Shown here piece by piece: positions 1-42,887 of a stretch of DNA of 42,887 nucleotides; position 1 is the first letter of the stretch, and each line of letters starts with the position of its first letter. The position numbers were made by a program, and so were the translations under genes. This DNA is from Myxococcales bacterium (GTDB lineage: Bacteria; Myxococcota_A; Polyangia; Haliangiales; Haliangiaceae): the NCBI GenBank assembly GCA_016794525.1, contig JAEUJY010000116.1:1-42887 (forward strand), written 5' to 3'. Under the pieces are notes generated by a model. The model saw only the letters and a list, made by a program, of their open reading frames with translations, was not told where the DNA came from and did no database searches.

Positions 1-95
1 TATACGGGCAAGTCCTCAGGGGGGCCACCCGGTGTCCGCATCATCACGCGCGGCCTTGAGCGCGTCGCGGCGGCGGCCGCCGCCGTCACCGCCCT

Positions 96-153
96 CCGTC
101 TTGGGAACGGGGACTTGTAGCCAATGGTCAGCTCCCAAGACCTCCCAAGACGG
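96..153. repeat. Inverted repeat (11-bp arms) with a tandem 10-mer
   Basis: CCGTCTTGGGA at 96-106 is the exact reverse complement of TCCCAAGACGG at 143-153. CTCCCAAGAC is repeated in tandem at 132-141 and 142-151. It lies in the 227 bases before nudC, in which I see no convincing gene. It could be a terminator hairpin of an upstream gene outside the window or an operator; the right arm has no U-tract. The rest of 1-227 holds nothing I can name. Confidence 0.4.
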
Positions 154-227
154 GAGACGCCTGGCGCATGGGTCGGTGCTCGACCGAGCGACGTCCAAGC
201 GCCGCCGGCCGCGCCGCGTGCTAGAGG

Positions 228-1010
228 GTGCTCGTGCCGTTCACGCCCGCCGTCACCACCACCGCGACCCATGGCCGGCTGTTCGTGATCGCCGGCGCCA
301 ACCTGTGCGTCGTGCGCGCCGAGACGCTGGCCCTGCCGGTCGGCGCCGCCGACGACGCGCTCCACCTCGGCGACCTCGACGGCGAGCCGTGCTTCGCGCG
401 GCTGGTCGAGGCCGGCGGCGAGCCGGCCGGCAGCGAGCCGGTGCCGCTGCGCCAGCTGTTCGGGGCGCTGCCCGACGAGGTGTTCGCCGTCGCCGGCCGC
501 GCGCTCGGCCTGACCGCGTGGGATCGCGATCACCGCTACTGCGGCCGGTGCGGAGGGCCGACCGAGCGCTCGACGCGCGAGCGGGTGCGCACCTGCGCCG
601 GCTGCGGCCACACCGCCTACCCGCGGCTGTCGCCGGCGGTGATCGTGCTGGTCGAGCGCGACGGCCGTTGCCTGCTGGCCCGCAACGCTCGCACCCGGAT
701 GCCGTTCTTCTCGACCTTGGCCGGCTTCGTCGAGGTCGGCGAGACGCTCGAGGACTGCGTCCACCGCGAGATCCGCGAGGAGGCCGGCATCGAGGTCGCC
801 GACGTCCGCTACTTCGGCAGCCAGCCGTGGCCGTTCACCGGCTCGCTGATGGTCGGGTTCACCGCGCGCTGGGCCGGCGGCGAGCTGGTGCCCGATCCCG
901 AGGAGATCGCCGACGCTGGCTGGTTCGCGCCCGACGCGCTGCCGGTGGTGCCGCCGCCGCTGTCGATCGCGCGCGCGCTGATCGACGACTTCGTGCGCCG
1001 CCGCGGCTGA
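228..1010 (+). CDS. nudC: NAD(H) pyrophosphatase, Nudix family (NudC)
   Basis: Predicted to hydrolyse NADH/NAD+ to NMN(H) and AMP; the family also removes NAD caps from RNA 5' ends. The 260-residue protein has an N-terminal domain, then a four-Cys zinc ribbon (CGRCGG ... CAGCGH, about residues 105-126). The Nudix box follows, running GFVEVGETLEDCVHREIREE (about 166-185). The NudC signature SQPWPFTGSLM lies directly after it and separates this group from generic Nudix enzymes. Length fits E. coli NudC. The start is GTG at 228 or GTG at 234; a weak TAGAGG at 222-227 favours 234 if the mRNA is leaderless. The gene converges on the MerR gene with a 3-nt gap. Family identity is near certain. Confidence 0.93.
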   Translation: MLVPFTPAVTTTATHGRLFVIAGANLCVVRAETLALPVGAADDALHLGDLDGEPCFARLVEAGGEPAGSEPVPLRQLFGALPDEVFAVAGRALGLTAWDRDHRYCGRCGGPTERSTRERVRTCAGCGHTAYPRLSPAVIVLVERDGRCLLARNARTRMPFFSTLAGFVEVGETLEDCVHREIREEAGIEVADVRYFGSQPWPFTGSLMVGFTARWAGGELVPDPEEIADAGWFAPDALPVVPPPLSIARALIDDFVRRRG

Positions 1011-1013
1011 GCG

Positions 1014-1883
1014 TCAGCGCTCGTCGCGCTGGCCGGCGACCAGGCCGGCGGCGAACGCGGCCAGCTCGCTCATCGAGCTGACGTGGAGGGCGCGCCGGAC
1101 GCCGGCGGCGTCGGCCCGTCGCTGGCCGCCGAGCACCAGCGTGCGGCCGGCGTTGGCCAGCTCGCGCGCGAACCCGCCGAGCTCCTCGGCCAGCTCCTCG
1201 GACACCGTCGAGGTCAGCGCCAGCCAGACCACCCGCGCGTCGTGGTGGGCGACCGCGTGGCGCAGGCTGGCCAGCGGCGTGGCCGGCCCCAGGTTCACGG
1301 CGCGCAGCCCGGCCGAGGTGAGCACGGTGGCGGCCAGCATCGACGGCAGCATGTACGGATCCTGCTCGGGCGCCCCGCCCACCGCGACCAGCCCCTCGGC
1401 GGGCGGCTCGATCAACCCGCGCAGCGCGACCACCGCCTGCACGCACAGGTCGGTGGCGCGGTGCTCGAGGAAGATGCCCTGCGAGTCGTGGCGCCACAGC
1501 TCGCCCAGCCGGCCCATCGCCGAGCGGACCGGGCCGTCGGCGAGCGTCGCGACGCTCTCGCCCTGCAGGTAGCCGCCCACGACCAGCGCGCGGGCGACGG
1601 CGCCGTCGCCGACGAGCAGCGCCTGGTACAGGCGCTCGTCGAGCGAGCCGCTGGCCTTGGCGTCGTTGACCGCCGGCACGCCGACCAGGCCGAGCAGGTC
1701 GGGGCGCACCACCACCGCGCCGGTGTCGCGGATGAAGCGCACGGCCTCGGCCACCGGGATCCGGCGGTGGCCGCCCTCGGTGCGGGCGACCTGCAGCCGG
1801 CCGGCGTCGGCCCAGCGCTTGAGGGACGACTCGCTGACGCCGATGGCGTCGGCCAGTTCTTTGGGTGAGAGCAGGCGCTTCAC
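1014..1883 (-). CDS. CarH/LitR-like MerR regulator with degenerate B12-binding domain
   Basis: 289 residues. The N-terminal MerR helix-turn-helix (residues 4-43: LSPKELADAIGVSESSLKRW ... GGHRRIP) is followed by a four-helix bundle and a Rossmann-like cobalamin-binding domain. CarH-type proteins bind operators in the dark as adenosylcobalamin tetramers and release them in light, controlling carotenoid genes. The Wx9EH motif that covers the adenosyl group is intact (W130, E140, H141). The lower axial His motif (E/DxHxxG) reads D175-P-Y177-M-L-P180, so the ligand His is Tyr and the Gly is Pro. The residue after W130 is Arg where Thermus CarH has its second His ligand. B12 binding or photochemistry may therefore be lost or changed. 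GTG 1883 was chosen because MerR homology begins at once; in-frame upstream sequence looks non-coding. It probably regulates the carotenoid operon and the divergent sigma gene. Confidence 0.85.
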   Translation of the reverse strand: MKRLLSPKELADAIGVSESSLKRWADAGRLQVARTEGGHRRIPVAEAVRFIRDTGAVVVRPDLLGLVGVPAVNDAKASGSLDERLYQALLVGDGAVARALVVGGYLQGESVATLADGPVRSAMGRLGELWRHDSQGIFLEHRATDLCVQAVVALRGLIEPPAEGLVAVGGAPEQDPYMLPSMLAATVLTSAGLRAVNLGPATPLASLRHAVAHHDARVVWLALTSTVSEELAEELGGFARELANAGRTLVLGGQRRADAAGVRRALHVSSMSELAAFAAGLVAGQRDER

Positions 1884-2085
1884 GGACAGGTCGCAGGCTG
1901 CGGGCCGCGCGGGGCTCCGCTGACAGATCGCACGACCGGCTGATCGCGGCGGTGGGTACCGGTCGGTTGGAAATCGTTCACAACGTTCATGTATTCCCAT
2001 TCCTGGCGCACATGCAAGGTAAAAACGTTCGAGTCGTGCACGATTTGCTCTTGCGGTGACCGATATGGATGTTATGGTGACCGTT
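1884..2085. promoter_or_regulatory. Divergent control region between MerR regulator and ECF sigma gene
   Basis: This stretch is noticeably AT-richer than its surroundings and full of short repeats. AATCGTTCA at 1972-1980 recurs inverted as TGAACGATT at 2087-2095. CGTTC cores occur at 1975, 1984 and 2026. GGTGACCG is directly repeated at 2055-2062 and 2076-2083, exactly 21 bp apart (two helical turns). The repeats overlap the proposed sigma promoter, so they are good candidates for operators of the neighbouring MerR protein. The binding protein is inferred. Confidence 0.5.
2051..2078 (+). promoter_or_regulatory. Candidate sigma-70-type promoter of the ECF sigma gene
   Basis: TTGCGG (2051-2056), a 16-bp spacer, then TATGGT (2073-2078), followed by 7 nt and ATG 2086. 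This would give an essentially leaderless transcript. It coincides with the GGTGACCG direct repeats, so a bound repressor would occlude it. Confidence 0.45.
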
Positions 2086-2727
2086 ATGAACGATTCAGAT
2101 CGACGGTTCGTGTGCGCCATCGCCCGTCGCATCGTGGGCGAGCAGGACGCGGGGGACGTGGCGCAAGAGACGTTGCTCCTCGCCCACCGCAACCGCGAGC
2201 GGTTCCGCGGCGAGGCCAGCTACCGCACGTGGCTCTACCGGATCGCCACCACGGCGGCGCTGACCCACCTCCGCACCCAGCGGCGGCGCCGGCTGGATCG
2301 CACGGTGTCGATCGACGACGCCGGCCCGCTGCCGGTGGACGACCGCCAGCGGCCGACCCCGGAAGACGAGCTGGTGCGCGCCGAGCAGGCGGCCCAGGTG
2401 CGCGCCCGGGTCGACGCGCTGCCGCCGGCGTACCGCGACGTCTTGCAGCTGCGCTTCATGCAGGAGATGAGCGAGCTCGAGGTGGCCGACGCGCTGGCGA
2501 TCTCGGTCGCCAACGTCAAGGTGCGCGCCCACCGCGCCCGCCACGCGCTGCGCGGCGCGCTCACCCCGGCGGCGCAAGCGTCTCCGGCGACCCCGGCGGC
2601 GTCGCCGGCGCCAGCACGTACAGCACGTTCTTCGGGAACAGTCGCCGCGATCGGCCCAGCTCGACGGTCCGCTCGACGGTCAGCCCCGCCTGCGCGAACC
2701 GCGCCCGCCACGCGCTCTGCCGCTTGA
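2086..2727 (+). CDS. ECF-type RNA polymerase sigma factor
   Basis: 213 residues. Region 2 is at about 3-60 (AGDVAQETLLLAHRNRERF, then YRTWLYRIATTAALTHLR), and region 4 at about 110-162 (LPPAYRDVLQLRFMQEMSELEVADALAISVANVKVRAHRAR). The final ~50 residues are Ala/Pro/Arg-rich and lie antisense to the methyltransferase 3' end, so the functional protein may effectively end near 2575. ATG 2086 was preferred over GTG 2056 and ATG 2065/2074 because of the -10 hexamer 7 nt upstream. No anti-sigma factor is adjacent. Position beside the carotenoid operon and opposite a CarH-like regulator recalls light-responsive sigma factors such as CarQ or LitS, but that role is inference. Confidence 0.85.
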   Translation: MNDSDRRFVCAIARRIVGEQDAGDVAQETLLLAHRNRERFRGEASYRTWLYRIATTAALTHLRTQRRRRLDRTVSIDDAGPLPVDDRQRPTPEDELVRAEQAAQVRARVDALPPAYRDVLQLRFMQEMSELEVADALAISVANVKVRAHRARHALRGALTPAAQASPATPAASPAPARTARSSGTVAAIGPARRSARRSAPPARTAPATRSAA

Positions 2728-3175
2728 ACGTCCCCTTCCACCCCATGAAGGTGAAGGCGAGCAGCCACAGGTGGAAGGCGATCGTCAGCCACCGCTCGCC
2801 CCAGGTCTCGACGCGATCCTCGGCCACCAGCACCCGGCCGTCGTCGGCGACCACCCGCCGCGCCTCGCGCAGCAGCGCCAGGTCGTCGGCGGCGTGGTGC
2901 AGCACGTAGAGGAACTGCACGACGTCGAAGCGCTCGTCGCCGGTGACCGGCAGCGTGGCGCCGCGCATCAGCCGCAGCTCGACGTCGGTGCGGTTCTTGT
3001 CGACGACGTCGACGCAGGTCACCCGCGCGCCGCGATCGCGCAGCGCCGCGCCGAGCTTGCAGTCCCACGAGCCGACGTCGAGCACCCGCGCGCCCGGCGG
3101 CACGTACGGCGCGACCGTGGCCACGTTCCACGCCAGGTGCTCGGCCTCGACGCGGCGGGCCCAGGCGCGGATCAC
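2561..3175 (-). CDS. SAM-dependent methyltransferase (class I) of the carotenoid operon
   Basis: 204 residues, starting at GTG 3175. Its GTGA overlaps the stop of the upstream glycosyltransferase gene, so translation is probably coupled. Motif I reads VLDVGSWDCKLG (about residues 32-43), unusual because the common GCGTG is GSWDC. Acidic motif II (VTCVDVVDK) and FDVVQFLYVLHH follow, as in Methyltransf_11-type enzymes. The C-terminal part (FHLWLLAFTFMGWKGTF) is hydrophobic and could touch the membrane. As last gene of the operon it may methylate the carotenoid, its sugar or a lipid; the substrate cannot be read from the sequence. The last 167 bases are antisense to the end of the ECF sigma gene. 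Confidence 0.82.
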   Translation of the reverse strand: MIRAWARRVEAEHLAWNVATVAPYVPPGARVLDVGSWDCKLGAALRDRGARVTCVDVVDKNRTDVELRLMRGATLPVTGDERFDVVQFLYVLHHAADDLALLREARRVVADDGRVLVAEDRVETWGERWLTIAFHLWLLAFTFMGWKGTFKRQSAWRARFAQAGLTVERTVELGRSRRLFPKNVLYVLAPATPPGSPETLAPPG

Positions 3176-4302
3176 CGCGGCCCTCCGACGACGACGCTGC
3201 GGCCGCGCCAGCGCACCGGCGCGCCGCGCAGCCGATCCCAGGCCGCGAGCCCGCTGATCGCGACGAACGCCGCGACGCCGAGCGGGAACGCCAGCGCGCC
3301 CCACCACGGCAGCGCGCCGATCCGCCGCTGCGCGATCGCGATCGCCGCGGCGGTGGCCAGGTAGGCCGCGCTCCACGCCGCCAGCATCGGCCACGCGCCG
3401 GTCGCCAGCGCCGCCAGCATCGCCAGCGGCACGCCGCCGAGCCAGCCGATGACCGCGATCAACTCGGCGACGCCGCCGGCGCCGGCCGCGGCCATGCCGT
3501 CGCGGAAGCTGCGCCGCCAGCCGCGCACGAAGCCGCCGACGCCCTCGGGGTACATGCGCACCTCGACGACGCCGGGCTCGGTGCACAGCGCGAACCGGCC
3601 GCCGGTGGCGATCACCCGGGCCGCCAGGTGCAGGTCCTCGGCGATGACGTCCTTGACCGCGACGTGGCCGCCGATGCGCTCGTACGCGGCGCGGCGGAAC
3701 AGCAGGTACTGGCCGATGCTGAAGCGGCGCGCGCCGTCGGTGGCGGCGCTGCCGGCGCGGCACGCGATCAGCAGCAGCACCTGGAACACGCCCTGCAGCC
3801 GCTCCCAGGTGCGCGCGGCGCGGTGGCGCGGGATCGCCGACACCAGATCGGCGCGGTCCGCCTCGAGGCGCGCCACCGCGTGGGCCAGCGACGCCGGCCC
3901 GTGGACGGTGTCGGCGTCGGTGAACAGCAGGAGGTCGCCGGTCGCGACCGCGGCGCCGGCGTGACAGGCCCAGGCCTTGCCCAGCCAGCCCGGGGGCAGC
4001 GGCGGCGGCACCACCACCGTCGCGCCGGCGGCGCGGGCCAGGTCGCCAGTGCCGTCGGTCGAGTGATCGTCGACGACGATCACCTGGTGGGCCGGCGGGT
4101 CGAGGACGGCCAGCGACGCCAGCAGCCGCGGCAGGTTGTGGGCCTCGTCGCGGGCCGGCACGACGATCGACACGCGCGGCGGCGCCACCGGCGGCGCGGC
4201 GGCGCGCGCGCTCAGCTGCCACAGCCGCCAGTGCCACACCACGGCGCCGAGGCTGCCGACCGCCGCCACCACCAGCCACAGCCAGGTCGCCGCGGTGATC
4301 AC
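3172..4302 (-). CDS. Family 2 glycosyltransferase of the carotenoid operon
   Basis: 376 residues. An N-terminal membrane segment (about 5-25) precedes a GT-A fold: VSIVVPARDEAHN (about 44-56), VIVVDDHSTDGTG (about 73-85), the DxD-type FTDADT (about 125-130), EDLHLA (general-base region) and the GWRRSF segment. Two or three hydrophobic helices close the protein. The layout resembles membrane GT2 enzymes such as CruC/CrtQ carotenoid glycosyltransferases and HpnB. Because it sits inside the crt operon, transfer of a sugar to a hydroxylated carotenoid is the likely job, but specificity is inferred. GTG 4302 overlaps the preceding stop as GTGA; the downstream methyltransferase start overlaps its own stop the same way. 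Confidence 0.82.
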   Translation of the reverse strand: MITAATWLWLVVAAVGSLGAVVWHWRLWQLSARAAAPPVAPPRVSIVVPARDEAHNLPRLLASLAVLDPPAHQVIVVDDHSTDGTGDLARAAGATVVVPPPLPPGWLGKAWACHAGAAVATGDLLLFTDADTVHGPASLAHAVARLEADRADLVSAIPRHRAARTWERLQGVFQVLLLIACRAGSAATDGARRFSIGQYLLFRRAAYERIGGHVAVKDVIAEDLHLAARVIATGGRFALCTEPGVVEVRMYPEGVGGFVRGWRRSFRDGMAAAGAGGVAELIAVIGWLGGVPLAMLAALATGAWPMLAAWSAAYLATAAAIAIAQRRIGALPWWGALAFPLGVAAFVAISGLAAWDRLRGAPVRWRGRSVVVGGPR

Positions 4303-4931
4303 TTCATCACCGCGAGGGTCTCGCGCACGCCCGGGTAGCCCAGCGCCCAGAACCACCACCAGCCGGCCATCATGATGCTGTGGCCGATGAAGATGCCGAC
4401 GTGGGACCACATCTCGACCGGGTCGGCGTGCTGCGACGTGTAGCGCTTCCAGTGGAAGCCCTCGTCGATCAGGCTGTAGAGCAGCGACAGGCCGGTGAAC
4501 ACCATCGCCGGGATCACCGCGGCGCGGTACGCGTAGGCCAGCACCAGCAGCACGCAGCTGGCCACGCCGCAGACGATCGTGATCTGGTGGATCAGCGCCT
4601 CGCCGCCCTTGAGCACCTCCTTGTAGATGGTGCGGTGGCCGATCGTGTCGATCGCGATCGCGACGGTGAAGATCGCCGCGCCCACCGGCACCAGCCACGC
4701 CTCGACCGGGAACCGCACCGCGTGGGCGTGGCCGAACGCGAGGAAGCCGCCGGTCGACAGCACCAGCCCGAGCATCATGCCGACCCAGGCGACGTAGACG
4801 ATCCAGTCGGTGCGGTCGAACTCGCGCACCCGGCCGACGTAGATGGCCAGCGGGCTCTTGCGCGGCGCGACGGCGGCGGGCGCCACCGTCGGCGTCGGCG
4901 GGGCCATGGTCGAGTCAGGCGACAGGGACAT
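4299..4931 (-). CDS. Unrecognised membrane protein with duplicated D-H-E-H motif in the carotenoid operon
   Basis: 210 residues with about five transmembrane segments (about 43-66, 78-98, 111-136, 138-158 and 173-196). I do not recognise the family; it lacks the usual features of CrtW, CrtZ, CruF and CarF. The core appears internally duplicated: D95-x3-H99-x11-E111-x3-H115 in the first helical hairpin and D156-x3-H160-x12-E173-x3-H177 in the second. Extra His residues are at 68, 70, 168 and 184. Acidic and His residues at matching places at the membrane interface suggest a pseudo-twofold metal site, so a carotenoid hydroxylase, ketolase or desaturase is possible. Its ATG overlaps the crtB end by 17 nt, and its stop overlaps the glycosyltransferase start, so it is a committed operon member. 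Function is inference. Confidence 0.85.
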   Translation of the reverse strand: MSLSPDSTMAPPTPTVAPAAVAPRKSPLAIYVGRVREFDRTDWIVYVAWVGMMLGLVLSTGGFLAFGHAHAVRFPVEAWLVPVGAAIFTVAIAIDTIGHRTIYKEVLKGGEALIHQITIVCGVASCVLLVLAYAYRAAVIPAMVFTGLSLLYSLIDEGFHWKRYTSQHADPVEMWSHVGIFIGHSIMMAGWWWFWALGYPGVRETLAVMK

Positions 4932-5879
4932 CGGGCAGCTCCAGCGTGCGGGTCGGCAGGCGAGGCGATCCTATCCGCAACCGGGCCAGCCCGCGGGCCG
5001 GCGCCTCGGCCAGCGCGCCGAGCGCCGCCAGCGCGACGTGGCCGAGCTTGGCCGCCTTGCCGACGACGGCGCGGCCGGCGAGCGCGTCGCCGCCGCGGCG
5101 GCGCAGCCGGGTGCCGATCGCACGGTAGATGCGGGCGGCGGCGCGGACGCCGAACCCGGCCCGCCACGGCAGCGCGCGGCAGCCGGCGACGCCGCTGGCG
5201 TAGTAGCGATCGGCGACGTCGAGCAGCTCGCGCACGGTGGCGCGCACCGCGGCGTGGGCGAACGCCGGCAGCGGGCCGCCCAGGTGCGCGGCCAGGCCGC
5301 GGACGCCGTGGCGCGCCAGGAGCTCCTCGGGCAGGTACAGCCGGCCGCGGTCCCAGTCCTCGGCGACGTCGCGGCACACGTTGGTGAGCTGCATGCCGAT
5401 GCCGAGGTGCACCGCCGGCACCAGCGCGCGGTCGTCGCGCACGCCCATGACGTGGCACATGATGAGGCCGACCACGCCGGCGACGCGGTAGCAGTACGCG
5501 AACAGGTCGTCGAACGTGCGGTAGCGGGTGTCGGCCACGTCCATGGCCATCCCGTCGAGCAGCGCCCGCGGGTAGGCCAGCGGGATCTGGCGGATGCCGA
5601 CCACCGCCGCGAACGCCCGCGGCACGCCGGGCGGCGCGGCGCCGGCGTCGATCGCGGTCAACTCGTCGTACAGGCGGGTCAGCGCGGCGGGCTGCTCGGC
5701 CGGCGGCGCGAGATCGATCGCGTCGTCGGCGCGGCGGCACCACGCGTAGACCACCGCGGCGTCGTCGCGCGCGGCCGCCGGCAGCAGCTTGGCTGCGAGC
5801 GCGAACGACTTCGAGTGCTGCGCGATCGACGCGTGGCACTCGCCCAGCTCGGCGCTGGCGGTGAGGGCCAGGGCGGTGG

Positions 5880-5883
<4 letters not shown>
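4915..5883 (-). CDS. crtB: Phytoene synthase
   Basis: Condenses two geranylgeranyl diphosphates head-to-head to phytoene. 322 residues, usual for CrtB. The first Asp-rich motif is in CRRADDAID (about 50-58). The second region reads NVCRDVAEDWDRGRLYLP (about 169-186), matching the squalene/phytoene synthase signature of Mg-diphosphate-binding Asp residues followed by RGRxYLP. The start is GTG 5883, overlapping the crtI stop as GTGA. This places it after crtI and before the unknown membrane protein. Confidence 0.95.
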
Positions 5884-7452
<1,569 letters not shown>

Positions 7453-7460
<8 letters not shown>

Positions 7461-8454
7461 AGGAAGACTCCAGGAGGTGCACGTCGGCGGTGAGGCCGAT
7501 CAGCGCGGGGTGATCGCTGTCGCCGTCGTGAGCGCGCTCGAGCGCGTCGCGCAGCGCGGCCTTGGCGCGGCCGCGGCCGAGGGTCTCGACCTCGGCGTAG
7601 AGCAGCTCGGCGACCTGCTCGAGCTCGGCGTCGTCGGTGGCGGCGCGGGCGCGGTGCTGCAGCCGCGCGTAGGCGAGCTGATCGCCCTGCTCGGCGAGCC
7701 AGGCCCACGGCCAGGTGGCGCGCCCGCCGCGCAGATCCTCGAGGCCCTTGTTGCGGCGGGCCTTCGCCAGGCCGCCGAGGTCGTCGAGCATCTGCAGGCC
7801 GGTGCCCAGCCCGGCGCCGAGCGCGCCCAGCGCGTCGACCACCGCGGGCGCCGCGCCGGCGGCCAGCGCCGGCAGCTGCGCCGCCATCGCCATCAGCGCG
7901 GCCGACTTGCCGCGGGTCACCGCGGCGACCACCGCCGGCACCCGCGCGGCCTCGAGGTCGAACACCCGCACTGACAGATCGAGCGCCTGGCCCTGGTGGC
8001 AGTCGAGCAACGTCCGCACCGCGAGCCGGTGCATCGCGCAGCCGGCGCGGGGATCGACGTCGAGCCCGGCCAGCTGCTCGAGCGCCCAGAAGTAGAGCCA
8101 GTTGCCCGTGTTGATCGCCAGCGGCACGCCGGTCACGACGTGCAGCGCCGGGCCGCCGCGGCGGGTGGCGGCGTCGTCCTGGACGTCGTCGACGATCAGC
8201 GAGCCGGCGTGGAGCGCCTCGATCGCCAGCGGGATCGCCGTCGGGATCGCGCCGCGGCCACCGGCGAGCTGCCAGGCGATCGACGCCAGCCGACCGCGCA
8301 GCTCCTTGCCGGGGCGGCGCGTGTAGTCGACCAGCGGGCCGAGCAGCGCGCGATCCCACAGGGCCGCGGGCACGTCGGCCGGCAGCGCGGTCTGATCGAG
8401 CGCCACCGCCAGGGCGGGCGTGGCGTGGCGGAGGTCGGGGACGGCAGCGGTCAC
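7453..8454 (-). CDS. crtE: Geranylgeranyl diphosphate synthase (polyprenyl synthetase family)
   Basis: Makes the C20 precursor for CrtB from IPP and allylic diphosphates. 333 residues. RRPGKELRG (about 47-55) carries the conserved Lys-Arg region. The first Asp-rich motif DDVQDD is at about 93-98. The second is degenerate, LQMLDDLGGL (about 217-226), DDxxG instead of DDxxD. A Lys/Arg-rich segment with KARRNKG follows. Chain length is not certain, but the neighbours make C20 most likely. The start is GTG 8454, overlapping the crtY stop as GTGA. Confidence 0.9.
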
Positions 8455-9632
8455 GTCAGCTCCTTGGCGAGAGGGGCGGGGGCGCCGCCGAACACCGCGC
8501 GCCACGACAGCCCGCGCGGCGGGCGGCCGACGAACAACCGGGCGCGATCGCCGCGGGTGAGCGCCAGCGCGTAGAAGCGCCGGATCGTCGGCTCGGGCAA
8601 GCGGTAGAAGTGCTCGAGCACGCCCCAGCGGTGGGGCGGCGCGAACCAGCGGAACATCATCTTGGTCAGCCGGAAGGCCAGGCCCAGCTGCGCGCGGTGC
8701 TCGGTCACCAGCGGCGCCAGCGCCGCGGCCGGCTCGCGATCGGCGGCCAGCGCGTCGGCGATGGCCTGCGCGACGCGCAGCGCGATCGGCAGGCTGTAGC
8801 CGGTGACCGGATGGAACCAGCCGCCCTGGTAGCCGCCGACGATCAGCCCCGGCGTCGGCGCGACCACGTCGCCGGTCCACGGCATCGGCAGGCAGCCGTG
8901 CTCGGTGCGGACGACCCGCCCGGTCCAGCCATGGGCGGCGGCGTACGCGGCGACCGCCTCGGCGAGCGCGGCGCGATCGAGGTCGGGGCCGTCGCTGAAG
9001 CGGGTGTCCTCGATCAGCAGGCGATCGGGCGCCAGCGGCAGCACGTAGAAGAACCGGAAGCCGTCGTCCTGCGCGACGGTGGCGTCCATCAGCATCGGCC
9101 GGTCGAGGCCGTGGGGGCGATCGAGCGCGAGCTCGTGGCCGACGAACTTCTGCCAGCCGGCGTCGGTCGCGGTGCGCTGCGGGCCCCGCGCGTCGACGAC
9201 GGTGGTGGCGGTCAGCTCGTGCCACTGGCCGTCGTGGCGATAGCCGACCCGCCCGGGCGCCACCGCGTCGACCTCGGCGCCGCGCACCAGCCGCGCGTTG
9301 GGGGCCGCCGCCAGCGCGGCGCCGACCACCGCGTCGAACCGCGCCGACGTGAGCGCCGCGTAGGGGCTGGTCAGGGTGCGGCGGCGGGTCGGGAACGCGA
9401 CGTCGTAGCCGTCCCAGCGGTGAGCCACCAGCGGCGCGAACCACGCCGCCGCGGCCGCGGGCACGTCGTCGGCGTGGAAGCACCAGGTGTGGTCGCCGCC
9501 CAGCGTCGACCCGCGCTCGAGCACGACCAGGCGCAGGTCGGGCCGGGCCGCCAGCGCGGCCAGGGCGATCAGGCCGTTCTGGAGCCCGCCGCCCACCAGG
9601 GCGAGGTCGACGGGAGCGGAAGCAGTACCCAC
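8451..9632 (-). CDS. crtY: Lycopene cyclase (CrtY type)
   Basis: Predicted to cyclise lycopene ends to beta-ionone rings. 393 residues from GTG 9632. FAD-fold start LALVGGGLQNGLIAL (about 10-24), then GGDHTWCFH (about 47-55), a hallmark of CrtY. The C-terminal signature GGWFHPVTGYSLP (about 273-285) also matches. An alternative GTG at 9671 would add 13 residues with no homology value; CCAAGG upstream of 9632 could be a weak ribosome site. It is the first gene of the operon, divergent from ftcD. The M. xanthus pathway instead uses heterodimeric CrtYc/CrtYd, so this is a different cyclase type. Confidence 0.92.
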   Translation of the reverse strand: MGTASAPVDLALVGGGLQNGLIALAALAARPDLRLVVLERGSTLGGDHTWCFHADDVPAAAAAWFAPLVAHRWDGYDVAFPTRRRTLTSPYAALTSARFDAVVGAALAAAPNARLVRGAEVDAVAPGRVGYRHDGQWHELTATTVVDARGPQRTATDAGWQKFVGHELALDRPHGLDRPMLMDATVAQDDGFRFFYVLPLAPDRLLIEDTRFSDGPDLDRAALAEAVAAYAAAHGWTGRVVRTEHGCLPMPWTGDVVAPTPGLIVGGYQGGWFHPVTGYSLPIALRVAQAIADALAADREPAAALAPLVTEHRAQLGLAFRLTKMMFRWFAPPHRWGVLEHFYRLPEPTIRRFYALALTRGDRARLFVGRPPRGLSWRAVFGGAPAPLAKELT

Positions 9633-9757
9633 TCGGCCTTGGATTCCGTACCCCCAGGCGAGGTTACGCACCGCGGCGCCGGGGTTGGCCGACCCGGCGC
9701 CAAACCCCGCCCGCCGCCCCTCGCCAGCGCCGCCGGCCTCGGTGTACCAACCTGGCC
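9633..9757. promoter_or_regulatory. Divergent promoter region crtY / ftcD
   Basis: On the plus strand TACCAA (9745-9750) ends 7 nt before the ftcD ATG at 9758, a leaderless arrangement seen repeatedly in this window. On the minus strand, GTAACC (about 9668-9663) lies before TACGGA (9650-9645), about 12 nt upstream of the crtY GTG. I cannot tell whether this is a primary-sigma or ECF promoter. No strong palindrome matching the MerR/sigma control region was seen. Confidence 0.35.
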
Positions 9758-11440
9758 ATGGCCGAGCCGCTCATCGAGTGTGTCCCCAACTTCAGCGAGG
9801 GCCGTGACCCGGCGGTGATCGCCCAGATCACCCGCGAGATCGAGGCAGTAGAAGGCGTCTGGCTGCTGGACGTCGACCCCGGCAAGGCCACCAACCGCAC
9901 GGTGGTGACGTTCGTCGGCCCGCCCGAGCCGGTGCTCGAGGCGGCGGTGCGGGCGGCCAAGAAGGCCGCCGAGCTGATCGACATGAGCCAGCACAAGGGC
10001 GAGCACCCGCGCTTCGGCGCCACCGACGTCTGCCCGCTGGTGCCGGTCGCCGACATCACGATGGAGGAGACCGTGGCGCTGGCCCGCCGCCTGGCCGAGC
10101 GCCTGGGCCGCGAGCTGCAGATCCCGGTCTACTGCTACGAGCACGCGGCGCTGACCCCGGCCCGCAAGAACCTGGCGGTGGTGCGGGCCGGCGAGTACGA
10201 GGGCCTGCGCGACCGGCTGGGGCGCCCCGAGCACGCCCCCGACTTCGGGCCGGCGACGTTCGTGCCGCGCACCGGCGCGATCGCGGTGGGCGCCCGCGAC
10301 TTCCTCGTGGCGTACAACGTCAACCTCAACACCACGTCGACCCGGCGCGCCAACGCGATCGCCTTCGACGTGCGCGAGAAGGGTCGCGAGGCCAAGGACG
10401 CCCAGGGCAAGATCCAGAAGGACGCGGCCGGCGAGCCGGTGTGGATCCCGGGCACGCTCAAGGCGGTCAAGGGCATCGGCTGGTACATCGAGGAGTACGG
10501 CGTCGCCCAGGTGTCGCTGAACCTCAACGACATCAGCGTCACGCCGATGCACGTCGCGTTCGACGAGTGCGTCCGCGCCGCCGCCGCGCGCGGCGTGCGG
10601 GTCACCGGCTCGGAGCTGGTCGGGCTGGTGCCGCTGCGGGCGATGCTCGACGCCGGCCGCTACTTCCTGCACAAGCAGGAGCGCTCGACCGGCGTCGCCG
10701 ACGCCGAGCTGATCAAGATCGCGGTCAAGTCGCTGGGCCTCGGCGACCTGTACCCGTTCGAGCCCGAGAAGAAGATCATCGAGTACGCGCTGGCGGCCAA
10801 GCGGCCCAAGGCCAAGCGGCTGATCGATCTGACGGTGCGCGGCTTCGTCGAGGAGACCGCGGCCGAGTCGCCGGCGCCGGGCGGCGGCTCGGTGGCCGCG
10901 GCGCTGGGCGCGCTGGGCGCGGCGCTCGCGACGATGGTCGCGAACCTGTCGTCGCACAAGCGCGGCTGGGACGCGCGCTGGCGCGAGTTCTCCGACTGGG
11001 CCGATCGCGGCAAGGCGTTCCACGCCGAGCTGACCGCGCTGATCGACGAGGACACCGCGGCGTTCAACCGCGTCATGGACGCGATGGGCCTGCCCAAGGG
11101 CACCGACGCCGAGAAGGCCGCGCGCGCCGCCGCGATGCAGGCCGCGACTCGCTACGCCGCCGAGGTGCCGCTCAAGGTCATGCAGCGCACGCTGGCGTCG
11201 ATGGAGGTCATCGCCGCGATGGCCGAGCACGGCAACCCCAGCTCGGTGTCCGACGCCGGCGTCGGCGCGCTGTGCGCCCGCTCGGCCATCCTCGGCGCGC
11301 ACCTCAACGTCAAGATCAACTGCGCCGGCCTCAAGGACCCCGCGGTGGTCGCCGCGCTCAAGGCCGAGGCCGACGCGATCGCCGCCCAGGCCGTCGAGCG
11401 CGAGCGCGCGATCCTGGCGGTGGTTGAGGCGAAGCTCTGA
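9758..11440 (+). CDS. ftcD: Bifunctional glutamate formiminotransferase / formiminotetrahydrofolate cyclodeaminase
   Basis: Transfers the formimino group of formiminoglutamate (from histidine breakdown) to tetrahydrofolate, then deaminates it to methenyl-THF. 560 residues. The N-terminal transferase domain starts ECVPNFSEGRDP (about 7-18), with VDPGKATNRTVVTF and HKGEHPRFGATDVCP following. The formiminotransferase C-subdomain ends near 340. The cyclodeaminase domain (about 365-560) begins ETAAESPAPGGGSVAAALGA, the usual Gly-rich signature. A fused enzyme is the mammalian arrangement and also occurs in some bacteria. No hut genes lie nearby. The gene stands alone, opposite crtY, and ends where the low-GC cassette begins. 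Confidence 0.95.
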   Translation: MAEPLIECVPNFSEGRDPAVIAQITREIEAVEGVWLLDVDPGKATNRTVVTFVGPPEPVLEAAVRAAKKAAELIDMSQHKGEHPRFGATDVCPLVPVADITMEETVALARRLAERLGRELQIPVYCYEHAALTPARKNLAVVRAGEYEGLRDRLGRPEHAPDFGPATFVPRTGAIAVGARDFLVAYNVNLNTTSTRRANAIAFDVREKGREAKDAQGKIQKDAAGEPVWIPGTLKAVKGIGWYIEEYGVAQVSLNLNDISVTPMHVAFDECVRAAAARGVRVTGSELVGLVPLRAMLDAGRYFLHKQERSTGVADAELIKIAVKSLGLGDLYPFEPEKKIIEYALAAKRPKAKRLIDLTVRGFVEETAAESPAPGGGSVAAALGALGAALATMVANLSSHKRGWDARWREFSDWADRGKAFHAELTALIDEDTAAFNRVMDAMGLPKGTDAEKAARAAAMQAATRYAAEVPLKVMQRTLASMEVIAAMAEHGNPSSVSDAGVGALCARSAILGAHLNVKINCAGLKDPAVVAALKAEADAIAAQAVERERAILAVVEAKL

Positions 11441-11527
11441 TAATTTCTCAAATGATTCTAGCCGTATGGCGGGGGTTGCAAAAGCTGCTAGCTGCCCGTT
11501 TGGGCCGCCAACCCTTGAGCGATTGGG

Positions 11528-11536
11528 TGCTATGTT
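11528..11536 (+). promoter_or_regulatory. Extended -10 promoter candidate for the HNH cassette
   Basis: TG-C-TATGTT forms an extended -10 element in the AT-rich 142-bp gap after ftcD. A start point near 11543 would leave a leader of about 40 nt with AGGT about 10 nt before ATG 11583. No good -35 is visible at 16-18 bp. Confidence 0.4.
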
Positions 11537-11582
11537 TGGTCCTCGGTCGTCATCCGGCCCCACGTTCGTCAGGTAGCTCGTC

Positions 11583-12374
11583 ATGGTTGAGGCCACCTCA
11601 CTAAGCGAATCTCAGGACCACTGGCTCGACGCTGTCCTCGCGGCGCCGGTGGTCGGTGTTCAGCTTTCAATGAAGCCCTCAGCGCGGCTCAGGCTACGCG
11701 ACGAACTCGGCCCCTTTGTCGACCGTCTGTCCGCGGAAGTTGCGACGGTCAACTTGGTCGCTGCTTCAAACGGTGCAACGATCGTCGAATCGAGCGACGG
11801 GTTCACGATAAAGATCGCTCACGACGCGGGTGCCGTCAACGTGGTCGCAGAGTACTCGTTCAATCCCGTAGAGGAGCGCCGCGCCGGGGCTCTGCCAGCT
11901 GTTCGCTTCGATAACCTGCCTTACTCGAAGCTGCTGGAGGTCGGTCGTGTGCGGACGACGGACCTGCTGGTGACCTTGTCTGCACGCCTCGACATGACCA
12001 TCGGACGGGTAGGCATTGTTGCTCGCGCCCGTCTGGGTGAATTTCAGTTGCCCCCCGGATTGCAAGCCTTTCGAGGATGGATGACTGACTCTTGGCAGCG
12101 TGGTGGATCATCTCTTGTGAAGTGTAATGGTACGTTTCTGTCACGCTTTCCAGCTGTTGAAGGCGTGAGCTCGCGTGACCAGTGCCATCATCATCTCGCC
12201 TACGACACTGAGAGTGCATCAGTTGAATATGACGTTATGCTCGACTATCAGCGGGTCTGGAAGCAGCCCATATCCGTTGTTGACTCTGGTGTGTCGATCA
12301 ATGAAGTTGCTTCGGCTGCGCTGCAGTACTACAGTGACTTTGCGTTCCCGGAGGGGCCATGGCCACCACGCTGA
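11583..12374 (+). CDS. Hypothetical protein, gene 1 of the three-gene HNH cassette
   Basis: 263 residues, no signal peptide or membrane segment. I do not recognise it with confidence. The alternation of beta-strands and loops (VGVQLSMKPSA near the start; RVGIVARARLGEFQLP in the middle; YDVMLDYQRVW followed by a helix, INEVASAALQYYSDFAF, at the end) faintly recalls the TIGR04255 family, which is found in defence islands. That likeness is only an impression. Base composition is much less GC-rich than the neighbours and codon choice is mixed, suggesting transfer. It overlaps the next gene by 16 nt, so the two are probably translated together. It may act as sensor, scaffold or immunity partner of the HNH nuclease. 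Confidence 0.8.
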   Translation: MVEATSLSESQDHWLDAVLAAPVVGVQLSMKPSARLRLRDELGPFVDRLSAEVATVNLVAASNGATIVESSDGFTIKIAHDAGAVNVVAEYSFNPVEERRAGALPAVRFDNLPYSKLLEVGRVRTTDLLVTLSARLDMTIGRVGIVARARLGEFQLPPGLQAFRGWMTDSWQRGGSSLVKCNGTFLSRFPAVEGVSSRDQCHHHLAYDTESASVEYDVMLDYQRVWKQPISVVDSGVSINEVASAALQYYSDFAFPEGPWPPR

Positions 12375-12838
12375 CTGCCGATGACACCCAGTGGCGCAAG
12401 CCCGTGGCGGCCATTCACGCCCCCGCCCCCCAAGCCCAAGGGGCGGGAACAACGGTGGCGAGCGCGGATCGCTTGCGCGGATTGACGGGCGACACTCCTG
12501 ACCTTACGCCCGCGATTTCGAACCCGAAAGCTGTCGCACGAGCCCACGTTTCTGTGAACCTGGTACCGCGGTACGCTGAGATCGTTCACTCCCGAAACAC
12601 ACTCGCACACAAGGAGGCGATCGCGGCCCTCACGCCGGCGGAAGCGGCAAGGCTCAGTCTCGTCCGGTGGCAGATCGATCAGATAGAAGACGCGATCGGC
12701 GGACCACATCTCGATGTGTTGGAGGAGTTCACCGCAAAGCATGAGCAAGTTGCGCGGCAGGTTGAGGACGTGCTTGCGCGGATGAAGGGACAATCTCCAA
12801 CGGTGTTCCAACCGAGGAAGTCCCGGCGTGGGCGATGA
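12359..12838 (+). CDS. Small helical protein, gene 2 of the HNH cassette
   Basis: 159 residues. The first ~55 are Ala/Pro/Thr-rich and probably disordered. From about residue 60 the sequence is strongly helical and charged (LTPAEAARLSLVRWQIDQIE at about 90-109, then LDVLEEFTAKHEQVARQVED), ending in a basic tail (RKSRRGR). It could be a coiled-coil or helical-bundle adaptor. I know no family for it. ATG 12359 lies inside the end of gene 1, and its stop overlaps the GTG start of the HNH gene by 11 nt, so all three genes form one translational unit. Confidence 0.75.
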   Translation: MATTLTADDTQWRKPVAAIHAPAPQAQGAGTTVASADRLRGLTGDTPDLTPAISNPKAVARAHVSVNLVPRYAEIVHSRNTLAHKEAIAALTPAEAARLSLVRWQIDQIEDAIGGPHLDVLEEFTAKHEQVARQVEDVLARMKGQSPTVFQPRKSRRGR

Positions 12839-13544
12839 TTGTGCACTCGTCAACCGGTCGGCCGTTGCGGACGGGCGGGGGTACGATGAATACAGGGAAA
12901 CGCTGCGCGGCGACTTCTTGTACTCTTGCGCCTACTGTTCAGTAGCCGAAGCGGAGGCCGCCGCGTTTGGCTTTGAGATCGATCACTATCACCCGCAATC
13001 GCAAGGTGGCAGCGACGAATACTCCAATCTCTATTGGTCGTGTGAGCCGTGCAATAACAAGAAAGGCGACTTCTGGCCGCCGCCGGAGATGGTTGCTCAG
13101 GGGAAGCGACTAATTCGAATTGACCGCGAAGATCCGGCTTGTCACTTCCGGCCAGAGGCGGCCGACGTGCGCCGTGTGGAGGGCATCACGCCGATCGGCG
13201 CAGTTACTGTCTTGGCACTCGACTTGAATTCACTGCGCATGAGGAGAATTCGCGAAATTAGGTCCCGGTATGGAGTGGCTGATAGGTTCATTACCAATGG
13301 TCTTCGCCTCCTGGCAAACGCACGCTTGGACCAGCTTGAACCCGAAGTGAGAGTTCTATTGCTGAAGCTTCGTGCGTCACTTCTCGAAGCCAGTGAAATC
13401 GCGCCGGACGCAATCGCTGAGGTGATTCGGCGGAAGAATCGATCCGAACTCATCGATCGCGATCCCGAGCAGGGGAAGCGCAACCAGGCGCGACTTAAGC
13501 AACTCCGACGGGAAGGCGTCCTGCCCACTCGGGTTCGTCGGTAA
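12828..13544 (+). CDS. HNH endonuclease, gene 3 of the cassette
   Basis: 238 residues from GTG 12828. A four-Cys zinc HNH (beta-beta-alpha metal) domain is clear: C34-A-Y-C37, the D52-H53 pair of the first strand, N67 in YSNLYW, C72-E-P-C75 and N76/N77 before KKGDFWPP. H53 would be the general base. The following segment (GITPIGAVTVLALDLNSLRM, about 125-144) resembles the T-x-x-G-x-V-x-x-L-x-L-N-x-x-x-L block after HNH modules in PtuB/TIGR02646-like nucleases. The C-terminal ~80 residues are helical and basic (KRNQARLKQLRREG) and may bind nucleic acid. Composition matches the two upstream genes, not the chromosome around them. A DNA- or RNA-cleaving effector of a defence or toxin system is the most likely role. 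Confidence 0.88.
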   Translation: MGDDCALVNRSAVADGRGYDEYRETLRGDFLYSCAYCSVAEAEAAAFGFEIDHYHPQSQGGSDEYSNLYWSCEPCNNKKGDFWPPPEMVAQGKRLIRIDREDPACHFRPEAADVRRVEGITPIGAVTVLALDLNSLRMRRIREIRSRYGVADRFITNGLRLLANARLDQLEPEVRVLLLKLRASLLEASEIAPDAIAEVIRRKNRSELIDRDPEQGKRNQARLKQLRREGVLPTRVRR

Positions 13545-13623
13545 TAACGGACCTGCAGGCGTGGTCGTCGCGCCGCGCCAGCCCAACCGCTGATCACCCG
13601 GCCCGCCACCGCCCGCGCGGCGA

Positions 13624-14316
13624 TCACGCCAGCGCGACGTAGATGTGCTGGACGTCGTCGTCGGCGTCGAGCGTCTCGAGCCAGGTGACGACCTCGCCGC
13701 GGGCGGCCTCGTCGAGGGCGACCGGGTTCTTGGCCTTCCAGCCGATCACCGCCGAGGTGACGGTCCAGCCCGCGGCGGTCAGCGCCTTGGTCACCGTGTC
13801 GAGATCCGCGGGCTCGGTGAAGAACCGGGTGGCGCCGTCGTCGGCGGCCTCGAGATCCTGGGCGCCGGCCTCGATCGCCGCGTTCTCGGCGTCGGCGCCG
13901 GCGGGCGGCGACGCCTCGATCATGCCGAGGTGGGCGAAGTCCCACGACACCGAGCCGGTGGCGCCGAGCTGGCCCTTGAAGTGGAACCGGATGTTGGGCG
14001 TCGTGCGGTTCTTGTTGTCGGTCAGGCACTCGACGATGACCGGCACCCGGTGCGGGCCGAACCCCTCGAAGGTGACGGTGTCGTAGTTGACCGCGTCGTC
14101 GAGCAGCCCGGCGCCCTTCTTGATCGCGCGCTCGATGTTGTCGCGCGGCAGCGAGCCCTTCTTGGCCGCGTCGACCGCGATGCGCAGCTTGGCGTTGGTG
14201 GCGGGGTCGGCCCCGCCCTTGGCCGCCATGATGATGGCCTTGGTCATCTTCGAGTACGCCGCGCCGCGCGCGCTGGCGTTCGCCTGCTTGCCCTTGTGCT
14301 TCCACTGAGCGCCCAT
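13624..14316 (-). CDS. YebC/PmpR (TACO1) family protein
   Basis: 230 residues. The family signature is complete: MGAQWKHKGKQANASARGAA at the N-terminus, IMAAKGGADPATNAKLRIAV (about 29-48), LPRDNIERAIKKG (about 56-68) and the FEGFGPHRVPVIVECLTDNKNRT block (about 83-105). Members act as transcription regulators or as translation factors that relieve stalling at polyproline stretches. Many proteins here have long Pro runs, so the second role fits. TAGGCA lies 6 nt before ATG 14316, so the mRNA may be leaderless. It converges with the HNH cassette. Confidence 0.93.
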   Translation of the reverse strand: MGAQWKHKGKQANASARGAAYSKMTKAIIMAAKGGADPATNAKLRIAVDAAKKGSLPRDNIERAIKKGAGLLDDAVNYDTVTFEGFGPHRVPVIVECLTDNKNRTTPNIRFHFKGQLGATGSVSWDFAHLGMIEASPPAGADAENAAIEAGAQDLEAADDGATRFFTEPADLDTVTKALTAAGWTVTSAVIGWKAKNPVALDEAARGEVVTWLETLDADDDVQHIYVALA

Positions 14317-14376
14317 GGGCCGTGCCTACCACGTCGGCGGCGGCGCCGGGCGGTGGAGGGCGCCGCGTCGGCGCGC

Positions 14377-14382
14377 TACAAC
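14377..14382 (+). promoter_or_regulatory. -10 hexamer of a probably leaderless gene
   Basis: TACAAC ends 6 nt before ATG 14389. With the normal distance to the start point, transcription would begin at the ATG itself. Confidence 0.45.
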
Positions 14383-14388
14383 CGGCCG

Positions 14389-14994
14389 ATGTGGGGACGG
14401 CCGCCGTTCGACGAGGAGGCGACCCGGGCCCGGCTCGCCGCCGGCGGGTGGAGCCTCGAGCGAGTGATCGCCGGGGCGGTGATCATCGAAGGCGCCGATC
14501 CGGGCGTGACCCGGCTGCACCTGCGCCGCGGCGACGATCAGGCCACGGTCGCGCTGGCGCCGCTCGGTGAACCCGCCGACCCGCTCGACCGCGTGATGGC
14601 GATGACCGCGCCGGCGCACCAGGTGGCGCGGCGCACGGCCGCGGGGCGGCTGTGGGCGTCGGCGCTCGCTGGCGGGCGCGCGCGCGCCGAGCTCGACGCG
14701 CTGGTCGCCAACCCGTGCGCCGACCTGCCGGCGCTGGTCGCGCACCTGCGCGCGCGCGGGTGGGAGATCGCCGACGCCGACGCGCGCGAGGACGCCTGGG
14801 ACGGCGTGTGGACGGTCGGCGGCCGCACCGCCACGGCGACGCTGACGGTCGACGTGCAGTGGGCCAGCTACCGCTTCGCCGACGCCGGCGTCGTCGCGGT
14901 CGTCGGCGGCTGGGCCCACCGCGGCGCGGTGACGATCGGGATCCGCGACGGCGCGCTGGCCGCGCAGGTGGCGGCGCTGGTGCTCGCCGCCTGA
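14389..14994 (+). CDS. Hypothetical protein
   Basis: 201 residues, soluble. Not recognised. It begins MWGRPPFDEEATRARLAAGG, has an alpha/beta pattern throughout and ends in IGIRDGALAAQVAALVLAA. No catalytic motif is visible. The start was set by the -10-like TACAAC 6 nt upstream and by codon bias. It is divergent from the YebC gene and precedes the amino-acid transporter, but a 39-nt gap with its own -10 element makes cotranscription uncertain. Confidence 0.75.
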   Translation: MWGRPPFDEEATRARLAAGGWSLERVIAGAVIIEGADPGVTRLHLRRGDDQATVALAPLGEPADPLDRVMAMTAPAHQVARRTAAGRLWASALAGGRARAELDALVANPCADLPALVAHLRARGWEIADADAREDAWDGVWTVGGRTATATLTVDVQWASYRFADAGVVAVVGGWAHRGAVTIGIRDGALAAQVAALVLAA

Positions 14995-15033
14995 CCTGCG
15001 CCGGTCGCGCCGAGGATGTAGGATGCGGCCTCG

Positions 15034-16518
15034 ATGCCCACCGGCCGTCGCGCGCTGCTCGCGCTCGCGCTCGCGCTCCTCGGCGCGGTGCTCGTCGCCG
15101 GTTGCCACCGCCGCGAGCTGGGCGGCACGCTGGCCAAGATCCAGAAGCGCGGCGAGATCACGTGGGGCGCCGACCGGCAGGGCGGCGAGCCGTACCTGTG
15201 GCTCGACGACAGCGGCGCGCTCGTCGGCTTCGAGGTCGACGTCATGGACGCGGTGGCGCGGCGGCTGGGCGTCAAGGCCCGCATGACCCACTACAACTGG
15301 GTCAACCTGGTGCCGCTGCTCAAGCGCGGCGACTTCGACGTCGTGTGCAACGGCCTCGAGGCCACCCCCGACCGCGCCGCCAGCATCCTGCTGTCGCGGC
15401 CGTACTTCGTCTACGCCGAGACCCTCGCGGTGCGCACCGGCGCGCCGTACAAGACGCTGGCCGAGCTCAAGGGCAAGAAGGTCGCGACGCTCGATCAGAC
15501 CTACGCGCTCGACCTGCTCAAGGGCGCCGGCGTCGAGATCGCGCTGTACGAGGACAACCAGGTCATCTACGACGACCTCGCGCTGGGGCGGGTCGACGCG
15601 GTGCTGCTCGACAACGTCATCGCCGATCGCTACGGCTGCAACCACGCCGGCGTCACCTGCCTGCCCGACGACGTCGCCCGCGGCACCTACGTCATCGGCA
15701 TCCGCAAGGAGGATCCCGAGCTCAAGACCGCGATCGACGCCGCGCTGGCGGCGATGACCGCCGACGGCGAGCTCGAGCGCATCCTGCGCAAGGCCCGGCT
15801 GTGGGATCACCGCCAGACCGAGCCGGTGCCCGACGTCGCCGGCGGGCCGCCGCCGCCCAAGCGCTACTTCGGCGTCGTCCAGCTGCGCCGGTTCGCCGCC
15901 GCGGCGCTGGTCACGCTCGGGCTGTCGGTGGCGGCGTTCCTGCTGGCCGTGCCGCTCGGCCTGGTGCTGGCGATCGGCCGGGTCTACGGCGGGCGCTGGC
16001 TCGGCGCGGTCGCGCGCGTCTACATCGAGCTGTGGCGCGGCACGCCGGTCTTGCTCCAGCTGTACCTGGTCTACTTCGGCCTCGGCCCGTACTACGCGAT
16101 CGGTCCGGTGACCGCGGCGATCCTCACGCTCGGCCTCAACTACGCCGCCTACGAGGCCGAGGTGTACCGCGGCGCGATCCTCGCGATCCCGCGCGGCCAG
16201 GCCGAGGCCGCCAAGGCGCTGGGGCTGTCGCCGGTCCAGAGCCTGCGCCACGTGATCGTGCCGCAGGCGCTGCGGCTGGCGCTGCCGCCGATGACCAACG
16301 ACTTCGTGTCGCTGCTCAAGGACAGCTCGCTGGTGTCGGTGATCACCGTGATCGAGCTGACCAAGCAGATGACGATCTCGTCCGCCGAGCTGCAGGGCTG
16401 GTTGATCCCCGGCCTGGCGTGCGCCGGCATGTACCTGGCGCTCAGCGTGCCGCTGTCAGAGCTGGCCCGCCGGCTGGAGAGGAGGCTCGCGCGTGATCAA
16501 CGTGCGCACGCTCTGTAA
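15034..16518 (+). CDS. Polar amino-acid ABC importer: substrate-binding lipoprotein fused to permease
   Basis: 494 residues joining two normally separate subunits. A lipoprotein signal peptide (lipobox LVAGC, Cys24) precedes a family-3 solute-binding domain (about 30-265; GFEVDVMDAVARRLG, FDVVCNGLEATPDRA, LELKG-type hinge). A Pro-rich linker (GGPPPPKRYFG) leads into a HisM/GlnP-type permease (about 285-490). The permease carries the EAA loop EAAKALGLSPVQSLRHVIVP for docking the ATPase. Lipid anchoring plus fusion would keep the receptor on its own permease. GlnP-type fusions are known in Gram-positive bacteria. TAGGAT (15019-15024) ends 9 nt before the ATG. The 3' end overlaps the ATPase gene by 26 nt. 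Confidence 0.92.
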   Translation: MPTGRRALLALALALLGAVLVAGCHRRELGGTLAKIQKRGEITWGADRQGGEPYLWLDDSGALVGFEVDVMDAVARRLGVKARMTHYNWVNLVPLLKRGDFDVVCNGLEATPDRAASILLSRPYFVYAETLAVRTGAPYKTLAELKGKKVATLDQTYALDLLKGAGVEIALYEDNQVIYDDLALGRVDAVLLDNVIADRYGCNHAGVTCLPDDVARGTYVIGIRKEDPELKTAIDAALAAMTADGELERILRKARLWDHRQTEPVPDVAGGPPPPKRYFGVVQLRRFAAAALVTLGLSVAAFLLAVPLGLVLAIGRVYGGRWLGAVARVYIELWRGTPVLLQLYLVYFGLGPYYAIGPVTAAILTLGLNYAAYEAEVYRGAILAIPRGQAEAAKALGLSPVQSLRHVIVPQALRLALPPMTNDFVSLLKDSSLVSVITVIELTKQMTISSAELQGWLIPGLACAGMYLALSVPLSELARRLERRLARDQRAHAL

Positions 16519-17230
16519 GCGCCACGGCGCGCGGACCATCCTCGCCGACGTCACCGCGACGGTGGCAAAGGGCGAGATCGTCGCGATCGTCGGGCCGTCG
16601 GGCGGCGGCAAGTCGACCTTGCTGCGCTGCCTCAACCACCTCGAGTGGTTCGACGCCGGGCTGATCGAGATCGCCGGGTTCACGCTGCGGCCGGGGCCGG
16701 CTGGCGCCGATCCGACGACGCTCAGCCGGCTGCGCACCAAGGTCGGGATGGTGTTCCAGCAGTGGAACCTGTTCCCGCACCTGACCGCGCTGGCCAACAT
16801 CACGCTGGCGCCGCGGGTCGTGCGCGGCGTCGCCGCGCCGGTCGCCGCCGACGAGGCGCGGGCGCTCCTGGCCCGGGTCGGGCTCGGCGATCGCGCCGGC
16901 GCCTACCCGCACGAGCTGTCGGGCGGCCAGCAGCAGCGGGTGGCGATCGCCCGCGCGCTGGCCCAGGCGCCCGAGGTGCTGCTGTTCGACGAGCCGACCA
17001 GCGCGCTCGACCCCGAGATGACCGACGAGGTGGTGGCGGTCATGCGCGACCTCGCCGCCGCGGGCATGACGATGCTGGTGGTCACCCACGAGATGCGGGT
17101 CGCGACCGAGCTGGCCACCCGGGTCTGGGTGATCGATCGCGGCACGATCGTCGAGGACGGCCCGCCGGCGACGCTGGTGAGCGCGCCGCAGAGCCAGGTG
17201 GCCCGGGACTACTTCGGCCGCGCGCGCTGA
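16493..17230 (+). CDS. Polar amino-acid ABC transporter ATPase (GlnQ/HisP type)
   Basis: 245 residues. Walker A GPSGGGKST (about 34-42), Q-loop at VFQQWNLFPH (about 86-95), ABC signature LSGGQQQR (about 142-149), Walker B VLLFDEPTSALDPE and switch His in VVTHEM. The sequence is typical of the PAAT subfamily, and the preceding gene supplies both receptor and permease, so the importer is complete with two genes. The start is GTG 16493, overlapping the upstream gene by 26 nt. Confidence 0.95.
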   Translation: MINVRTLCKRHGARTILADVTATVAKGEIVAIVGPSGGGKSTLLRCLNHLEWFDAGLIEIAGFTLRPGPAGADPTTLSRLRTKVGMVFQQWNLFPHLTALANITLAPRVVRGVAAPVAADEARALLARVGLGDRAGAYPHELSGGQQQRVAIARALAQAPEVLLFDEPTSALDPEMTDEVVAVMRDLAAAGMTMLVVTHEMRVATELATRVWVIDRGTIVEDGPPATLVSAPQSQVARDYFGRAR

Positions 17231-17244
17231 CGACCGCGGTGGGC

Positions 17245-17304
17245 TCTCGCGTTTCGGGTGGGGGCCCCACGTCTTGTGGGGGAGGGGCTTTTCGAAAGCC
17301 CCTC
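17245..17304. repeat. 60-nt double-hairpin repeat, copy 1
   Basis: Contains two stems: CCCCAC-GTCTT-GTGGGG, and GAGGGGCTTT-TCG-AAAGCCCCTC (10-bp perfect stem with a 3-nt loop). It is 59/60 identical to copy 2 at 39359-39418; the only difference is in the second loop. It lies between convergent genes 14 nt after the ABC ATPase stop. It probably acts as a bidirectional terminator or belongs to a dispersed intergenic repeat family. Confidence 0.8.
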
Positions 17305-17312
17305 GCAAGGTC

Positions 17313-17507
17313 TCAGTCGTCGCCGCGGTTCGGCTTGGTGACCCGGCCCGCCACCCGCTCGGTCGGCGCGTCGCGGGTCGCCGACATCGGCGCGGCCGCC
17401 AGCCGCTGCATCGCCGCGTTGGCGATCACCGGCCGTCGCGTCGCCGGGATCTTGGCCAACAGCGCGGCGATGGCCGCGATCGCGTGCTCCTCATCCCGGC
17501 TGAACAT
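17313..17507 (-). CDS. Small hypothetical protein
   Basis: 64 residues. It begins MFSRDEEHAIAAIAALLAKI, an amphipathic Ala-rich helix, and ends in a charged tail (VTKPNRGDD). It is not recognised and no domain is visible. It lies 33 nt downstream of the endopeptidase gene on the same strand and could be cotranscribed with it. Third-position GC supports coding, but the size keeps confidence moderate. Confidence 0.5.
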   Translation of the reverse strand: MFSRDEEHAIAAIAALLAKIPATRRPVIANAAMQRLAAAPMSATRDAPTERVAGRVTKPNRGDD

Positions 17508-17540
17508 GCGACGACCTTACACCCGCCGCCGCGGTGGCGG

Positions 17541-18404
17541 CTACTGACACCCGCCGTCGCCCGGCGGGCACTGGATGCGGACGTGGAAGTGGTCGTCGTG
17601 GTGGGCCTCGTGGCGGACCAGGCCGGTGCCGCCGCGGCCGTCGGGGTACTGGAACAGCTTGTCGAGGTAGCCCTCGGACACCCCGCGGTCCTTGGCCCAC
17701 TCGTACAGCACGCCCTGCAGGTCGTAGTCGAGGAAGATCGCCGACACCCCGCCGCGATCGTCGGCCGTGCGCGCGAACGCCACCAGCAGGTCCCACGTCG
17801 CGGGCAGGTCGAGGTTGGCCTTGGTGCCGACGACGAAGCTGGCGGGGTAGCCGGCCGGCGCCTTCTTGAAGAAGAAGCCGACGTCGACGTCACGGCCCGA
17901 CTGGTGCGAGCGGTGCTCGGTGATCTTGCCGCCGCGGCGCGCCGACAGATCGCCGATCGCCAGCGTGTGCGCCTTGGGGTGATCGCGGCGCACGTCGCCG
18001 ACCGCGTCGCGCACCAGATCGACCAGCCGCCGGGTGCCGTAGCTGCGCTCGGGGCGGCGGATCAGGTAGCCCTTGCCGGCGGTGAGCCGCGCCGGCTCCT
18101 TGAGCCGGCCGTGCCACGGCTGGCCGATCGACTGGCCGGTGATCGGCGGGGCCGCGCGCTCGACCTTGGCCACCCGGCGGGCGCGCTTGCCGCACACCGG
18201 CACCGCCAGCCGCTGCCCGGCCTGGATGCGCGACGAGCGCAGCCGGTTCTGCCGCTTGACCTCGGCCACCGAGCAGTCGTAGCGGCGCGCGATCGCGCCG
18301 AGGGTGTCACCCTCGCTGACCTTGATGCGGGCCGCCAGCTCCGCCGAGGCGCTGCTGGTCGTGACGATGATGGCGAGCGCGATGACGGCGAGCGTTCGAC
18401 GCAC
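17541..18404 (-). CDS. LysM-containing penicillin-insensitive murein endopeptidase (MepA family)
   Basis: 287 residues. A Sec signal peptide (1-21, SASA cleavage region) is followed by a LysM module (about 26-70: IKVSEGDTLGAIARRYDCSV ... IQAGQRLAVP). The MepA domain then spans about 85-283. Zinc-ligand motifs are intact: HRSHQSGRDVDVGFF (His and Asp ligands) and HHDDHFHVRIQCP at the C-terminus. Such enzymes cleave D-Ala-meso-DAP cross-links in the periplasm; LysM adds peptidoglycan binding. GGGAGG 6-7 nt before GTG 18404 is a proper ribosome site, so this gene is not leaderless. Confidence 0.92.
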   Translation of the reverse strand: MRRTLAVIALAIIVTTSSASAELAARIKVSEGDTLGAIARRYDCSVAEVKRQNRLRSSRIQAGQRLAVPVCGKRARRVAKVERAAPPITGQSIGQPWHGRLKEPARLTAGKGYLIRRPERSYGTRRLVDLVRDAVGDVRRDHPKAHTLAIGDLSARRGGKITEHRSHQSGRDVDVGFFFKKAPAGYPASFVVGTKANLDLPATWDLLVAFARTADDRGGVSAIFLDYDLQGVLYEWAKDRGVSEGYLDKLFQYPDGRGGTGLVRHEAHHDDHFHVRIQCPPGDGGCQ

Positions 18405-18454
18405 GAGACCTCCCGGGTCGATGATCGTGGCGTGGAACGTTCGCGGGATCCACT

Positions 18455-19486
18455 TTATTTATGGGCGCGGCACCCGGCCGTGATCTTGGCCAGCACCGGC
18501 GCGAGCTGATCGTCGAGCTCCTTGGTGAAGTCGCTCCGGCGCACCGCCTTGGCGGCGGCGATCATCGCCCGCGCGCTGCCGCACGCGGCGACCACCGCGC
18601 CGAACTCGGCGTAGCTCGACTGGTAGACCCGCAGCTCGATCAGGTGCGCGTTGTTGAGCGGTCGCCACATGCCGAGGTCGGCGCGCAGCTGCTCGAGGAT
18701 CTCGGCCTTGGCCTTGAGCTTGGCCGCCGTGGGCTGGTCGCTCTTGTACAGCGCGTCGAGCGCCTTGAACGCGACCAGCTCGCGGGCGACCCGGTCGCGC
18801 CGCCACTCCTGGACCGCCAGCCAGTCGCGCTCCTCCTGCGAGTCGGGCCCGAACCGATCGCGCAACCACTCGACGGTCAGCGCGTCGCCGATCGCCTCGG
18901 CGAGGCCCTCGTTGAAGTACGGCTGGTCGGGGATGAAGATCGTCGCGTGGACCGACTCGTGCAGCAGCACGTTGGCCAGCTCGGCGTAGGGCGCGACGTC
19001 GGCGTCGAGCATCGACGACACGACCGGATCGGGGAACCAGCCGCCGGTCGAGTAGGCCCCGGCCGGGCGCGCCATCGCGTCCCAGCCGGCGCGCTTGAGC
19101 CGCTCGCGGTGGGCGATCGCGTCGTCGCGATCGAACCAGCCCAGGCCGGTGAAGCAGCCGGCGATCGGGAAGCACCAGCGCGGCGCCTCGAACGCCAGCG
19201 GCTTCGACGCGCCGACGAACCACACCGCGGCGCCCTCGGGCACGTCGGCGTAGGTGCGGTAGTTCTTCTTGGTGTTCAGGCCGGCGTCGGCGCCGAACGC
19301 CTTGATGCCGCTGATCTCGGCGAGCAGGAGCCGCACCTCGATCGGCTCGGTCGGATCGTCGATGACGTCCTCGATCGGCCGCGCCCGCCGCATCAGATCG
19401 AGCTGCCCGTGGATCGCCTGGCCCAGGTAGGCCGGCATCTCGCAGGCCGTGAGCGCCAGCGCCGCGGCCAGGGCCAGCGCCCTCAC
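18455..19486 (-). CDS. Putative aminopeptidase lipoprotein (PF10023-like)
   Basis: 343 residues. The lipobox is LTAC (Cys15). A gluzincin-type metal site is visible: LLHESVHATIF (HExxH) and, 13 residues on, FNEGLAEAIGD giving the third Glu ligand. This matches the pattern of the predicted aminopeptidase family PF10023 (HESVHAT ... FNE). It is expected on the periplasmic side of a membrane; substrate unknown. The start GTG 19486 overlaps the HIT gene stop as GTGA, and LVGAS/YADVPEGAAVWFVGA near residue 75 also fits the family. Confidence 0.85.
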   Translation of the reverse strand: MRALALAAALALTACEMPAYLGQAIHGQLDLMRRARPIEDVIDDPTEPIEVRLLLAEISGIKAFGADAGLNTKKNYRTYADVPEGAAVWFVGASKPLAFEAPRWCFPIAGCFTGLGWFDRDDAIAHRERLKRAGWDAMARPAGAYSTGGWFPDPVVSSMLDADVAPYAELANVLLHESVHATIFIPDQPYFNEGLAEAIGDALTVEWLRDRFGPDSQEERDWLAVQEWRRDRVARELVAFKALDALYKSDQPTAAKLKAKAEILEQLRADLGMWRPLNNAHLIELRVYQSSYAEFGAVVAACGSARAMIAAAKAVRRSDFTKELDDQLAPVLAKITAGCRAHK

Positions 19487-19905
19487 GCGATCGCCGCCGC
19501 GATCGCCTGGGCCAGCGCGGCGCCGTCGTCGCCGAGCTTGCCGGCGCCCCAGCCGACGCCGAGGCCGGCGCCGGCGCCGTCGACGTCGAAGCGCGGGATG
19601 ACGTGGAAGTGCACGTGGAAGACTGCCTGGTGCGCCAGCGCGCCGTTGTTCTGCAGCACGTTGAACGCGGTGGCGCCCGACACCTTCAGCACCGCGCGGC
19701 AGATCCGCGGCAGCACCCGGCCGAGCGCCGCGGCGGCGTCGTCGGACAGCTGGTCGAGGGTCGCCGCCGGCTCCTTGGGGATGACCAGCGTGTGGCCCCG
19801 CGACAGCGGGAAGATGTCGAGGAACGCCAGCACGTGGTCGTCCTCGTAGACGCGGTGGCACGGAATCTCACCGCGCAGGATCTTGGCGAAGATCGTCTCG
19901 GCCAT
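19483..19905 (-). CDS. HIT family hydrolase
   Basis: 140 residues from ATG 19905; an upstream start would add a non-conserved leader. It begins MAETIFAKILRGEIPCHRVYEDDHVLAFLDI, typical of the HinT/Hit branch, and carries the catalytic HVHFHVIP triad (about 99-106). It hydrolyses phosphoramidate or dinucleotide substrates such as adenosine 5'-phosphoramidate. The C-terminal ~30 residues are Gly/Ala-rich. It is translationally coupled to the downstream aminopeptidase-like lipoprotein, an association with no obvious biochemical link. Confidence 0.93.
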   Translation of the reverse strand: MAETIFAKILRGEIPCHRVYEDDHVLAFLDIFPLSRGHTLVIPKEPAATLDQLSDDAAAALGRVLPRICRAVLKVSGATAFNVLQNNGALAHQAVFHVHFHVIPRFDVDGAGAGLGVGWGAGKLGDDGAALAQAIAAAIA

Positions 19906-19951
19906 CGCGGCGATGTTGCCTGGGACGCCGCGCGAACGCAAAGCGCGCTCG

Positions 19952-20992
19952 TCAGTCGGCGGTGGCGGCCATCACGGCGGCCGCGCGCTCGCCGGCGCCG
20001 GAGCCCGCGTCGTCGCGACGCACGGGCGCGGCGCGGCCGGCGGCCCCGGTCGTCGCGACCAGCGTCATCGTCGCGGTGCGGCCGCCGGCGGTGACCGTCA
20101 GCGCCACCGGGCCGGGCACCCGCGCGGTCACCACCGCGCAGTTGTCGCGCAGGCCGGTCAGCGGGCCGACGCCGGCGTCGCTCGTCGTCGACCAGGTCCA
20201 GGCCAGCCCGACGACGTGGCGGCCGGCGGCCAGCGGCGAGACGCACACCGTCTCGGACGCGCCCACCCGCAGCGGCGCCCGGGCCTGCAGCGCGAGCTCG
20301 TCGACGGTCGTCGCGATCGGCAGGGCCGCGTCGAGCCGGTGGCCGTCGCCGGTCGTCGCGACGATCGCGGCGGCGCCGCCGGTGCCCGCGATCAGCCGGG
20401 CCGCGTCCCAGGCCCGCGCGTCGACGGTGGCCGCGCCGCTGACGGCGATGGTCAGGCCGGCGTCGACCAGCCGGCCGCCGCCGGCGGCGGTGAGCGCCAC
20501 CACCAGCGTCGTCGTCGCGCCCGCGGCCAGCGCCAGCCCGCGGCCGGACTCGACGGTCTCGGTCTGCGGCCGCAGCACGACCGCGTCGATCGCGTGGGCG
20601 CTGATCGCGATCCGGTCGTAGAGCGCGCCGGCGCTGTCGACGATCCGCAGCAGGCCGTCGGCCGGCGCCGCGGCGGCCAGCGTCACCGTCGCGCCGCTGG
20701 CGGTCGCGGTGAAGGCCGGGTCGGTGACGTCGACCTCGTACGGCAAGCCGAAGGCCCCGCCGTCGTCGCCCCAGCGCACCTCGACCGGCTGGTGGCCGCC
20801 GGCCGCGGTCGCGTGCAGGCCGCCGTCGAACAGCACGTCGCTCAGCCGCAGCCCCTGGAACGACAGCCCCTGCGGCGTGCGCGGCGAGCACACCTCGTCG
20901 GCCGGGCAGCTGCCGGTGGCGTCGCGCTGGCCGGGGGCGGCGCAGGCGGTCACGACGGTCGCGATCGACACCAGGGCGAGCGATGAGCGCAT
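19952..20992 (-). CDS. Lipoprotein with Ig-like beta domains, function unknown
   Basis: 346 residues. The signal peptide ends at VTACAAPG (Cys17), then a Cys-containing linker (GSCPADEVCSP). The rest is beta-rich and Thr/Val/Ala-rich without catalytic motifs, suggesting three Ig-like or PKD-like surface domains (YEVDVTDPAFTATASGATV near 90, TTTLVVALTAAGG near 170, GPVALTVTAGGRTATMTLV near 300). The tail (AAPVRRDDAGSGAGERA) is disordered. Similar lipoproteins are common in myxobacteria; no specific role is visible. Confidence 0.82.
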   Translation of the reverse strand: MRSSLALVSIATVVTACAAPGQRDATGSCPADEVCSPRTPQGLSFQGLRLSDVLFDGGLHATAAGGHQPVEVRWGDDGGAFGLPYEVDVTDPAFTATASGATVTLAAAAPADGLLRIVDSAGALYDRIAISAHAIDAVVLRPQTETVESGRGLALAAGATTTLVVALTAAGGGRLVDAGLTIAVSGAATVDARAWDAARLIAGTGGAAAIVATTGDGHRLDAALPIATTVDELALQARAPLRVGASETVCVSPLAAGRHVVGLAWTWSTTSDAGVGPLTGLRDNCAVVTARVPGPVALTVTAGGRTATMTLVATTGAAGRAAPVRRDDAGSGAGERAAAVMAATAD

Positions 20993-21120
20993 GCCCCGGG
21001 TCAAAGCACTGGTCGTGCCAGCGGGCCGGGGGCCGTGACGACGCGCACCTGGCCGCCGCCGCGGCCCGCCGACCGGCGCGATCCGGACATCGGCGTCGCG
21101 ATCGGCGCCGCCGGGCGCGG

Positions 21121-21834
21121 TCACGGGTCGAAGCGGTAGCCCGAGCCGCGGATGGTCACGAAGTGCTTCGGGCGCTCGGGGTCGACCTCCAGCCGCTTGC
21201 GCAGCTGGCCGACGAAGTTGTCGATGGTGCGCGGCGTGCCCGCGGTCTGGCCCCACACCGCGGCCAGCAGGTGCTGCCGCGACACCGCCTGCGCCGGGTG
21301 GCGCACGAAGAACAGCAGCAGCTCGAACTCGAGGTGGGTGAGCTTGATCGGCTCGCCTGCGCGCACCACCGTGCGCTGGACCGGGTCGACGGTGACGTCG
21401 GCGAAGCGCATCGTCGCCGCGGTCGGCTCGGGCGCGGCCACCGGCGGCGCCGCCGCCACCGCCTGGGCCCGGCGCAGCACCGCGTCGACGCGGGCCAGCA
21501 GCTCGGCCAGCGCGAACGGCTTGGTCACGTAGTCGTCGGCGCCCAGCCGCAGCGCCGCCACCTTGTCGTACTCGCCGTCGCGCGCCGACAGCACGATCAC
21601 CGGGACGAAGTTGTCGGCGCCGCGCAGCGCCGCCAGCACGTCGAGGCCGTTCTTGCGCGGCAGGTTGATGTCGAGCAGCACCAGGTCGAACGCGCGCTCG
21701 GCGATCGCGGTCAGCGCGGCGTCGCCGTCGCCGGCGACCGTCGCGCGGTGGCCGGCCAGGCGCAGGTTGAGCGACAGCCCGGTGGCGATCGCCTCGTCGT
21801 CCTCGACCACGAGGATGTCACGCGGGGTGGTCAT
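21121..21834 (-). CDS. OmpR/PhoB-family response regulator
   Basis: 237 residues. Receiver domain: acidic pair E11/D12, phospho-acceptor D55 (LVLLDINLP), S83 and K105 (VTKPF). An Ala/Pro linker leads to a winged-helix output domain (about 140-235) with the LTHLEFELLLFF and RTIDNFVGQLRKRLE...FVTIRGSGYRF hallmarks. ATG 21834 overlaps the kinase stop (ATGA), so the two are coexpressed. Targets are unknown. The 128 bp downstream of the gene hold no other feature that I can name. Confidence 0.95.
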   Translation of the reverse strand: MTTPRDILVVEDDEAIATGLSLNLRLAGHRATVAGDGDAALTAIAERAFDLVLLDINLPRKNGLDVLAALRGADNFVPVIVLSARDGEYDKVAALRLGADDYVTKPFALAELLARVDAVLRRAQAVAAAPPVAAPEPTAATMRFADVTVDPVQRTVVRAGEPIKLTHLEFELLLFFVRHPAQAVSRQHLLAAVWGQTAGTPRTIDNFVGQLRKRLEVDPERPKHFVTIRGSGYRFDP

Positions 21835-22781
21835 CGTCCCTCCATCACGGCCAGGCCGGGCGCGGCGGCGGTCGCCGGCAGGCCGCGCGGCAGCACCAGC
21901 CGGAACGTCGAGCCGCGACCCGGCTCGGACATCACCTCGACCTTGCCCTTGTGGGCGCGGACGATGGCGCGGACGATCGCCAGGCCGAGGCCGACGCCGG
22001 GCGCGCCCTGATCGACCGCCGCCTTGCCGCGGACGAAGCCGTCGAACAGCTCGGTGCGCTCCGCGGGATCGATCCCGATGCCGTTGTCGGTGACCTCGAG
22101 CTCGACCTTGCGGCCGGCGCCGCGCGCGACCACCTGGATCTGCTTGTCGTCGCCGCTGTACTTCCACGCGTTGACCAGCAGGTTGACCACCGCGCGCACC
22201 AGCGTCTCGCGATCGCCGTGGACGATCAGCCCCGGCTCGAGCGCGGTGGTGATCGGCGTCGGGCGCGTCGCGGTGACCGCGTCGAACGCGGCGATCGCCT
22301 CGGCCACCAGCTCGCCGATCGGCACCGGCGCCATCGTGAACGCGTGGCGCCCCGACTGGATGCGCGACAGGTCGAGCGTGCGCACCAGGAGCGAGTCGAG
22401 GCGCCCGACCTCGCGGCTGAGCAGCTTGGCCACCTGCTGGCGCTCGTCCTCGGTGAGCTTGCCCTCGGCCAGCGGCTCGAGCAGCAGCCGGATCGAGGTC
22501 AGCGGCGTGCGCAGCTCGTGGCTGACCGACGAGAAGAAGTCGTTCTGCACGCGGGCCAGCGACGCGCCCTTGCCGACGAAGATCGACACCAGCACGTAGC
22601 CGGTGACCGCGGTCGCGCAGAACGTCAGCACCAGCACGCCGGCGAACACCGTCACCGACGAGCTGCCCACCGCCAGCAGCACGATGCCGAGCATCGTCAT
22701 CAGGATCGTCGGCACCAGCACGACCAGCATCAGGATGAGCTGGGCGCGGCGGAGCTGGATGATGGCCGGCGGGAAGCGCAC
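21831..22781 (-). CDS. Membrane sensor histidine kinase
   Basis: 316 residues. Two transmembrane segments (about 15-38 and 43-68) are separated by only a short turn, so there is no large periplasmic sensor; it may sense within the membrane or through a partner. HisKA follows with the phospho-accepting H88 (SSVSHELRTPLTSIRLL). The HATPase region has the N box (LVNLLVNAWKYS), D-G-I-G (TDNGIGID) and a GVGLGLAIVRAIV G box. The start is GTG 22781. It pairs with the OmpR-type regulator immediately downstream. Confidence 0.94.
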   Translation of the reverse strand: MRFPPAIIQLRRAQLILMLVVLVPTILMTMLGIVLLAVGSSSVTVFAGVLVLTFCATAVTGYVLVSIFVGKGASLARVQNDFFSSVSHELRTPLTSIRLLLEPLAEGKLTEDERQQVAKLLSREVGRLDSLLVRTLDLSRIQSGRHAFTMAPVPIGELVAEAIAAFDAVTATRPTPITTALEPGLIVHGDRETLVRAVVNLLVNAWKYSGDDKQIQVVARGAGRKVELEVTDNGIGIDPAERTELFDGFVRGKAAVDQGAPGVGLGLAIVRAIVRAHKGKVEVMSEPGRGSTFRLVLPRGLPATAAAPGLAVMEGR

Positions 22782-22812
22782 GCAGTCGTCACTATGCCAC
22801 GGGCGACGCGTG

Positions 22813-22818
22813 TACGTT
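22813..22818 (+). promoter_or_regulatory. -10 hexamer of a probably leaderless lipoprotein gene
   Basis: TACGTT ends 6 nt before GTG 22825. The 12-mer GCGTGTACGTTC around it recurs before the gene at 25893 (about 25864-25875). Confidence 0.5.
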
Positions 22819-22824
22819 CACGCG

Positions 22825-24459
22825 GTGGTTCGCCGCGCCCTGATCGCGCTCGTCGCCGTCGCCGGGCCCAGCGCGGCCCTGAGCGTCGGCTGCGCGGCGC
22901 CGGCCGCGCCGCCCGCGCCGCCGCCGATCACCGTCGTCGACGGCTACGACTGGACGCTGCCGCCCGGGGTCGGCCCGCGCCCCGACGCCGGCTTCTACGG
23001 CGATCAGCTGGCGCCCGAGCACGGCGTCGACGTGCGGGCGCTGGACCTGACGTGGCGTCAGCTCGAGCCGACCGAGGGCGCGCTGCGCCACGACACCTAC
23101 GGCCACGCCCAGGATCAGGACTTCGCGTCGTGGGCCGACCAGCGGGCCGAGGGCGGCCGCTACTGGGTCCGGCTGTGGCTGACCGGCGTCGACTGGGCGC
23201 CGGCGTGGCTGCCGGCGGCGTGCGGGGTGGCGCCGATCGGCGTCGACGGCGACGGCCAGGCCCACCTGCCGCTGTGGCACCCGTGCGTGTGGGCCAAGGC
23301 CCGGGCGCTGTGGCAGCGGGTGCTGGCCGAGGTCAGGGACGACCCCGCGCTGGTGCTGGTGTACGTGCCGGGTGGCTTCACCTGGAACGACTTCGACTTT
23401 CCGCTGATCGACGGCGCGGTCGACGCCGGGCTGCCGCCCGCGGCGTTCGCCGCGTGGTTCCAGACGATGGTCGCCGACCTGGCCGCCGCGGCCGGGCCGG
23501 CGGTGGGCAAGCTGGTCTACACCGGCGAGGACTACCCGTCGGCGCGGCTGGGTGCCGTCGACGATCTGCTGGCGCGCGACGCCACCGCGGCCGGCCTCGG
23601 CATCCGCGCGGCGCGCGGCGAGCTGGCCAACCACAAGCTGGCGGCGGCGCCGGCGTGGGGGGCGCGGATCGCCGCCGACGGCCACGTCATCGTCGACCCG
23701 GCCGCCGGCGCGCGCGGCGTGCGCGCGGTCGAGCACGAGTGCTACGACGCGTGCGGCACGACCGTCGCCGATCTCGACGAGCTGGCCTACGCGGTGCGCA
23801 CCTCCAACTGGAAGGCGCTGACGCTGGGCGCGCGGTGGATCTTCGTGGCGCCGACCGACAGCCACCTCGGCGAGCTGGCCGATCACTGGCGCTGGGTGCG
23901 GGCCGAGCTGGGCCGCGGCGCGGCCGACGCGTTCGACGGCTGGGTCGTGCTGCGCGACGCCGAGGACCGCGCGTGGAGCGACGACGCCACCGTGACCTGG
24001 CCGGCGCGGCCGTGGGTCGCCAACCTCGAGCGGCTGGTCGTGCAGCGCGAGGTCGTCCCCGACGGCCGGTCGGCGCGCGGCACCGAGGTCCGGGCCGGCG
24101 TGCTCGACCCGCGCAACGGCACCGCCTACGAGGGCCGCCGCACCACCGCCGCCGCCGGCGGCCAGGCGCTGTACTTCGCGGTCGACCCGGCGTGGCTGGC
24201 CGGCGAGCACGCGGTGACCGTGCAGGTGACCTACCTCGACGACGCCTGCGGGGCGTGGACGCTGCGGTACGCCACCGCGGTCGGCGTGCGCGACAGCGCC
24301 CCGGTCGACTGCACGAACACCGGCGGCGTGCGCACCGCGCGGATCGCGCTGCCCGACGCGCGGTTCGGCGGCGCGCTGGCTGGCGGCACCGACCTCGCGG
24401 TGGTGCGCGGCGGCGCGGCCGACGTCGAGGTGCGGTACCTGCGGGTGATCCGGCAGTAG
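22825..24459 (+). CDS. Glycoside-hydrolase-like lipoprotein
   Basis: 544 residues from GTG 22825, chosen over GTG 22810 because of the -10 hexamer 6 nt upstream. The lipobox is SVGC (Cys23). The middle (about 35-360) reads like a TIM-barrel glycosidase: LDLTWRQLEPTEGALRHDTY, RYWVRLWLTGVDWAPAWLP, ALVLVYVPGGFTWNDF, VGKLVYTGEDYPS, ARWIFVAPTDSHLGELADHW. GEDYP and VEHECYDACG hold candidate acidic residues. The last ~150 residues are beta-rich, perhaps a carbohydrate-binding domain (YFAVDPAWLAGEHAVTVQVTY). The exact GH family is not identified. Its stop codon abuts the stop of the glutaredoxin-like gene. Confidence 0.75.
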   Translation: MVRRALIALVAVAGPSAALSVGCAAPAAPPAPPPITVVDGYDWTLPPGVGPRPDAGFYGDQLAPEHGVDVRALDLTWRQLEPTEGALRHDTYGHAQDQDFASWADQRAEGGRYWVRLWLTGVDWAPAWLPAACGVAPIGVDGDGQAHLPLWHPCVWAKARALWQRVLAEVRDDPALVLVYVPGGFTWNDFDFPLIDGAVDAGLPPAAFAAWFQTMVADLAAAAGPAVGKLVYTGEDYPSARLGAVDDLLARDATAAGLGIRAARGELANHKLAAAPAWGARIAADGHVIVDPAAGARGVRAVEHECYDACGTTVADLDELAYAVRTSNWKALTLGARWIFVAPTDSHLGELADHWRWVRAELGRGAADAFDGWVVLRDAEDRAWSDDATVTWPARPWVANLERLVVQREVVPDGRSARGTEVRAGVLDPRNGTAYEGRRTTAAAGGQALYFAVDPAWLAGEHAVTVQVTYLDDACGAWTLRYATAVGVRDSAPVDCTNTGGVRTARIALPDARFGGALAGGTDLAVVRGGAADVEVRYLRVIRQ

Positions 24460-24840
24460 CTACGCGGCGCGGGGCGCGGCGAGCAGCTGGTCCCACTCGC
24501 CCGAGGCGATCAGCTTCTCGAGGTCGTTGAAGCCGCCGATCAGCACGCCCTTGACGAAGATCATCGGGAACGTCGGCCAGCCGGTCCACATCTTGAGCGC
24601 GTTGCGGCGGCGCCACGTGTTCAGGTAGCTGCCGTACTCGAGGTAGTGGAACGGCGTGCCCTTGGCGGTCAGCGCCTTGCGCGCCTTCTTCGGGAACGGG
24701 TTCTGCTTCATGCCGACGACCACGACGTCGTGGGCGGCGATCGCGGCGATGACCTCGTCGACGATGTCCTTGTGGTGGTCGGCCAGCGTGGCGCGGATGG
24801 CGGGGTGGATCTGGGCTTCGGGGAGCGTGCGGCGCGACAT
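24460..24840 (-). CDS. Glutaredoxin-fold protein without any cysteine
   Basis: 126 residues. After an N-terminal helical extension, the glutaredoxin fold is recognisable from VVVVGMKQNPFPKKARKAL (about 39-57) to the C-terminus. The cis-Pro loop (WPTFPMIFVKG) and the GG-x-x-D glutathione-side motif (IGGFNDLEKL) are kept. The active site is N-P-F-P where CPYC or CGFS is expected, and the protein contains no Cys at all. It cannot be a classical thiol oxidoreductase. It might bind glutathione or act as a structural or regulatory protein. TACAGT ends 7 nt before ATG 24840, so the mRNA is probably leaderless. Confidence 0.85.
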   Translation of the reverse strand: MSRRTLPEAQIHPAIRATLADHHKDIVDEVIAAIAAHDVVVVGMKQNPFPKKARKALTAKGTPFHYLEYGSYLNTWRRRNALKMWTGWPTFPMIFVKGVLIGGFNDLEKLIASGEWDQLLAAPRAA

Positions 24841-24872
24841 CGCTGCCACTGTAGCCGCGAACCGCGCGCGCG

Positions 24873-25742
24873 CTACCGGCTGGCGACCGCCGGCGCCAGG
24901 CCGACGTCGAGCCACAGCGGCAGGTGGTCCGAGATCCGGACGGTCTGCTCGACCCCGAACCGGCCCGCCGCCAGGCCGCGGGTGTAGATCGCGTCGAGCC
25001 GCATGTTCAGCCACTGGCTGGTGGCGGCGCTGCGCGTCACCGGCGTGTCGAGCCCGGCGGCCCGGACCGCGCGCTCGAGGCGATCGTCCTGGGTGCCGGC
25101 CGGCACCGGCACCAGGTGGCCGATCCACAGGAACGGGCTGGTGTTCATGTCGCCGGCGATCACCACCGGGCCGTCCCACGCCTGCGCCGCGTCGAGCACC
25201 GGCCGCAGCTGGCGCACCCGATCGGCCGGGTTGACGCGGTTGTCGAGGTGGGTGGCGATCAGCCGCACCGGGCCGTCGGCGCCGTCGAGCGTCGCGGCCA
25301 GGCCGATCCGCCGCGCCGAGTTCACCACCGTCGACAGGTACGGCAGCTCGATCACCGCGACGTCGCGCAGCGGGAAGCGCGCGAGGATCGCCACCCCCGA
25401 GGTGCCGCCGTCCTGCTGGTGGCCCGGCGCGTAGACCGAGGCCATGCCCAGCCGCTGGCCGGCCGCGCACGCCGCGCTGCACGGCCCGAAGGCCGCGACC
25501 TCCTCGAGGAAGATCACGTCGGCGGCGGCCAGCGCCGGGTTGCCCTGGATCGCCGCGGCGATCGCGTCGCCGGCGACGCCGTGGACGTTGTACTGGACGA
25601 TCCGCAGCGCGCGCGGCGCCGGGGCGTCCGCGGGCGCGGCCAGCCGCAGCTCGGGCGAGCGGTCGCGCGGCGGCGCGTGGTTGAAGGTGGCGCAGGCGGA
25701 CAGCGACAGGGCGGCGAGGGCGGCGAGGACGGCGAGGCGCAC
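24873..25742 (-). CDS. Endonuclease/exonuclease/phosphatase-family lipoprotein
   Basis: 289 residues from GTG 25742. The lipobox is LSAC (Cys17). The EEP domain starts at LRIVQYNVHGVAGD (Asn metal/phosphate region), followed by VIFLEEV (catalytic Glu), LIATHLDNR, VVIAGDMNTSPFLWIG (Asp-x-Asn) and RISDHLPLWLDV (catalytic Asp-His). All key residues of the DNase I/sphingomyelinase superfamily are present. Being lipid-anchored, it would act outside the cytoplasm, on nucleic acid, phosphoinositides or other phosphodiesters. TACGTC lies 7 nt before the start. Confidence 0.9.
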   Translation of the reverse strand: MRLAVLAALAALSLSACATFNHAPPRDRSPELRLAAPADAPAPRALRIVQYNVHGVAGDAIAAAIQGNPALAAADVIFLEEVAAFGPCSAACAAGQRLGMASVYAPGHQQDGGTSGVAILARFPLRDVAVIELPYLSTVVNSARRIGLAATLDGADGPVRLIATHLDNRVNPADRVRQLRPVLDAAQAWDGPVVIAGDMNTSPFLWIGHLVPVPAGTQDDRLERAVRAAGLDTPVTRSAATSQWLNMRLDAIYTRGLAAGRFGVEQTVRISDHLPLWLDVGLAPAVASR

Positions 25743-25886
25743 GGGGCCGGACGTAGCAAGCGCGCGGCCAGCGGCCGGCGGCGCGCGGTCGCAGGGTTAG
25801 CCCGGCGCCGGGCGGTGAATCTCCGACGCCGTGGGCGATGCTGGGTGATTCCCGTCGCGGCGGCGTGTACGTTCGCGAGCCCGGGG

Positions 25887-26729
25887 GTGCTCATGACCAT
25901 GCTACGTCCGCTGTCCGCGCTGCTCACGCTCGCGCTCGCCTGTGGCCCGTCGGCCAGCGGCGGCGACGACGACGACGTCACCGGCGACGCCGGTCCCGAC
26001 AGCGCCAGCGGCGGCCCCGACGCCCCGGACACGGGCGCCAACGCCGCGGTCTACGCGCACACCGCGTCGACGTTGTTCCGCGTCCACCCGCTGACCTACG
26101 CGATCACGCGGATCGGCGACTTCGGCTGGCCGAACGGCAGCGATCAGATGACCGACATCGCGATCGACAAGGACGGGCTGATGATCGGCATCTCGTATGG
26201 CCGGGTCTATCGCGTCGATCCCGACACCGCCGCGTGCACGCTGCTCAGCAGCAGCCTGGCCGGCATGTTCAACGGCCTGTCGTTCGTGCCGGCCAGCCTG
26301 GCCAGCGGCGTCGAGGGCGCCGACGTGCTGGTCGGCACCCGCAACACCGACGGCGTGGTGTTCCGGATCGATCCGATGACCGGCGCCGCCACCGCGATCG
26401 GCGACATGGGCGCCGGCTACGTGTCGTCGGGCGACATCGTCGCGGTGACCGGCTTCGGCATGGTCGCGACGGTGCCCACCGGCACGCTCGGCCCCGATCA
26501 GCTGGTGCGGCTGGCGCCGGTCACGTTCGCGGCGACGCCGATCGGCAGCAGCACCGGCTTCGATCGGCTGTGGGGCGTCGGCTACTGGGGGACGCGGGTG
26601 TTCGGCTTCAGCGAGCGCGGCGATCTGACGGTGATCGATCGCGCCACCGGCGCCGGCACGCTCGTCGCCGGCGGCGGCGAGACCTGGTGGGGCGCCGCGG
26701 TCACCACCGCCGCGCCGATCGTCGACTGA
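25887..26729 (+). CDS. Beta-propeller-like lipoprotein
   Basis: 278 residues from ATG 25893; GTG 25887 is an in-frame alternative. The lipobox is LALAC (Cys17), then an acidic disordered linker (GGDDDDVTGDAGPD), typical of myxobacterial lipoproteins. The rest repeats a pattern of xxLFRVHPLTYAITRIGDFG, GRVYRVDPDTAACTLL, VVFRIDPMTGAATAIGDMG, DQLVRLAPVTFAATPIGSS and DLTVIDRATGAGTLVAGG. That is five or six blades of a Kelch/NHL/SMP-30-like propeller with a D-P-x-T-x-A turn. Function unknown, probably ligand or protein binding at the cell surface. Confidence 0.82.
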   Translation: MLMTMLRPLSALLTLALACGPSASGGDDDDVTGDAGPDSASGGPDAPDTGANAAVYAHTASTLFRVHPLTYAITRIGDFGWPNGSDQMTDIAIDKDGLMIGISYGRVYRVDPDTAACTLLSSSLAGMFNGLSFVPASLASGVEGADVLVGTRNTDGVVFRIDPMTGAATAIGDMGAGYVSSGDIVAVTGFGMVATVPTGTLGPDQLVRLAPVTFAATPIGSSTGFDRLWGVGYWGTRVFGFSERGDLTVIDRATGAGTLVAGGGETWWGAAVTTAAPIVD

Positions 26730-26786
26730 ACGCCTGGGAGGCCATCGCGCGATGGACCGCCTCGCGCGTCCTGCGCGCCTCCCCGG

Positions 26787-27551
26787 TCACGCCAGCGGAC
26801 CAGGGCGCTCCCACAGGCTGGGTGCAGGGCCGCCGCGCTTCCATCCGCCCTGCATGAGCCAGGTCTGCGGCGCCGCCGTGGGCATCGGCTCGAAGTCCTT
26901 GGGCCAGGCGAACGGCAGGCCGTCGCGCTCGGCCCAGCCGGCGAAGGCGACGCCGCTGGCGTAGCGATCGAGCGGCGCGCGGCGCTGCCCGAGGCCGGCG
27001 TGATCTTCCCGGTGACGGCGCCAGTTGTTGAGCACGTAGGCCAGCGCGTGGCGCGCCTGGCGCGGCTTCGCGAGCGTCGTCGCGTGGTAGCGGTCGGTGA
27101 AGACCCGGCCGCGGCGCGGCGCGCCGGGCGCCTCGGTGACCATCGCGTTGAGGCGGCGCGCGGCTGAGACGCACAGCGCGCGCACGCCGTTGGCCAGCGC
27201 GCGGCGGTCGTCGGCCTCGCACAAGAGGTGGATGTGGTGGCGCTGGATCGACAGGTGGACGACGCGGAAGTCGGCGCGGCCGATCAGCGCGATCATCGCC
27301 GCGCGCACCGCCGCGTAGGCCTGCGGCCGACGCAGCCGGCCGACCTGCCGCGTGACGCGCAGGACGACGTGGACCGGCAGCCGCCGATCGTGGAACGGCC
27401 GCGCGCGGTGCTTGCCGCGCGGCGGGCCAGGCAGCGTCCGCTTGCGCCCCGCGCCGGCGCGCTTGCCGCCGTGGCCGGTCGGGTTGCTCGCGCGGCGCGG
27501 CGCCCCTTCGGTCCCTGACAGCCCCAGCTGCGTCGCCTTCCGTGCCCTCAT
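26787..27551 (-). CDS. REP-associated tyrosine transposase (RAYT, Y1 HUH family)
   Basis: 254 residues. The HUH motif is H106-I107-H108 (SIQRHHIHLL) and the candidate catalytic tyrosine is Y172 (RHALAYVLNNW), in the usual RAYT spacing. RVFTDRYHATTL also fits the Transposase_17/TnpA_REP pattern. RAYTs are single-copy, non-IS relatives of IS200/IS605 transposases that process REP hairpins in single-stranded DNA. The N-terminal ~50 residues are basic (GGKRAGAGRKR). ATG 27551 has no clear ribosome site; an AT-rich TATATT lies about 10-15 nt upstream. The nested palindromic element beginning 207 bp upstream is probably its substrate. All catalytic residues seem intact. Confidence 0.88.
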   Translation of the reverse strand: MRARKATQLGLSGTEGAPRRASNPTGHGGKRAGAGRKRTLPGPPRGKHRARPFHDRRLPVHVVLRVTRQVGRLRRPQAYAAVRAAMIALIGRADFRVVHLSIQRHHIHLLCEADDRRALANGVRALCVSAARRLNAMVTEAPGAPRRGRVFTDRYHATTLAKPRQARHALAYVLNNWRRHREDHAGLGQRRAPLDRYASGVAFAGWAERDGLPFAWPKDFEPMPTAAPQTWLMQGGWKRGGPAPSLWERPGPLA

Positions 27552-27757
27552 ATGATTGGGCGAATATAACACCTGCGAGCAGCGCGTCAAGGACCGAAGG
27601 AAATTCAGCGGGCGAGAACTGCGACCACGCCGTCGATCTGCGAGTGCGGCGCGGGATGGCGATCGAGGGTGCGATGGCCGGCACCTCCCGGAGCGCTGTG
27701 GAGTTGCCGGCGGCGCTGGACAACCGCGCCCGGTGGCGCGCCGGCGGGCGCACATCA

Positions 27758-28139
27758 TCGGCGTCGCGCGGTTGCCCACACCGCCTTGAAGAACGGCGCG
27801 GCGAGGGCGGCCGGGTGCAGGCCATGGCCGGGGCGACGTTCTTCACAACCCACACAGCGCGCGCCGCTATCCAGATCACTTCGTTGGTGATCCCAGAACC
27901 AGAGGCCGCTGAGCCCGGTCCCGATCCAGGCGGCCACCCCGTCGGCCTCGCGATCGTCGCTGTGTGGGCCGCGACCGTCGCCGCCCTCGCGTCCTCTCTC
28001 TCTCCAACCAACGAAGTGATCAGGGCCCGGCGATCCGCGCTGTGTGGGTTGTGAAGAACGGCGCCCCGGCGATCGCGGTCGGAGCGCGCTCCTGGCCGCG
28101 CCGTTCTTCAAGGCGGTGTGGGCAACCGCGCGACGCCGA
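27758..28139. repeat. 382-bp nested inverted-repeat (REP/BIME- or MITE-like) element
   Basis: Outer arms 27758-27802 and 28095-28139 are perfect 45-bp inverted repeats. Inner arms 27827-27861 and 28036-28070 match over 35 nt with one mismatch. A third pair, 27874-27888 and 28007-28021, is a perfect 15-bp match. All arms are collinear about a centre near 27948. Outer and inner arms share a unit around TGAAGAACGGCGC, so four REP-like units in alternating orientation are present. It has no coding capacity that I trust. The remaining 27552-27757 and 28140-28205 hold no gene that I can support. Confidence 0.9.
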
Positions 28140-28205
28140 CGACGCGGGCCGGCCGGCGCGACGCCAGGCGCGGTTGACCGAACCCGTACCAGGCGTCGAC
28201 CGTGG

Positions 28206-29945
28206 TCAGGCGCCGATCGCGAGCGGCGCGCTGATCCGGGCCGCCGGCGGCGCCGCGGTGGCCAGCCAGGCGGCGATGTCCTTGTCGCCGGCGACGAGGC
28301 CGTGGCGGGCGACGATCGCCGCGAGCTGCTCCTCGAACGCGGCGCAGCTGGCCGGGCGATCGGCGGGCGCGAACGCCAGCGCGCCGAGCACGACGCCGTC
28401 GAGCTCGGGCGGCAGGTCGGCGCGGGTGGTCGACGGCGCCGGCAGGTGCGGCCAGCCGACGATGCCCTTGTGCACCAGCGCCGCCAGGTCGAGGTTGATC
28501 TCGGCGCCGGTCAGCAGCTCGTAGGTGATCGCCGCGACCGCGTAGACGTCGGCGCGCACGTCGATGTCGTGGCCCATGCGCTGCTCGGGCGCCATGAACT
28601 CGGCGGTGCCGCGGGTCTCGCCGATCGTCGTCGTCCGCACCGACGTGGCGGCGCGGGCGATGCCGAAGTCGCCGACCTTGACCTCGCCCTGGCGCGACAC
28701 GAGCACGTTGGCGGTCTTGACGTCGCGGTGGATGATCGTCAGCGGCTGGCCGTCGTCGTCGACCGCGGTGTGCGCGGCGTGCAGGCCGTCGCAGACCTTG
28801 CGGACGATCGCCAGCGCGACCGCGACCGGCACCTGCCCGCCGGCCGCGCGCAGCGCGCGCACCGCCGAGTCGAGGTCGGCGCCGTCGATCAGCTCCATCG
28901 CGATGAAGTAGGCGTCGCCCGACTGTCCGAGATCGAGCACGCCGACGACGTTGGGGTGGCGCAGCCGCGACGCCAGGCGGGCCTCGTCGAGGAAGTACTG
29001 CACCGCGTCGGGGCGGCGCGCCATCTGCGGGTGCAGCACCTTGAGCGCGACCGGCCGCTCGAAGCCGGCGGCGCCGGTGGCCCGGGCCCGCCACACGTCG
29101 GCCATGCCGCCGGTGCCGATCAGCTCGACGGTCTGGTAGCGGCCGAAGCGATCGGCGGCGGCGGGCGCGGGTGGGGCGACGACCACCGCCGGGGTCGCGG
29201 CGACCGGCTGCGGGGCGGCACGCCGCCGCCGCCCGCCGATCACCGCCAGCGCCAGGCCGGCGACCGCGAGCACCAGCCCGCGGGCGACGCCGGCGCCGAT
29301 CACGGTCGCGCGGCCGGGGGCGCGCACCACCGCGCCGGCGATCGTCGCCAGCGGGGCGCTGGCCGCCGCGGTCGGCGGCGCGCCGTCGCCCAGCGCCAGC
29401 GTCGTCGGGCCGATCGCCAGCGCGGCCGGCACGGTGGCCAGCCCGGCGAGATCGATCGGCTCGACCACCGCGAGCGTGCCGCGCACCTCGCCCTGGCGCT
29501 CGCTCGGCGCCACCGCCACCACCTCGATCGCGACCAGCGCGCCACCGTCGAGCAGCGCCCGCGCGCCCGGCCGATCGAGGCCGGGCACCGGCGCGGCGGT
29601 CGCCGGCAGGCGCAACAGGGACGTCAGCGCCCCGGTGGCCAGGTCGACCTGCCCGAGCTCGAGCCGCTCGCCGGCGGCGACCCGGAACCCGACCTCGGTC
29701 GCCGTCAGGTCGCGCACCGTCCGCGCGTCGGTGGCCACGGCGCGCGGCACCACCGGCAGCTCGGCCAGCGTGCGCGCCCGCGCCGCCGCCGCGGCCTGGC
29801 GCTCGCGGATCCGGCCGTCGATCGCGCTCGCCAGCGCGCGCGCCGCCGCGTCGTCGATCGGCCCCGGCCGCGGGCGATCGTGGATCGCCAGCGCCGCGCC
29901 GGCCAGCGCCAGCGCCGCGCCGAGCCAGCGGCTAGCCGCCCGCAC
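28206..29945 (-). CDS. Membrane-anchored Hanks-type Ser/Thr protein kinase
   Basis: 579 residues. The architecture is reversed from the PknB plan: a hydrophobic segment at 1-22, a predicted periplasmic region of ~200 residues, a second transmembrane helix (about 225-245), then a C-terminal cytoplasmic kinase domain (about 268-525). Kinase motifs: IGTGGMADVWRA (Gly loop), VALKVL (Lys), IIHRDVKTANVLV (catalytic Asp), VGDFGIAR (DFG) and MAPEQRMG (APE). HRDVKTAN instead of HRDLKPxN is a mild variant. GTG 29945 overlaps the preceding copper-lipoprotein gene by 14 nt, suggesting that the lipoprotein and the kinase ectodomain work together. Confidence 0.92.
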   Translation of the reverse strand: MRAASRWLGAALALAGAALAIHDRPRPGPIDDAAARALASAIDGRIRERQAAAAARARTLAELPVVPRAVATDARTVRDLTATEVGFRVAAGERLELGQVDLATGALTSLLRLPATAAPVPGLDRPGARALLDGGALVAIEVVAVAPSERQGEVRGTLAVVEPIDLAGLATVPAALAIGPTTLALGDGAPPTAAASAPLATIAGAVVRAPGRATVIGAGVARGLVLAVAGLALAVIGGRRRRAAPQPVAATPAVVVAPPAPAAADRFGRYQTVELIGTGGMADVWRARATGAAGFERPVALKVLHPQMARRPDAVQYFLDEARLASRLRHPNVVGVLDLGQSGDAYFIAMELIDGADLDSAVRALRAAGGQVPVAVALAIVRKVCDGLHAAHTAVDDDGQPLTIIHRDVKTANVLVSRQGEVKVGDFGIARAATSVRTTTIGETRGTAEFMAPEQRMGHDIDVRADVYAVAAITYELLTGAEINLDLAALVHKGIVGWPHLPAPSTTRADLPPELDGVVLGALAFAPADRPASCAAFEEQLAAIVARHGLVAGDKDIAAWLATAAPPAARISAPLAIGA

Positions 29946-30954
29946 GCGCGGCTCCGAACTTGTCGCTCGACGGGCCGGCCGGCGCGTCGGCGGTGACGCC
30001 GACGGCGACGGTGTTGGCGCCGGCCTTGATCGTCACCTCCTGGGTGATCGGCGCCTTCGAGCGGTCGCTCCACGCGCGCAGCCGGTAGCGGCCCGGCACC
30101 AGCCGCTTGAAGCGGAAGCTGCCGTCGCTGCCGGCGATCACGTAGTGCGGCGCGCCGACCACGACGATCGTCGCGCCCATGTTCGCGTGGATGTTGCAGC
30201 CCAGGCGCAGGATGCCCTCGCGCGCGAACGTCGTGGCCCGGGCCTCGCCCTCGCGGAACAGCCCCAGGTCGAACGGCGTCGGCGCCGAGGTCGAGAAGAC
30301 GTTGTGGAAGATCGGGTCGAAGTTGGGGAACGACACCGTCGAGCCCACCGGCACGATCATCAGGCGCGGCGAGAACTGCCGGCCGCGCTGCTCCATCACC
30401 CGCTGCTTGGGGCGGCGCGCCTTGGCCGCGCGGTCGAGCGGCTCGAGCGTGATCATCGTCAGCGCGTCGCCGCTGCCGGCGACGGTCACCGTGCCGGTCA
30501 GCGAGCCGCGATCGGGCGCCGGGGGTGGCGGCGGCGCGCCGGCGGCGGCCAGGTCGGCGTCGTCCTCCTCGTCGGAGTTGCCGACGGTGGTCGGCTGCGG
30601 CGCCTGATCGGTCGGCACCGCCACCACCGGCGTGGTGATCCGCGGCGGGGCGCCGTCGCGGAAGCGCGCGGCGAGCCCGGCCACCGCGTCGACGCCGGTC
30701 AGGAGCTCGGCGGTCGAGAACTGCAGCTCGGCGCGGCTGCGCTCGCCGGCGTCGAGGAGGCGCTGCGCGTCCTCGAGCAGCTCGGCGGCGCGGCGCAGCT
30801 GGGTGGCGCGCTCGGCCACCGGGCCGGTGACCGACGGCGGGGCGGGCGGAGGCGCGACGGTCGCGACCGGGGCGGGGGCGGGGGCGGGGGCCGGCCGCGC
30901 TGGCGCGCCGGCGCACGCGACCAGCAGCGACAGGGACAGCACGCAGAGACGCAT
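29932..30954 (-). CDS. Lipoprotein with cupredoxin-like (blue copper) domain
   Basis: 340 residues. The lipobox is LVAC (Cys14), followed by a Pro/Ala-rich tether. A helical part (RAAELLEDAQRLLDAGERSRAE, about 54-75) comes next, and then a beta domain resembling plastocyanin-like proteins: FPNFDPIFHNVFS, then LGCNIHANMGATIVV. H (HNVFS), C, H and M (C-x2-H-x2-M) reproduce the type-1 copper ligand set. A final carboxypeptidase-regulatory-like repeat (GSFRFKRLVPGRYRLRAWSD) follows. It may bind copper or transfer electrons in the periplasm. TACCGC lies 6 nt before ATG 30954. The overlapping downstream kinase suggests a shared signalling role. Confidence 0.82.
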   Translation of the reverse strand: MRLCVLSLSLLVACAGAPARPAPAPAPAPVATVAPPPAPPSVTGPVAERATQLRRAAELLEDAQRLLDAGERSRAELQFSTAELLTGVDAVAGLAARFRDGAPPRITTPVVAVPTDQAPQPTTVGNSDEEDDADLAAAGAPPPPPAPDRGSLTGTVTVAGSGDALTMITLEPLDRAAKARRPKQRVMEQRGRQFSPRLMIVPVGSTVSFPNFDPIFHNVFSTSAPTPFDLGLFREGEARATTFAREGILRLGCNIHANMGATIVVVGAPHYVIAGSDGSFRFKRLVPGRYRLRAWSDRSKAPITQEVTIKAGANTVAVGVTADAPAGPSSDKFGAARAGG

Positions 30955-31009
30955 CGGGAGGCGGTACGAGTCAGCCCGGCGGGTGGATCGATCGGCCGGT
31001 GGCTCCGGG

Positions 31010-31015
31010 TAGGAT
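31010..31015 (+). promoter_or_regulatory. -10 hexamer of a probably leaderless gene
   Basis: TAGGAT ends 6 nt before GTG 31022, so the transcript would start at the initiation codon. Confidence 0.5.
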
Positions 31016-31021
31016 GCCGGC

Positions 31022-31486
31022 GTGACTCACCCCAACGCCGCCCTCATCGATCGCTTCTACCAGGCCTTCGGCCGCCGCGACGCCGCCGCCATGGCCGCCT
31101 GCTACCACGCCGACGTCGAGTTCACCGACCCGGTGTTCCCGCGGCTGCGCGGCGCCGAGGCCGGCAAGATGTGGGCGATGCTGTGCGCGCGCGGCAAGGA
31201 CCTGCGGGTCGAGCACTCGGCGGTCAGCGCCGACGACGCCGCCGGCCGCGCCCACTGGGACGCGTACTACACGTTCTCGGGCACCGGCCGGAAGGTCGTG
31301 AACCGCATCGACGCCCGCTTCGAGTTCAAGGACGGCCTGATCGTCCGCCACGTCGATCAGTTCTCGTTCTACCGCTGGGCGCGCCAGGCGCTGGGGCCGG
31401 TGGGCCTGGCGCTGGGCTGGACCCCGCTGGTGCGCGGCAAGGTGCAGCGCCAGGCCGCCGCCAACCTGGCCGGCTACCGGGCCTGA
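31022..31486 (+). CDS. SnoaL-like / NTF2-fold protein
   Basis: 154 residues from GTG 31022. It begins HPNAALIDRFYQAFGRRDAAAMAACYHADVEFTDPVFP, the classic N-terminal helices and first strand of the cone-shaped NTF2-like/SnoaL fold. The strand pattern AHWDAYYTFSGTGRKVVNRIDARFEFKDGLIVRHVDQFSFYRWARQ follows. Members are small hydrolases, isomerases or ligand binders; the substrate cannot be told. The gene is monocistronic and convergent with the glycosyltransferase, with a 1-nt gap between the stops. Confidence 0.88.
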   Translation: MTHPNAALIDRFYQAFGRRDAAAMAACYHADVEFTDPVFPRLRGAEAGKMWAMLCARGKDLRVEHSAVSADDAAGRAHWDAYYTFSGTGRKVVNRIDARFEFKDGLIVRHVDQFSFYRWARQALGPVGLALGWTPLVRGKVQRQAAANLAGYRA

Positions 31487-31487
31487 C

Positions 31488-32483
31488 TCACCGCGGCGCC
31501 GCGAGCAGCTCGCGGTGGCAGCGGATCAGCTCGGCGATCACCGCCGGCGGCGCGCCGGCCGCGGCGCGGACCAGCTCGCTGGCCTCGGGCAGCGGCCCCT
31601 GGCGCAGCACCGCGACCAGGTACGACGTCAGCGCGACGTCGTCGTGCTTGAGGGCGAGGTAGCGCGCGTTGTGCAGCCACTGCCGCCCGAGCTCGGGGCC
31701 GCGGCGGTGCAGCTGGTGGTACGAGCAGCCGCCGGCGATGATCCGCACCCGGGCCCCGGCCCGACCCAGCCGGTAGTGGAAGTCGGTGTCCTCGAGGCCC
31801 CAGCCGACGAACTGCTCGTCGAGGAAGCCGACCTCGGCCGCCAGCGCCGCCGGCACCGACGTGTTGCCGCCGATCGCGACCGCCCACGGGAACGCGTAGC
31901 CGTCGAGGTCGGGGCCGTAGCGCGCGGTCAGCGGCACGCCGTGGCCCTGCCACCACGGCTCGTCGGTGGCGTAGCGCGCCAGCGTCGCCTCGAGGTCGTC
32001 GGCCAGCATCGCCGGCGTCACCAGCTCGGCGGCGCCGGCGGCCAGCGTCGCCGCCAGGTCGGGCGCCCGGGCCAGCACCGCCGCGATCGCGGTGGCCGGC
32101 AGGTCGGCGGCCGGGGCCCACGCGGTGAGCAGGCCGCGCTGCTGCCCGGCCACCACCCGCGGCCCGTCGGCGTGGGCGGCGACGTGGTCGGCGACGAACG
32201 TCGGCGCGGGGACGCGGTCGTCGTCGGTCTGGATCAGGATGTCGCCCCTGGCCGCGCGCATCGCGGCGGTGCGCGCGGCGGCGATGCCCCGCGGCGCCCG
32301 CCGCAGGTAGCGCAGGTCGAGGCGATCGCGGTAGGCGCGCGCGACCTCGGGCGTCGCGTCCTCGCTGCCGTCGTCGACCACCACCACCTCGAACGCCGGC
32401 CCGCGCTGGCCGGTCAGGGCCGCGAGCGTGCGCTCCAGCACACGGGCGCGGTTGCGGGTCGGGATGACCAGGCTGGCCAGCAT
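31488..32483 (-). CDS. Family 2 glycosyltransferase
   Basis: 331 residues. GT-A start LASLVIPTRNRARVLERTL, VVVVDDGSEDATPEV (about 34-48), then ILIQTDDDRVPAPTF (DxD, about 82-96). The acceptor side has WGLEDTDFHYRLGRAG (E-D motif, about 230-245) typical of GT2 chondroitin/galactosyl-type enzymes with an N-terminal GT2 and C-terminal GT7-like segment. No membrane helix is visible. It may build surface polysaccharide or glycosylate proteins. TACGCT ends 7 nt before ATG 32483, which fixes the start. Confidence 0.88.
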   Translation of the reverse strand: MLASLVIPTRNRARVLERTLAALTGQRGPAFEVVVVDDGSEDATPEVARAYRDRLDLRYLRRAPRGIAAARTAAMRAARGDILIQTDDDRVPAPTFVADHVAAHADGPRVVAGQQRGLLTAWAPAADLPATAIAAVLARAPDLAATLAAGAAELVTPAMLADDLEATLARYATDEPWWQGHGVPLTARYGPDLDGYAFPWAVAIGGNTSVPAALAAEVGFLDEQFVGWGLEDTDFHYRLGRAGARVRIIAGGCSYHQLHRRGPELGRQWLHNARYLALKHDDVALTSYLVAVLRQGPLPEASELVRAAAGAPPAVIAELIRCHRELLAAPR

Positions 32484-32532
32484 CGCCGGAAGCGTACGCG
32501 GCGCGGCCGTCCGCGTGGTAGCGTGTCCCGTC

Positions 32533-33348
32533 ATGAGTCGTACGCCCGTCCTGACCGCGATGCTGTGGACCTCGGTGGGCACCGCCGCGCTCGGGTGCGG
32601 CGAGGTGTCGCCGCCGATCGTCGACGCCGCCGCGATCGACGCGCCGTCGGTCGACGCCGAGACCATCGACGCCACGCCGCCGGCCTTGAGCTTCGCCGCC
32701 ACCCTGCAGATGCGCGCCGAGTGCGGCGGCGTCACCGAGGCGGCGACCCTGACCATCGAGAACGTCGCCGGCCAGGCGGTGACGATCACCAGCTTCGACA
32801 CCACCGGCGGCTTCTTCGTCAAGACCGCGACGCCGATCGCGATCGCGGTGGGTCAACAGCTGCAGCTGATGGTGACGCCGCCGCCCGCGGTGATCGGCAC
32901 CGATCGCGGCGGCGCCGAGGTCACCGGCACGCTGACGATCACCGCCGACCTCGGCGGCGCGCTGCCGCCGGTCGCGCTGTCGAGCACGATCGTCGGCGCC
33001 AACCTCGACCTGGTCGACGCCGCCAGCCAGCCGATCGCGGCGATCGCCCTCGACAGCCCCGACGCGAGCTGCCCGGCCCCGCAGACGGTGTTCGTCCGCA
33101 ACCAGGGCAACGCCGACGCCAACCTGTTCGTCAGCGGCGGCTCGAGCTTCGCGCTCGGCGGCTTCAGCCCGTCGTCGACCGTGCCCGCCGGCGGCACCGT
33201 CAGCCACGACGTGTTCCTGCAGACCTTCGGCGGCTGCACCGGCAGCGAGTCGTTCACCTACCAGGCCACCGGGCTGGTGTGCACCGACCCGCCGGTGCTG
33301 CAGGCGAGCTTCAACATCGCCGGCACCTCGGTCTGCTTCTGCAGCTGA
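32533..33348 (+). CDS. Lipoprotein with ASPM/HYDIN-type Ig-like domains
   Basis: 271 residues. The lipobox is ALGC (Cys22), then an Asp/Ala/Ile linker (VDAAAIDAPSVDAETIDA). Two beta-sandwich repeats follow: EAATLTIENVAGQAVTITSF ... VGQQLQLMVTPP, and PQTVFVRNQGNADANLFVSG ... VPAGGTVSHDVFLQ. Both show the N-x-G...A-x-v pattern of HYDIN/choice-of-anchor-D domains in myxobacterial surface proteins. Six Cys residues after the anchor may form disulfides. TAGCGT lies 8 nt before the ATG. Its stop overlaps the next start by one base (TGATG). Confidence 0.82.
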   Translation: MSRTPVLTAMLWTSVGTAALGCGEVSPPIVDAAAIDAPSVDAETIDATPPALSFAATLQMRAECGGVTEAATLTIENVAGQAVTITSFDTTGGFFVKTATPIAIAVGQQLQLMVTPPPAVIGTDRGGAEVTGTLTITADLGGALPPVALSSTIVGANLDLVDAASQPIAAIALDSPDASCPAPQTVFVRNQGNADANLFVSGGSSFALGGFSPSSTVPAGGTVSHDVFLQTFGGCTGSESFTYQATGLVCTDPPVLQASFNIAGTSVCFCS

Positions 33349-34067
33349 TGACCGCGCCGCGCGTCGTCATCCTCTGCCCGTTCCTGACCCACGTCGAGCC
33401 GGCGTGCGAGCGCGGGCTGCGCGAGGCCGAGGCCGCCGGGTTCGAGGTCCGGCGCTACGCCGCGACCGCCGCCGTCGATCGCACCCGCGGCGACGCGGCC
33501 CACGCCGCGCTGCAGGCCGGCGCCGACGCGATCCTGTGGATCGACTCCGACGTCGCGTTCACCGTCGCCGAGGTGCGCGCGCTGTGCGCCCACCGGCTGC
33601 CGGTGGTGGCCGGGCTGTACCCCAAGAAGGGCGTCCGCGACTTCGCCGTGCACCTCGAGCGCGGCACCACCGAGCTCGGCGTCGGCGACGCCGGCGGGCT
33701 GTACGACGTGCGCTACGTCGGCGCCGGCTTCCTCTACACCGAGCGGGTCGTCTTCGACGACGTCCGCCGCCACTTCGGCCTGCCGGTCTGCAACACCCGG
33801 TTCGGCGCGCCGACCGTGCCGTACTTCCTGCCGATGGTGATCGCCGATCCCGAGGGCCCGCCCGGCGCCTACTGGTACCTCGGCGAGGACTACGCGTTCT
33901 GCGAGCGCGCGCGCCAGGCCGGCCACAAGATCGTCGTCGACACGACGCTGCGGCTGGGCCACGTCGGCAGCTACACCTACGGCTGGGAGGACGCCGGCCA
34001 GGCGGTGCCGCGGGTCACCGGCGCGCGCTTCCGCTTCGGTCCCAGCGGCGTCGTCGACGGCGAGTGA
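33348..34067 (+). CDS. Glycosyltransferase-like (GT-A fold) protein
   Basis: 239 residues. VVILCPFLTHVEPACERGLREAEAAG (N-terminal Rossmann-like start) and ADAILWIDSDVAFT (DxD motif, about 61-74) indicate a nucleotide-sugar transferase fold. GLYPKKGVRDFAVHL, VRYVGAGFLYTERVV and YWYLGEDYAFCERARQAGHKIVVDTTLRLGH (a final E-D-x-x-F/C-R element and metal-binding His) complete the pattern. Proteins of this type appear in polysaccharide loci and phages. The acceptor is unknown. ATG 33348 overlaps the lipoprotein stop, implying coupling with it. Confidence 0.75.
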   Translation: MTAPRVVILCPFLTHVEPACERGLREAEAAGFEVRRYAATAAVDRTRGDAAHAALQAGADAILWIDSDVAFTVAEVRALCAHRLPVVAGLYPKKGVRDFAVHLERGTTELGVGDAGGLYDVRYVGAGFLYTERVVFDDVRRHFGLPVCNTRFGAPTVPYFLPMVIADPEGPPGAYWYLGEDYAFCERARQAGHKIVVDTTLRLGHVGSYTYGWEDAGQAVPRVTGARFRFGPSGVVDGE

Positions 34068-34144
34068 CGGGCTTGTCCGCCGCCCCGGCCGCCGCGTAGC
34101 ATCGCCGGCGGCGCGCGCTGCGCCGCCTTCCAGGGGGAATCTCG

Positions 34145-34822
34145 ATGGACGACTACGACGACTACGGCGGCGGACCGTCGCCGCTGCGCATGTTCAACCT
34201 GTTCAGCATGCTCGCGCCGATGGCGGGCATGGTGCTGTTCGCGTCGCTGTGGGGCGTCGCGATCCTCTACGTGATCGCGCGCTGGCGGCACCACCGCTCG
34301 GGCGTCGTCGACGGCCAGCTCGGGCTCAAGTTCGTGCTGCACCTGTTCCGGCTGCACGGCTACCAGCTCTTGCTGCTGGGCGGGTTCATGCTGCTGTACT
34401 CGATCCTGGCCAAGGGCAACTCGGACATGCGGTCGCCGATCTGGCGCGCGGCGATGGGCTTCCTGACCGCCGGCGGCGTGGTCTTCGGCGCCCACACCGT
34501 GCTGTTGATGAAGACCAACCAGGCCGAGCAGCCGCTGATGGGGCGGATGTACAGCGGCCTGTCGCTGCTGATCACCGGCCTGATCGCGATGACCGGGCTG
34601 GTGCTCGGCACCCAGGCGCTGTTCGCCAAGGGCGACATGGGCAACGAGGGCCGCGGCTTCTGGTCGCTGGTGTTCGTCTACGGCACCGCGTGGGTGGTGC
34701 AGGGCGCGGTGTTCGGCCGCGCCCAGCTGACCGGCCCCAGCCCCGACGGCCCGGGCGCGCCCGGCGCGCCGCCGCCGCCGCCGCCGCCGATGCCCGAGCC
34801 GATGCGCCAGCCGCTGGCGTGA
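34145..34822 (+). CDS. Hypothetical membrane protein with Pro-rich tail
   Basis: 225 residues. It starts with an acidic MDDYDDYGGG head and has about five transmembrane helices (about 25-47, 70-90, 104-122, 133-155 and 170-190). It ends in a cytoplasmic-type Pro/Gly-rich tail (GPGAPGAPPPPPPPMPEP). No family is recognised. This is a leadered gene: a TAGCAT -10-like element is about 45 nt upstream and a strong AGGGGGA ribosome site stands 6-12 nt before ATG 34145, in contrast to the leaderless neighbours. Confidence 0.8.
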   Translation: MDDYDDYGGGPSPLRMFNLFSMLAPMAGMVLFASLWGVAILYVIARWRHHRSGVVDGQLGLKFVLHLFRLHGYQLLLLGGFMLLYSILAKGNSDMRSPIWRAAMGFLTAGGVVFGAHTVLLMKTNQAEQPLMGRMYSGLSLLITGLIAMTGLVLGTQALFAKGDMGNEGRGFWSLVFVYGTAWVVQGAVFGRAQLTGPSPDGPGAPGAPPPPPPPMPEPMRQPLA

Positions 34823-34825
34823 GGC

Positions 34826-35896
34826 TCACCGCACGAGCGCCGCGATCGCGGCGGCCAGCGGGCCGGCGATCGGCCGGCCGTCGATCAGCGCGACCAGCTC
34901 GGCGAGGCGCCGCGGCCGCTCGGCCTCGCCGACCGACGCCAGGCGCGGCCCGTCGAGCTCCGGGGCGACCAGCCGCACGACCAGATCGAGCGCCGCGCGG
35001 CGCAGGTCGCCGCTCAGCAGCGGCAGCGCCGCGGCCAGCGCGTTGACCGCGCGCTTGCCGTCGCGGGGCGTCTCGAGCAGCGCCAGCGCCAGGCCGTCGG
35101 CGCGGTCGGGATCGAACAGCGGCAGCACCGGGTCGATGTCCCGGCCCAGGCGCGCCGCGGCGCGGGCCAGGCCGCCGGCCACCAGCCGCGCCAGCAGCGT
35201 GCGATCGGCCGGCGGGATCGCCAGCTCGACGGTGACCAGCCGCGCCGCCGCGCCGCGATCGATCCCGGGGCGGCTCGCCAGCGCCCGGCGATCGTAGGCC
35301 AGCACGATGCACACGTACGGCAGCTGCGCGTACATCCGCAGCGCGATCAGCGTCGTGGCGAGCTCGCGCTCGGCGAGGCGATCGACGTGGTCGAGCGCGA
35401 TCACCAGCCGCTTGCCGACCTGCTGCGCGTTCTCGGCCAGCTCGGCGGCGACGCTGTCGTTCGAGCGCTTGACCGCGCCGGCGACGTCGACCTTGACCCC
35501 GACCAGCCGCACCACCGTCGACACCACCTCGCCGTAGCGGGCCAGCGCGTCGCGCGCCGCGTCGGAGGTCTCGACCACGCCGGCGGCCTCGAAGTAGTCG
35601 GCGAGGTGCGCGTGCAACGCGCCCAGCAGCGACTCGGCGCTCGCGTGATCGGCGGCGTCGACCGCGACCACCGCGGCGTCGCCGCGCTCGCTGACCTGGG
35701 CGTGGACCAGCCGCAAGAGGCTGGTCTTGCCGCTGCCGGCGGTGCCGACCACGCCGACCACCCGCGGCATCGCCGCCGGCTCGGCGCAGGCCAGCTCGAC
35801 GACGCGCGCGGCCAGCGGCGCGCGGCCCAGCAGGTCGTCGGTCGCGCGGCTGATGGGCACGTCGGGCAGGAGCTCGATCCCCGGGTCGATCGCCAT
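34826..35896 (-). CDS. KAP-like P-loop NTPase
   Basis: 356 residues. Walker A GTAGSGKTS (51-59) and Walker B VIALDHVDRL (about 146-155) match KAP/AAA-type STAND ATPases. The insert (AGAVKRSNDSVAAELAENA) and downstream YVCIVLAYDRRALASRPG (sensor 1) also fit. The C-terminal third is helical. KAP NTPases are often membrane-linked; here no clear transmembrane helix is seen. Function unknown; it may be signalling or defence-related. TATCGT (35908-35903) ends 6 nt before ATG 35896. The promoter faces that of pncA 7 bp away. Confidence 0.82.
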   Translation of the reverse strand: MAIDPGIELLPDVPISRATDDLLGRAPLAARVVELACAEPAAMPRVVGVVGTAGSGKTSLLRLVHAQVSERGDAAVVAVDAADHASAESLLGALHAHLADYFEAAGVVETSDAARDALARYGEVVSTVVRLVGVKVDVAGAVKRSNDSVAAELAENAQQVGKRLVIALDHVDRLAERELATTLIALRMYAQLPYVCIVLAYDRRALASRPGIDRGAAARLVTVELAIPPADRTLLARLVAGGLARAAARLGRDIDPVLPLFDPDRADGLALALLETPRDGKRAVNALAAALPLLSGDLRRAALDLVVRLVAPELDGPRLASVGEAERPRRLAELVALIDGRPIAGPLAAAIAALVR

Positions 35897-35902
35897 GGCC
35901 GG

Positions 35903-35920
35903 ACGATACCCCGCTACAAT
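35903..35920. promoter_or_regulatory. Back-to-back leaderless promoters (KAP ATPase / pncA)
   Basis: On the minus strand TATCGT (35908-35903) ends 6 nt before ATG 35896. On the plus strand TACAAT (35915-35920) ends 6 nt before GTG 35927. Only 30 bp separate the two start codons, so their -35 regions must lie in the opposite coding sequences, and polymerase binding should be mutually exclusive. Confidence 0.55.
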
Positions 35921-35926
35921 CGGGCG

Positions 35927-36547
35927 GTGACCCGCGCGCTCGTCCTGGTCGACCTGCAGTACGACTTCTGCCCCGGCGGCGCGCTGGCGGTCGCCGACGG
36001 CGACGCGACCATCGCCGTCGCCAACCGGCTGATGCCGCGCTACCCGCTGGTGGTCGCGACCCAGGATCGCCACCCCGCCGATCACGGCAGCTTCGCCGCC
36101 AACCACCCCGGCCGCGCGCCGTACGAGGTGATCGACCTCCACGGCCTGCCCCAGGTGCTGTGGCCGGTGCACTGCGTGGTCGACACCCGCGGCGCGGCGC
36201 TGCACGACGACCTCGATCGCGCCCGCATCGCCGCGGTGTTCCCCAAGGGCACCGACCCCGCGGTCGACAGCTACAGCGGCTTCTGGGACAACGGCCGGCG
36301 CAAGGCCACCGGCCTCGGCGACTGGCTGCGCGCCCAGGGCGTGACCGAGGTCCACGTGCTGGGCCTGGCCACCGACTACTGCGTGCGCGCGACGGCGATC
36401 GACGCGGTCACCGACGGCTTCGCCTGCACGCTGATCGCCGACGGCTGCCGGGCGGTCGAGCTGGCGCCCGGCGACGGCGCCCGCGCGATCGAGGCGATGC
36501 GCGCCGCCGGCGTGACGATCGCGACCGCCGCGGAGATCGTCCGTTAA
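35927..36547 (+). CDS. pncA: Nicotinamidase
   Basis: Converts nicotinamide to nicotinic acid for NAD salvage. 206 residues from GTG 35927. Catalytic triad: D9 (VLVDLQYDF), Lys in FPKGTD (about 105) and Cys in GLATDYCVRATA (about 146). The metal site begins with D47 and H49 (TQDRHPADH). PVHCV precedes the Lys motif as in PncA. The length equals the family. GTG 35927 is set by TACAAT 6 nt upstream. Together with nudC at the window start this is one of two NAD-turnover genes. Confidence 0.95.
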   Translation: MTRALVLVDLQYDFCPGGALAVADGDATIAVANRLMPRYPLVVATQDRHPADHGSFAANHPGRAPYEVIDLHGLPQVLWPVHCVVDTRGAALHDDLDRARIAAVFPKGTDPAVDSYSGFWDNGRRKATGLGDWLRAQGVTEVHVLGLATDYCVRATAIDAVTDGFACTLIADGCRAVELAPGDGARAIEAMRAAGVTIATAAEIVR

Positions 36548-36603
36548 CGCTCCCGGCCGCGCGCGCGTCCTCGGGGGCATGACCTCCGGCGTGGGAACAT
36601 GGC

Positions 36604-37188
36604 GTGTCGGCCCTTGAGCCGGCGGCGAGGCCATCGCATCGTCCGGAGGTGGCCGCCTCCGTCGTCGACGCGACGATCGCCGAGCTGGTGGTGGCGGCCC
36701 AGGGCGGCAACCACGCCGCGTTCACGACGCTGTACGCGCGCTTCCACCGCGCGGTCCACGCCGTGGCGCTGGCCCGGGTCGGCGCGGCCGACGCGGCCGA
36801 CGTGGTCCAGGACGTCTTCGCGCGGGCGTGGACCCGGCTCGACAGCGTCCGCGAGCCGGCCGCGTTCGCGGGGTGGCTCATGACGATGGCCCGCCACCGC
36901 GCGATCGATCGCGCCCGCGCGCGCGGCGGCGGCGACGCGCCCGAGCGGGAGGTCGCGGTGGCGCCGGCGCCGACCGCCGAGGCCGCGGCGGCGCTGCGCG
37001 CGATCCGCGCGCTGCCCGAGGCCTACCGCGAGACCTTGCTGATGCGCCTGGTCGAGGGGCTGAGCGGCCCGGAGATCGCCGAGCGCACCGGCCTGACACC
37101 CGAGTCGGTCCGGGTAAACTTGCACCGTGGCATGAAGCTCCTGCGCGAACGGCTCGACCCGCAGGCGGCCACGGGGGGCACGCCGTGA
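36604..37188 (+). CDS. ECF-type RNA polymerase sigma factor
   Basis: 194 residues. Region 2 (about 32-100: FTTLYARFHRAVHAVALARV, ADVVQDVFARAWTRLDSV, FAGWLMTMARHRAIDRARAR) and region 4 (about 130-183: LPEAYRETLLMRLVEGLSGP, LTPESVRVNLHRGMKLL) are clear. GTG 36604 is the likely start, but GTG/ATG alternatives upstream and at about 36652 exist. GGAAC at 36594-36598 looks like an ECF -35 box, yet no matching -10 is obvious. Its stop overlaps the FecR-like gene start (GTGA), making a coupled sigma/anti-sigma unit. Confidence 0.92.
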   Translation: MSALEPAARPSHRPEVAASVVDATIAELVVAAQGGNHAAFTTLYARFHRAVHAVALARVGAADAADVVQDVFARAWTRLDSVREPAAFAGWLMTMARHRAIDRARARGGGDAPEREVAVAPAPTAEAAAALRAIRALPEAYRETLLMRLVEGLSGPEIAERTGLTPESVRVNLHRGMKLLRERLDPQAATGGTP

Positions 37189-38213
37189 GCGGCGACTACC
37201 TGTGGGACCGCTCGGGCGAGGATCCCGAGGTCGCGCGGCTCGAGGGCCTGCTCGGCGGCCTCGCCCACGACGCGCCGCTGGCCCCGCTGCCGCCGCGGCG
37301 CGATCGCCGGCGCGCGCTGATCGTCGGCGCCAGCGTCGTGGTCATCGCGGCCGCGGCGGTGATCGCGGTGCTCGCGACGCGCGGGTCGCGCCCGGCGTCG
37401 CCCGACGGCTGCGGCGCCAGCGGCGCCGGCTTCGCGTTCACGTCGCGCGGCGGCCAGGCGCGCTGCGGCGGCGTCGCCACCGCCGGCGGCGTGCTGCCGG
37501 TCGGCGTCGCCCTCGAGACCCCGCCCGACGTCACCGCCGACGTCACCATCGCCGACATCGGCGCGCTGACGCTGGCCGGCGGCTCCGAGCTGACGCTGGC
37601 CGCCACCGGCGCCGACCAGCACCGCCTGCGCCTCGCCCACGGGCGGCTGTCGGCCCGCGTCACCGCGCCGCCGCGGCTGTTCGTCGTCGACACGCCCGCC
37701 GCGACGGCGATCGATCTCGGGTGCGCCTACGATCTGGCCGTGCTGCCCGACGGCCGCACCCAGCTCACCGTCACCAGCGGCGTCGTCGAGCTGGCGGCCG
37801 GCGCGCGGGTCGCCCACGTCACCCGCGGCCACACCGTCACCACCGTCGCCGGCCGCGGCCCGGGCACGCCGGTCGCCGTCGACGCCACCCCGGCGTTCGC
37901 GGCGCTGGTCGCGCGGTGGGACGCCGGCGACCCGACCGCGCTGCCGCCCCTGGTGGCCGCCGCCGGCGCCGGCGACACGCTGACCCTGTGGAACCTGCTC
38001 GCCAACGGCGCCGCCGCCGATCGCCCGGCGATCCTGGCCCGCCTCGACGAGCTGTTCCCGCGCCCCGAGTGGCTGCTCGCCGACGAGCTGGTGGCCGGCA
38101 AGCCCGAGGCGATCGCCGGCCTGCGCGACGTGCTCACCAGCGGCGTGTGGCTGGCGCCCGACGCGACGCCGGCCCCTCCCTCGACCGACGCCAACCCTGG
38201 CGTCTGGCGCTAG
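37185..38213 (+). CDS. FecR-domain membrane protein, probable anti-sigma factor
   Basis: 342 residues. A short cytoplasmic N-terminus (about 1-43), a single transmembrane helix (about 44-66: RALIVGASVVVIAAAAVIAV), then a periplasmic FecR domain (about 105-230): DIGALTLAGGSELTLAATG, HRLRLAHGRLSARVTAPPRL, VVDTPAATAIDLGCAYDLAV. The C-terminal part is helical (TLWNLLANGAAADRPAILAR) and of unknown use. GTG 37185 overlaps the sigma stop, the usual layout for a membrane anti-sigma or sigma-regulator pair. No TonB receptor is beside it, so the signal is not predicted. Confidence 0.88.
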   Translation: MSGDYLWDRSGEDPEVARLEGLLGGLAHDAPLAPLPPRRDRRRALIVGASVVVIAAAAVIAVLATRGSRPASPDGCGASGAGFAFTSRGGQARCGGVATAGGVLPVGVALETPPDVTADVTIADIGALTLAGGSELTLAATGADQHRLRLAHGRLSARVTAPPRLFVVDTPAATAIDLGCAYDLAVLPDGRTQLTVTSGVVELAAGARVAHVTRGHTVTTVAGRGPGTPVAVDATPAFAALVARWDAGDPTALPPLVAAAGAGDTLTLWNLLANGAAADRPAILARLDELFPRPEWLLADELVAGKPEAIAGLRDVLTSGVWLAPDATPAPPSTDANPGVWR

Positions 38214-38245
38214 CGCGCGGGGGCTGCACCGGCGCCGCGCCCGTG

Positions 38246-38251
38246 TATGCT
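38246..38251 (+). promoter_or_regulatory. -10 hexamer of a probably leaderless kinase gene
   Basis: TATGCT ends 6 nt before GTG 38258, giving the kinase its own promoter between it and the FecR-like gene. Confidence 0.5.
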
Positions 38252-38257
38252 CGGGCC

Positions 38258-39301
38258 GTGGCGACGTCGCTCGGGCCGATCGATCCCGTCGGGGTCATGG
38301 AAGCGCTGATGGAGGGGCTGCAGATCATCGATCGGCAGTGGCGCTACCGCTACCTCAACGCCGCCGCGTGTCGGCACGGCCGCATGTCGAAGGAGGCGCT
38401 GGTCGGTCGCACGATGATGGAGTGCTACCCGGGCATCGAGGCCACGCCGCTGTTCGGGTTGCTGACCGAGTGCATGGCCACCCGCGCGCCGGCGACGTTC
38501 GAGAACCGGTTCACGTTCGCCGACGGCAGCGACGCGTGGTTCGAGCTGCGGATCGGCCCGTGGCACGACGGGCTGGTCGTGCTGTCGATCGACATCACCG
38601 AGCGCAAGCGCCTCGACGCGGCGCTGCGGGCCAGCTACCAGCTGCGCGCGCTGGGGCAGATGGCCGCCGGCGTCGCGCACGATCTCGGCAACCTGCTCAA
38701 CCCGATCGCGCTCGAGCTGGCGCGGCTGCGGCGGCGGGTCCAGGGCGATCCCGAGGCGATCGCCGCGGTCGAGCGCGCCAGCGGCGTGGTGGCGCGTGGC
38801 GCCGAGACCATCACCCGGCTGCGCGACTACGCCCGCCCGACCGAGCGCGCCGCGGCGCCGGTGGTCCTCGACGCGGTCGCGCGTGAGGCGGCCAGCCTGG
38901 TGCGGGCCAGCGCGCCGTGGGCGCCCACCCGCAAGGTCACGTTGGTCGAGGAGCTCGGCGCGCCGCCCCCCGCGCCCGGGCACGGCCCCGACCTGCTGGC
39001 GGCGCTGGTCAACTTGCTGATCAACGCGGTCGACGCCGTCGGACATGACGGCCAGGTCGCGATCCGCACCGGCGCCAGCGACGACGCGGTGTGGGTCGCC
39101 GTCGAGGACGACGGCGTCGGCATGCCGCCCGAGGTCGTCGCCCGGGCCCACGAGCCGTACTTCACCACCAAGGGTGAGGCCGGCACCGGGCTGGGCCTGG
39201 CCATGGTCCACGCCGCCGTCGTCCGCGCCGCCGGCACGATGGACATCCGCAGCGCCGTCGGCGCCGGCACCACGGTCACGCTGCGCTTCCCGCGCGCGTG
39301 A
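38258..39301 (+). CDS. Soluble PAS-domain sensor histidine kinase (orphan)
   Basis: 347 residues, no membrane segment. A PAS domain (about 10-120: VMEALMEGLQIIDRQWRYRY ... FELRIGPWHDGLVVLSIDIT) is followed by HisKA with the phospho-His in AAGVAHDLGNLLNPI. HATPase motifs follow: N box LVNLLINAVDAV, VEDDGVGM, FTTKGEAGTGLGLAM. The HDLGN (rather than HELRT) box is of the NtrB/HisKA type common in myxobacterial orphan kinases. No response regulator is adjacent. The gene ends before a perfect terminator-like hairpin. Confidence 0.92.
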   Translation: MATSLGPIDPVGVMEALMEGLQIIDRQWRYRYLNAAACRHGRMSKEALVGRTMMECYPGIEATPLFGLLTECMATRAPATFENRFTFADGSDAWFELRIGPWHDGLVVLSIDITERKRLDAALRASYQLRALGQMAAGVAHDLGNLLNPIALELARLRRRVQGDPEAIAAVERASGVVARGAETITRLRDYARPTERAAAPVVLDAVAREAASLVRASAPWAPTRKVTLVEELGAPPPAPGHGPDLLAALVNLLINAVDAVGHDGQVAIRTGASDDAVWVAVEDDGVGMPPEVVARAHEPYFTTKGEAGTGLGLAMVHAAVVRAAGTMDIRSAVGAGTTVTLRFPRA

Positions 39302-39324
39302 TCCGCCGCGGCTCCGAAAACGCC

Positions 39325-39350
39325 GACGCCCCGCATCGCGGCGGGGCGTC
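39325..39350 (+). terminator. Hairpin after the PAS kinase
   Basis: GACGCCCCGC, loop ATCGCG, GCGGGGCGTC: a perfect 10-bp stem starting 24 nt after the kinase stop. No U-tract follows. It stands 9 nt before copy 2 of the 60-nt double-hairpin repeat, so three stems are stacked in this convergent gap. Confidence 0.7.
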
Positions 39351-39358
39351 AGGTACGT

Positions 39359-39418
39359 TCTCGCGTTTCGGGTGGGGGCCCCACGTCTTGTGGGGGAGGG
39401 GCTTTGCGAAAGCCCCTC
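39359..39418. repeat. 60-nt double-hairpin repeat, copy 2
   Basis: 59/60 identical to 17245-17304, in the same orientation, with G for T in the loop of the second stem (GAGGGGCTTT-GCG-AAAGCCCCTC). It lies between the convergent kinase and Cys-rich lipoprotein genes, 16 nt beyond the stop of the minus-strand gene. Confidence 0.8.
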
Positions 39419-39433
39419 TTCTTCCCGACGCGC

Positions 39434-40315
39434 TCAGTCCGCGCGGCAGTGATCGAACGAGAAGGTCTGGCAGGTGCAGCCGGTGTCGCCCATCGTGCAC
39501 GCGCTGCCGTCGGGGCGGGTGCAGTTCTGGCCGCTGTACACCGCGGTGCAGTCGTTGCGGCCGAGGCAGATGTTCTCGGTGTTCAGCACCTCGCAGGTCG
39601 GCGCCGACGTGCAGGTCTCGTAGGCGGCGCAGGTGCCGGTCCAGCAGCCGTCGAGGATCAGCGGCACCTGGCCGGCGGGGCAGGTCGGGGCACCGAACGC
39701 GCAGGTGATGGTGCCGGCGCAGCTCGGGGCCGGCGGCGGCGGGGGCGGCGGCGGGGCGCCGGGGACGCAGGTCGAGCGGTCGGTGTCGCAGTGCTGATCC
39801 GCCGGGCAGTCGGCGTTGCTGGTGCAGACCGCGGTCTCCTCGCACGAGCCGCTCGGGCCGCAGTAGCAGCCGGCGGCGCACTCGGTGTCGCTGGTGCAGG
39901 TGGGGCCGTTGGGCAGGCAGACGCCGTCGTTCGCGCACGACATGCCGATCGGGCAGCCGGTCTCGAAGCAGGTCTGGCCGCAGCTGCGGGTCTCGGTGCC
40001 AGCCGGCACGCACGAGTTCGAGCAGTCGCAGGTCATGCCGGCGCCGCAGTCGGCGTCGGCCGAGCAGAACCCGGCCTCGGCACAGGTGCCGGTGGTCTCG
40101 TCGCAGTAGCAGCCCGACGCGCACTGCTGGTCGGTGCTGCAGTAGTACCCGTCACCGCCGCCGGGGACGCACACCGGGTTGCCCCAGTCGTCGTAGCTCT
40201 CGTAGGTGCCCGGGGGGCACATGTCGCCGTGGTGCTCCTCGCCGAAGTACAGCATGCACCCCGACAGGGTGCTGGCCATCGCGAGGCCGAGACAGGCAAG
40301 GAGGGATTTCTTCAT
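39434..40315 (-). CDS. Cysteine-rich lipoprotein
   Basis: 293 residues with 42 Cys. The lipobox is LSGC (Cys20). After a short linker come four or five repeats of the form C-x4-5-D-x-x-C-x(2-3)-G-x-x-C-x-C-x-x-x-x-G-x-C (CSTDQQCASGCYCDETTGTC, CSADADCGAGMTCDCSNSCV, CTSDTECAAGCYCGPSGSC, CTSNADCPADQHC). A Pro run (8 Pro) follows, then a second Cys-rich domain (about 190-293). This resembles the Cys-rich repeat lipoproteins abundant in myxobacteria, which are likely disulfide-bonded surface proteins. GGAGAA about 8 nt before ATG 40315 is the ribosome site. Expression probably depends on sigma-54. Confidence 0.9.
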   Translation of the reverse strand: MKKSLLACLGLAMASTLSGCMLYFGEEHHGDMCPPGTYESYDDWGNPVCVPGGGDGYYCSTDQQCASGCYCDETTGTCAEAGFCSADADCGAGMTCDCSNSCVPAGTETRSCGQTCFETGCPIGMSCANDGVCLPNGPTCTSDTECAAGCYCGPSGSCEETAVCTSNADCPADQHCDTDRSTCVPGAPPPPPPPPAPSCAGTITCAFGAPTCPAGQVPLILDGCWTGTCAAYETCTSAPTCEVLNTENICLGRNDCTAVYSGQNCTRPDGSACTMGDTGCTCQTFSFDHCRAD

Positions 40316-40379
40316 GACGACGTTCTCCGGATTCGGTGAGCGGTGGGGGAGCAGCGGGGTGACGACGTGTCGCTGACAA

Positions 40380-40395
40380 AGCACTCGGCGTGCCA
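40380..40395 (-). promoter_or_regulatory. Sigma-54 (-24/-12) promoter for the Cys-rich lipoprotein
   Basis: Read on the minus strand: TGGCACG-CCGA-GTGCT, matching TGGCACR-N4-TTGCW at all defined positions but one, with GG and GC correctly 10 nt apart. The start point would be about 12 nt further on, giving a leader of roughly 50 nt to ATG 40315. Confidence 0.7.
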
Positions 40396-40447
40396 CCTTG
40401 GCAGCGGGATCGAACCGTGCGGAATCGTGACGTTCTCTGGTGAAGGA

Positions 40448-40467
40448 ACCGGCAGGATCCTGCCGGT
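40448..40467. promoter_or_regulatory. 20-bp perfect palindrome, candidate enhancer-binding-protein site
   Basis: ACCGGCAGGATCCTGCCGGT is self-complementary and centred about 65 bp upstream of the -24 element of the sigma-54-like promoter, within the usual range for a bacterial enhancer-binding protein. A looser pair, GCCCGATC / GATCGGGC, lies just beyond (about 40471-40521). The remainder of the 360-bp gap (40316-40675) shows no gene. Confidence 0.55.
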
Positions 40468-40675
40468 CCCGCCCGATCCGCGACAAAAACGTCCGGGATT
40501 TCAGGGGGCAAGCCGATCGGGCAGGGTGTCAGGACCGTGACGCTCCCAGACGCGCCAACCTTGCGTTGGATCTGCGTCAACGAACGTCCACGGTCGACTG
40601 TAGCAATCCGTTCACACTCCGGTGGGAGCGAACGCCACGGCTGGGGCCCCGATCACACCCCGAATCACCCGCCGG

Positions 40676-41611
40676 TCACGCCGGTTCGTCGACGGCCAGG
40701 ATGGTCTCGCGCAGGCTCGATCGCGCCGCGAACCCGAGGTCCTTGGCGGCCCGGCTGCCGTCGACCATGCAGACGTAGCGGATGAAGTCGAACTCGGCGA
40801 CCGGGTAGCTCGACACGCCGGCGCGGAACGCCAGCGACCACAGCGGCTTCGCCAGCGGGTGGGGGATGGGCAGCGTGCGCCGGCCCAGCTCCCGCAGCAC
40901 CACCGACAGCGGCACCTGGCCGGGCCCGACGACGTTGTAGATCCCGCGGACGCCGGGCGCGAGCGCCGCGCTCACCGCCCGCGCCACGTCGCGCTCGTGG
41001 ATCACCTGCACCATCGGATCGAAGCCGAGCAAGGTCGGCACCGGATCGAGGCGCAGGTAGTTCGACGGCGCGTTGTGGACGCTGCCGAGGATGTGCACCG
41101 GGCGCAAGACGACGGTCTCGATCTCGCGCGCCTTCCACAGGAACGTCGACGCCAGGTGATCGATCTCGACGAGGTCGCGCATCTGCGGGAAGCGCTGCGC
41201 CGCGAGCAGCGGCGCGTCCTCGCTGAGGAACTGCGGGTTGTCGGGGCGCGGCCCGTAGACGTCGGCCGACGACAGCACCACCACCTTGGGCACCCGGTAG
41301 GTCTGGCAGTACTCGAGCAGCTTCATCGTGCCGGCGACGTTCCACGAGTACACGTCGGCGGCGGTGGCGCGCGGGTCGTGCATCAGGCCCATGTGCACCA
41401 GCGCGGCGACGTCGCCGGCGCGGAACACGTCGCGCGCCTTCTTGCTGCGCACGTCGACCTGGTGGTGGACGACGTCCTTGGGCCGCCCGACGAACTCGCG
41501 GCGATCGAGGCCCTCGAGGACGAACTGCGGATCGTGGTGCAGCGCGCGGGCGACGACGCGGCCCAGCCGGCCGGCGATGCCGGTGATCACGACCTTCTTG
41601 GGCGCGGTCAT
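40676..41611 (-). CDS. Atypical SDR-family NAD(P)-binding protein
   Basis: 311 residues. The extended-SDR start TGIAGRLGRVVARAL (GxxGxxG, about 10-24) and the later VVLSSADVYGPRP, VVLRPVHILGS and VIHERDVARAV blocks define the epimerase/dehydratase fold. The catalytic Y-x3-K segment reads QMRDLVEID where relatives have YxRDKxEID, so both Tyr and Lys seem replaced. It may be a binding protein rather than an oxidoreductase. It is 6 nt downstream of the acyltransferase gene, so the two form an operon; a lipid-related function is likely. Confidence 0.85.
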   Translation of the reverse strand: MTAPKKVVITGIAGRLGRVVARALHHDPQFVLEGLDRREFVGRPKDVVHHQVDVRSKKARDVFRAGDVAALVHMGLMHDPRATAADVYSWNVAGTMKLLEYCQTYRVPKVVVLSSADVYGPRPDNPQFLSEDAPLLAAQRFPQMRDLVEIDHLASTFLWKAREIETVVLRPVHILGSVHNAPSNYLRLDPVPTLLGFDPMVQVIHERDVARAVSAALAPGVRGIYNVVGPGQVPLSVVLRELGRRTLPIPHPLAKPLWSLAFRAGVSSYPVAEFDFIRYVCMVDGSRAAKDLGFAARSSLRETILAVDEPA

Positions 41612-41617
41612 GGGGCC

Positions 41618-42472
41618 CTACCAGAACACATGCTTGCGCTCCCGCAGCCCGACGTGGATCAGCGACTCGATGCGGCGCTTCACGGCGGTGACCTTCTCGG
41701 TGATCGCCTCGTCGTCCTCGTCGGGATCGCCGGTGAACACCATCGGCTCGCCGAAGTGCAGCCGGTACTTCACCGGCAGCGGCACGACGCCGACGAACGG
41801 CGGGTACGGCACCACCGGGAACGACGGCGTGCCCAGCAGCTTGGCCACCACCCGCAGGTTCACCGCCGGGGCCTGCTCCTCGGCGCCGATCACCGCGACC
41901 GGGACGATCGGCGTGTTGGTGGCGAGCGCCAGGCGCATGAAGCCCAGCCCGAACGGCGCCAGCTGGTAGCGCTTCGAGAACGGCTTGGAGATGCCGCGGG
42001 CGCCCTCGGGGAACACCAGGATCGCCTCGTCGGCCTCGAGCAGCCGCCGGCAGTTCTCGGGCGTGCCGATGATCTGGCCCCAGCGCGCCATCAGGTAGCT
42101 GGCGAACGGCACGGTCGGCACGAAGTGCTCGACCATCGAGCGCAACAGGCGCGGCTGCGCGGCGTCGAGCATGCACGCCGCGCTGATGACCATGCCGTCG
42201 TAGGGCAGCTGGCCGGAGTGGTTCGAGACGATCAGCACGCGGCCGCTGCTCGGCACGTGCTCGAGGCCCTTGGCCTCGGCGCGGAAGTAGTGGCGGTACA
42301 GCCACCCGGCGACGCGCACCGCGGTGCGCACCTGGTCGCGGCCCATGCCGAACGCGTCGAAGCCGTACTCGTTGTCGCGCACCGCCAGCGCCCGCGTGCG
42401 CTCGGCGACCGGATCGGGGCGCGGGCGCGTGGCGTCGGCGATGCGACGGCGGATCCAGTCGGCGACGGCCAT
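41618..42472 (-). CDS. Lysophospholipid-type acyltransferase (PlsC/DAGAT-like)
   Basis: 284 residues. The catalytic block is VSNHSGQLPYDG (about 80-91), the HSG-x-LP-x-D variant of the HX4D motif seen in a subgroup of glycerolipid acyltransferases. The substrate-binding motif is ILVFPEGARGISKP (about 147-160), followed by TPIVPVAVIGAEE. It probably acylates a lysophospholipid or diacylglycerol-like acceptor at the inner membrane; no full transmembrane helix is seen. ATG 42472 was chosen by homology to MAVADWIRRR-type starts. It is upstream partner of the atypical SDR gene. Confidence 0.9.
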   Translation of the reverse strand: MAVADWIRRRIADATRPRPDPVAERTRALAVRDNEYGFDAFGMGRDQVRTAVRVAGWLYRHYFRAEAKGLEHVPSSGRVLIVSNHSGQLPYDGMVISAACMLDAAQPRLLRSMVEHFVPTVPFASYLMARWGQIIGTPENCRRLLEADEAILVFPEGARGISKPFSKRYQLAPFGLGFMRLALATNTPIVPVAVIGAEEQAPAVNLRVVAKLLGTPSFPVVPYPPFVGVVPLPVKYRLHFGEPMVFTGDPDEDDEAITEKVTAVKRRIESLIHVGLRERKHVFW

Positions 42473-42527
42473 GCGTCCGCAGCTTCCCTGGCGCCGCCGC
42501 CGCTGTCAAACCCGCGGGCGCGCGTGC

Positions 42528-42533
42528 TACCGT
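42528..42533 (+). promoter_or_regulatory. -10-like hexamer before the last gene
   Basis: TACCGT ends 8 nt before ATG 42542, a near-leaderless arrangement. Confidence 0.4.
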
Positions 42534-42541
42534 CGGGGTCG

Positions 42542-42887
42542 ATGAGCGAGGACTTCGTCGACGTCCACTGGCGTGGCCTCGAGGTGGCGCGCAAGGCGCG
42601 GCTCAAGCCCGACGGCAGCGGCGTCGGCCATCTCGAGCACGGCACCCCGATGCCGATCGGCACCGCGCTGACCGTCCGCACCGCCGACGGCCACGAGCTG
42701 GCCGCGGTGGTGGCCGGCGTGCGCGAGCAGATCGGCGGCCGCACCGAGCCGCCGGGCATGGACCTCGCGCTGACCGCGACCGGCGCCGGCGCGGCGTGGT
42801 GGCAGGGCCGGGTCGAGGCCGCCGCCGCCGCCGCCGCGCAGGCCGCCGCCGAGGCCCCGGTGGTGCCGGCCCGCACGCGCACCGGCA
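42542..42887 (+). CDS. Hypothetical protein, truncated by the window end
   Basis: The first 115 residues are present; the frame is open at the edge. It begins MSEDFVDVHWRGLEVARKAR and contains GHLEHGTPMPIGTALTVRTA and LAAVVAGVREQIG, a beta-barrel pattern that recalls PilZ-like domains, though the RxxxR...D/NxSxxG signature is not clear. An Ala-rich stretch follows (about 92-107). Divergent from the acyltransferase gene. Function unknown. Confidence 0.7.
   Translation, partial: MSEDFVDVHWRGLEVARKARLKPDGSGVGHLEHGTPMPIGTALTVRTADGHELAAVVAGVREQIGGRTEPPGMDLALTATGAGAAWWQGRVEAAAAAAAQAAAEAPVVPARTRTG

Follow-up and report, generated by a model that had tools for sequence, protein, structure and literature searches.

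Carotenoid hydroxylases and the operon in the window

CrtZ is the usual beta-ring 3-hydroxylase, and CYP175A1/CYP97 are P450 carotene hydroxylases. To our knowledge, the beta-carotene hydroxylases fall into a few unrelated families, every one of which has a recognised oxygenase fold. In plasmid operons of Pantoea, Paracoccus and Comamonas, crtZ lies directly behind crtB. We analysed a 42,887-nucleotide stretch of DNA from a Myxococcales bacterium (the window), in which the gene directly behind crtB encodes an unnamed 210-aa membrane protein, here called X. In our view X is probably a non-homologous replacement of CrtZ: a carotenoid beta-ring hydroxylase that is integral to the membrane and belongs to an undescribed family. 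The genes of this part of the window are:

1014..2192, minus strand: regulator with MerR and B12-binding domains, CarH/LitR-like architecture (PF12728, PF00376, PF02607)
2561..3220, minus strand: SAM methyltransferase, last gene of the operon (PF13489, 1.5e-11)
3172..4293, minus strand: GT2 glycosyltransferase, CruG/HpnB-like (PF00535, 1.2e-23; HpnB and CruG models below cut-off)
4299..4931, minus strand: X, candidate carotenoid beta-ring hydroxylase (open reading frame, conservation and structure; no family match)
4915..5877, minus strand: crtB, phytoene synthase (PF00494, 1.4e-66)
5880..7460, minus strand: crtI, phytoene desaturase (TIGR02734, 1.2e-192, over cut-off)
7453..8475, minus strand: crtE-like polyprenyl diphosphate synthase (PF00348, 9.9e-36)
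8451..9671, minus strand: crtY, lycopene beta-cyclase (TIGR01789, 5e-95, over cut-off)

The operon thus reads crtY, crtE, crtI, crtB, X, GT2 and methyltransferase, all on the minus strand, and its CrtY makes the beta-rings that would be the substrate of X. The reading frame of X opens with an ATG that lies within the 3' end of crtB, and this overlap suggests that translation of the two genes may be coupled. The CarH/LitR-like regulator, whose true start is downstream of the start of its open reading frame, is divergent to an ECF sigma factor (1014-2727) and adjoins the crt operon. CarH-like genes flank X at other loci too (L023, L150, L151), and their presence beside X suggests light control.

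A conserved pair of putative ligand motifs

X contains the residues D95/H99/E111/H115, spaced as D-x3-H-x11-E-x3-H, and a second set, D156/H160/E173/H177, with x12 between its pairs. The earlier note on this DNA had drawn attention to this repeated D-x3-H-x(11/12)-E-x3-H motif. It is real: when the protein was shuffled 200,000 times, one motif was found in 183 of the shuffles and two motifs in none. The reading in the same note depended on these residues being conserved in an alignment. All eight residues are invariant in the 49 aligned homologues from two phyla, which share 46-75% identity with the window protein, and in all 13 sequences taken from the window genome's family. They are also kept throughout a set of 71 distinct rows, in which the lowest identity to the window protein is 40%, with the sole exception of L065, a draft sequence with Ns. 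Five further residues, H184, D170, E157, W161 and R163, are likewise invariant across the 71 rows. We note that the seed DTIGHRT[IV]Y was used for part of the first large set of homologues, which biases that set toward D95/H99. The 241 Bdellovibrionota genomes were searched by profile, independently of this seed, and this search recovered variants of the stretch such as GHQTAY and GHRSAY, in which the D and the H are still kept.

We compared X with known families. Sequence and profile searches against Pfam, NCBIfam, PHROGs and PDB gave no acceptable family match. This includes the Pfam profile PF04116 (FA_hydroxylase) and the P450 model PF00067, neither of which matched, and the FA_desaturase profile PF00487, which was hit by one of 49 members at E 0.015 without any consistent match. 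Alignment of X to a CrtZ alignment using hhalign gave a probability of 0.1%, showing no kinship by sequence or profile. As the earlier note had held, the motif of X differs from those of the HxxHH-type hydroxylases: HxxHH boxes are present in the CrtZ alignment and in none of the 49 X homologues. In the openly available papers searched, we found no description of the X family.

Predicted structure

AlphaFold2, run on the 49-row alignment, returned a model with a mean pLDDT of 94.7 and a pTM of 0.84. The model has five transmembrane helices and an N-terminal surface helix, with helices at residues 40-69, 76-99, 104-134, 136-165 and 171-196. TM2 ends with D95/H99, and TM4 carries D156/H160 close to its end; E111/H115 lie close to the beginning of TM3, and TM5 begins with E173/H177. 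The matching placement of the ligands at helix edges, which the earlier note had read from predicted transmembrane segments, therefore reappears in the model near the ends of TM2-TM5 and on one side of the membrane. In such an arrangement the eight side chains may converge on a common site. The orientation of X in the membrane is predicted from its charges: basic residues in the N terminus and in loops 2-3 and 4-5 make it likely that the ligand face is on the cytoplasmic side.

The note had further described X as internally duplicated. This holds at the level of motif and topology; at the level of sequence, a profile alignment of the two halves (E = 0.32) gave no support for a true internal duplication. 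Searching solved structures with the model, Foldseek returned only background hits with E above 0.5. VIA placed PhoU-like folds (Z 10), TSPO (8.8) and TMEM120A (8.1) at the top, scores that are background for helical bundles, and neither method matched an oxygenase fold among solved structures.

Distribution and genomic neighbours

X was found in 13 of 36 near relatives of the window genome, in 7 of 282 Myxococcota genomes and, by profile search, in 32 of 241 Bdellovibrionota genomes. In our species collection it occurs at 53 loci of Myxococcota and Bdellovibrionota, and its homologues belong to pigment operons in soil-dwelling and predatory bacteria. Plasmids were also searched and none carried X. 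The linkage of homologues to crt genes, raised in the earlier note, proved strong: X lies directly behind crtB at 46 of the 53 loci, mostly in the order crtY-E-I-B-X, and one additional locus (L037) shows the end of crtB beside X. At L211, on the single contig G426:C1 (3,782,950 bases), X is located at about 1,662,064-1,662,627 in the order crtE-crtI-crtB-X, followed by ABC and hydroxylase genes of opposite strand and then by crtY. ABC transporter genes adjoin X at several loci.

A GT2 gene follows X at only about 12 of the 53 loci, and X therefore belongs to the core pathway: it is a core gene of the crt operon and is not tied to glycosylation. The earlier note had suggested that X supplies the hydroxyl group used by the adjacent glycosyltransferase. 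Supply of a hydroxyl group remains part of the best-supported reading; service to a glycosyltransferase partner as the main purpose was demoted because most X loci have no such gene. In several X clusters that lack GT2 (L017, L018, L027, L031, L032, L036, L037, L038), a UDPGT-type glycosyltransferase gene is found nearby. Its product has only a distant likeness to CrtX (22%) and might provide a second route to a glycosylated product in these clusters.

X is dispensable, as it is absent from the otherwise similar crtY-E-I-B-carH operon of G105, whose congeners G133 and G308 have crtY-E-I-B-X-carH. At L042 it occurs with a CarR-type cyclase instead of CrtY, so that X is neither a cyclase nor tied to CrtY. 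We rejected a role as lycopene cyclase, since CrtY or CarR accompanies X in nearly all cases. Another recurrent neighbour is an OlsE-like fatty acid hydroxylase (PF04116, ~270 aa, not CrtZ), found at L045, L051, L052, L053, L155-L158 and L211. The Bdellovibrionota carotenoid clusters in which it recurs include the X type as well as the CrtZ type. We rejected this gene as the real hydroxylase replacing CrtZ because it also occurs in the crtZ clusters L155-L158. The absence of other hydroxylases is read from draft genomes, and another unrecognised oxygenase, for example this OlsE-like gene near some clusters, may act as the hydroxylase.

Exchange of X and CrtZ

We compared the positions of X and CrtZ across genomes. 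The Bdellovibrionota operon of G485 is crtE-crtI-crtB-crtZ. Myxococcota operons with crtZ have crtY-E-I-B, then CrtD or CrtC, and then crtZ; CrtC holds a nearby slot in G050. The CrtZ profile matched none of 50 X-bearing genomes, whereas the same query matched 24 of 282 Myxococcota and 20 of 241 Bdellovibrionota genomes. X and CrtZ were found together in none of the 282 Myxococcota and in one of the 241 Bdellovibrionota (G486). The full crtY-E-I-B-X operon of this genome is on one contig, and its crtW-crtZ pair is on a second, close to a rhodopsin gene (L161, L162). As G486 carries both, X and CrtZ are not strictly interchangeable. Of the 27 Myxococcota whose CrtY is clear, X is present in 7 and CrtZ in 9; no genome has both and 11 have neither, a distribution for which the two-sided Fisher test gives p = 0.06, not corrected for descent.

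On well-supported branches of the CrtI tree, the CrtZ label changes at least 4 times and the X label at least 5 times. The crtZ locus L143 is sister to the X locus L047 (support 99/97), and four Myxococcota crtZ clusters are nested among X clusters. Several times X has taken over the operon position of CrtZ, and such repeated exchange at a single place is what would be expected of two enzymes that share a role.

Link to xanthorhodopsin-like proteins

The draft genome G418 carries crtY-E-I-B-X and encodes a rhodopsin that is the light-driven pump Kin4B8 (100% identity over 197 aa). We detected no CrtZ, CrtR, CrtW or P450 in this draft genome. Kin4B8 binds 3-hydroxylated carotenoids and nostoxanthin well, does not bind beta-carotene or 4-hydroxy forms, and is poorly served by keto carotenoids as antennae; which carotenoid it carries in vivo is, by the same source, not known (PMC12308411). 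As Kin4B8 needs hydroxylated carotenoids and no other recognised hydroxylase was detected, X is the best candidate for making this carotenoid in G418.

Rhodopsins in the 241 Bdellovibrionota genomes are of two kinds, xanthorhodopsin-like and proteorhodopsin-type. X or CrtZ is present in 12 of the 13 genomes with the former (6 with X, 5 with CrtZ, 1 with both; G562 has neither) and in none of the 7 with the latter (Fisher p 1e-4, with descent not removed). In the X genomes G384 and G391, the Kin4B8 relatives carry Ala at the position of Gly153 and may lack an antenna. G453 has CrtW with X and no CrtZ, whereas the other CrtW genomes pair CrtW with CrtZ. Genes for beta-carotene 15,15'-dioxygenase (BCD) adjoin the xanthorhodopsin-like genes in X-bearing Bdellovibrionota (L206, L208, L209), and crtW of G453 lies in the same neighbourhood as BCD and xanthorhodopsin-like genes.

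Proposed function and alternatives

The earlier note had proposed a new carotenoid-modifying metalloenzyme that supplies a hydroxyl group. Comparative grounds favour this: X is a core crt gene, it is exchanged with CrtZ and it is the sole hydroxylase candidate found in the Kin4B8-type genomes, with the metal site predicted from the conserved residues. Most likely, X converts beta-carotene to beta-cryptoxanthin and zeaxanthin by 3-hydroxylation. Its position in the pathway is well supported, and the assignment of the reaction to C3, deduced from comparison, is moderately supported. In the mechanism that we envisage, TM2-TM5 would fold into two hairpins, gathering D95/H99, E111/H115, D156/H160 and E173/H177 at the cytoplasmic edge of the membrane. 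This site would bind two iron ions through four His and four carboxylates, and X is probably a dinuclear iron enzyme. It would activate O2 with electrons from a general reductant, a metal and oxygen chemistry that we infer from the residues, and would insert oxygen into the C3-H bond of the ring of a carotene arriving through the bilayer.

A ring oxygenase of other regiochemistry or product (4-ketolase, 2-hydroxylase, or desaturase/epoxidase) is unlikely, although every known family of such oxygenases likewise consists of membrane diiron or heme enzymes from the same operons and the occurrence of X beside crtW-crtZ in G486 is what would be expected if X were not a 3-hydroxylase. Against it, X and CrtZ trade one and the same operon slot, G453 already has a CrtW ketolase with X and no CrtZ, and Kin4B8 refuses 4-hydroxy forms and makes poor use of keto forms (PMC12308411). 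We give low credence to a hydratase or psi-end enzyme, an analogue of CrtC or CruF that gives a tertiary hydroxyl group to a CruG-like glycosyltransferase. The resemblance of the window GT2 to CruG/HpnB and the CrtC in the nearby slot of G050 speak for such an enzyme, but most X loci have no glycosyltransferase, X accompanies beta-cyclases, CrtD (the usual partner of the hydratase) was not seen beside X in the neighbourhoods inspected, and a site with eight ligands fits redox metal chemistry better.

X could also be no enzyme at all; it might bind carotenoids, serve in transport or as a chaperone, or sense a metal for the crt system, in keeping with the adjoining ABC transporter genes and with the weak similarity to the TSPO fold (Z 8.8, at the background for helical bundles). 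We regard this as quite improbable, as eight invariant, paired acid and His residues are typical of catalytic metal sites and as X is exchanged with an enzyme. Finally, predators with Kin4B8-type rhodopsins might take xanthophylls from prey or water, which would make the rhodopsin link uninformative on X. Bdellovibrio are predators and, according to PMC12308411, the carotenoid that Kin4B8 binds in vivo is not known; we nevertheless give uptake almost no weight, since the Kin4B8-type predators all have a complete crtY-E-I-B-X set, and a BCD gene where checked, and since the evidence from operon position and the CrtZ exchange is independent of rhodopsins.

On the preferred reading of X as a beta-ring 3-hydroxylase, the protein would name the missing step in the carotenoid pathways of Bdellovibrio and myxobacteria. 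The carotenoid of the Kin4B8 host would become directly testable, because G418 has no other recognised hydroxylase. A carboxylate-rich intramembrane hydroxylase site, if true, would bring new chemistry to a protein of ~200 residues. More tentatively, and with slightly less than even confidence, we propose that X represents a new superfamily of intramembrane oxygenases that have a diiron site of four His and four carboxylates and no kinship with the histidine-box membrane oxygenases. Beta-ring hydroxylation would then have arisen in X separately from CrtZ, CrtR and the P450s, and X would supply the antenna carotenoid of Kin4B8-type rhodopsins.

Comparison with known systems

The function proposed for X is of a known kind, and its protein family and site appear to be new. 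X resembles CrtZ (PF04116) in its place behind crtB in crtY-E-I-B operons, in being a small polytopic membrane protein, in its conserved His residues and in its expected substrate. It differs in its D-x3-H/E-x3-H pairs, with carboxylates making up half of the ligands, and in falling outside PF04116. The CrtR-type hydroxylases and CrtW ketolases (PF00487) are, as proposed for X, membrane oxygenases of the carotenoid ring but have a different motif. With the P450s CYP175A1/CYP97 X shares the proposed reaction, although X has five transmembrane helices and is of non-heme type. Soluble four-helix-bundle diiron carboxylate enzymes and alternative oxidase have two helix pairs with carboxylate and His ligands in a pseudo-twofold arrangement. 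X has comparable pseudo-twofold helix pairs, a likeness that we take as analogy only: X is membrane-embedded and its pairs are spaced i,i+4 (D/E-x3-H), whereas the four-helix-bundle diiron enzymes have E-x2-H.
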